Source: Thermoanaerobaculia bacterium
GTDB taxonomy: Bacteria > Acidobacteriota > Thermoanaerobaculia > Multivoradales > JAIOJS01
DNA: 34,938 nucleotides
Direction: 5' to 3'
Assembly: GCA_019911795.1 (NCBI GenBank)
Contig: JAIOJS010000183.1
Location: forward strand, 1-34,938
In this document: positions 1-34,938 of the stretch, piece by piece
Layout: every line of letters starts with the position of its first letter
How positions within the stretch are numbered: the stretch's first letter is position 1
Position numbers and translations under genes: made by a program
Notes under the pieces: generated by a model
Told to the model about the DNA's origin: nothing
The model's input: only the letters and a program-made list of their open reading frames with translations
The model's database searches: none

Positions 1-1716
1 GGCCTCCGGAGCAGGCCTTCTCCTTGGCGAGAGTGCTTGCATTGCCCAGGAGCCCGATCTCTTCTGCGGCGGCCTGGGCTCTATCGAGGGCTGCGGCCGC
101 TTGTTCTACCAGGGAATCTGAAGAGGTCCCCGTTTCCAAACCAACCGCGGCTTCATTCTGGGCGTCGTCGATCAACAATTCCACTTGCACCACCTCTCTC
201 CGCAGGCGGTTGGCGAGACTCTCGGCTCGCCCACAGGCGGCCGAAGCTCGTTGTGATGCGGAACTGGCCGCCGCTGCAGTTAGCTCCAACTCGGCAAGAG
301 CCGTCGTAAATTCAGCTGTTTCGTGTCGCGGTTTTGCTTCCGGCAGATCAGCTTTCAAGACAAGGGTGACCGTCTCGGTGGAGATTCCATAAGCGGAAAC
401 CTCGAACTGGACCCGCTGTTGCTGATCGACTCGAGACCGAGGCACTACAACGTCACCCTGAAATACATGGTCACCATTGCCGCGTTCGAGATCGAGCCGG
501 GCAACCGGCAAATTGTTGCTGACCAACTCGATCGGAAGGTCGTCGAGAAAGCGGAGCTGAGCGAGCCCATTCAAGGAAAAGGGGACACTCCAAGAGACCT
601 TGACGGTCGCGTCCGGACCTTCCCCCTGCAGACTATACGCGGCGCTGGGGTCGCCCACTTTGAACTCCGGTTGTTCAACCGGATAGCGGGGGTCTTGTCG
701 CACGTGCCCCTGATCATCGTAGTCGAAGACCAACCAGGTAGCGGGTATGTCGAGTCCTTTCGTTGGATCCACATACGTTTCGAGTCGGCCGGACTCTCTG
801 TCTTGCTGGACTGCGGCTCGAACGACAGCTAGCGACGATCCAAGACTAGGTGCTACGTCTAGCGATGAAGGCGTCAAGCCGAACTCTCCAAGGAGTCTGG
901 CAGCTTTCGTAGCGAAGCCCGTAGGCTGCAAGAGACTATCGCCCGTTGCCGAAAAGAAGATGTAGTAGTACCGGGCCCGGTAAACGTCGATTCGATCGCG
1001 CATACCGAACGGGGTCTCATGGGCAGCAACAAGGCGTTGGAGAACCTCGTCTAGACGGGTGTCTTTGCACGTCAAGGCGAGCTGTCTGGCGCTGCCAAAC
1101 TGTCTGAGGACTTGGATGGTTCTTTCGGTAGCAGTTGCCGGACCCGTCGACTCCGAACTGATGAAGTCCGGCAGGTGGCCTGCGGGCCCATGGCCCCGCC
1201 AGTCGTCCCATCCAAAATGGGGCACGTAGTCCTGAGTGAAGTGAAGAGCTGCCCCCGGATTGCGGTCTTGGAGGCCCACTGCTATGAGTCTATTCAGCTG
1301 CTGTTGCTTGAAGTTCTCGACAGCTTGGGCATTTCCACGCAGTTCACGCGGCGTAAACGCGTGAAAACCTCGCCAGATGGGCGGCAGGTGAGCGGGCGGC
1401 TCGCCAAGGGCGGAAGTCGCCACACCCAAGGCGCCTGGAAGTGGTGCCGTCTGCTCATCGAAGTCGATCGCCATCGCAGCGCTGGCAATCTGATAGGCCT
1501 GTCGCTCGCTAAATCCACAGTTGATCGCAACGTAGTAGGTCCATGCGAAGTGCTCGCCTTCGTACCCGTACGCTGTGTCGGCGATTCCCAGGGCTACCAG
1601 AACCAGGAGCAAAAAGAACGTGCGAGCCCGGAGTCCCCGTCCTCTTCTCTCGGCAGTATTGGGAGTCGGTTGGTTCCCAGCTTTCAGACCTGTCCCCCCA
1701 GTTGCTTGCCGTGCAT
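1..1716 (-). CDS. Secreted zinc-dependent phospholipase C / S1-P1 nuclease-like protein (partial, runs off left edge)
   Basis: Open minus-strand frame from ATG at 1716 through position 1, absent from the ORF track because it has no stop in the window. Hand translation: MHGKQTGG...RARTFFLLLVLVALGIADTAYGYEGEHFAWTYYVAINCGFSERQAYQIASAAMAIDFDE...ALHFTQDYVPHFGWDDWRGHGPAGHLPD. Signal peptide plus H/D-rich motifs resembling DUF6765 / Zn-PLC proteins. Confidence 0.7.
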
Positions 1717-2047
1717 AGATCAAGACGTCTCTTGAGGCCGCTCCTCGCGGCGCCCATCCGGTTTTCCGTGAATCGTATCAGCACCGAGTTCTTGCCTATT
1801 GGTGAGACATCATGGCCTGATGTTGGCTCGGCCGCGGCGTCTTCCACCGGTGCGGAGGAAACCTCGACGATCTGCCCGGACGCCAAGAACCGATGATTCG
1901 CCCAGAGAGAGGGTCTCAGCCGAACAGTTGAGACGGGACAGTTAAGAAGACCCTTCACCATTGTCCTTTCACAAAGCGAGCCCAAACCAAGGATCGATGC
2001 CCATGGCTTGACATTTCCTCTGCAGCTCCTTTAGGGTCCCGTCTCAG

Positions 2048-2185
2048 ATGTATTTCACGGATCAATCCCTCACCAAGGCTCTCGTTATCGCTTCCTCCAG
2101 CGATCAGCGGAGCGTTGCGCTCGGCCTTGTCCTTGTAGTCCTACTTGTCAACGTCCTCATTATTGGGACGTCTGGGCCTCCATGA
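2048..2185 (+). CDS. Putative ilv leader peptide (45 aa): MYFTDQSLTKALVIASSSDQRSVALGLVLVVLLVNVLIIGTSGPP
   Basis: ATG 2048 to TGA 2183-2185. 14 of 17 residues in VALGLVLVVLLVNVLII are Val/Leu/Ile. Located directly upstream of a terminator hairpin and ilvE. Below the ORF track length cut-off. Confidence 0.75.
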   Translation: MYFTDQSLTKALVIASSSDQRSVALGLVLVVLLVNVLIIGTSGPP

Positions 2186-2216
2186 TCCGGTAAACAACGA
2201 TTTTCCGATTTCTAAG

Positions 2217-2249
2217 AGCCCCCAGCCGAGACCGGTTGGGGGCTTTTTT
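2217..2249 (+). terminator. Intrinsic terminator / attenuator hairpin in the ilv leader
   Basis: AGCCCCCAGCCG-AGAC-CGGTTGGGGGCT followed by TTTTT: 12-bp stem (one G-U), 4-nt loop, U tract, 28 nt upstream of the ilvE ATG. Confidence 0.85.
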
Positions 2250-2277
2250 CGTTTTCGGAGAGATAAAGGAGTCGAAG

Positions 2278-3222
2278 ATGAAAGAGACAGCAGAGTGGTG
2301 TTGGATGGATGGTAGTTGGGTTCGCTGGCCGGAGGCGTCGGTCCACATATCGACGCACGCCTTGCACTACGGATCCAGCGTGTTCGAAGGGATCCGCGCC
2401 TACGAACAGCCCGAGGGCACGGCGGTGTTCAGACTCGGCTGCCATATGAAGCGGTTGATGAACTCCTGCCGATTGGCCCGGATGGTCCCGGAGAGCGTGT
2501 CGGCGGAGGAGATCGAACAAGCCTGTTTGGAACTCATCGAACGCAATCGCCACGGAAGCTGCTACCTACGACCGCTGATTCACCGTGGTGCGGGCGGTCT
2601 CGGGCTGGATCCGACGGGGCTACCGATCCAGGTGTCGATCCTCTCGTTCGAGTGGGGGGCATACCTTGGGGCCGACGCTCTGGATCAGGGGGTCGATGTG
2701 ATGATCAGCTCCTGGCGTCGCGCCGCACCGGATGCGATGGTGGCGATGGCGAAGATCGGTGGTCAGTACGTCGTCAACTCCCTGGTCAGCGTCGAGGCCA
2801 AGCAAAACGGGTACCACGAGGGAATCCTGCTCAACCACGCCGGCTATGTCTCGGAGGGAGCAGGAGAGAACGTGTTCGCCGTCTACGACGGTGTGCTGGT
2901 GACGCCGCCGGTCTCAGCTTCGATTCTCAGCGGAATCACCCGGCATACGGTGATGACCTTGGCCCGTGATCTTGGGATCACGGTGCGCGAGGAACGCCTG
3001 ACCCGGGACCGCCTGTGCATTGCCGACGAACTCTTCATGACCGGTACGGCAGCTGAAGTGACTCCGATTCGGAGTGTGGACCGCAGCCCCATCGGGATGG
3101 GGAACGTTGGCCCCTTGACCCGGCGACTACAGGTCGAGTTCTTCGACCTGGTCCACGGTCGTCTGGCGGATCGGCACAACTGGCTCCGCCCGGTTCCTCA
3201 GTTCGAGGCGTCGGTCGTCTAG
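2278..3222 (+). CDS. ilvE: Branched-chain amino acid aminotransferase
   Basis: MKETAEWCWMDGSWVRWPEASVHISTHALHYGSSVFEGIRAYE...; class IV aminotransferase motifs; RBS AAGGAG upstream of ATG 2278. The longer ORF start (TTG 2236) lies inside the terminator. Confidence 0.95.
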   Translation: MKETAEWCWMDGSWVRWPEASVHISTHALHYGSSVFEGIRAYEQPEGTAVFRLGCHMKRLMNSCRLARMVPESVSAEEIEQACLELIERNRHGSCYLRPLIHRGAGGLGLDPTGLPIQVSILSFEWGAYLGADALDQGVDVMISSWRRAAPDAMVAMAKIGGQYVVNSLVSVEAKQNGYHEGILLNHAGYVSEGAGENVFAVYDGVLVTPPVSASILSGITRHTVMTLARDLGITVREERLTRDRLCIADELFMTGTAAEVTPIRSVDRSPIGMGNVGPLTRRLQVEFFDLVHGRLADRHNWLRPVPQFEASVV

Positions 3223-3278
3223 AGGGCTTGAAGGATGCGAATACGAGCGAACACGCAACATCTATTGGAGAAAACATC

Positions 3279-5057
3279 ATGGCAAATGAATCGACGAGGG
3301 TGAGTGATTCGGCCCGCGCCGCGGGTCAACCAGAGGGGGGGCGAGAGCTGACCGGGGCCGAGATCGTCTGCGCTTGCCTCCAGCGCGAAGGAGTCGATGT
3401 CGTCTTCGGCTATCCCGGGGGCGCCATTCTTCCCACCTACGATGCCCTGTGCCGATCGGGCGGTATCCACCATGTCTTGACTCGTCACGAGCAGGGAGCG
3501 AGCCATATGGCCGACGGTTACGCACGAAGCAGTGGAAGGGTCGGAGTCGCTATCGCCACGAGTGGCCCGGGGGCGACTAATCTGGTGACCGGCATTGCCA
3601 CCGCGATGATGGACTCGTCGCCACTGGTCTGCCTTACCGGTCAGGTGTCGACAACGGTCCTCGGTTCGGACGCCTTTCAGGAGGCCGACGTGCTGGGTAT
3701 CACCATGCCGATTACAAAGCACAACGTTATGGTCACGAGGGTCGAGGACCTGGCTGAGATCCTCCACGAGGCATTCGCCATCGCGCGGAGCGGCCGCCCG
3801 GGTCCGGTCGTGGTCGACCTTCCGAAGGACGTTCAGCTGGCTCGGACTCTCTACGATCCAGACCGGCCCCTGCCGGTCGTCCCAGTGAAGACCTCCATGA
3901 CGCCTCTCGATGCGGAGATAGAAGCAGCCCGAAATCTGATCGCAGAGGCCCGACGGCCGGTGATCCTCGCCGGGAACGGGATCAACATCTCAGGCGCCTC
4001 GGAGCAGTTGCGACGACTGGCTGAGGACACGGGCATTCCGGTATCGCTCACGCTACTGGGCAAGGGGGCGTTTCCCGAAGACCATCCACTCTCCCTCGGG
4101 ATGATGGGGATGCACGGCGACGCCGCGGCCAATCTCGCCATTCAAGCCGCCGATCTCATCATCGCCCTGGGGATGCGCTTCGACGATCGAGTGACGGGGA
4201 CCCTTTCGACCTACGCACCGAAATCCAAGAAGATCCACGTCGATCTCGATCGTTCCGAAATCGGCAAGAACGTCGCGGTGGACGTCGGTGTTGTGGGCGA
4301 TCTCAAAGCCGTTCTGACTCGTCTGCTAGTGGGCATCGCCGCCACGGTTGACGAAGGCTGGACGGCACAGATCCGTGAGTGGAAGGACCACAGCAAGACG
4401 CTCGATGTCGTCCATCAGCCGTGTGATGGACGGCTCTGGGCGGCTCGAGTGATTCGCGACCTCTGCGAGCTTACGGATGGAGAGGCCGTTACCGTAACCG
4501 ATGTCGGACAACACCAAATGTTCGAGGCTCAGTACTACACTCATCGGCGCCCGAGGACCCTGATCACCAGCGGTGGGCTCGGAACCATGGGGTTCGGCCT
4601 TCCTGCCGCGCTCGGCGCCAAGCTCGCACAACCCCACGAAGAGGTTTGGGCCATCGTCGGTGACGGTGGGTTTCAGATGACGCTGGCGGAGTTGGCTACC
4701 GCCGTTCAGGAGCAGATCGCGGTCAAGATCGCGATCATCAACAACGGCTACCTGGGAATGGTCCGTCAGTGGCAAGAGCTCTTCTACGAGGAGCGTTACT
4801 ACGCGACGCCGCTCGCCAACCCTGACTTCTGCAAGATCGCCGAGGCCTATGGTGTACCGTCGGTCCGTGTTTCGCAGCGTCGGGATGTCGCTCCCGCCGT
4901 GGCCTGGTGCCGCTCGGTAAACGACGGTCCCTGCCTGGTGGAGTTCGTGGTCGAATCACACGACGTGGTCTACCCGATGGTTCCCGCAGGAGCCGCTCTC
5001 GACGAAATGATTCGGCGACCGGCGCGGGCTTCGACGATGGCCGGGGTGTCGCGATGA
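3279..5057 (+). CDS. ilvB: Acetolactate synthase large subunit
   Basis: GADVVFGYPGGAILP-type ThDP enzyme (GVDVVFGYPGGAILPTYDAL...HEQGASHMADGYARSSGRVGVAIATSGPGATNLVTGI...GDGGFQMTLAELATAVQ); RBS TTGGAG upstream of ATG 3279. Confidence 0.95.
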   Translation: MANESTRVSDSARAAGQPEGGRELTGAEIVCACLQREGVDVVFGYPGGAILPTYDALCRSGGIHHVLTRHEQGASHMADGYARSSGRVGVAIATSGPGATNLVTGIATAMMDSSPLVCLTGQVSTTVLGSDAFQEADVLGITMPITKHNVMVTRVEDLAEILHEAFAIARSGRPGPVVVDLPKDVQLARTLYDPDRPLPVVPVKTSMTPLDAEIEAARNLIAEARRPVILAGNGINISGASEQLRRLAEDTGIPVSLTLLGKGAFPEDHPLSLGMMGMHGDAAANLAIQAADLIIALGMRFDDRVTGTLSTYAPKSKKIHVDLDRSEIGKNVAVDVGVVGDLKAVLTRLLVGIAATVDEGWTAQIREWKDHSKTLDVVHQPCDGRLWAARVIRDLCELTDGEAVTVTDVGQHQMFEAQYYTHRRPRTLITSGGLGTMGFGLPAALGAKLAQPHEEVWAIVGDGGFQMTLAELATAVQEQIAVKIAIINNGYLGMVRQWQELFYEERYYATPLANPDFCKIAEAYGVPSVRVSQRRDVAPAVAWCRSVNDGPCLVEFVVESHDVVYPMVPAGAALDEMIRRPARASTMAGVSR

Positions 5058-5668
5058 CACCGGCACCGAATGCCGAGATGAGCGGATCGCAGACGAGCGG
5101 GTCGCAGACTTTGATCGCTCTGGTCGAGAACCGACCCGGGGTGCTGAATCGGGTGACGACGCTTCTTCGACGTCGGCACTTCGACCTTCTGACCCTGTCG
5201 ATGGGGAGGAGTGAAGATCCAGACCGTAGTCGATTGACGTTGACGGTGGGCGGAGGCTCCGCGGGCGCCCGCCGGGTCGCCGATCACTTGATCAAATTGG
5301 TCGAGGTGCTCCACGTCGAACCGCTCTTCGACCAACCCGCGGTACGTCGCGATCTCGCCCTCATCAAGATCAGGCCAGATGCGGCCGAACTGCCCGCAGT
5401 CAACGCCCTCTGTTCGGCCTTTCGGGCCAGAATCGTCGACGTTTCACCGGGCTCGACGATCGTAGAGATCACCGGTGAACAGTCCAAGATCGAGCGCTTT
5501 GTCGCCCTCCTGACTCCCTACGGACTGGCCGAGCTAGCCCGGTCGGAATGCGTAGCGATGTGCCGTGGAGCGTCGGGCTTCGGCGCCAGCGATCACTCCG
5601 TAGGCCAGACCACAAGCCAGACCACAAGCCAGACCACGAGCTCGACCAGTCCAAATCCAACTTCATAG
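5054..5668 (+). CDS. ilvN: Acetolactate synthase small (regulatory) subunit, ACT domain
   Basis: [37 protein letters not shown]...; ATGA overlap with the ilvB stop. Confidence 0.9.
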
Positions 5669-5699
5669 AACAAGCTTCACTCTCGAAAAGGAACATTCC

Positions 5700-6740
5700 A
5701 TGGCCTCCATCTACTACGAAAAAGACACTTCCCTCCAACCTCTGCGTGACGTCACCGTGGCCGTGATCGGCTACGGCAGCCAGGGGCGAGCCCATGCTCT
5801 CAACCTGCGCGATTCCGGGATCGATGTCGTCGTTGGGTTGCGACGCGATAGCGCTAGCTGGCAGACGGCGGAAGCCGACGGGCTGGCCGTCGACACCGTT
5901 GCAGGAGCAACCCAGCGAGGGCAGGTCGTGATGATCCTGGTTCCGGATCCGGCACAGCCCGCGGTTTTCGCGGAGGGGGTCGAACCTCACCTCGAGGTCG
6001 GGGATCTCCTGCTCTTTGCCCACGGATTCAATATCCACTTTGGAGGGTTGGCCTGCCCCCCCGGCATCGATGTTGGGTTGGTGGCTCCCAAGGCGCCGGG
6101 TCACCGTGTGCGAGAGGTTTTCGTCGCAGGACAGGGAACTCCTGGTCTGATCGCCGTCGCCCAGGATGCCACGGGTTCGGCCCACGGAAGAATCCTCTCG
6201 TACGCCCATGCGATCGGTTGCACTCGCGCCGGGGTCATCGAAACGACCTTCGCGGAGGAGACCGAGACCGACCTCTTCGGTGAGCAGGTCGTTCTTTGCG
6301 GGGGTGTCACGGCGCTCGTTCGAGGCGGCTTCGAGACCTTGGTCGAAGCTGGCTACCAGCCGGAGGTGGCGTACTTCGAGTGCCTGCATGAGCTCAAGTT
6401 GATCGTCGATCTGATGTATCGAGGTGGTCTGAAGGCGATGTGGCACAGCGTGTCCGACACGGCCGAGCACGGTGGGTACGAAGGTGGAGATCGACTGGTT
6501 ACAGCGGAGACGCGAGAGGAGATGCGACACATCCTGGCCGATATACAGGCAGGGAGATACGCCGAGCGCTGGGTGGCGGAGTACGCAGCTGGGTCCAAGG
6601 AACTCCTCCGGCGGCGGGATGAGGAGAGCCGACACCCGATCGAGTCGGTGGGGGCTACCCTCCGTTCGATGATCTCCTTCCTCGGTAAGGCATCCCGCGT
6701 CGATGAGCAAACTGTATCCTCCGTAGGGAGTGCTCGGTGA
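5700..6740 (+). CDS. ilvC: Ketol-acid reductoisomerase (class I length)
   Basis: [32 protein letters not shown]...[24 protein letters not shown]...; 346 aa. Confidence 0.95.
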
Positions 6741-8482
6741 GTGTCGAGTCCCAGGAGACCAGTCACTCGGCCAGCGCGGTTGGGCAATCGGTGGACCAAG
6801 CGACAGGGGCTGGCCCCCTCAACCGCTACAGTCGGCGGTTGACCGAACCTCCGTCTCAGGGCGGTTCACAGGCGATGCTCCAGGCAACCGGTTTGCCCCG
6901 TCGCCAACTCGGTCTGCCGCAAGTGGGTATCGCTAGCGTCTGGTACGAGGGAAACCCGTGCAACATGCATCTCGGTGACCTGGCGGCTGAGGTCAAGGAC
7001 GGAGTGGAGGCGGCTGACCTGATCGGCATGCGCTTCAACACCATCGGCGTTAGCGACGGGATCTCGATGGGCACCGACGGGATGAGCTACTCGCTGCCTT
7101 CGCGTGATCTGATCGCCGATTCGGTGGAGATGGTGATGCGAGCCCACTACTACGATGGCATCGTCGCGCTCCCGGGCTGCGACAAGAACCTCCCGGGCTG
7201 CCTGATCGCGTTGGCCCGTCTCGATCGTCCCGGACTGATCGTCTACGGGGGGACCATCCGGCCCGGTTGCTTGAACGGGAAGGTCCTCGACGTGGTATCG
7301 GCCTTCCAGAGTTACGGTGAGTTCGTGGCGGGGACGATCGACGACGAAGAGCGGCAGCGAATCGTCGCCCACGCATGCCCCGGTGCCGGTGCTTGTGGGG
7401 GTATGTACACGGCCAACACGATGGCTCTGGCCATCGAAGCCCTTGGCATGAGTCTGCCGGGGAGCGCTTCGACCCCGGCCGAGGATCCGGCCAAGGTCGA
7501 GGAATGTCAACGAGCCGGCGCGACGCTGCACAGACTGCTGGTTCAGAACCTGACGCCGCGACAGATCCTGACGCGAACCGCGTTCGACAACGCCCTCACT
7601 GCGATCGTCGCAGTCGGTGGTTCGACCAACGCCGTGCTCCATCTGATCGCTATCGCACGGGCCGTCGGCATCGAGTTGACGCTCGATGACATCCAGGCGG
7701 TGAGCGATCGCACCCCGCTCCTGGGTGATTTCAAACCGAGCGGTCGGTTTGTCATGGCGGATCTGCATGAGGTCGGTGGCAGTCCGGCCCTGCTTCGACA
7801 CCTCCTCGACGCGGGTCTTCTGCACGGCGATTGCCTGACGGTGACCGGTGAGACGTTGGCCGACAACCTCGAACGCTACCCACGGTTGGCCGCCGGCCAA
7901 GAAGTGGTGCGTCCGATCTCGCAACCACTCAAGGCGACGGGGCATCTGCAGATCCTTCGCGGGAATCTGGCGCCGGAGGGTGCCGTGGCCAAGATCACCG
8001 GCAAGGAGGGTCTTCGCTTCAGCGGGCCGGCGCGTGTCTTCGATTCCGAAGAGGAGATGCTCGAGGGGCTTGCACTGGGCCAGATCGAGGCGGGAGACGT
8101 CGTGGTTATTCGCTATGAAGGTCCCAAAGGTGGGCCGGGTATGCCGGAGATGTTGACGCCGACCTCGGCCCTGGTCGGAGCTGGCCTGGGTGGTTCGGTT
8201 GCGCTCCTCACCGACGGTCGTTTCTCCGGAGGGTCGCACGGTTTCATCATCGGTCACGTGACGCCGGAGGCACAGGAGGGAGGGCCGATCGCCCTCGTGC
8301 AGAACGGAGATCGCATCACCCTCGACGCCGTCGAGCGTTCGATCACGCATCACGTCTCGGTGGAAGAGTTGGTAGAACGGCGCTCGCTCTGGCGACCGCG
8401 TGAACTACAACTCTCTGGAGCCCTGGCTCGCTACGTCAAGTGCGTAAGCTCGGCCAGTCTTGGCTGTGTGACGGACGAATGA
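6737..8482 (+). CDS. ilvD: Dihydroxy-acid dehydratase
   Basis: GTG start overlapping the ilvC stop; ...[48 protein letters not shown]...[13 protein letters not shown]... Confidence 0.95.
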
Positions 8483-9549
8483 GCGAGGAAGGAGGCCCTA
8501 GAGACGACGAGGGTCCCGTACCCGGGGACTACGTCGAGAGGATCCTCACGGCCCGCGTTTACGACGTCGCCATCGAGAGTCCGTTGGACCGCGGGGAGGG
8601 ACTCTCGAAGCGACTAGAGAACTCGGTCTGGCTCAAGCGTGAAGACCTGCAGCCGACCCATTCGTTCAAGTGCCGCGGCGCGTACAATGCCGTGGCCCTA
8701 CGATTGGAGCGAGCCGGCCCCGACGGCAACCTCACGGCGGTGATCGCCGCTTCGGCGGGGAATCATGCTCAGGGCGTGGCCCTGGCGGCAAAACGCCTGG
8801 GGCTCCACGCGATCCTGGTCATGCCAGAGGGGACGCCCCGGATCAAGGTACAGGCGGTGGCGGCGCTCGGATCCGAGGTGATCCTTGCTGGTGACAACTT
8901 CGACGCAGCGGCGCAGCGGGCGCGAGAGCTAGCCGAAGACCTTGGATATCCGCTGATCCACCCCTTCGACGACCCCGATATCATCGCCGGCCAGGGCACG
9001 ATCGGATTGGAACTCTGCCGCCAGCACCCCAACCCGATTCATGCCCTGTTCGTGCCAGTGGGTGGCGGCGGCCTCTTGGCTGGAATCGCCGTCCTGCTCA
9101 AACGACTGCGTCCTGGGATTCGGATCGTCGGAGTGGAGCCCCAGGACTCCGATGCGATGGCTCGATCGCTGCGAGCGGGCCGCCAGGTGCGGCTAGATCA
9201 TGTTGGAAAGTTTGCGGACGGAGTTGCGGTCAAGGAGGTCGGGCGCGAACCCTTCGAACTCTGCCGCCAGTTTGTCGATCAGGTCGTCGTTGTCAGTGCA
9301 GACGAGATCTGCGCGGCGATGAAACACATATTCGACGACACGCGCGTGGTGATGGAACCCGCTGGGGCTTTGGCCATGGCGGGTCTCGAACGATATGTTT
9401 CCGAGACCGGATGCCGTGGTGAGACGCTCGTGGCGATCACGAGCGGATCCAACCTAGAGTTCGACCTCTTGGGCTACGTCGCCGGGCGGGTGGAAGTCGG
9501 CATGGCAAGTTTGCGCGGCGGCACTCCGAGGGGAGTTCCAGCCTCGTGA
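8479..9549 (+). CDS. ilvA: Threonine ammonia-lyase, catalytic (PLP) domain only
   Basis: ATGA overlap with ilv[47 protein letters not shown] motifs; ends about 30 aa after the PLP domain with no ACT-like C-terminus. Confidence 0.9.
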
Positions 9550-9686
9550 GGTTGTGTCCTCCGGATACCTGGGGTGCCCGGAATCTGAGGAGACCAAGGG
9601 CCTAGGTCAAGCCGGTTCTCCGACAGCGCGGAGGAGCCGTCCCATCGGTTGTGGTCGTGGTTTCTTGGGGGCGGCTCGCATCCCGC

Positions 9687-9719
9687 CTGATCTTTCCCTG
9701 ATCTCATTCTGAGGACCTT
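9687..9719 (+). promoter_or_regulatory. Three 11-bp-phased CTGA direct repeats (candidate OmpR/PhoB-type binding array)
   Basis: CTGATCTTTCC-CTGATCTCATT-CTGAGGACCTT; CTGA at 9687, 9698 and 9709. Confidence 0.55.
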
Positions 9720-9788
9720 GCCGAGACATCCCGCTACATTGGTAGAGCTAGGGCGGATTCACCGCCCACGACACGGAAGGAGCCTCCA

Positions 9789-12674
9789 ATGACTCGGACA
9801 TCGAACGAGACCCCGACGAACAGGATCACCACCGTCGTCCCACGTGGGCAAGGCGATAAGGGGCGGAGGGGGGCTGAGAACCGCGTTACCCGCCTCGGCC
9901 TGGCTTTCCTGGCTCTTCTTACCGCGAGCGCCTCCGTCGTCTCCGCCGCGGACGACATTTTCTGTGCATCGTACGCCCAGAAAGCGGTCGCCCAGTTCAA
10001 TCGAGCCCAGAGCACTGCCGGGTGCCAGAGCATAGCGGTGCCCCCGGCGTGGAGCGGTGACTACGCCTACCACTTCTCCTGGTGCATCGGCGCCACGATC
10101 CCACAGGCCCTCGCTGACGTAAAGACTCAGAGACGGGAAGAGGAGCTAGCCAACTGCGGTGGCCAGCCAACGACGGTGCCGGCCTGTGAGCGGTACGCGC
10201 TTGCTGCGACAGGCCAGAACCGGGAGAACATCGACCGCGAGTGTGGTTTCAGGGGTTCGGCTTGGAGCTCAGAGTACAACGGGCACTACGACTGGTGCGT
10301 GTGGGGGAACAATCGGGACCGAATCGAGGCCGAAACCTCTGCCCGAGAGCGAGCGTTGGAAAACGACTGCCTCACCGGAAAGGGAGATCTGGCGGCCCAC
10401 AGCTGGTGCTACACGCTTCCGCAGTCGGGGCCAGGGCAAGTGGTGACGATCGAGTTCCACCCGATTGTCAGGGAGGCGGCTGGCCGCCGGTGGACCAGTC
10501 GCCGCGAAGGATCCTACACCGTCGGGGCGAACGTGGGCCCGCAGTACACGGAGGCGCGTCCCAAACTACTGGGCTATCCACACTGGCGGCTTGGGCCGGG
10601 CGAGGCGAAGATCCTGCCCGGGGTGGAGCTCCCGTTCGCCGCGACGAACCGCTACCACACGTTTGGAGCCTGGGTGCTGGACCACCCTGACGACACGAAC
10701 CGCAGCAACGACTCCCTCGGGGGACGCGTCGCCTCGGTCGAGGGTCGGGAGTTCCTACCCGGCGGCGCGCTGTCCGTCATGAGGTGTCCGACACAAGGAG
10801 GATGGCCCGAAGTACCGAGGATCAAGTCGCTGGTGGCCCCGGCGCTGGCGAGTCTGCCGTCTCGCCTGCACCTCGTGGCCCTGCTGGACGACGGCTCGGT
10901 CGTCTACACCTGGACGGACGGCCCGGGCCGGTGGGGCGGTCTCCAGCTCCTCGGCGCTGCCATCGCGGATCCTGACAGCACGCCCGTCTTGCTCGCCGAC
11001 CCGGCCAACAACCAGCTGTTTGCTTTCGTTCGTTCCAAGACGGACGAGCTGCTGGCAGCGACCCTTAGCCCGGCTGGCACCTGGTCGGGGTGGACTAGCA
11101 TCGTCGGTGCCGGGGAGGTTCGCGGACGGGTGTCGGCGGGCATCACAGCCCCGGCCATGGGCGGCGTCCCTGAGCTTCACTTGCTGTTCCGTACCGACAC
11201 AAACGGCACTCCGGCGATCGCTTACCGTCGTTTCGACCCATTCCTCCTGGAGCTGGCCCGGCTGGGGCCGTTGAACGGCTTCGAGGACGGTGTGCTGGTG
11301 ACCGACGGGGTGAACGACCTGGCGATCTTCGTGAGCTCGGACAAGGACTTGCGGATCTTCCAGAGCGCCCGGCCGTGGCCCGCCCTCCAGGACCAGACAC
11401 CAGGCTCGATCTCTTCGTATCTGGCGAGCCGGAAGGTACTGGATCTCTCGAACGCGGTCTTCCTCAACCAGGAGTATCACCTCGCCTTGGACGCGGAGCG
11501 CTTCGCGGCCGACTTCGCAGGAGCCGACCGGGGCCAGGAGTTGAGCCATCTGCGTGTCCCCCAAAGCCAGCCCCAGTCCCTCACGCGAACCGTAGTGGCG
11601 ACAGGCCCTTCCGGGTCGACCCTGCGGGCGTCCTTGGCGGCGTACCGCGAGAAGCTCGTCCTGGCCTATGCCGACGCCTCGGGTGACGTACGGTTCTCTC
11701 GCCTCGACAGTGCCGATCCCTCCCTACCGTGGATCGGCGGCGGAGTGGTCCGAGAGGGCTCCAAGACGGATGCGCGCCCAGCCTTGGCTGCTTTCGACCG
11801 TCGAAGCGCAGTCCCGGCGCCGAACTGGGACCGCCCCAACTTCGGCGACGACCTGTTCGCTGGCATCCGCGACCGCAGAAGCAGCGGACTCGCATTTCTC
11901 AATTTGAGTCGGACGGTCATGGTTGCCGACCTGCAGCGTCAACTCAAGCTCTACGACTCTCGCACCGGGACGAACAATTGCAACCAGGACGGCCAGTACG
12001 GGGGTACTCCCTGCCCGGCGCCGGTGCTTGCCGACCTGGCGACGGAGGACCGGCCGCTGGTGACGGAGGTAGGGTACATGCTCTGGACTCTGCCGCACTG
12101 GCTGAGCGGGGACGTCTACCGAGAGTGGGCGCGACGGGCGTGCGAGGTGGGCAACACCTCCAGGCGATTCGATCCCCCTTGCAGCGCCGCCCGATACCCG
12201 ATCCTGTTCGCGCCAATCGGCTCGCCGGGGAATAGCATCAACATCGGCAGCGGCATCTGGTTGCGGACCGACAACCAGTACGAGAACGTCTGGGAAGAGC
12301 TCGGGCACTCGATCGTCGGGCCGATGGGGCTCGATGTCGGTCCGGAGGCGTGGAACGCAGACGTCACCGGCATCTCGCTCGCCGCCCTGAAGGAGGCCCG
12401 GACACTGTTTGCGGCCTCCGGCTGGCCGCGACCCGGAGCGGGGCGCCGGCTGGGCTGCACGAATCGCAACTGCGACGGCATACAGCATAGCTTCATCTAC
12501 ACGATGTTCTTCTATTTCAGCGACGGCGATCAGTTGCGGACCTTCATCCAGCAGGATCAAGCGAACGGCACGAGCCAGGAGCGCAGGACGTTGCTGCAGC
12601 GCAAGTACGACTGGGTGAGGACCAACATCTTCCGGGGCGTTGAGTTCACGCTGGACAACAGAGTGCGTCGCTGA
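9789..12674 (+). CDS. Large secreted protein: two Cys-containing YA...W..Y..H..WC repeats, beta-propeller/lectin-like middle, metalloprotease-like EELGH C-terminal region
   Basis: 961-aa ORF, RBS AAGGAG, signal peptide (RLGLAFLALLTASASVVSAADD). Function not identifiable by eye. Confidence 0.85.
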   Translation: MTRTSNETPTNRITTVVPRGQGDKGRRGAENRVTRLGLAFLALLTASASVVSAADDIFCASYAQKAVAQFNRAQSTAGCQSIAVPPAWSGDYAYHFSWCIGATIPQALADVKTQRREEELANCGGQPTTVPACERYALAATGQNRENIDRECGFRGSAWSSEYNGHYDWCVWGNNRDRIEAETSARERALENDCLTGKGDLAAHSWCYTLPQSGPGQVVTIEFHPIVREAAGRRWTSRREGSYTVGANVGPQYTEARPKLLGYPHWRLGPGEAKILPGVELPFAATNRYHTFGAWVLDHPDDTNRSNDSLGGRVASVEGREFLPGGALSVMRCPTQGGWPEVPRIKSLVAPALASLPSRLHLVALLDDGSVVYTWTDGPGRWGGLQLLGAAIADPDSTPVLLADPANNQLFAFVRSKTDELLAATLSPAGTWSGWTSIVGAGEVRGRVSAGITAPAMGGVPELHLLFRTDTNGTPAIAYRRFDPFLLELARLGPLNGFEDGVLVTDGVNDLAIFVSSDKDLRIFQSARPWPALQDQTPGSISSYLASRKVLDLSNAVFLNQEYHLALDAERFAADFAGADRGQELSHLRVPQSQPQSLTRTVVATGPSGSTLRASLAAYREKLVLAYADASGDVRFSRLDSADPSLPWIGGGVVREGSKTDARPALAAFDRRSAVPAPNWDRPNFGDDLFAGIRDRRSSGLAFLNLSRTVMVADLQRQLKLYDSRTGTNNCNQDGQYGGTPCPAPVLADLATEDRPLVTEVGYMLWTLPHWLSGDVYREWARRACEVGNTSRRFDPPCSAARYPILFAPIGSPGNSINIGSGIWLRTDNQYENVWEELGHSIVGPMGLDVGPEAWNADVTGISLAALKEARTLFAASGWPRPGAGRRLGCTNRNCDGIQHSFIYTMFFYFSDGDQLRTFIQQDQANGTSQERRTLLQRKYDWVRTNIFRGVEFTLDNRVRR

Positions 12675-12757
12675 GCGGCTGGGCCGAGACACCCTGACAC
12701 GACCTCGACCAGACCGCTGCCTATGTTGCCAAGGTAACCCACTCATCTTGCGGGCGC

Positions 12758-12801
12758 CTGAGGCAACGCTGACCCTTCCCTGACCTCTTCCTGAGAACTC
12801 C
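12758..12801 (+). promoter_or_regulatory. Four 11-bp-phased CTGA direct repeats (same element as 9687-9719)
   Basis: CTGAGGCAACG-CTGACCCTTCC-CTGACCTCTTC-CTGAGAACTCC; CTGA at 12758, 12769, 12780 and 12791. Confidence 0.6.
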
Positions 12802-12890
12802 AGAACGACTCGAGGGTCAGCATGGGGACACGAGATGATTTCGAGACTGCTTCGAACCACTCACCCAAAACCCGCTCCATAGGAGGTCCC

Positions 12891-13805
12891 ATGACGTACT
12901 CGATTCTTCGCTTGTTCATTCGAACCCATCTGGCTCTGGCTCGCCCGCTGGGCATCGCCTTGCTTGCCACGATCACCCTCGTCGGCCCGTCGCGCGCCGA
13001 AATTCGTTTCATCCCGATGGAGCCAGAAGCGGTCCAGACCATGTTGACGCCAGCCGCTCCGATCCAAGCCGCTCCCGAAGCCCTGGTCGGGCCTGGGACG
13101 ACACTCCTGCTCCCCTACTTCCAGATCGAACCCGGCCTGGACCCGAACACGACTCACATCGGAATCCGCAACGTGTCGCTGCTGAGCGACACCACGGTCA
13201 GCATCGCTTACTACAGTAGGGCCGGCAACCTATCGACGATCGAGGTCGGGGTGATGATCCCAGCCGCTGGGGTATACACCCGAAATCTGAAGCACGTAGC
13301 CGGTCTGCCGGCCGATCCTGATGGGATCAAGCGCGGGTATGCCATCGTCTCCGGACCTGATCCGATCTCGGGAGAGTACTTCCAACTGGATCCGCAAAAC
13401 GCCTTTGCCACGGGCAGCCGGATGGTCGCCAACGGCGAACTCTGCTTCATCTCCGACGCTCGATTCATCCTGGGTGGCCCGTTCACTGGCGGAACGCGAT
13501 TTCAGCTCTACGTCGACAATCCCCTGGGAATTCAGGTAGGTGATCCGCCATCAGCCAGCTTTACGATCGCCAACGAGGCCGGCACCATCTATGGAACGGT
13601 CGGACTGCAAACGGATCAGGTCGTCAACGACTTCGCCATCGGAGACGTCCTGGGCGCCTTGCCCGGAGGCGTGGGGCCCAGCTTCGGATCCGTGCTGGCG
13701 ATCCACTCGGCCTCGGCCGGCTACGGATTAATGACCGTCACCTACTCAGCTCTCGGTCAGTATTCAGTAGGGATGTCGGGGAGTTGTCAGACGCCGGCGC
13801 CTTGA
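12891..13805 (+). CDS. Secreted/exported beta-rich protein of unknown function
   Basis: RBS AGGAGG before ATG 12891; signal peptide (HLALARPLGIALLATITLVGPSRAE); LLPYFQIEPGLDPNTTHIGIRNVSLLSDTTVSIAYYS. Confidence 0.8.
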   Translation: MTYSILRLFIRTHLALARPLGIALLATITLVGPSRAEIRFIPMEPEAVQTMLTPAAPIQAAPEALVGPGTTLLLPYFQIEPGLDPNTTHIGIRNVSLLSDTTVSIAYYSRAGNLSTIEVGVMIPAAGVYTRNLKHVAGLPADPDGIKRGYAIVSGPDPISGEYFQLDPQNAFATGSRMVANGELCFISDARFILGGPFTGGTRFQLYVDNPLGIQVGDPPSASFTIANEAGTIYGTVGLQTDQVVNDFAIGDVLGALPGGVGPSFGSVLAIHSASAGYGLMTVTYSALGQYSVGMSGSCQTPAP

Positions 13806-14019
13806 ACCGGGGACCCGAGAAGGGGCTGGTCCACGCGGTCCAGCTCCTTCACCCCACGGCTTCACTACCGAACGGCGACCAAGCCTCTATACCGACAACG
13901 ATACTCGGGCGAGTTCGGCCGCCAGGAAGCGCGCCAGCGACGAGCGTCCAGGAACGGCCAGTGCTGACCTGGTGAGCATTTCGGTGCCACTAGAACTGCG
14001 GCGAGAGCGCCTGTCAGGT

Positions 14020-16941
14020 CTACAGGCGGTAGGCGAAGAGGTACTTGTCGTCGCCGAGAAAATACAACCGATCCCCTACTACCAGAAGGAACTCGACTCT
14101 CCGGGTGGTTTCCAGCCGCCAGCGTTCCTCGCCTGAGTCGCGCTCTACGGCATAGAGATGCCGATCGTGACTGCCGAAGAGAACGAGTTCTGCGTAGGTG
14201 GCGATCTCAGTGAGGGCTCGGTTGGCAGTATGAAAGCGCCAGAGTTCTCTTCCGGTCGCAGCGTCCAGCGAGTAGACGTTGTAGTCACCGCTTCCGAAGA
14301 AGACTCGATTCTCCATCACCAGGGGTCGATACCAGATGTCCTCGCCGCCGGTGTTGAAAGTCCAACGGCGGGCGCCGGTATCGACGTCTACCGCCAGGAG
14401 GTCCCCATGGGAGGTGCCGAAGATCGCCGTGTTGCCGAAACCAACTCCGTCGCTGACGACGCACTCTCCGGCATGGGTCTTCCACAGGGCCTTTCCGTTT
14501 GGGATTCCCAAGGCCCAAATCGATTCGCCGCAGCTACCGACAACGACCCGATCCTTCAGAATCAGAGCCCCGCCGTTGATGAAGAGCTCGGTCAGTGTGC
14601 TCCAGAGGAGTTCGCCGCTTTGGCGATCGATCGCGTTCAGTCGGCCGAGGCGGTCCCCGAGATAGATTCGATCACCGGAGGCGACCGGCAGAGCCGATGT
14701 TTCGGCTCCCAGTTGACTCCGCCAAAGCTCGGCGCCGGACTGGGGGTCGAGGGCCCTGAGGGTGCCTTGGCGACTGCCGGCAACGACGCGGTCAGTGGCA
14801 AATACCGGCGCACTGGCGAAGCCATCCGCAACTGCGACGGTCCACAGCGGATCGCCACGTTCGGCATCGAAAGCCAGCACGCTGTCTTCCGTCGTGACGA
14901 AAAGGTTCCCATCGGCGAATCTGACCCTCGTTGGTGAGTGAATCTCGCGCTTCCAGAGAAGCTTCGGCCCAGTACCACTGGCCACTAGCCGGGGTGCCCC
15001 TGGATCAGGCCATTCGGCAGGATCGAAACGCGTGGCCGGACCGCTCGAAGGAAGCGCGTAGATCACTCCGTCGAGGCTGGCGAAGATCAGGAGCCCATCG
15101 AGAAGCAGCGGACGGTCGACCACCCATCCTCCGGTGGGAAAGTGCCAGAGCTCGGTACCGCTGACTAGATCGATAGCGTAGAGATTCTGATCGAGGCTAC
15201 CTACGAACAGACGATCTCCATCGATCGTGGGCCTTGATCCGATCGCGTCACGAGCCGTAAACGTCCAGAGGAGAGTGCCGTCCACCGCGTCCAGGGCCAG
15301 GATGCGACCGTCGCCGGTGCCTTGGTAAAGAACGCCGTGGTGGAGCAACGGAGCGATCCCGAGACGCGATTCGAGGGAACGACGCCACCGCTCGGTACCA
15401 TCTCGAGCCAGGCGGTAGAGAAATCCCCGGCTGGTGGCTACGAAGCTGTCACCCTCAGCGGTAAGTGCGACTCCGGCCACCGCGGAATCGACCGCCACGC
15501 GTGTTTCGGCGCGGCCCGTGGCCAGATCGATGAGAATGACTTCGCCACGGTCGGTCCCGACCAGTGCTCTATTCTCGGCCACTGAGATTGGGACGTGAGC
15601 CTCTCCTTCGGTGGAGACTCGCCACCGGGTTTCGCCGTCTCGAGGATCCAAACCGTAGACGTGCTGATCGAAGGACCCGACGACGAGAGTCTCGGGACCG
15701 ACCCAGCTGTAGGCCAGGGGAGAGGTCAACGGCAGCCTTCGGCGCCACAGCTCCGACCCAGTCGTCGTATCGATAGCGGCCGCATAGTCGTAGGTGGCGA
15801 GGTAGGCCACCGCTCCCGCGACCTGCACCGCATCGCGCACCGCTCCCGGGGCCTGATATCGCCAGAGTTCGGCTCCGGTACCGGATTCCAGCGCATAGAG
15901 GTAGTGATCGTCCGAGCCGACGAGCAAACCAGCCTCGAATGGAGTGGGATCGGACCAAACCTCCCCGCCGGTGCGTACTCGCCATCCCTCCCCCTCGTCT
16001 TGGAGCGGGGACGGTACTTTATCGAGGTCCGCACTCGGCGTATCTCGACGTGGGTCCGCGTGGACCAGATTGAGGGTAATTCGACGGGACAGTCTCCGTT
16101 CGGCGCCCAGGCTGTCGCGTACGTCGTCTTCGAGGACCCCGGCCCACAGATGTCGATCTCGGCGGCGATCGATCAACTGGCTACTCAGCCTCGCCCGACC
16201 GGTAGGGGAAAAAGAGAGGGTTCCTTCGAGAAAGGCCTCGGCCCCGAGTTGGCGGGCGATCTCGGTTGCGGGTAGTCCCGCCCGAGCGAGTTCGAAGACC
16301 GTCGACCGTGAGGACACGCCGAACTCACCCGAGGCGGCGAGCTCTGCCGTCAGGGTGTCGGTCAACGCATCCGCGAAGAGCTGATGGACGGGGTCGTCGG
16401 AGAGGGCCTCGATGGGTAGCACCACGATGGAATGTGGCCAGGACGAGTCTTCGGCCACCCGCCCGCCACGGACCCACCAGAACATCCCAACCAGTAGCAT
16501 CGCGACGACGAGCCCTAGTAGGGGCCGGAGAAGCTTGCGGGGCGGATCGAACACCGCATCTTGTTCGGGCGGGATGGAGGACTCCACACCCCCCATATCG
16601 GTTGCCGCCTCGAACGGCTCTACCGGCGCGACGAGACCGTATCCCTTCCGCGGAATCGTCTTGATGTACTGTGGCTCGCGGGCGTGGTCTCCGAGTGCGC
16701 GGCGGAGTTCCCACACCGCGTTGGTCAAGACTTCATCGGTGATGAAGGTGTCGCGCCAGACGCTGTCGAGGATCTCCTGCCGGAGGTGGATACGACTGGG
16801 CTCGGACGCGAGAAAAACGAGCACTTCCATCAGTTTCGGCTCGAGGTTCGAGGTCTCCCCCTCCCGCACGATGCAGTTCTCGCGCGGACGAACCGTCCAG
16901 TCACCCAAGAGAAACGGGGAGTCGTCCGAGACTTTCATCAC
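14020..16941 (-). CDS. CadC-like one-pass transmembrane transcriptional regulator: OmpR/PhoB winged helix, TM, TolB-like domain, tandem PQQ beta-propellers
   Basis: N-term FLLGDWTVRPRENCIVREGETSNLEPKLMEVLVFLASEPSRIHLRQEILDSVWRDTFITDEVLTNAVWELRRALGD...YIKTIPRKGYGL (Trans_reg_C); TM LLRPLLGLVVAMLLVGMFWWV; many LFVGSLDQNLYAIDLVSGTELWHF-type blades. Confidence 0.92.
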   Translation of the reverse strand: MMKVSDDSPFLLGDWTVRPRENCIVREGETSNLEPKLMEVLVFLASEPSRIHLRQEILDSVWRDTFITDEVLTNAVWELRRALGDHAREPQYIKTIPRKGYGLVAPVEPFEAATDMGGVESSIPPEQDAVFDPPRKLLRPLLGLVVAMLLVGMFWWVRGGRVAEDSSWPHSIVVLPIEALSDDPVHQLFADALTDTLTAELAASGEFGVSSRSTVFELARAGLPATEIARQLGAEAFLEGTLSFSPTGRARLSSQLIDRRRDRHLWAGVLEDDVRDSLGAERRLSRRITLNLVHADPRRDTPSADLDKVPSPLQDEGEGWRVRTGGEVWSDPTPFEAGLLVGSDDHYLYALESGTGAELWRYQAPGAVRDAVQVAGAVAYLATYDYAAAIDTTTGSELWRRRLPLTSPLAYSWVGPETLVVGSFDQHVYGLDPRDGETRWRVSTEGEAHVPISVAENRALVGTDRGEVILIDLATGRAETRVAVDSAVAGVALTAEGDSFVATSRGFLYRLARDGTERWRRSLESRLGIAPLLHHGVLYQGTGDGRILALDAVDGTLLWTFTARDAIGSRPTIDGDRLFVGSLDQNLYAIDLVSGTELWHFPTGGWVVDRPLLLDGLLIFASLDGVIYALPSSGPATRFDPAEWPDPGAPRLVASGTGPKLLWKREIHSPTRVRFADGNLFVTTEDSVLAFDAERGDPLWTVAVADGFASAPVFATDRVVAGSRQGTLRALDPQSGAELWRSQLGAETSALPVASGDRIYLGDRLGRLNAIDRQSGELLWSTLTELFINGGALILKDRVVVGSCGESIWALGIPNGKALWKTHAGECVVSDGVGFGNTAIFGTSHGDLLAVDVDTGARRWTFNTGGEDIWYRPLVMENRVFFGSGDYNVYSLDAATGRELWRFHTANRALTEIATYAELVLFGSHDRHLYAVERDSGEERWRLETTRRVEFLLVVGDRLYFLGDDKYLFAYRL

Positions 16942-17324
16942 ATCAATTTGGAGTATAGCTTGGGGGTAAAAGTCAATGACGACCGGGGGTGACCCCGTGC
17001 ATTGAGTCTTCCGTCGGGGTTCTTAGAACTCCATCGAGCCCTCGGGGAAGAGGTTGGGCTGCCTCAGTTCACTGCAGCACTCTAGCCCCACGCAGCAGGC
17101 AAGCCAGACTGAGGTGCTCGGCGGTATGGGGCCAGTGATTACCCTCAACATTGCCCAAGGTCTGCGATCGGGACCACCCTTCAGCGGTTGCAGCGAGGCG
17201 TCTCGAAAACCAGCGAACGGCACTACTACCCAGGCTGCCGAGTGAGGTCTCAGCCCAGTAGCAGGCTCCGGTGACCCTTCGACGGGAAGGCCTGCGAAGA
17301 GGGTGAGGGTTCTCTCGAGAAGGG

Positions 17325-19349
17325 CTACCGCTGAAGCTCTTCGACCAGAGCCATCAACCAGCCAACGGTAGGCGTCGACGAGGCGGCCATCACGAGAGCT
17401 ATCGCAAACAGACCCAGCGTAAACAGATCGGTTCCGAACGCCAGCTTTCGCGCTCTTCCGACGATCGATAGCCTTTCCTCGCGAAAAGACGCTGCGTCGC
17501 TCTCGGTCGGCTGAATCAAGAAGGCCCGGACTTCCTTCTCGTTCCATAGTTCCCACGCGGCCGAGAGGATCTGATAGAGACTGTACACGCCGATCCCGAG
17601 AATCAGAGAGGAGAGCAGGGCTGGCGGCATGCCGAGGGCGTCCACGATCGTGACGCCAGCCAGGTAGTCTCGGAGTTCATACTGAACGAACGATGGCAGG
17701 AGCGCGATCCAAGTACCCACCAGATACCACCGCCAGTGCTGCAACCGGGCGATCCTCTCGCTCCGGGGACTCCAGTTCTTCTCGTCGGCTTCGGACAAGA
17801 GAGGGACCTTGGCCCGGTCCCCTCCCTTGGCGAAGGCAGAGACTTCGGTAACCACCCACGTTACGAACTCTTCGAGATTGTTCCAGTACGAAGTGTGGTC
17901 CATGATCGAAGAGGCACGGTTGACCACAATCCGTTCCGAGACAAGACTATCCCTAGGGGCGCTACTTTGGTTGCCCGGGGAGAAAAGGGACCCATTGGGC
18001 ACCGGATCTCTAGTACTGTAGATATCAACCCATCGAATGACCCCCGCCAAGTGGTCGTAGGATTCCCTGCCTTCCCGCACAGAATCTGCGGTTTTTTCTC
18101 CGGCAATGGCCAGCGCCATCAGTAGGAGAAACCCAAGTACCAGGCAAGCAGATACCGCGAGGGGCTGCTGACGCGCCCAAAGAGCCAGTGCTCCAAACAC
18201 CAGTACCGAGATGGCGAGCAGGAAGATTCTCTTGCGACCGGACGCCTTCGACTTTCCGACGCCGAGTGAGAATAGAAAGGCATGAACCAACAGCACCAGC
18301 AGGACTGGATGAGTCCACCACGGGACCACCGCTATTCGTAGGGAAAAACCCAACCACAAGAGGGCTGTCGCAAACAGTACGATCGGCCAGTGACCGATGG
18401 ACGTCTGATGGTTGTCCACCAAGCGGCGGATTCCGGACAGTTTGGCGATACCCGAACCGTACGAGAGGAACATGGGATTCCCGCTTTGGGCATCATTGTT
18501 CCCCTTCCTCGCCGCCTTCTCCATGTTCTCGCGCAACCGCGGCAGCATGTCCTGCAAGACCTCGAAGGAAACGGCTGCTCCCTGCGAGTGCGCAACGATC
18601 ACCACGGCCTCGCTGTGATCCGATACCCAATCCAACGTCGCACGGACCTTCTGTTTGATCAGTGCCTCTCGGGCCCGGCTCGAGACGAACACATAACTGT
18701 CGCCGAGTCGTGCGGACAATGCCTGTTGGGCGCGGATCGCGAACTGATCAACTCCCTTGATGGGGATGGCACTGATGGCATACAGAAGGCCGAGTACCAG
18801 GAGCACCGCAAAGGTCAGCGGCAGGGCAAATGCATAGACCAACGGAAGCATCAGCTTCTCGAACCGGTTACTACCGCTGGCGTCCGAAAGAACCTGGTCT
18901 TGTCGGGCGCTGATGTGCTTCATCAAGAGCCAAGGCACGATACGCAGCAACCAGGTGAGCATCTGGGGCTTCCCTGGTTCTGGAAACGAATCGGCCCACC
19001 ACGCCTCAGCCAGCAGCCAAGTCTCCGGCAAGACGATATCGCTGCGCTCCATTTCTGCCCGCAGGAGCAGGTGTCGCGGCGCTTCTACATCTCCCTCCGC
19101 AAAACAGTCTGGCTCGATGCTCACCGCCGGTCGCGACCGCTGCAACTTCGGAGCACTGTCCGCTAAGCTCATCCAAGAGGCTATAGCATCTGCGGCCTCG
19201 GTCAGTGTTTCGAGTGCGCCCTGCTCGCCGATCCCGTGAACCAGAACCAAACCCACGGCTGCTGGCTGGAGTCCTGTAGGCGAATGATCTCGCTGCCGGA
19301 TCGATTCCTCACCCGTGGATCTATCTGCAGATTGCATGGCCCACCTCAT
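17325..19349 (-). CDS. Polytopic membrane protein with alpha/beta-hydrolase (lipase-like) motifs
   Basis: VGLVLVHGIGEQGALETL near the N-terminus, VVIVAHSQGAAVSFEVLQDM nucleophile elbow (AHSQGA), several hydrophobic TM segments. Confidence 0.8.
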   Translation of the reverse strand: MRWAMQSADRSTGEESIRQRDHSPTGLQPAAVGLVLVHGIGEQGALETLTEAADAIASWMSLADSAPKLQRSRPAVSIEPDCFAEGDVEAPRHLLLRAEMERSDIVLPETWLLAEAWWADSFPEPGKPQMLTWLLRIVPWLLMKHISARQDQVLSDASGSNRFEKLMLPLVYAFALPLTFAVLLVLGLLYAISAIPIKGVDQFAIRAQQALSARLGDSYVFVSSRAREALIKQKVRATLDWVSDHSEAVVIVAHSQGAAVSFEVLQDMLPRLRENMEKAARKGNNDAQSGNPMFLSYGSGIAKLSGIRRLVDNHQTSIGHWPIVLFATALLWLGFSLRIAVVPWWTHPVLLVLLVHAFLFSLGVGKSKASGRKRIFLLAISVLVFGALALWARQQPLAVSACLVLGFLLLMALAIAGEKTADSVREGRESYDHLAGVIRWVDIYSTRDPVPNGSLFSPGNQSSAPRDSLVSERIVVNRASSIMDHTSYWNNLEEFVTWVVTEVSAFAKGGDRAKVPLLSEADEKNWSPRSERIARLQHWRWYLVGTWIALLPSFVQYELRDYLAGVTIVDALGMPPALLSSLILGIGVYSLYQILSAAWELWNEKEVRAFLIQPTESDAASFREERLSIVGRARKLAFGTDLFTLGLFAIALVMAASSTPTVGWLMALVEELQR

Positions 19350-19558
19350 GTAGACCAGCGCCTGTTCACCAGGAATGCGGAAGCCTCGAACTACGTTCGG
19401 AATCGCCCTCTTATCACGGGCTCGGAGGCACCGGCCTCGGTTTCGCTTAGATAGAACTCCATGCTACACCAACCTTCGCTATTCGTCGAGCCCTCAGAAA
19501 AAGGGTCCAGCCATGAAGAAAGTCTCGCCGGCGCGAGAGATCTCAGGCGAATAAGAGG

Positions 19559-20419
19559 TCAGACGAAGCGCATACGCACGACCCCCGCCGCCAACAGCGA
19601 CAGGACCAGTAGCGCTAGGCCGATCTGAGACAGAGTCGGGATGCCCACGATTCCGAGGATGCTGGGATCAAGGTCTCCGGAAAGTTGGTGGTCGAGACAG
19701 GCTTCCAGTTCTGTCTGCCAGGGGGCGTCGGCCCTGTGGTCATACTCCTCGTAAGACAACGTGCCGTTGGCGTCCACTTCGATCCGTTCCACGTTCCCCG
19801 TGCCGGCCGCAGGGTAGAGGTCCACGAATTCCTCCAGAAAGTAGACCCGGCTGAAGCCGTCAGGGCTGTGGAAGCAGCCCGTGTCGAAGTAGCCAAAGCT
19901 CGAATTGGGAAGGGTCGAGGAGATTTCAGGAATCAACTCAAAGAGCGATCTCACGATAGGAGTGTTGTAGCGACCGTCGAACTGGAAATAAGCCAAGGTT
20001 CCGGCGCTGAAGAAGTTGATAGAGAACACATCGAGCAGCTCGGTTAGGCAGTTGATGGATTCGTTCTGGCCGTTCTCTGCAGCGTCATGAGCTGCCTGGT
20101 CAACGAACACTATAAGCACGTCCTCGGGAATGGCCATCCCCCGATAGACGCTCCACAAGTCCAGCTCCGGCAGTTGCTGCGCGGCTCGGTCCAGGTCCGC
20201 ATGGATCCGGTTGTAGAGAGGCCCCTCGGCGACCAGAACGTCCGAGTACCAGAGCGCCATGAGCTCGGCCGATCTGTCGGCGCGCGGCGAGGCTGCGAAG
20301 TCGGCTGAGTTCACGAGATCGGCGGCGGCGAGGCAGGCTGCGGGTTGCGCGTGAAGATGCGACGGAGTCGCAACGATCAGTCCGAGCAGGCCGAGGAGAC
20401 AAGAGACGGGACGGTACAT
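19559..20419 (-). CDS. Secreted protein with C-terminal IPTL-CTERM-like sorting signal
   Basis: Signal peptide MYRPVSCLLGLLGLIVATPSHLHAQ; C-terminus IPTLSQIGLALLVLSLLAAGVVRMRFV. Confidence 0.85.
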   Translation of the reverse strand: MYRPVSCLLGLLGLIVATPSHLHAQPAACLAAADLVNSADFAASPRADRSAELMALWYSDVLVAEGPLYNRIHADLDRAAQQLPELDLWSVYRGMAIPEDVLIVFVDQAAHDAAENGQNESINCLTELLDVFSINFFSAGTLAYFQFDGRYNTPIVRSLFELIPEISSTLPNSSFGYFDTGCFHSPDGFSRVYFLEEFVDLYPAAGTGNVERIEVDANGTLSYEEYDHRADAPWQTELEACLDHQLSGDLDPSILGIVGIPTLSQIGLALLVLSLLAAGVVRMRFV

Positions 20420-20563
20420 TTGTCGACGCTCTCCGTACTAATTGGAAGGTATAACTCCACTTACCATACCGTACCCTCGAGAAAGAGGTCTCGAAGAGGT
20501 CTGGAGGCACAGCTATTTCTTGTCCGCCGGGCCGACTGCGAAAAGGTGTTGTCTACGTCGGGA

Positions 20564-22123
20564 TCAGGGCGGCGACTCGAGCAACGGCTTCTCCGACAGG
20601 TAGATGAGGAGGGTACCCGGCACCACCTGGTGGCTCTTGGGCGGGTTGATGATCTCCTTACCGGACGGTGAACGCAGCCCGATGACCAAGCCACCTCGCT
20701 GAGTCAGCTGCATCTTGACGAGGAGATCGCCGAACCTCACCGGCTCGCTCGGCGCGTCCGGAATCTCACCCAAGTAGACATTGTGCGCCCCCGAGATCAG
20801 GACCCGGCTCATGGTGAGCGCGGTGCCGTGAAAGCCGACGGCATGGGCGATCATCGAATAGCCGATCTTGCGGGTCTCGATAACCTCGTCCGCCCCCGCG
20901 GAGCTGGCGTGCCCGACGTTCTCGGCGTCCAGGATCTCGGCCACCAAGTAAAGCGGGCGAAACCGTTGACGAACCTTCTTGCCATGCCGTCGCAAGTAGG
21001 AGCGGATCGTAAAGGTGATCAAGATGGTCCTGGCATCGGCGGCCTGCGGGCTCATGTCTCGGGCTCCGGACACGATCACCGCCGCGGCGTGGGTCAGTCG
21101 AACCTTGTCGAGTTCGCTCTCCTTGGTCGGATCACCTTGCACCCAAAGGTAGAGCGGCGGCAGGTCCCGAGGCCGCTCGTGGTCGTCGAAGACAACCACA
21201 CGGGTTTCCGTGGGATCGACCTCCTTCTCCAACGCGGTCAACAGGAGGGCGGTGCTCTCATCGTGGCCACAGACCACCACGTGGTTTACGTAGTCGCTCA
21301 TTCGAAATTGCTCCTCACGGATGCTCAACATACCTCGCACCAGGCTGGTCCCCACGACTCCCGCGAACAGGGCCAAGGACAACATGCCGGCCATCATCAG
21401 GACACCGCCGATAATGCGGCCCAGGAATGTCACGGGAGTGATGTCACCGTAGCCTACCGTGGTTACGGTGACGAGCGCCCACCACATGCCGTCGACGACC
21501 GACCCGATGTCCGGATTGGTCTTGATCTCGACGAAATAGAAACTGACGCCGCCGAGCAGGGTCGCCAATCCGAACACGCTGAAGGCAAAGGCGAAGAGAA
21601 GGCCGTTCTCTTCCAGCGCGTGAATCACGATGGCAAACGGATTGTGATATCTGAAAACCTTGCTGGTACGTAAGAGCCGTAGCAGACGTAGAGCCCGTAG
21701 GCCGCGTAGCCCCGGAAACAGGGCGAGGACGGCCAGCATGTCCACCAACTGGAGGGGACGTAGGGCAAAGCTCAGACGGGCCATAAAATGTTCGCGCAAT
21801 CGCCGGATTCGAGCCCGCCGGAAGACCTCGAGGGACGGGGGCCGGTAGGTCACGATCCGTATCACGATCTCCACGGCGAACACCTTCAGCAGGATACGGT
21901 CGATCCATCCCACGATCGGGATGGCGCTGCTGCCATCGGGCAGGAGGGCCTCGACTGCGAGGGACACGATGGACAGGACGATAAGGGTCCAAACCGAACC
22001 CTGAACGATGCGATAGATCCGCGTTCGGGGCTCGTGGAAGGCCGCGTGCAGGTGGGCGAGCAATCGAGTCACGATCTCCATCATACGTCCCCAGCTCACT
22101 CGGAGCCCTGGCGCCCGAGCCAT
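20564..22123 (-). CDS. Voltage-gated-type potassium channel with cytosolic RCK (TrkA-N/TrkA-C) domain
   Basis: S4-like RGLRALRLLRLLRTSKVFRYHN, selectivity filter TVTTVGYGDITP, then HVVVCGHDESTALLLTALEKE Rossmann start. The start may be internal at MMEIVTRL (22084). Confidence 0.9.
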   Translation of the reverse strand: MARAPGLRVSWGRMMEIVTRLLAHLHAAFHEPRTRIYRIVQGSVWTLIVLSIVSLAVEALLPDGSSAIPIVGWIDRILLKVFAVEIVIRIVTYRPPSLEVFRRARIRRLREHFMARLSFALRPLQLVDMLAVLALFPGLRGLRALRLLRLLRTSKVFRYHNPFAIVIHALEENGLLFAFAFSVFGLATLLGGVSFYFVEIKTNPDIGSVVDGMWWALVTVTTVGYGDITPVTFLGRIIGGVLMMAGMLSLALFAGVVGTSLVRGMLSIREEQFRMSDYVNHVVVCGHDESTALLLTALEKEVDPTETRVVVFDDHERPRDLPPLYLWVQGDPTKESELDKVRLTHAAAVIVSGARDMSPQAADARTILITFTIRSYLRRHGKKVRQRFRPLYLVAEILDAENVGHASSAGADEVIETRKIGYSMIAHAVGFHGTALTMSRVLISGAHNVYLGEIPDAPSEPVRFGDLLVKMQLTQRGGLVIGLRSPSGKEIINPPKSHQVVPGTLLIYLSEKPLLESPP

Positions 22124-22370
22124 CAGGCGCCCCGAGAACTCCTGCCTACCTCGGCAAGCGTTCGCGGGTTTCCGGTTCGATCTCTCTTACCAGGGCTTGC
22201 GCCGTCTGCTGACGCTCCGCCGAACAGTTCTCCGCCCGGCAAAGCCAAAGGGACTAGCTCGAGGGACTCCTCTCGACGTGATTCCAAGAACCGCTTGTCG
22301 CCGCGTCGCTTGGGTTCGCTAGCCTGGTTTGGAACCCCCGGCGTCCTGGGGCTTCTCGGTGTCCCAGGGC

Positions 22371-23807
22371 TCAACGTGACGTGGTCGATGGGGACCGTTT
22401 CGAGATTCGGTAGTGTTCCTTGCGCAGCCCGTAGGACCGCATCTTGTTGTAGAGAGTACGGGGGTTGACTCCAGCCACCTCGGCAACCTCGTCCACCCGC
22501 CCGCGATAGCTCTGCAGCAGGCGGTGGAGGTAGTCCCGTTCGAAGGCTTCGACCACCCTTTGGCGCGCCTCCGCGAGCGGTGTGTTGGTAAGTCCTGGCG
22601 ATGGGAGAACTGTGTGGCCCGCGGCAAGTTCTCGTTGAGCGGGGATTTGGTGCAGGAGATCGGTGGCCTCGATTCGGTCTCCTTCGGCCAGCAAGACGCC
22701 CCGCTCGACTGCATTGATGAGCTCTCTTACATTGCCTGGCCAGAGATGTTGCTCCAACGCGTGCAGGCTCTCCTCCGAGAACCCATCGAGGCGCGGTCGA
22801 CCGAGACGATTCTTGAAGTGATCAAGATAGGCGCTGACCAGCGGCCTCACGTCCTCACGGCGTTCGCGGAGGGGAGGGATCTGCAGCATGACAACGCTCA
22901 ATCGGTAGAAGAGGTCACGACGAAACTCCCCTCGGTCCAAGGCACCGTGCAGGTCCTGGTTGGTCGCAGCGATGATCCGGACATCGAGCGGTACTGGGCG
23001 TTCCGCTCCGAGTCTCTGAATCTCACGTTCTTGCAACGCGCGCAGGAGTTTGGCCTGAAGGTGGATGGGCATGTCTCCGACTTCATCGAGAAACAGCGTG
23101 CCGCGATGGGCTAGTTCGAATGCCCCGCGTCGAGCACGAACTGCTCCCGTGAAAGCCCCCGCCTCATGGCCGAACAGTTCGGACTCCATAAGCGACTCAG
23201 GGACGGCCGCGCAGTTGACTGCGACGAAGGGGCCAGCGGACCGCGGGCTCTGATCGTGAACCCTACGAGCGAGCCATTCCTTGCCCACACCCGTCTCGCC
23301 GAGAATCAGGAGGGTAGTGTCGGCGGCGGCAACACGGGTGGCAAGGTCCAGCAGTCTTTGCATTGCAGGGCTCTTGGTTGCCCCCTCCAGAATCGAAACG
23401 CGATCCTCCTGGGTCGCCCGAAATCGAGATAGAGCGAGTTCCCGGAAGCGCCGCAGCACCGTTCGCAGGCTTGCTTCCCAGCCCTCGGGTTCGAGGTCCG
23501 AGTGAAGCACCGCGAAGGCTCCGGCGGCGTGCAGCAATACTCGATCCTGAGGTCGGTCTCCATCGACGATGCCAACGACCTCGGTTTGCTCGGGAGAGGA
23601 GCGAACTCTCGGAAGGGTCGATCTCCAAGGATCAGGAAGATCGGCTGCCGTGACAACGAGCAGATCAAAGCCCCCCTGTTCGAGCTGTTCCCAGAGGGAC
23701 TCGTCGAGTCGACCCTCCGTCACGTGAGTTCCAGCCTTCTTGATCCCCCGAGAGACACGATCACGCAGTGCTTTCGGCTCGATCCACACTAGGGCTCTGA
23801 GCAGCAT
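22371..23807 (-). CDS. Sigma54-dependent enhancer-binding protein (NtrC family) with degenerate receiver-like N-terminus and Fis-type HTH
   Basis: [16 protein letters not shown] (Walker A), [15 protein letters not shown] (sigma54 contact), [10 protein letters not shown] (Walker B), WPGNVREL, C-term [34 protein letters not shown]. Confidence 0.95.
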
Positions 23808-23819
23808 CGCGAGCCTCCT

Positions 23820-23885
23820 TTTCGGTAATTCTATACCGAAATATCAGTCTCGCAATACCGATAATGCGGCACTCTAATACCGATA
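23820..23885. promoter_or_regulatory. Three contiguous 22-bp operator-like units (TTTCGGTA-N6-TACCGAAA family)
   Basis: TTTCGGTAATTCTATACCGAAA (perfect 8-bp inverted repeat), TATCAGTCTCGCAATACCGATA, ATGCGGCACTCTAATACCGATA; ATACCGA recurs at 23833, 23855 and 23877. Confidence 0.8.
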
Positions 23886-23933
23886 TATTCATCCTGCCAC
23901 CTGCCGACCCAACAAAACCGTGATTCTCCGTTC

Positions 23934-23949
23934 TGGCACTCTCTTTGCT
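23934..23949 (+). promoter_or_regulatory. Sigma54 (-24/-12) promoter
   Basis: TGGCACTCTCTTTGCT matches TGGCAC-N5-TTGCW exactly; GG-N10-GC at 23935/23947. Confidence 0.8.
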
Positions 23950-24066
23950 GTAGTGGTTTATCAGGGCAGCCTCATGCTGTCCCATCAATTCGCACCTCCG
24001 GGCGACGATGGTGCGAGAGAGACAAACAGCCCGGCAAAGTCACTCGAACTCGAAGGAGTTTCGAGA

Positions 24067-24717
24067 GTGGAGTTGAAGAAAATGACCAATACATCCAAGA
24101 TTGCGTTGACGACCGTTGCAACCCTGGGGTTCGTTCTGTCAGGTTGTGCCAAGGCCCCGCAGGAAGAGATTTTGAAGAGCGAGTCAGCCCTCGAGTCCGC
24201 TCGCGGAGCGGACGCGGAGGAGTGGGCTGGCGAAGAATGGCAGCAGGCCGTCAACGCAAAAGCAGCACTCGACGAGGAACTGGCAACCCAGTCCGGCAAG
24301 ATGGGCATCATGCGGCGATACGACCGCACCAACGAGCTCGTAACCGAGGCGAACACCGCCGCCGCCGCCGCTCGTGAAGCTGCTCTCACCAACAAAGAGA
24401 CCGCTCGCGCCGAGGCGGCCGCTTCGATCGAGGTCGTGCAAGAGGTCCTCGCGACGGGCGACGATCTGGTAGAGCAGCTGACCGCTTGCCCAAAGAAGCC
24501 GAAGGGCTTCGAAGCTGACATGGTGATCATCACGGGGAATCTCACGGCTCTGCGCGGTGAGTTCACTAAGGTCCAGAGCCTGTTCGAAGCCGGGAGTTAC
24601 TCCGCCAGCATCGAAGAGGGCCACGCTCTAGTGGAGCAGATCGAAACCCTGACGGCCGACCTCGAAGGAGCGATGGAAAAGATCGGTTGTGAGCCAACCC
24701 AGGTTTCGACCATCTGA
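24067..24717 (+). CDS. Alpha-helical lipoprotein (DUF4398-like)
   Basis: Lipobox TTVATLGFVLSGC; Ala/Glu-rich helical body. GTG 24067 has RBS AAGGAG; ATG 24082 is an alternative start. Confidence 0.85.
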   Translation: MELKKMTNTSKIALTTVATLGFVLSGCAKAPQEEILKSESALESARGADAEEWAGEEWQQAVNAKAALDEELATQSGKMGIMRRYDRTNELVTEANTAAAAAREAALTNKETARAEAAASIEVVQEVLATGDDLVEQLTACPKKPKGFEADMVIITGNLTALRGEFTKVQSLFEAGSYSASIEEGHALVEQIETLTADLEGAMEKIGCEPTQVSTI

Positions 24718-24817
24718 CTGGGCGCGCAGTTCTGGCCAGGCCTTCAGAAGGATCCTGGCGCAACGGTACTAGGAAGAGTCGGTCACCAGGATTCGTGACT
24801 TGACTCGAGTGATCGAG

Positions 24818-24856
24818 CGGGCTCGGGCCGTCCCGAGCCCGTATTTCTGTTTCTTC
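24818..24856 (+). terminator. Intrinsic terminator between lipoprotein and L,D-transpeptidase genes
   Basis: CGGGCTCGGG-CCGT-CCCGAGCCCG perfect 10-bp stem followed by TATTTCTGTTTCTT. Confidence 0.8.
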
Positions 24857-24870
24857 ACTGCGGGCCGCCG

Positions 24871-25929
24871 ATGCTCTCCAACTCATCAACCACACTAGGG
24901 CTTCCCACTCTACTGACGTTCTGTTGGCTGACCCTTGCCGGCTGTGATCAGCGTCCCGTCGGCAATACGATGGCCTTCGACGCCACAGTTGTTCGAGTCT
25001 TGGATCAGCTCGAGGCACCGGACCTTCGCCAGCGCCTCGAAGGGTCCTGGCGCGAAGTCCAGCTCGCCGAAGCCGCCAGCCGGGGGCGTTGGCGACCTGA
25101 TCCGAAGGTCGAGGTTCTCTGGGCCTCGACGATGGCGGAGGCACGAGCCTGCTGGCTCGAAGGGGAACGACGACACCATCAGCTTCAGGAGGAGTGGTCC
25201 CAAGCGCGTCAACGTGCCGAGGATCTGCGCGCGCGGGCGGCGGGGCTCGGGCCCGACGTCTTGGAGGCTTCGTTCGTTTCCCTACAGAGATCGGCTGACA
25301 TCGCTTGGAACCGCGCGCTTCGCCGCCTGAGTGCCGACGATCTAGTGGGTGCCATTCAGGCCGCGGATGAGACCACGGTGAGTCTGGAACAGCTCGTCGC
25401 CGTGTGGGAATCGTCGAACTCGCGATTCTTCCGTTCCGACCTGAGACGTCATTGGGCCGGCATAGAGCAGTTGGCAATGGAGGACTCCCGTCGGGCCGGC
25501 GCGGCGCTGGTCGTCGACAAATATCAGCGGCGCCTTCACGTTTGGGAAGATGGAAAGAAGACCGGTAGCTACGCCATAGAACTGGGCCAACGCGGCCTCG
25601 AACGGAAGCTGGTCGCTGGCGACCGCGCAACCCCCGAAGGCAGGTATCGAGTCTCTGCGGTCAAGGGAGAAGGTAATACTCGCTACTTCCGGGCCCTCCT
25701 CTTGGACTACCCGAACGATGAGGATCGACAACGCCTGGCCGCCGCCGTTCGCAGTGGGATCGTTCCGCTGGGTTCATCGGCCGGAAGCCTCATCGAGATT
25801 CATGGTCATGGCGGCCGTGGCATGGACTGGACCGACGGGTGCATCGCCTTGAGTGACCAGGATATGGAGGCCCTCTGGTCAGTCGCGGCGGAGGGGCTTT
25901 CCGTCTCCATTGTGGGAGTACTTCCTTGA
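24871..25929 (+). CDS. L,D-transpeptidase (YkuD) lipoprotein
   Basis: Lipobox FCWLTLAGC; C-terminal IEIHGHGGRGMDWTDGCIALSDQDMEALW. Confidence 0.9.
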   Translation: MLSNSSTTLGLPTLLTFCWLTLAGCDQRPVGNTMAFDATVVRVLDQLEAPDLRQRLEGSWREVQLAEAASRGRWRPDPKVEVLWASTMAEARACWLEGERRHHQLQEEWSQARQRAEDLRARAAGLGPDVLEASFVSLQRSADIAWNRALRRLSADDLVGAIQAADETTVSLEQLVAVWESSNSRFFRSDLRRHWAGIEQLAMEDSRRAGAALVVDKYQRRLHVWEDGKKTGSYAIELGQRGLERKLVAGDRATPEGRYRVSAVKGEGNTRYFRALLLDYPNDEDRQRLAAAVRSGIVPLGSSAGSLIEIHGHGGRGMDWTDGCIALSDQDMEALWSVAAEGLSVSIVGVLP

Positions 25930-26627
25930 TACAAGTCGAAGATGGTCTCCTGAAGTCTCCGATCCCCGCCTCGGAGGTCGCTGTGTCCAGGCGCCGTGGC
26001 TGGGCCCTGGTTGTCGGCACTCTTACGTTGGGCTTACTGCTACTTCTCGTCTTCGGCTTGTGGGTTGCAGATCCGGGACTGGTGTACTTGGACACCGGGT
26101 TCATCGCCAACCCTGGAATCTCGGAGAGCGGCCAGACGGAGGGCGAAGCGCGAGCGAGCCGAGAACTCGAGTCTCTGGCTCCCCGGGGACGATTCGTCGT
26201 CATCGACAGCTTCGGAGGGACGCTAAGTGTCTACCAGGGCGAAGACCTCTTGCGCCAAGCAGTTAGCTCTGCGGGAAGCGGTTCTGCGTTGAGAGACCCC
26301 CGCAACGGAAAGTTCTGGGTCTTCGAGACTCCGATCGGCGAACATCGAGTGCAGCGGAAGGCGCGAGATCCAGTTTGGAACAAACCGGACTGGGCCTTCG
26401 TCGAAGAAGGCAGAGTTCCTCCCCCACTAGGCCATCCCGAGAGAGCAGATCGGATCTCTCTGGGCGACTATGCGCTGTACCTCGGGGACGGCTATCTCAT
26501 TCACGGCACTCTGTTTCAAACGACCCTCGGAAATCGCGTGACGCACGGCTGTGTTCGTCTCGGAGACCAGGATCTGGAGTGGCTCTTCAACAACGTTCCA
26601 GTGGGGAGTCGAGTATGGATCTACTAG
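25926..26627 (+). CDS. L,D-transpeptidase (YkuD), membrane anchored
   Basis: TM LVVGTLTLGLLLLLVFGLWVA; YLIHGTLFQTTLGNRVTHGCVRLGDQDLEWLF. TTG start overlaps the upstream stop; GTG 25982 is an alternative. Confidence 0.9.
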   Translation: MIQVEDGLLKSPIPASEVAVSRRRGWALVVGTLTLGLLLLLVFGLWVADPGLVYLDTGFIANPGISESGQTEGEARASRELESLAPRGRFVVIDSFGGTLSVYQGEDLLRQAVSSAGSGSALRDPRNGKFWVFETPIGEHRVQRKARDPVWNKPDWAFVEEGRVPPPLGHPERADRISLGDYALYLGDGYLIHGTLFQTTLGNRVTHGCVRLGDQDLEWLFNNVPVGSRVWIY

Positions 26628-27364
26628 AGAGCCATCAGGCGCGACTGGATCCGCCAAGTAGGAGGACTCCGGATCCGGACTCTGGCCCGCAGTCCCCCCG
26701 TCCATCCAGGGCCTTCCGTGGCCGTGGCGGACTCTGCCTATGGGTCCTAGTGATCGCTAGCCTCTGCACCAGGAGTGTTGGGGAGGCTCGACCGACCGAC
26801 GTACGATCCAACCTGTCGGCAACCGAGATCGAGTTGCAAGTCGCCCAAGCGGCTTTCCCGTACCTGGTTCTCGATCTGGCATCGAATACGATGGCGATCC
26901 GCATGAAGGGCCGGACGCTCGAGGTCATTCCCCTGCAGGGCCATCGATTGCTGAGAGCCGGTCGGCTAACGGCAACCCGGCAGCCCCTCGAGTTGCCAGC
27001 CCTCTGGCACGTGATCAAGCGCCCCCCCTCTCGACGCAAGGTGACCGCCCCTGCGACCCTGAGCGCGACGGAGAACCCCTTGGACCCACCACCGGCGGCC
27101 GCTGGGGAGACCCCACCACCCCCTGACGTCTACGACTTCGAGACCCATCAAGGTTGGACGGTCGAGATTGGCCGCGAGTTAATCGAACCCACCCGAGTTC
27201 AACTCTGGCGCCAGGCTCTGACGGATGGCTGGGCGACACGACGCGGCAAGATTCGCTCGCGGCCCGATCGACTGGTACTAGAGATGTCGCCCGAGTCGGC
27301 CACCCGACTCCACCATCTAATCCGTCCCGACATACCGATTCTGATCCTAGCCACGGCCCCTTGA
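26615..27364 (+). CDS. Exported/membrane-anchored companion protein of the L,D-transpeptidase operon, unknown function
   Basis: ATG 26615 overlaps the LDT stop; hydrophobic segment GLCLWVLVIASLCTRSVGEA; FPYLVLDLASNTMAIRMKGRTLEVIPLQGHRLL. Confidence 0.8.
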   Translation: MDLLESHQARLDPPSRRTPDPDSGPQSPRPSRAFRGRGGLCLWVLVIASLCTRSVGEARPTDVRSNLSATEIELQVAQAAFPYLVLDLASNTMAIRMKGRTLEVIPLQGHRLLRAGRLTATRQPLELPALWHVIKRPPSRRKVTAPATLSATENPLDPPPAAAGETPPPPDVYDFETHQGWTVEIGRELIEPTRVQLWRQALTDGWATRRGKIRSRPDRLVLEMSPESATRLHHLIRPDIPILILATAP

Positions 27365-27563
27365 GATCGCTGGACTAGGGCAGCCTGCACCGTTCGAGAG
27401 CGGCAAGAATCACGCCCAACGAAGAATACGCCTCCTTTCCTCTTGACGAAACGACTGGCGAGCGAGTCTCCACCGGCGACCCAATCTGTATGACAAGAAT
27501 CATAGTTCCTGGCGCTCCACAGGCGCACAGTTAATACGTTGTGGAACTTGGCAGGAGAGAGCC

Positions 27564-28229
27564 ATGATGAGAACCCGGTGTCACACGAACTCCGTTTGTC
27601 GGGACCTCTTGGTGGGAGTGGTTCTTCTGTCGCTGGCCGGGACGGCCTTTGGATCGGGTCGTGGCGGCGACCTCGTGGCGGAACCGTTCGACCACGAACT
27701 GTCCCGGGCTTCCCCGTCCCCCACATCTCCGGAGAGCGAACCCGTCGTCCAAGGCACTACCCCCCTGACGTCCTTCCGACTTGCCGGCTCGGCTTTCAAG
27801 CCCCGCGCGACCGATGTCACCGCAACCACCAACTCCAACGGCTCCTGCGCCTACGCTGCGGCGGGCAATGCGAGCACAGTCTGGAACGTCTCTCCGAACC
27901 TGCCGCAGGGTGCGATTGTCGACACTCTGCGGATCTACTACAACGACACGTCGGCTAGCAACTCCACCGCCTGGTTCACTGTCTACGACCTCTACGGCTC
28001 AATCGCTCAGGAGTGGCCCGTCAGCTCGAACACCAGCGGCGGAAACAGCTTCAACGACAGCGCTCAGATCAATCACACTGTCGACTACGGCGTCTACTCG
28101 TACCTGGTCAACTGGCGCCCCGCCGTCTCGGGCAGCACGATGCAACTGTGCGGAGTCCGGCTGTTCTACGTCGCACCCACGCTCTTCAGTGATGGATTCG
28201 AGTCCGGCAACACGTCGGCCTGGAACTGA
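27564..28229 (+). CDS. Secreted protein (paralog A) ending in LFSDGFESGNTSAWN
   Basis: RBS GCAGGAGAG; signal peptide; FRLAGSAFKPRATDVTATTNSNGSCAYAAAGNASTVWN...LRIYYNDTSASNSTAWFTVYD. Confidence 0.85.
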   Translation: MMRTRCHTNSVCRDLLVGVVLLSLAGTAFGSGRGGDLVAEPFDHELSRASPSPTSPESEPVVQGTTPLTSFRLAGSAFKPRATDVTATTNSNGSCAYAAAGNASTVWNVSPNLPQGAIVDTLRIYYNDTSASNSTAWFTVYDLYGSIAQEWPVSSNTSGGNSFNDSAQINHTVDYGVYSYLVNWRPAVSGSTMQLCGVRLFYVAPTLFSDGFESGNTSAWN

Positions 28230-28266
28230 GTTCCACTGGAACTTCGCCCCCTTGGAGGAATCGACC

Positions 28267-28851
28267 ATGAGAGAGATCAACAATCGGCTGTATGGCCTCG
28301 CCAGCGCGGTCGCCGCGCTGTGGCTTCTGACCGCCTGGCCGCTGGCGGCGCAGTCCTCCCTAGACGCTGGATCCTCGGAAGGAGAGGGTGAGACAGCGCC
28401 CGGCCCGAGTCAAGAGGACTCGGCGGTTCTCGGGAGCCTGGTGAACTTCAGGGTCGCCGGGTCCGCTCTGAGACCCCGTGAAACCAATGTCACTACAGCG
28501 GTCGATGGTGGTGGGGGTTGTGCCTATGTCGGTGGCGGCAATGCCTCCACCGTCTGGAACACACCGGTGTACCTACCTCAGGGAGCGACGGTGGATACCT
28601 TGAGAATGTACTACTACGACACCAGCGCTTCGAATACGACGGCCTGGTTCACGGTGTACGACCTCTACGGCGCGATCGTGCAAGAGTGGCCCGTCACGTC
28701 CAGCGGCAGTGCCGGAAATGGCCTTGCCGATAGCGTCCAGATCAATCATACGATCGACTACAACGTGAACTCGTACATGATCAACTGGCGCCCCCTCGTC
28801 GCGGGTAGCACCCTACAACTCTGCGGCTTCCGCATTTTCTATACCCAGTGA
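28267..28851 (+). CDS. Secreted protein (paralog B) without the C-terminal DGFESG motif
   Basis: Extensive similarity to 27564-28229 (FRVAGSALRPRETNVTTAVDGGGGCAYVGGGNASTVWN...LRMYYYDTSASNTTAWFTVYDLYGAIVQEWPV). Confidence 0.85.
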   Translation: MREINNRLYGLASAVAALWLLTAWPLAAQSSLDAGSSEGEGETAPGPSQEDSAVLGSLVNFRVAGSALRPRETNVTTAVDGGGGCAYVGGGNASTVWNTPVYLPQGATVDTLRMYYYDTSASNTTAWFTVYDLYGAIVQEWPVTSSGSAGNGLADSVQINHTIDYNVNSYMINWRPLVAGSTLQLCGFRIFYTQ

Positions 28852-28939
28852 AACCGAGAGCCACTCTCGAGAAGCAAGGATTGCGCTAGGAGAATGGATC
28901 GGCGCGGCGTCGCGAGAGGAGGGTTGGCCCGGGATTGGC

Positions 28940-29737
28940 CTAGAGGGATGTCGGAGCGCGTTGACAACGGTCGCTGTCAACGCCAGAGGCTGGTCGGCTC
29001 CCGTAGCGACCTACGAGATCTGAGCACCACCCGGCGATCATGTCTTTGGTGGAACGAGGTCCTTGCAAGGGCGACCTCCACCGACTCTTGGAGCCTGCAG
29101 CCGAGCGGTACTCGATTCCGTCGAGATCGAAGGGTAGTCCCCCCGTTTGAATGTAGCGGTCAACGGTGCGGAAGATGAGATCGCGGCCGATGGGATCGAG
29201 TGTCAGGAATCGAATACCCATGCCTGGCCGCGAGCTCTTGCTCGGAGGGCCTTGACCAAGCCACACGACCTCACCCCGGCCTCGAATCAGGGTGAGCTCG
29301 TCGCCCAGCATGAGTTCCAGGTCGAGGCTTGTACCGACCGGGAGGAACTCGGCGGTGGGAAGGTACATGCCTCCCAGGGAAATGTCGCCCTGGCAGGCAA
29401 CCGTGAAGTCGCGCATCTCGCCAAAGACGACGCGAACCATTCCGCCGAACGGCATACGGTGATCCTTCCGAGCAGGCTCGCCGAGATCTTGGGTGGGCTT
29501 GAGCGGCGCTGGCCTAGCAGACGAGGGCGCGAAGGGAATCGGAGACGAGGCGACGGGCCTGGTTCTTGTGTGTTCCATACCTCGCCGTACCGCATGCTTC
29601 GTGCCAGCCCGCACCGCGCTCGCGAGAGGGGTCGTTGCTGGGATCCCTGACTCGGTTCCGCACCGATCCTCCTCGGAGGTCGAGACGTCGCGGGCGAGGC
29701 TGGTCAATGCTTCGGCGAGCCGCAGGCTCGTTGTCAC
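28940..29737 (-). CDS. PilZ domain protein (c-di-GMP binding type)
   Basis: RKDHR (RxxxR) followed by CQGDISLGGMYL (DxSxGG), then LIRGRGEVVWLGQ...PGMGIRFLTLDPIGRDLI. Start uncertain (29737 or MEHTRTRP at 29578). Confidence 0.85.
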   Translation of the reverse strand: MTTSLRLAEALTSLARDVSTSEEDRCGTESGIPATTPLASAVRAGTKHAVRRGMEHTRTRPVASSPIPFAPSSARPAPLKPTQDLGEPARKDHRMPFGGMVRVVFGEMRDFTVACQGDISLGGMYLPTAEFLPVGTSLDLELMLGDELTLIRGRGEVVWLGQGPPSKSSRPGMGIRFLTLDPIGRDLIFRTVDRYIQTGGLPFDLDGIEYRSAAGSKSRWRSPLQGPRSTKDMIAGWCSDLVGRYGSRPASGVDSDRCQRAPTSL

Positions 29738-29929
29738 GGCGAGATTGCAAAGAGCTGGCGCATGACCAGCGCGGCGTGAATCCGAGCTGGGTCACCACAT
29801 CGTGGAGTCCAGTTTCCAGGTTCGGGATCCCGTTTCTGGGATCGTCTGTCGCTTAGTCGTCGCGCCGAGTCCGTGCCTGGCACTGTTTCCTGTTCGCAGT
29901 GGTCTGGACCGGTTGGCAAGTCGACAGAG

Positions 29930-30403
29930 CTAGCGGAAGTAGCGCCAGCCCGCCAGGAGATCTGGCTCGCGGAGGATCAATTCGTCCCCGTGCACCTCGT
30001 GAGCCAGCGGAATCGGCCGGCAAAGACCACTGCTTTGGTTAACCTCCGATAGGCGCGTTGTCGTCTCGCACTTGTTGTCGATGACCCACTCTCCCTGAGC
30101 CGAAAAACCTCGACGCGTCTTGCTGTGGTTCTCGCTGGTGTTGAACCCCACCTGCACCACGCCGTTCTCGTCACGACCGACCAGGAACTCGACCTCCTGG
30201 TTGCCGGCGTTCAGGAAGCGGTAGAAGCGCACATCGAGGGGCTCAAAGTCCCGCAGATCGATCCTCACCACGCCCTGCTGATCGGGTTTCACCAGCTCGA
30301 GGCTCGCTTGGCCGAACCAGACATCCATCGCTAGCTCGATTCCCAGGAAAATTCCGAGGAATCCCAGCACAGCGAGAATACCGACCTTGGGTGTGAGTTT
30401 CAT
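29930..30403 (-). CDS. Membrane-anchored DUF2318-like protein lacking the canonical Cys pairs
   Basis: MKLTPKVGILAVLGFLGIFLGIELAMD anchor; VRFYRFLNAGNQEVEFLVGRDENGVVQVGFNTSENHSKTRRGFSAQGEWVIDNKCETTTRLSEVNQSSGLCRPIPLAHEVHGDELILREPDLLAGWRYFR. RBS GGAGACGG before ATG 30403. Confidence 0.75.
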   Translation of the reverse strand: MKLTPKVGILAVLGFLGIFLGIELAMDVWFGQASLELVKPDQQGVVRIDLRDFEPLDVRFYRFLNAGNQEVEFLVGRDENGVVQVGFNTSENHSKTRRGFSAQGEWVIDNKCETTTRLSEVNQSSGLCRPIPLAHEVHGDELILREPDLLAGWRYFR

Positions 30404-30944
30404 ACTTGTTTCCGTCTCCTGCCTGTTGCGACCGGCGAACCCGCTCTCGACGCGGTCGCTCTGCTCAGTCTCTCGGCGAGTAGTCTCGACCCTCTTGGTG
30501 GCTGCAAACAAGTTCGCCGGCGAACCGCCCGTCCCCAGGGTCGATCATCGATTTTGCTCAGCTCGTAGCTGATTTTGTCCGCTAGGTTGACGCTGGAGCC
30601 CGACACTAGCGGGAACACGGTGGCCCTTAGTATAGGTACTTCGGTGCCGGGCTTCCTGGCCCCTTCGCATCCGATGCGCGCGAGGAGACTTCTGCCCTCC
30701 CAAAGACCGACCTTCTCGCCGCGTCGCTGGCTCGGTAGGACTCCGCGCGACTGAACCAGTGTCCGACGAAGGTTCCTCGAGGATCGAGGGCTCTGGGCAC
30801 GAATGGGATTGGTTTGAGAGGTTGATCGCGGCCGTCAATCGCCCCAGGAGTCTGGTTGCGTTGCCGATGGCCCCATCGAAGCCTGTTTGGCGCAGGGATA
30901 GCTATCGGTAAAGAAAGCCTCACCCACGAGATCTGGAGAAAGTA

Positions 30945-31664
30945 ATGCGCATTGATAGCCCTACCCTATTCCTGACACTGGCCTCCATCCCGATGCTCGT
31001 AGCCAGCCCTTCGGCCGCGCAGACGACCGTGCTTTGGCAAGCCTCCTCTGGCCTTTTCCCTGATCAGGGAACCAGGCCCTGGACTTTGACGGATACGGCA
31101 GAGCCCGAGGATCCAACGCTCGGTGCCGGCGCGCTCACACTGGCCACCGACGCGAACGCGGAGATCCTCTACTATGGGCAGACGGCCGAGCACGTGGCCA
31201 TTCCTTCGGAACTGGTTATCGAGACGACCTTGCAACTCGTGTCGGGCTCGAGTTCCTCGAACGCCAAAGGGTCCGTGATCGTGGCCTTCACGCTCGCACC
31301 CGAGTTCGGAAACAGTCTCCATATCGGTGTCGATGACATCTTTCTTCTCGACGACAACAACCTCAGGGGAGACAGTGCCGTGGTCGAAACCGACGACGGG
31401 TTCCATACCTACCGCATCGAGGTCGACAGCTTCGGAGAGGTGGTCGTGCTCTACGACGGGGTTGTGACCCTGAGCAGCAGCTCGTTCGTTAGCAGCCCGG
31501 CGAACGGACCGGATCCCCGGGTGATCTGGGGGATGGCATCCACCGAATCTCAGGGCGTCGCCGACTGGCTATCCTTCGAGCACAATGCAGGAGAGCCGGC
31601 CCTGTTCGAGGACGGCTTCGAGACCGGAGACATTGGGGCCTGGTCGTCTTCCTCGGGGAACTAG
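30945..31664 (+). CDS. Secreted beta-sandwich-like protein ending in LFEDGFETGDIGAWSSSSGN
   Basis: RBS TGGAGAAAG; signal peptide MRIDSPTLFLTLASIPMLVASPSAAQ; C-terminal motif shared with 27564-28229. Confidence 0.85.
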   Translation: MRIDSPTLFLTLASIPMLVASPSAAQTTVLWQASSGLFPDQGTRPWTLTDTAEPEDPTLGAGALTLATDANAEILYYGQTAEHVAIPSELVIETTLQLVSGSSSSNAKGSVIVAFTLAPEFGNSLHIGVDDIFLLDDNNLRGDSAVVETDDGFHTYRIEVDSFGEVVVLYDGVVTLSSSSFVSSPANGPDPRVIWGMASTESQGVADWLSFEHNAGEPALFEDGFETGDIGAWSSSSGN

Positions 31665-31803
31665 ACTGGTCCTCTGAGGGTGGACACCCCGGAAACCACT
31701 CGCGGGGACTATGGCTCCGCCGGAAGAGGTCTCGGCCGGAAGCTGTCTGCCGTAAGAGGTATCAGGCGACTAGTCGGAGAGCCCAGATCGTCGCGGTCGC
31801 CGC

Positions 31804-32652
31804 TCAGTCGATCGGTGACAACAGCTCTGGATGGGTGACCAACGGACGGACTCCGTGGGCGTGGTCTTCCTCGAAGACGTTGCTCTGACACCAGCGACTG
31901 AGGCTGGTGATATCGAGCTGGGCGCACTGCGGCCGGACGCTCCAGGTGACCTGAAGCGGCGAACAATTCTGGTCGTCGTAGCTGGGTCCGGTGGTCGAAC
32001 CGCGAAAGACCACGGGCTCTCCCGTTCCGGCGGGGAGCGACTTGGCCTGATGATAGCCATCGACGACGGCCCCTGCGTCCATGGCACCGAAGGCCAGAGC
32101 CGAGGGGTCGTTGACCAAGGCAAAAACCTGGGCCTCGACCCGCAGATCGGGGTTGGCACAGCTGGCCGACAAACAGGCCCCCAGACCCACTCCGGGAGTT
32201 ACGTCGCAGGAGCTATAAACCCAGTGAACCTCGACGGTGTCGCCGGCTTCTACTCCGTGGCATGAGTTCTCTGACAATGGGGTCAGCACCTCTGCGGGCA
32301 GGGACGAGACGAGGTTGCACTGATAGCCGCCGCCTCGGCCGTCTTCACCACCCGCCGCCACCACCGAAAAGTCCCTGGCTCGGTGCTCAGCGCTGACATG
32401 GAAGTGGATGTTGCACAAGTTCATCCGGGTGGGTTCAGGTGCCAGCGAGAACCGTCGTGGGCTGGTGCCGGCGGGCTGGTCAATATCCCGCGGTGTCTGG
32501 GGTCCGAACCCCTCGCACACGCCGTCGACGGACACCGAAGCGTGATCGTCTCCCCCGCCCTCGGCCGTTGCCGTCGAAGCTAGAAAGACCACAGAGAGGA
32601 CGATGAATCGCTGCAACAGGTTCAAGACTATGTCTCCTAGGGTCGGGCTCAA
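31804..32652 (-). CDS. Delta-class carbonic anhydrase-like secreted protein
   Basis: Signal peptide; MNLCNIHFHVSAEHRA, GDTVEVHWVYSSCDVTPGVGLGACLS, NVFEEDHAHGVRPLVTHPELLSP, consistent with remembered bacterial delta-CA-like proteins. Needs a profile search. Confidence 0.65.
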   Translation of the reverse strand: MSPTLGDIVLNLLQRFIVLSVVFLASTATAEGGGDDHASVSVDGVCEGFGPQTPRDIDQPAGTSPRRFSLAPEPTRMNLCNIHFHVSAEHRARDFSVVAAGGEDGRGGGYQCNLVSSLPAEVLTPLSENSCHGVEAGDTVEVHWVYSSCDVTPGVGLGACLSASCANPDLRVEAQVFALVNDPSALAFGAMDAGAVVDGYHQAKSLPAGTGEPVVFRGSTTGPSYDDQNCSPLQVTWSVRPQCAQLDITSLSRWCQSNVFEEDHAHGVRPLVTHPELLSPID

Positions 32653-33036
32653 AGGCTGAAACGGTACTGGCGAACGAATCGGATCGACTCAAGCCTAGCA
32701 TTCTCAGTCCTTGGAGCCTCTGGGCGGAGGTCTAAGGGAAAGACCCTTAAAGAAATCGCCGCCCCGCTGGTCTCTGGATCGCCGTGCCCGGCTTCGTCGC
32801 GCGGCGCTTTTGAATAGCCTTGCGTCGCCCTCTGGCAACACAACGCAAGCCCAGGGCGGTCCGGGCCCCTGGCTGGCTCCAACGTCGCAGGCATAGGCAG
32901 ACTCCCTCGCGAGAGGATCGACCCGATGAGGTTCAGAACCGGCCCCTTCGCCTCAACGCAGTCTGCACGTCCGGTCCCCTAGCATCCTCCCGTCGCCCGA
33001 TCGATCGACGTCGGCGCCGACGACAAGGAGTTGTTC

Positions 33037-34938
33037 ATGATCCCCAGCCCAGCCGACCCGACCACGTTCCCCTCCCTCCACCTGCTCTGGCGGCTCCTCC
33101 CCCTTGTCGGTCTCCTCGTGGTTCCGGCCCGGGCGGACGACCTCCACGTCGACGGCACTTGCACCCTCGGCGACGCCATCGAGGCAGCGAACACCGACGA
33201 GACGACGGTGGGAGGCTGCGTCGATGCATCACCCGGATCCGACACGATCTACCTCGACGTCGACGTTGTGCTCGCGGCGGCCGACACGGCGCGCTCGTCA
33301 AATTTCCAGGGCGCCCACGCGGGACTCCCGGACGTGACCAGCACGATCTTCGTGCTTCCCGGGCTCGGAGACACCATCGAGCGAGACGCCTCGTTCGACT
33401 GCACTGTCGCCGACGGCCCAAACGAGTTCCGGCTGCTGCAAGTACTCGCCAGTGGCACACTCTCTCTGGAGGGGATCACCCTATCCAACGGCTGTGCTGA
33501 CCGGGGCGGTGCGGTAGCGGTTGGCGACGGCGCAACGCTGTGGGTGGATGTCTCGTCGTTTCTCGGCAACACTGCCCGGGCGACGAGCGTCGATGCTCAA
33601 GGGGGCGCGATCTGGTCGGCGGGGACTGCTTCGATGTTCATCTCGGGCTCCCTCTTTCACGACAACTTGGCATCGGGTCCCTACGCCGAGGGAGGCGCCC
33701 TGTGGGACGCAGGAGCTCTTGCCACGTTGTCCACCAGCCGATTCCTCGACAACGAGGTGCGGTCGACGGAGTTCTATGCCAATGGAGGAGCGGCGGTCCT
33801 GGACGGCTCTCCCTCGCTCTCCCAGCTGGTGTTCCAACAGAACGTGGCCCGGGGCGCCAGTCGCTTGGGAGCGAGCGGCGGCTCCGCCAGCGCGGGCGCG
33901 CTGCTCATGATCGGCAACGGCGCCACCATTCACGACACTCTCTTTTCGGCGAACCTCTCGCGAGGTGGGGACAGCGACTTGCGGGGAGGAGACGCCGAAG
34001 GGGGAGCCCTGGAAACCGACGGCACGTCCGTCGGCACGGTGCTCGAGCGGGTCACTTTCCTCGGCAACCGGGCCGAGGGGGGGACGAGTGGAACCTTGCC
34101 GGGTGGCGGCGCAAGAGGAGGAGCCGTTTACGTCTACAACCTCGTCTCCATGGACGCCGTCACCCTCTCGGAGAACGTCGCCGCCGGAGGCGGCAGCCTC
34201 GCCGATATCGGCGGGGACGCGAGCGCCGGCGCCGTGTTCGTCAATACGGCGGATGTTCCCATGGTCGTCGAGCGCTCGACCTTCTTCGGTAACCAGGCGA
34301 TCGCCGGCAGCGGGGGCGCCGGCGACGGCATCGCTCGAGGCGGCGGGCTGCTGGTCGAGGAGCCCACCACCGTCGCCGGCTCCCTCTTCGAGGGCAACAC
34401 GACGACCGTGGGTGCCACGACCTCGGCCTCGCCCTGCTTCGATGACGGCTCCCCCGGCTTCACGAGCCTCGGCTACAACACCGTCGCGGAAGCGAGCCCG
34501 GACTGTACCTTCGATGGTCCCGCGGACCAGACCGAAGTGGCGCCCTCGCTGCTCCCCCTGGGACCGCACGGCTGCACGGACGCTCTACCGGGCGGCGCCT
34601 GCCTCCCGACCCATCCCGTGGGCCTCGTCGGCCCAGCCATCGACCAAGGGAACTGCACTATGGGCAAGCCATCCGGCGATGCGCGCGGGTTCTCTCGCCC
34701 GATCGACCTCACCCCCGCCAACGCCGACGATGGCTGCGACGCCGGCGCCTACGAGTCGCGGGACGACGATGTCGACGACGTCGAGGACGGCGTGGACAAC
34801 TGTCCAGGCGACGCCAACCCCGTCCAGGGTGACGTCGATGCCGACGGAATCGGTGATGTCTGCGACCTCTGCGAAGGCGACAACGCCACCGGCGACGGGG
34901 ACGGGGACGGCATCTGCTTCGACCGCGACTGCGACGAC
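33037..34938 (+). CDS. Secreted right-handed beta-helix protein with CSLREAI-like start and thrombospondin type 3 repeats (partial, runs off right edge)
   Basis: Open frame from ATG 33037 (RBS AAGGAG) to the window end: MIPSPADPTTFPSLHLLWRLLPLVGLLVVPARADDLHVDGTCTLGDAIEAANTDETT...GCVDASPGSDTIYL; repeated GGAV/FLGN patterns; DNCPGDANPVQGDVDADGIGDVCD. Confidence 0.85.
   Translation, partial: MIPSPADPTTFPSLHLLWRLLPLVGLLVVPARADDLHVDGTCTLGDAIEAANTDETTVGGCVDASPGSDTIYLDVDVVLAAADTARSSNFQGAHAGLPDVTSTIFVLPGLGDTIERDASFDCTVADGPNEFRLLQVLASGTLSLEGITLSNGCADRGGAVAVGDGATLWVDVSSFLGNTARATSVDAQGGAIWSAGTASMFISGSLFHDNLASGPYAEGGALWDAGALATLSTSRFLDNEVRSTEFYANGGAAVLDGSPSLSQLVFQQNVARGASRLGASGGSASAGALLMIGNGATIHDTLFSANLSRGGDSDLRGGDAEGGALETDGTSVGTVLERVTFLGNRAEGGTSGTLPGGGARGGAVYVYNLVSMDAVTLSENVAAGGGSLADIGGDASAGAVFVNTADVPMVVERSTFFGNQAIAGSGGAGDGIARGGGLLVEEPTTVAGSLFEGNTTTVGATTSASPCFDDGSPGFTSLGYNTVAEASPDCTFDGPADQTEVAPSLLPLGPHGCTDALPGGACLPTHPVGLVGPAIDQGNCTMGKPSGDARGFSRPIDLTPANADDGCDAGAYESRDDDVDDVEDGVDNCPGDANPVQGDVDADGIGDVCDLCEGDNATGDGDGDGICFDRDCDD

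What the first reader, a model, noticed from the sequence alone, without database searches (positions are those of the whole stretch)
2048..2249. Unannotated ilv-type transcription attenuator: BCAA-codon leader peptide followed by terminator
A 45-aa ORF carries VALGLVLVVLLVNVLII (6 Val, 6 Leu, 2 Ile in 17 residues). It ends 31 nt before a 12-bp hairpin with U tract, 28 nt upstream of ilvE. This is the logic of the E. coli ilvL/ilvGMEDA attenuator, here in front of a differently ordered operon (E-B-N-C-D-A). I could not identify the antiterminator by eye; a short CTGGG (2172-2176) to CCCAG (2221-2225) pairing is only a weak candidate. A perfect TTGACA at 2008-2013 could be the -35, but its -10 would be poor and would leave only a few nt of 5' UTR.
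Basis: partly seen in the sequence, partly recalled or inferred. Interest (0 to 1): 0.8.

Follow-up and report, generated by a model that had tools for sequence, protein, structure and literature searches.

The report
Leader-peptide attenuator before ilv operon
In a little-studied Acidobacteriota bacterium, a tiny valine/leucine-rich gene and an RNA stop signal sit before the genes that make branched-chain amino acids and almost certainly switch them on only when those amino acids run short, and close relatives use the same design before other amino-acid genes.

Summary
The 45-aa ORF (2048-2185), the hairpin with U tract (2214-2249) and ilvE-B-N-C-D-A lie as described. The ORF is the most Ile/Leu/Val-dense of 586 short ORFs in the window and was matched by none of 5000 shuffles. 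The element is conserved: its covariance model matches in 40 of 72 genomes of the order and in other families of the class Thermoanaerobaculia (Acidobacteriota). In one genus, leader codons 6-16 vary only among Ile, Leu and Val. The weak CTGGG/CCCAG pairing is the core of the antiterminator: in relatives the last leader codons pair with the terminator 5' arm, and own arms fit better than swapped arms (0 of 20000 permutations). The doubted promoter has a conserved geometry: TTGACA-N16-18-TAnnnT ends 8-12 nt before the ATG in most leaders, so the leader mRNA is nearly leaderless, as in Corynebacterium ilvL. The same chassis precedes ilvB, ilvD, leuA and, with Thr codons, a thrA-like gene. Similar leaders precede ilvE in Chloroflexota. 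No Rfam family matches, and I found no paper on leader-peptide attenuation in either phylum. A new member of a known kind. Regulation itself is inferred, not shown.

The parts
2008..2013 (+). -35 element TTGACA of the leader promoter
   Evidence: Perfect consensus; same geometry in most orthologous leaders
2032..2037 (+). -10 element TAGGGT (TAnnnT), 18-nt spacer, ends 10 nt before the leader ATG; implies a 5' UTR of only a few nt
   Evidence: window and relatives; start site not mapped
2048..2185 (+). leader peptide ORF, 45 aa, stop TGA 2183-2185
   Evidence: identical peptide in contig C145 with 3 synonymous and 0 non-synonymous changes
2114..2164 (+). control codons, Val23-Ile39 (VALGLVLVVLLVNVLII)
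   Evidence: I/L/V-only swaps in relatives
2172..2180 (+). antiterminator 5' strand CUGGG.CUC, inside the last leader codons
2188..2207 (+). small inner hairpin CGG(U)AAA...UUU(U)CCG inside the antiterminator loop; 7 bp without mismatch in the C145 copy
   Evidence: pair probabilities about 0.5-0.99; sequences
2216..2225 (+). antiterminator 3' strand GAG..CCCAG, the same bases as the terminator 5' arm
2214..2247 (+). intrinsic terminator hairpin, 15 bp, about -28 kcal/mol
   Evidence: covariation in relatives
2244..2249 (+). terminator U tract
2278..3222 (+). ilvE, branched-chain aminotransferase, first regulated gene
   Evidence: NF005146 410 bits, TIGR01122 384 bits
3228..5057 (+). ilvB ORF, acetolactate synthase large subunit (family match starts at residue 41)
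   Evidence: TIGR00118
4907..5668 (+). ilvN ORF, acetolactate synthase small subunit (family match starts at residue 67)
   Evidence: NF008864 and TIGR00119
5700..6740 (+). ilvC, ketol-acid reductoisomerase
   Evidence: TIGR00465
6737..8482 (+). ilvD, dihydroxy-acid dehydratase
   Evidence: TIGR00110
8440..9549 (+). ilvA, threonine ammonia-lyase
   Evidence: TIGR01124

Best explanation
It is a ribosome-mediated transcription attenuator of the ilvEBNCDA operon. Transcription starts a few nt before the leader ATG, and a ribosome follows the polymerase through a Val/Leu-rich run. If charged tRNA-Val or tRNA-Leu is short, the ribosome stalls upstream of 2172. The last leader codons (2172-2180) stay free and pair with 2216-2225 as that strand emerges. 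This occupies the terminator 5' arm, and polymerase reads into ilvE. If charged tRNAs are plentiful, the ribosome reaches the stop at 2183-2185 and covers the antiterminator strand; the terminator 2214-2249 then forms and transcription ends. With no ribosome, leader RNA itself partly sequesters that strand, so termination is the default. Shown here by sequence comparison: the ORF, its codon class, the terminator, the promoter geometry and the conserved complementarity. Inferred: the start site, ribosome positions, kinetic competition and the amino acids sensed. The geometry suggests that stalls at Val/Leu codons up to codon 36-37 count, and that stalls at Ile38-39 would already mask the antiterminator.
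For: ORF density. Conservation in relatives and R1 hits. Selection on codon class, not on the peptide: codons 6-16 of the 22-aa leader are always I/L/V in seven genomes, with swaps only among I, L and V, while the antiterminator codons GGG GCT AAC TAG are invariant; the two window-type copies differ only synonymously in the ORF (3 changes in 138 nt) against 33 mismatches plus gaps in the 110 nt upstream. Terminator covariation A-U/G-C, 99.5% of cells paired. Antiterminator: own arm beats swapped arm, mean -17.8 against -15.0 kcal/mol, 0/20000 permutations, up to 16 bp (L180). The simulated stall state gives the antiterminator as minimum-energy fold, P about 0.6-0.9 per pair; the ribosome-at-stop state leaves only the terminator. 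A Thr-rich leader on the same chassis precedes an aspartokinase gene, and Leu-rich ones precede leuA.
Against: The window's own antiterminator is weak (-12.9 kcal/mol) and not significant alone (p = 0.365 against shuffles). At equilibrium the terminator always wins, so the model needs kinetics. The -10 TAGGGT is poor by E. coli standards. No transcript data exist. One relative (G047) has lost most control codons while keeping the terminator.
Confidence: 0.9

Rival explanations
1. The ORF encodes a real small hydrophobic membrane protein, and the hairpin only tunes operon level by constant partial termination.
For: I/L/V-rich stretches are typical of transmembrane segments; some leaders are 45-63 aa long.
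Against: Length varies from 22 to 68 aa among ilvE leaders, with unrelated N-termini; swaps stay within I/L/V codons; the thrA leader is Thr-rich, not hydrophobic; the conserved C-terminal Gly-Ala codons match the terminator arm.
Confidence: 0.04
2. A different RNA regulator (T-box, ppGpp or other riboswitch) controls the terminator, and the ORF is incidental.
For: T-boxes and ppGpp riboswitches are known before ilv genes in other phyla (general knowledge; PMC10272879 for ppGpp).
Against: No Rfam family reaches its cut-off in the window, and the permissive scan of 1950-2320 gives only weak, unrelated matches. The conserved parts are the codon class, the ORF end and the terminator, not an aptamer-like core.
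Confidence: 0.03
3. The hairpin is only the transcription terminator of an upstream gene and has nothing to do with ilvE.
For: Generic GC-rich terminators are common; models R1/R2 also pick up ordinary terminators after unrelated genes (C509, C469).
Against: No recognisable gene ends before it: the ORF 1112-1735 has no family match. A promoter and the leader ORF lie between. The arrangement stays in front of ilvE in many genomes with different upstream DNA.
Confidence: 0.02

Closest known systems
E. coli ilvL (ilvGMEDA) and ivbL (ilvBN) attenuators
   Same: Leader peptide rich in Ile/Leu/Val codons, terminator in front of ilv genes, alternative antiterminator (E. coli details from general knowledge).
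   Different: No sequence relation tested or seen; antiterminator strand sits in the last codons at the stop; nearly leaderless start; operon order ilvE-B-N-C-D-A.
Corynebacterium ilvBNC attenuator (ilvL; ilvB-II motif; PMC10272879, PMC11857589)
   Same: BCAA leader, terminator and antiterminator; start site one nt from the leader ATG in C. glutamicum, a direct precedent for the near-leaderless leader here.
   Different: 15-aa leader and a three-hairpin model; different phylum; that motif is in front of ilvB and was described in Corynebacterium.
ilvB-OMG and Leptospira ilvB motifs (PMC10272879)
   Same: RNA motifs before ilvB that probably carry BCAA-rich uORFs.
   Different: No Rfam hit of any ilv motif in the window; other gene and lineages.
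Actinobacterial ilvB leader peptides (PMC1262725)
   Same: Candidate BCAA leader peptides with terminators found by comparison.
   Different: Actinobacteria; other genes and sequences.

Membership tests
Ribosome-mediated (leader-peptide) transcription attenuator | Short ORF rich in codons of the amino acid made by the operon | tested here: met
   14 of 17 residues I/L/V, 0/5000 shuffles; conserved class-only swaps
Ribosome-mediated (leader-peptide) transcription attenuator | Intrinsic terminator between leader ORF and first gene | tested here: met
   2214-2249; covariation across relatives
Ribosome-mediated (leader-peptide) transcription attenuator | Mutually exclusive antiterminator exposed by an upstream stall and masked at the stop | tested here: met
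   Met as a prediction for the family (0/20000) and in simulated states of the window; the window's pairing alone is not significant
Ribosome-mediated (leader-peptide) transcription attenuator | Promoter directly upstream of the leader ORF | tested here: met
   TTGACA-N18-TAGGGT, geometry conserved; start site not mapped
Ribosome-mediated (leader-peptide) transcription attenuator | Readthrough depends on translation and on amino acid supply | not testable with these tools
   Needs reporter or Term-seq data
Rfam 15 leader, T-box or riboswitch families | Covariance-model score at or above the family's gathering cut-off | tested here: not met
   0 matches in the window; best sub-threshold hits unrelated

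The most novel reading that the evidence does not exclude
Thermoanaerobaculia run a whole amino acid regulon with one reusable, nearly leaderless attenuator chassis: a -10 box about 10 nt before the leader ATG, interchangeable control codons (Ile/Leu/Val for ilvE, ilvB and ilvD; Leu for leuA; Thr/Met/Ile for thrA; possibly Pro or Arg for proB), then a GGGGGC antiterminator written into the last codons, the stop, about 30-40 nt and an AGCCCCC terminator. The conserved C-terminal Gly-Ala of the peptides is an imprint of RNA pairing. A proline- or arginine-sensing attenuator before proB would be a kind for which I know of no precedent.
Probability: 0.5. Interest if true: 0.65.

Novelty: new member of a known kind. 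Interest (0 to 1): 0.5.

Why it matters
Leader-peptide attenuation is known mainly from Proteobacteria and Actinobacteria. A 2010 survey (PMC2965389) knew of no such system outside those two phyla before its own His leader in bacilli, and noted that almost no predicted attenuators in Acidobacteria had a known function. Here a class of Acidobacteriota, and Anaerolineae-type Chloroflexota, carry well-conserved examples. This gives a predicted regulatory logic for branched-chain amino acid synthesis in organisms with little genetics. The shared chassis lets one ask how one attenuator was re-coded for different amino acids, and how near-leaderless translation couples to transcription.

Tried and rejected
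Rfam at gathering and permissive thresholds gave nothing relevant. Per-locus antiterminator significance against shuffles was often poor, because any G-rich ORF end pairs with a C-rich arm; I used an arm-swap test instead. That test was not significant for Chloroflexota (p = 0.19), where arms are nearly identical and my arm window cut off the loop part; direct pair counting there gives 97.4% of cells paired but little covariation. Model hits C509 and C469 in the own genome were rejected: the ORF ends look like C-terminal sorting tails of larger proteins followed by ordinary terminators. Of four literature searches for attenuation in Acidobacteria or Chloroflexi, three found no paper and one found only the 2010 survey.

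Full report
Observation. The ORF 2048-2185 encodes a 45-aa peptide with 14 Ile/Leu/Val in 17 residues; it is the most I/L/V-dense of 586 short ORFs in the window, and 0 of 5000 shuffles of the region match it. A 15-bp hairpin with a T6 tract lies at 2214-2249, 28 nt before the ilvE ATG at 2278. The operon is ilvE-ilvB-ilvN-ilvC-ilvD-ilvA.

Where it comes from. The window is contig C604 of a 5.4 Mb assembly. The same order includes genome G047, whose 4,634,923-bp contig and ilvE place match the record OX638294.1, an uncultured Thermoanaerobaculia bacterium (Acidobacteriota).

Conservation. BCAA-rich leaders with terminators stand before ilvE in the same genus (G001), in two further contigs of the same assembly (C145, C38), in one genus (g3) of family f3 with over 20 genomes (MTRPAILLLLVLVLVLVTQGAN and variants), in other f3 genera and in family f6. 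A covariance model (R1) matches in 40 of 72 genomes of the order and, at a stricter cut-off, in 45 of 149 of the class, including families f13 and f18; some of the weak matches are ordinary terminators. Where ilvE lies inside another operon without a leader, a leader can stand before ilvD instead (G022, G040).

Selection on codon class. In seven g3 leaders, codons 6-16 are always I/L/V; the substitutions there swap only among these three, while the last codons GGG GCT AAC TAG are invariant. The two window-type copies C604 and C145 differ by 3 synonymous changes in the ORF and none non-synonymous, but by 33 mismatches plus gaps in the 110 nt upstream.

Antiterminator. In Acidobacteriota the last leader codons pair with the terminator 5' arm, for example GGGGGCU with AGCCCCC in g3, 16 bp in an ilvD leader (L180), and GGCUGGGG with CCCUCAGCC in C38. 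Across 19 representatives own-arm pairing is stronger than swapped-arm pairing (-17.8 against -15.0 kcal/mol, 0 of 20000 permutations). In the window the pairs are 2172-2176 with 2221-2225 and 2178-2180 with 2216-2218, around an inner hairpin 2188-2194/2201-2207. This is the minimum-energy fold when RNA from 2166 to 2226 or 2232 is free. The window's own pairing is one of the weaker ones and not significant alone. With the terminator 3' arm present the terminator wins at equilibrium, so the switch must be kinetic, as in other attenuators.

No-ribosome state. Before the terminator arm is made, the antiterminator strand pairs with upstream leader RNA with mean probability 0.43 in the window and 0.44-0.94 in relatives, so untranslated leaders should terminate by default. 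This is a prediction only.

Promoter. TTGACA with a TAnnnT-like -10 box ending 8-12 nt before the ATG recurs in leaders of ilvE, ilvB, leuA and thrA (17 nt in some ilvD leaders; g3 has a longer 5' UTR). The leader mRNA therefore probably starts a few nt before the ATG. C. glutamicum ilvL, whose start site is one nt from the ATG, is a precedent (PMC11857589).

A shared chassis. The same arrangement precedes ilvB, ilvD and leuA, and an aspartokinase gene with leader MNRAMLTGTLMTPMMITTTPTSTGAI. The genes named here beyond the window were identified by reading their translated starts, not by a family search, except proB. The window's own genome has a probable leuA attenuator at C182:5206. Four genomes have a similar element before proB with Pro- and Arg-containing uORFs; because GC-rich DNA favours Pro and Arg codons, what these sense is open.

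Beyond the phylum. Named Chloroflexota loci (Anaerolineae and relatives) have BCAA uORFs before ilvE with the antiterminator GGCUUGGG just after the stop and CCCAAGCC in the terminator. Model R3 matches 21 of 199 genomes of the class of G150, including G150 itself; many of these matches are weak and were not inspected. Whether the two groups share descent was not tested.

Codon use. The leader uses no CTG or GTG, which make up 37% and 35% of Leu and Val codons in the ilv genes and the next ORF, and uses the rarer CTT, CTA, GTA and ATT. This is a lead on which tRNAs are sensed; g3 leaders do use CTG, so it is not general.

Verdict. Mechanistically this is classical ribosome-mediated attenuation. 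It is new by place (no report found for these phyla in the library searched, which lacks most subscription papers) and by its reusable, near-leaderless layout. Regulation by amino acid supply remains inferred.

Noticed in passing
L170 (G000:C307:12895-12985), L198/L225 (G001:C2:194800), L190 (G022:C50:355184), L197/L229 (G040:C253:2435): Attenuator-like elements (Pro/Arg-containing uORF, antiterminator such as CTGGGGAGT, terminator with ACCCCC) before proB, glutamate 5-kinase. A leader-peptide attenuator for proline synthesis would be unusual; Pro/Arg richness may partly reflect GC bias.
   Followed up: partly
L174 (G040:C70:1649-1729): Thr-rich leader MNRAMLTGTLMTPMMITTTPTSTGAI and terminator on the same chassis before an aspartokinase gene (probably thrA-like).
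   Followed up: partly
L195 (G000:C182:5206-5285): Probable leuA attenuator in the window's own genome (peptide ...QTQILFSLLLINFRGLEDD, terminator before a 2-isopropylmalate synthase-like gene).
   Followed up: partly
L171 (G047:C1:3782371, 3784015, 3785546): Three tandem copies of the leader-terminator unit within 3.5 kb, with degenerate control codons (Leu changed to Pro); two of them precede copies of an unrelated gene with a signal-peptide-like start.
   Followed up: no
L032 (G000:C145:5946-6579) and L031 (G000:C38:6-1025): Two further ilvE-attenuator copies in the same assembly: C145 keeps only the first 159 codons of ilvE behind an intact leader; C38 is 76% identical and cut by the contig end. 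Duplications or strain mixture in the assembly.
   Followed up: partly
window 19559-20419, - strand: Protein ending in VGIPTLSQIGLALLVLSLLAAGVVRMRFV, which looks like an IPTL-CTERM sorting tail; similar tails elsewhere in the genome cause false hits of the attenuator models.
   Followed up: no
window 14023-16941, - strand: 973-aa protein with a winged-helix Trans_reg_C domain joined to PQQ/BamB-type beta-propeller repeats, an uncommon regulator layout.
   Followed up: no

Follow-up and report, generated by a model that had tools for sequence, protein, structure and literature searches.

An array of three abutting operators between a bEBP gene and a sigma-54 operon in a Thermoanaerobaculia bacterium, probably both enhancer and autorepression site

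Genes of bEBPs, the activators of sigma-54 promoters, are commonly found divergent beside such promoters, as is the case for 6 of the 13 one-component EBPs of Desulfovibrio vulgaris (PMC4641369). In Escherichia coli, PspF bound to its enhancer at pspA activates this gene and represses its own expression (PMC3709507, citing Jovanovic et al., 1997). Also in E. coli, the divergent norR-norVW intergenic region carries three enhancer sites that are described as essential for activation and as a scaffold for a higher-order oligomer of NorR (PMC2941729, citing Tucker et al., 2010). GcsR of Pseudomonas aeruginosa has three 18-bp tandem palindromic sites 5' of the RpoN promoter of the gcs2 operon, each of them bound in EMSA (PMC4894688). 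We found nothing specific in the literature on a bEBP of the kind described below that is acidobacterial or linked to osmotic control.

We have analyzed a stretch of 34,938 nucleotides (the window) that makes up positions 1 to 34,938 of contig JAIOJS010000183.1 of a Thermoanaerobaculia bacterium (assembly GCA_019911795.1). A bEBP gene and a putative envelope operon diverge here from a region with three putative operators. The features, with promoters predicted by consensus match, are the following:

22371-23807, minus strand: bEBP, sigma-54 activator with a receiver-fold domain without phospho-acceptor Asp, an AAA+ domain with GAFTGA and a Fis-type HTH
23820-23841, read on the plus strand: operator 1, perfect palindrome TTTCGGTA-ATTCTA-TACCGAAA, core TCGG-N10-CCGA at 23822-23839; spans the -10 of the bEBP promoter
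23842-23863: operator 2, TATCAGTC-TCGCAA-TACCGATA, core at 23844-23861 (minus strand TCGG-TATTGCGAGA-CTGA); spans the -35 of the bEBP promoter
23864-23885: operator 3, ATGCGGCA-CTCTAA-TACCGATA, core at 23866-23883 (minus strand TCGG-TATTAGAGTG-CCGC)
23828-23855, minus strand: predicted sigma-70-like promoter of the bEBP gene, TTGCGA (23855-23850), 16-nt spacer, TAGAAT (23833-23828)
23934-23949, plus strand: predicted sigma-54 (-24/-12) promoter TGGCACTCTCTTTGCT, with a predicted transcription start at ~23960
24082-24717, plus strand: small lipoprotein, predicted first target gene, lipobox LSGC (MTNTSKIALTTVATLGFVLSGC...)
24871-25929, plus strand: L,D-transpeptidase (YkuD), probable operon member
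25926-26627, plus strand: second L,D-transpeptidase (YkuD), probable operon member
26375-27364, plus strand: open frame, probable operon member, whose true start is probably later; its relatives, at 33-35% identity, lie in the L010 and L016 neighbourhoods

Elsewhere in the window we found a voltage-gated K+-channel-like protein (Ion_trans and RCK; 20564-22123, minus strand), 3' of the bEBP gene and on the same strand, a protein with an IPTL-CTERM sorting signal (19559-20419, minus strand) and a protein that joins a CadC-like winged-helix N-terminus to BamB/PQQ-like beta-propeller repeats (14020-16941, minus strand). A branched-chain amino-acid cluster occupies 2236-9549 on the plus strand (class IV aminotransferase, TPP enzyme, ketol-acid reductoisomerase, dihydroxy-acid dehydratase and PLP enzyme), and at 31804-32652 on the minus strand there is a member of the delta carbonic anhydrase family (PF10563), which is known mainly from eukaryotic algae.

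The regulator has the marks of the NtrC superfamily: an AAA+ sigma-54 interaction domain (PF00158, E=1.5e-69) with a GAFTGA loop (protein P0001) that is invariant in its relatives, a C-terminal Fis-type HTH (PF02954, E=4.9e-8), an adjoining -24/-12 promoter and a sigma-54 gene in its own genome (PF04552 match, 215 bits). No curated family model named this bEBP family at its cut-off. In the structure model, whose mean pLDDT is 84 over its whole length, the N-terminal 120 residues take up the (beta-alpha)5 fold of a receiver, and the best structure matches were 1ny5, 5m7p and 4l4u, then 8p53 (NtrC1 and NtrX, then FleQ). The conserved phospho-acceptor Asp that characterizes NtrC/NtrX response regulators is missing. 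At the end of beta-3 the acceptor position is a Thr in the window protein (FDLLVVT), and among the aligned relatives only L016 has kept the Asp; ordinary phosphorelay control is therefore unlikely. The bEBP probably reads some other signal, perhaps envelope or turgor stress, a guess suggested by the L,D-transpeptidase, MscS and cation-chloride cotransporter genes found as neighbours.

The palindrome at 23820-23841 is perfect, with 8-bp arms about a 6-bp spacer, and is followed by two abutting 22-bp units with right half-sites TACCGATA and left half-sites that match at 5 of 8 positions each, all as the sequence-only reading had described. Between the palindrome and the ATG of the bEBP gene (23805-23807) there are 12 bases. 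By itself, a perfect 8-N6-8 palindrome is unremarkable, the window having three in all, and a match to this one with up to 3 mismatches was present in 6% of the shuffles. It is the equally spaced triple that is special: the 7-mer ATACCGA occurs three times at an exact 22-bp period and is the window's only triplet of this kind (0.05 expected). When scored with a matrix from which their own locus had been left out, the three window sites reached 16.0, 15.5 and 13.3 bits, the 99% null being 6.9, and because its score exceeds this null operator 3, one base off the strict pattern, is counted as real. Comparison of loci upheld the tandem triple but redrew the unit, which had been read as two 8-mers about N6 and is better described as a conserved 18-bp core, TCGG-N10-CCGA, in three copies at the exact 22-bp period. 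We also considered the ATACCGA repeats as direct half-sites every 22 bp and rejected this reading, since the orthologous sites are palindromic about N10, which fits dimer sites better.

Conservation near bEBP orthologues had been set beforehand as a test on which the proposal could fall, and it was found. We compared 15 bEBP relatives, from draft assemblies of the same order and of Planctomycetota and Gemmatimonadota (L040 and L041). In nine of them, one from Planctomycetota, the 100 bp leading up to the bEBP start contained the pattern TCRG-N10-CYGA, with 11 sites altogether. None of 2000 dinucleotide-shuffle sets reached nine loci (the maximum was three), although these shuffles overstate independence because the orthologues are few and related. 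Other spacers between TCRG and CYGA (4-18) gave at most two sites each. A divergent TGGCA-N6-TTGC sigma-54 promoter within 300 bp was present in 10 of the 15 relatives vs. 0.01 expected, and among nineteen other bEBPs neither the site nor the divergent sigma-54 promoter was found. The zero-gap triple itself is a feature of the window only: in the relatives there is either a single site or two sites, usually separated by 22-24 bp (22 in L014 and L019; 23 in L013, L015 and L016; 24 in L010). The second site of the pair scores weakly in L014, L015, L016 and L019, and in the last two it does not rise above the null.

Both site and promoter are absent in five of the 15 relatives (L012, L017, L018, L021 and L039), and L041 has a half-site only. 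L012 and L017, of genus g16, are at 50-51% identity, and L017 and L018 have a similar HTH although operator and promoter are absent there. MscS channel genes lie near the bEBP relatives L018 (L126) and L041, the former neighbourhood also containing RimK-TrkA_C, zinc protease and AstE/AspA genes. When 396 genomes from across the phylum were searched, no orthologue turned up beyond those from the order.

Within the own genome (5.4 Mb) the palindrome alone was of little use to find a regulon: one exact copy and ten places with 2-3 mismatches make 11 places at up to 3 mismatches vs. six for the reversed control pattern, no useful excess, and none of the seven of these matches whose flanks were inspected had a sigma-54 promoter within 300 bp. 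We then have the composite pattern of an operator, 85-115 bp and a sigma-54 promoter, which in the own genome matched the window array only. In a blind scan of 72 genomes of the order it matched 22 places, of which six lie exactly at the bEBP genes compared here (G000, G002, G008, G027, G044 and G061), against 0 for the reversed control. Most of the other matches were in long open frames and were put down to chance, and a gap of 55-85 bp gave scattered matches, none at operator-bearing bEBP genes. One match, G010:C63:12635-12781 (locus L123, same coordinates), shares its contig with the L014 bEBP; its promoter faces an MscS gene (13712-14599), a probable second target of the regulon. The genes that accompany the bEBP vary among genomes: lipoprotein and L,D-transpeptidases, a coiled-coil protein with an SLC12 cotransporter and a PLP enzyme, or an Hsp20-like protein; therefore, the operator follows the regulator. 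Lipoprotein homologues beside the bEBP had both operator and sigma-54 promoter in three of three cases, and in eight genomes without a bEBP orthologue none of the homologues had either element within 600 bp (0/8).

Since the operators go with the bEBP rather than with the target, we consider the array to be very probably (roughly 0.87) the binding array of the bEBP, serving as enhancer of the lipoprotein/L,D-transpeptidase operon and as autorepression site. The presence of a chance palindrome in an A+T-richer intergenic stretch would agree with the three found, about the frequency at which they arise in 35 kb, but the period-22 triplet, the footprint and the leave-one-out scores refute this idea, to which we give practically no weight. 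An ordinary repressor operator of another regulator, with the bEBP binding elsewhere, would look much the same, as perfect 8-N6-8 palindromes resemble many repressor operators and sequence alone cannot show binding. However, the site accompanies the bEBP across genomes with differing partners, is absent at lipoprotein genes without bEBP, and no further DNA-binding gene was recognised beside the array, all of which makes this explanation improbable.

Somewhat less easily dismissed, though still unlikely, is that the bEBP binds the array in one role only, as an enhancer without meaningful autorepression or the reverse. An upstream activating sequence (UAS) need not repress a nearby promoter, and a sigma-70-like promoter with its -10 inside the operator was clear in only part of the relatives (L009, L011 and L016), the layout seen in the window being clear in L016 (TTGACT-17-TAGATT) and L011 and less so elsewhere. 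Against it, both core hexamers of the predicted bEBP promoter in the window fall inside operators, the -35 in operator 2 and the -10 in the perfect palindrome (TTGCGA-16-TAGAAT; one found, 0.3 expected). Besides, in all nine relatives the sites are within ~80 bp of the bEBP start while the divergent promoter is 140-260 bp off, leaving an enhancer free to sit anywhere between. On the other side, the predicted sigma-54 start has the operator centres ~86, 108 and 130 bp upstream of it, and 86-130 bp is a usual enhancer distance for bEBPs. Position thus supports the dual role, UAS for the opposite promoter plus autorepression, that had been suggested from the letters of the window.

Under the dual-role reading, dimers of the bEBP would bind TCGG-N10-CCGA through their Fis-type HTH, and the 22-bp spacing, about two helical turns, would place all the sites along the same side of the helix, where they could nucleate the AAA+ hexamer. 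Acting on sigma-54 RNA polymerase at the promoter at 23934-23949, this hexamer would turn on transcription of the lipoprotein/L,D-transpeptidase operon. Bound to these sites, the bEBP would also cover the -35 and -10 of its gene, so that it would limit its own synthesis. Physical binding, cooperativity and autorepression by the bEBP are what we infer from these patterns.

A wider interpretation, which we offer tentatively and hold at somewhat less than even odds, is that the bEBP and its TCGG-N10-CCGA array form a portable self-limiting cassette. The receiver-like domain would no longer be phosphorylated and would respond to an envelope or turgor signal, and the cassette would have become joined to various operons for the envelope and for ion homeostasis. 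Its range would be this order and Planctomycetota and, less clearly, the Gemmatimonadota draft genomes. If true, the operons so joined would be those for the lipoprotein and L,D-transpeptidases, MscS, the cation-chloride cotransporter and the Hsp20-like protein. For the bEBP family, the analysis provides an operator sequence, TCGG-N10-CCGA, and a candidate target operon, with a tie to L,D-transpeptidase cell-wall and ion-channel genes.

The arrangement resembles pspF-pspA in that a bEBP gene diverges from a sigma-54 envelope operon (an envelope-stress operon in E. coli), and in that putative enhancer sites, here operators 1 and 2, overlap the predicted promoter of the bEBP itself. It differs in having three abutting sites instead of the two UAS at pspA and another operator sequence; PspF is controlled by PspA, and no PspA-like partner was recognised at the window locus. 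To our knowledge, PspF has no N-terminal regulatory domain. With norR-norVW the locus shares a set of three sites, here putative enhancers, between divergent genes, with the difference that NorR senses NO through a GAF domain and uses another operator sequence. GcsR is also alike in its three tandem 18-bp sites upstream of a sigma-54 promoter, those of the window being homologous, known from sequence, at a 22-bp period and of 13-16 bits each; GcsR is a TyrR-like, glycine-responsive protein with the site TGTAACG-N4-CGTTCCG. In its fold and in the order of its domains, from receiver through AAA+ with GAFTGA to Fis HTH, the window protein follows the NtrC1/NtrX/FleQ-type bEBPs, from which it and most relatives differ by the loss of the phospho-acceptor Asp. 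By analogy, then, the proposed principle, an enhancer array combined with self-control by a divergent bEBP, is already known from E. coli. Distinctive here are the operator sequence, the receiver-like domain without Asp and, possibly, the envelope/ion theme, in what would be a compact natural case of a predicted activator-assembling enhancer that also holds the core promoter of the activator.

Follow-up and report, generated by a model that had tools for sequence, protein, structure and literature searches.

A dedicated sigma54 unit very probably controls the lipoprotein operon in the window (the whole stretch of 34,938 nucleotides that was analysed): to judge from the sequence, an activator (bEBP) acting on tandem repeats would drive the operon headed by the lipoprotein gene lip from a -24/-12 promoter at 23934-23949. 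The sequence-based support comprises the motif itself, its geometry, its conservation and its co-occurrence with the bEBP, and it is the comparison with related loci that lifts the motif match to the level of a well-supported regulatory unit. The three central features are as follows.

23934-23949, plus strand: sigma54 -24/-12 promoter TGGCACTCTCTTTGCT, the sole exact match within the window.
24067-24717, plus strand: lipoprotein gene lip, with lipobox LSGC and mature Cys27.
22371-23807, minus strand: sigma54 activator (bEBP) of 478 aa (PF00158, 1.5e-69; HTH_8, PF02954, 4.9e-8).

In TGGCACTCTCTTTGCT, the TGGCAC and TTGC elements are present with the correct GG-N10-GC spacing, and the description of the promoter as consensus-perfect in an earlier note on this DNA is correct for the 11 scored positions. 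In -24 elements, G is frequent directly after TGGCAC; here the base is T. The promoter sits between the divergent bEBP gene and the lipoprotein gene, and its surroundings agree with what that note had described. It is on the strand divergent from the bEBP; it lies 50 bp downstream of the last operator, whose end is at 23883 (about 50 bp had been given); and lip starts 118 bp downstream if translated from GTG 24067, or 133 bp downstream from ATG 24082 (about 120 bp had been given). The GTG, whose ribosome site AAGGAG, the best found, lies 8 nt upstream, is probably the start, with the ATG as the alternative. From the position of the -24/-12 element, transcription is predicted to begin at about 23959-23960. 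Activator (PF00158, GAFTGA, HTH_8), enhancer-like sites, -24/-12 element and target are contiguous, as had been claimed, in an arrangement that is conserved and co-varies with the activator: distant relatives with the activator share it, and those lacking the activator do not.

The bEBP displays a degenerate receiver (residues 1 to about 125), an AAA+ domain with lid, and a C-terminal HTH of the Fis type; Walker A (GETGVGKE) and GAFTGA are intact. Its N-terminus is receiver-like, as PF00072 is matched weakly in 12 of 15 subfamily members and PDB receivers are matched down to 4e-7. The phospho-accepting Asp, however, is replaced in all but one of the 15, by Thr in the window's protein, which lacks the conserved receiver Lys as well; both residues expected of an NtrC-type phosphorylated response regulator are thus missing from it. 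Since a receiver without a phospho-acceptor makes classical histidine kinase input unlikely, the sequence suggests that this bEBP is probably controlled by a ligand, a partner protein or its own concentration; no kinase gene was recognised adjoining it. Identity with NorR was rejected at 330.6 bits, below the NCBIfam equivalog cut-off of 476, and identity with PspF at 263.6 bits against a cut-off of 443.55 and in view of the N-terminal domain. An AlphaFold2 model of the full protein was set aside (pLDDT 43, two input sequences), and the bEBP tree was too poorly resolved to separate an ancestral from a captured linkage to lip. Behind the bEBP gene, at 20564-22123 on the minus strand, a potassium-channel-like protein with an RCK domain is encoded. 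Together with the MscS channel and SLC12-like permease that related bEBPs apparently control in loci L103 and L106, this neighbour hints at an osmotic or ionic theme.

The region between the bEBP gene and the promoter contains the following sites.

23822-23839, no strand: operator 1 TCGGTAATTCTATACCGA (TCRG-N10-CYGA), whose geometry recurs in all but one of 13 related intergenic regions.
23844-23861, no strand: operator 2 TCAGTCTCGCAATACCGA, an inverted-repeat match.
23866-23883, no strand: operator 3, its left half degenerate (GCGGCACTCTAATACCGA), 22 bp from operator 2.
23828-23855, minus strand: possible sigma70 promoter of the bEBP gene (TTGCGA-16-TAGAAT), from a consensus scan.

The triple operator of the earlier note is real as a 22-bp array: TACCGA occurs at 23834, 23856 and 23878 in exact 22-bp phase, and such an array is found once in the whole genome. 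The unit is better described, however, as an inverted repeat with the consensus WTCRG-N10-CYGAW, present in two full copies and a third, degenerate one, 22 bp apart. Upstream of the -24 element, the conserved repeats are in helical phase and begin at distances of 112 bp (operator 1) and 90 bp, and 14 bp separate operator 1 from the start codon of the bEBP; enhancers are usually found about 100-150 bp upstream of their promoter (PMC7057263). Operators 1 and 2 overlap the only sigma70-like site that the scan found for the bEBP gene, and with the operators 14-75 bp upstream of its start codon and over this site, autorepression is likely.

Between subfamily bEBPs and their divergent -24/-12 elements, the N10 spacing recurs at 14 sites in 12 of 13 intergenic regions, whereas in 500 shuffles of these regions no spacing from 5 to 25 rose above 3; owing to relatedness within the set (L078/L103/L106; L102/L104; L080/L108), the independent cases number roughly nine. 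The operator alone shows no enrichment in the window, with 4 matches against 6 expected, and only tandem copies near a -24/-12 element are informative. An operator common to the subfamily makes the targets of its members predictable from sequence, and these vary: a mechanosensitive channel with an SLC12-like permease, a PLP enzyme/DUF1611/creatininase set, an arginine decarboxylase, and lip with its L,D-transpeptidases. In L102, L104 and L105, the bEBP is divergent, with a -24/-12 element, to an operon for a PLP enzyme, a DUF1611 protein and a creatininase-domain protein (Pfam assignments from L104), which is an uncharacterised pathway. No clear -24/-12 element adjoins the subfamily bEBPs of L107, L109, L111 and L113.

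Such diversity, and the presence of two promoters in genus g48, could mean that the bEBP is a broad regulator with lip as one of many targets in its genome. We consider this improbable, since of the 24 TGGCAYN5TTGC sites in the assembly, which is 94% complete, the window's is the only one with tandem operators; a second site (L138) shows a single N11 operator match. Tandem operators at one site in 24 point to a local, dedicated activator.

Genus g48 is informative as to which protein acts on the lip promoter. In its loci L108 and L114, the bEBP gene is convergent and lies at the opposite end of the lip operon, so that adjacency does not explain the lip promoter there. This promoter (TGGCGCGGACCTTGCG / TGGCGCGGAGCTTGCG) is preceded by TCGGAGGATTATCTTCCGA, TCAGTAATTCCACCTCCGA and TCGGAGGTTATCCGTCTGA, operators with N11 spacing, the variant seen also where this bEBP has its own divergent promoter (L080 and L108). 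In principle, the operators could serve another regulator, and the genome offers many candidate activators or receivers (62 at first look). That a real promoter answers mainly to a different bEBP or to a separate repeat-binding regulator is nevertheless very unlikely, because the operator is common to regions beside the bEBP subfamily regardless of the target gene, and because the g48 lip promoter carries the lineage-specific N11 variant of its bEBP. A third conserved -24/-12 element in g48, TGGCATCRCTCTTGCT (L108, 6624-6639, plus strand; L080, 664-679, plus strand), precedes the start of a secreted-type ORF on the bEBP strand.

The exact pattern TGGCAC-N5-TTGCW occurs once in the 35-kb window against 0.02 expected from dinucleotide shuffles; with two mismatches tolerated, 19 matches are found where 10.6 are expected. 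The whole genome, in which rpoN is encoded (PF04552, 1.3e-63), has 11 exact matches compared with 5 in a reversed control, and about half of them may therefore be noise. As a lone match has a signal-to-noise ratio of only about 2:1, we placed the weight on position and conservation.

The gene family of lip was found by profile search in 37 of the 152 genomes of the class. We classed 30 lip loci by the bEBP subfamily of their genome (N-terminal-domain profile, E below 1e-16) and counted promoters by the strict pattern TGGC[AG][CT]-N5-TTGC. A strict -24/-12 element lies upstream of lip in five of five loci with the subfamily and in none of 25 without it (one-sided Fisher 7e-6, with loci treated as independent despite shared ancestry). 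Most of the loci without the bEBP have sigma70-like -10 hexamers instead; loci lacking the bEBP provide natural controls, with the same operon apparently sigma70-driven. A search of genome contigs for related loci gave one relative only, the Acidobacteria MAG HKST-UBA06, whose locus L041 and L027 are apparently one and the same. Like the window's, the bEBP genes of L027 and L032 are divergent from lip, with TGGCACGACGGTTGCT and TGGCATTGAGTTTGCC in between. G001, a 100% complete genome of the same genus, is without all three of lip, ld2 and the bEBP subfamily. Weak sigma70-like matches are also present upstream of the window's lip, and TATAAT-like hexamers are found at about -120 to -150 in family f9 and other lip loci; even so, a chance -24/-12 match with a sigma70-type promoter driving lip, as in most relatives, is hardly credible, given that the exact match falls in the one intergenic region expected and has same-place counterparts upstream of lip in four other genomes, every one with the bEBP.

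The lipoprotein named as target in the earlier note is indeed downstream, but this account was incomplete, as lip heads a conserved operon, lip-YkuD-YkuD-orf4, whose order lip-ld1-ld2 is kept in nearly all examined loci. The two YkuD products are enzymes of the type that cross-links the cell wall.

24817-24842, plus strand: strong intrinsic terminator between lip and ld1.
24871-25929, plus strand: ld1, L,D-transpeptidase-family protein (YkuD; PF03734, 2.4e-15), conserved beside lip.
25926-26627, plus strand: ld2, second L,D-transpeptidase-family protein (YkuD; PF03734, 6.1e-18), with a THGCVRL motif.
26615-27364, plus strand: orf4, fourth operon gene; in related loci its matches lie at the end of ld2 or beyond it.

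A comparable terminator hairpin follows lip in 9 of 14 loci, an indication that more of the lip product is made than of the enzymes; no Rfam families were found in the window. The lip product has a signal peptide and the lipobox LSGC, whose Cys27 is invariant in 10 sequences. It has no match in Pfam or NCBIfam. Its AF2 model is helical (pLDDT 79), and a Foldseek search with this model gave no significant match, only helical bundles. Beside the lipobox Cys, Cys141 and Cys208 (GTG numbering) are invariant, the latter near the C-terminus, within KIKC in most family members; a disulfide between the two could possibly close the helical bundle. Farther downstream, at 27564-28851, two consecutive ORFs represent a tandem duplication, their secreted-protein sequences (VDTLRIYYNDTSASNSTAWFTVYDLYG and close variants) being near-repeats of one another.

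Taken together, a dedicated unit would work as follows. The bEBP would bind the tandem TCRG-N10-CYGA inverted repeats, its AAA+ ring would assemble there, and by looping it would contact RNA polymerase-sigma54 at 23934-23949 and open the complex. Transcription of lip would begin at about 23960, and read-through past the terminator would reach the two L,D-transpeptidase genes and orf4; the bEBP would probably also repress its own gene. The unit offers a concrete, testable member of a sigma54 regulon in Acidobacteriota, and it agrees with the published view that sigma54 tends toward control of the bacterial exterior (PMC3162934). There is also a wider reading, though we regard it as doubtful: a subfamily of Acidobacteriota bEBPs with dead receivers and a fixed operator (WTCRG-N10-CYGAW) may form a portable cassette that moves between operons (lip-Ldt; MscS with SLC12-like permease; PLP enzyme/DUF1611/creatininase; arginine decarboxylase), with sigma54 replacing sigma70 and, in the present case, a Braun-like lipoprotein-transpeptidase system tying the outer membrane to the wall under stress.

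The unit is of an ordinary kind, with a bEBP gene divergent from a sigma54 promoter; its bEBP subfamily, operator and lipoprotein family look undescribed. Our literature search found no paper describing the activator, the operator or the operon, and nothing relevant on sigma54 bEBPs in Acidobacteria or on RpoN with transpeptidases. The gene order of NorR-norVW is divergent, as is that of the window's unit. In E. coli, this system has three enhancer sites upstream of the sigma54 target promoter, which scaffold an oligomer (PMC2941729); the window likewise combines a bEBP with three upstream enhancer-like sites. Unlike NorR, which has a GAF domain and senses NO, the window's bEBP has a degenerate receiver, different operators and an envelope operon as its target. 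PspF-pspABCDE of E. coli likewise pairs a divergent bEBP with a sigma54 operon, there for envelope stress, with enhancers in between, where the window has its enhancer-like sites. PspF lacks an N-terminal domain, and PspA inhibits it (PMC7057263), whereas the window's bEBP has such a domain and no PspA-like gene was recognised in the lip operon. The order of receiver, AAA+ and Fis-type HTH is that of the NtrC1/NtrC type, and the alignment with 4l4u, of the NtrC family, spans almost the whole length; unlike in that type, the phospho-accepting Asp is missing in 14 of the 15 subfamily members. On the target side, the closest parallel is the Braun lipoprotein system of E. coli, a helical lipoprotein with YkuD enzymes. 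Like it, the operon pairs the helical lip with YkuD enzymes that could tie lip to peptidoglycan; in contrast to Lpp, lip has about 190 aa in its mature form, no sequence match, and in most family members no C-terminal Lys. From their partnership in the operon, we hypothesise that lip becomes linked to peptidoglycan by the transpeptidases, in the manner of the Braun lipoprotein.
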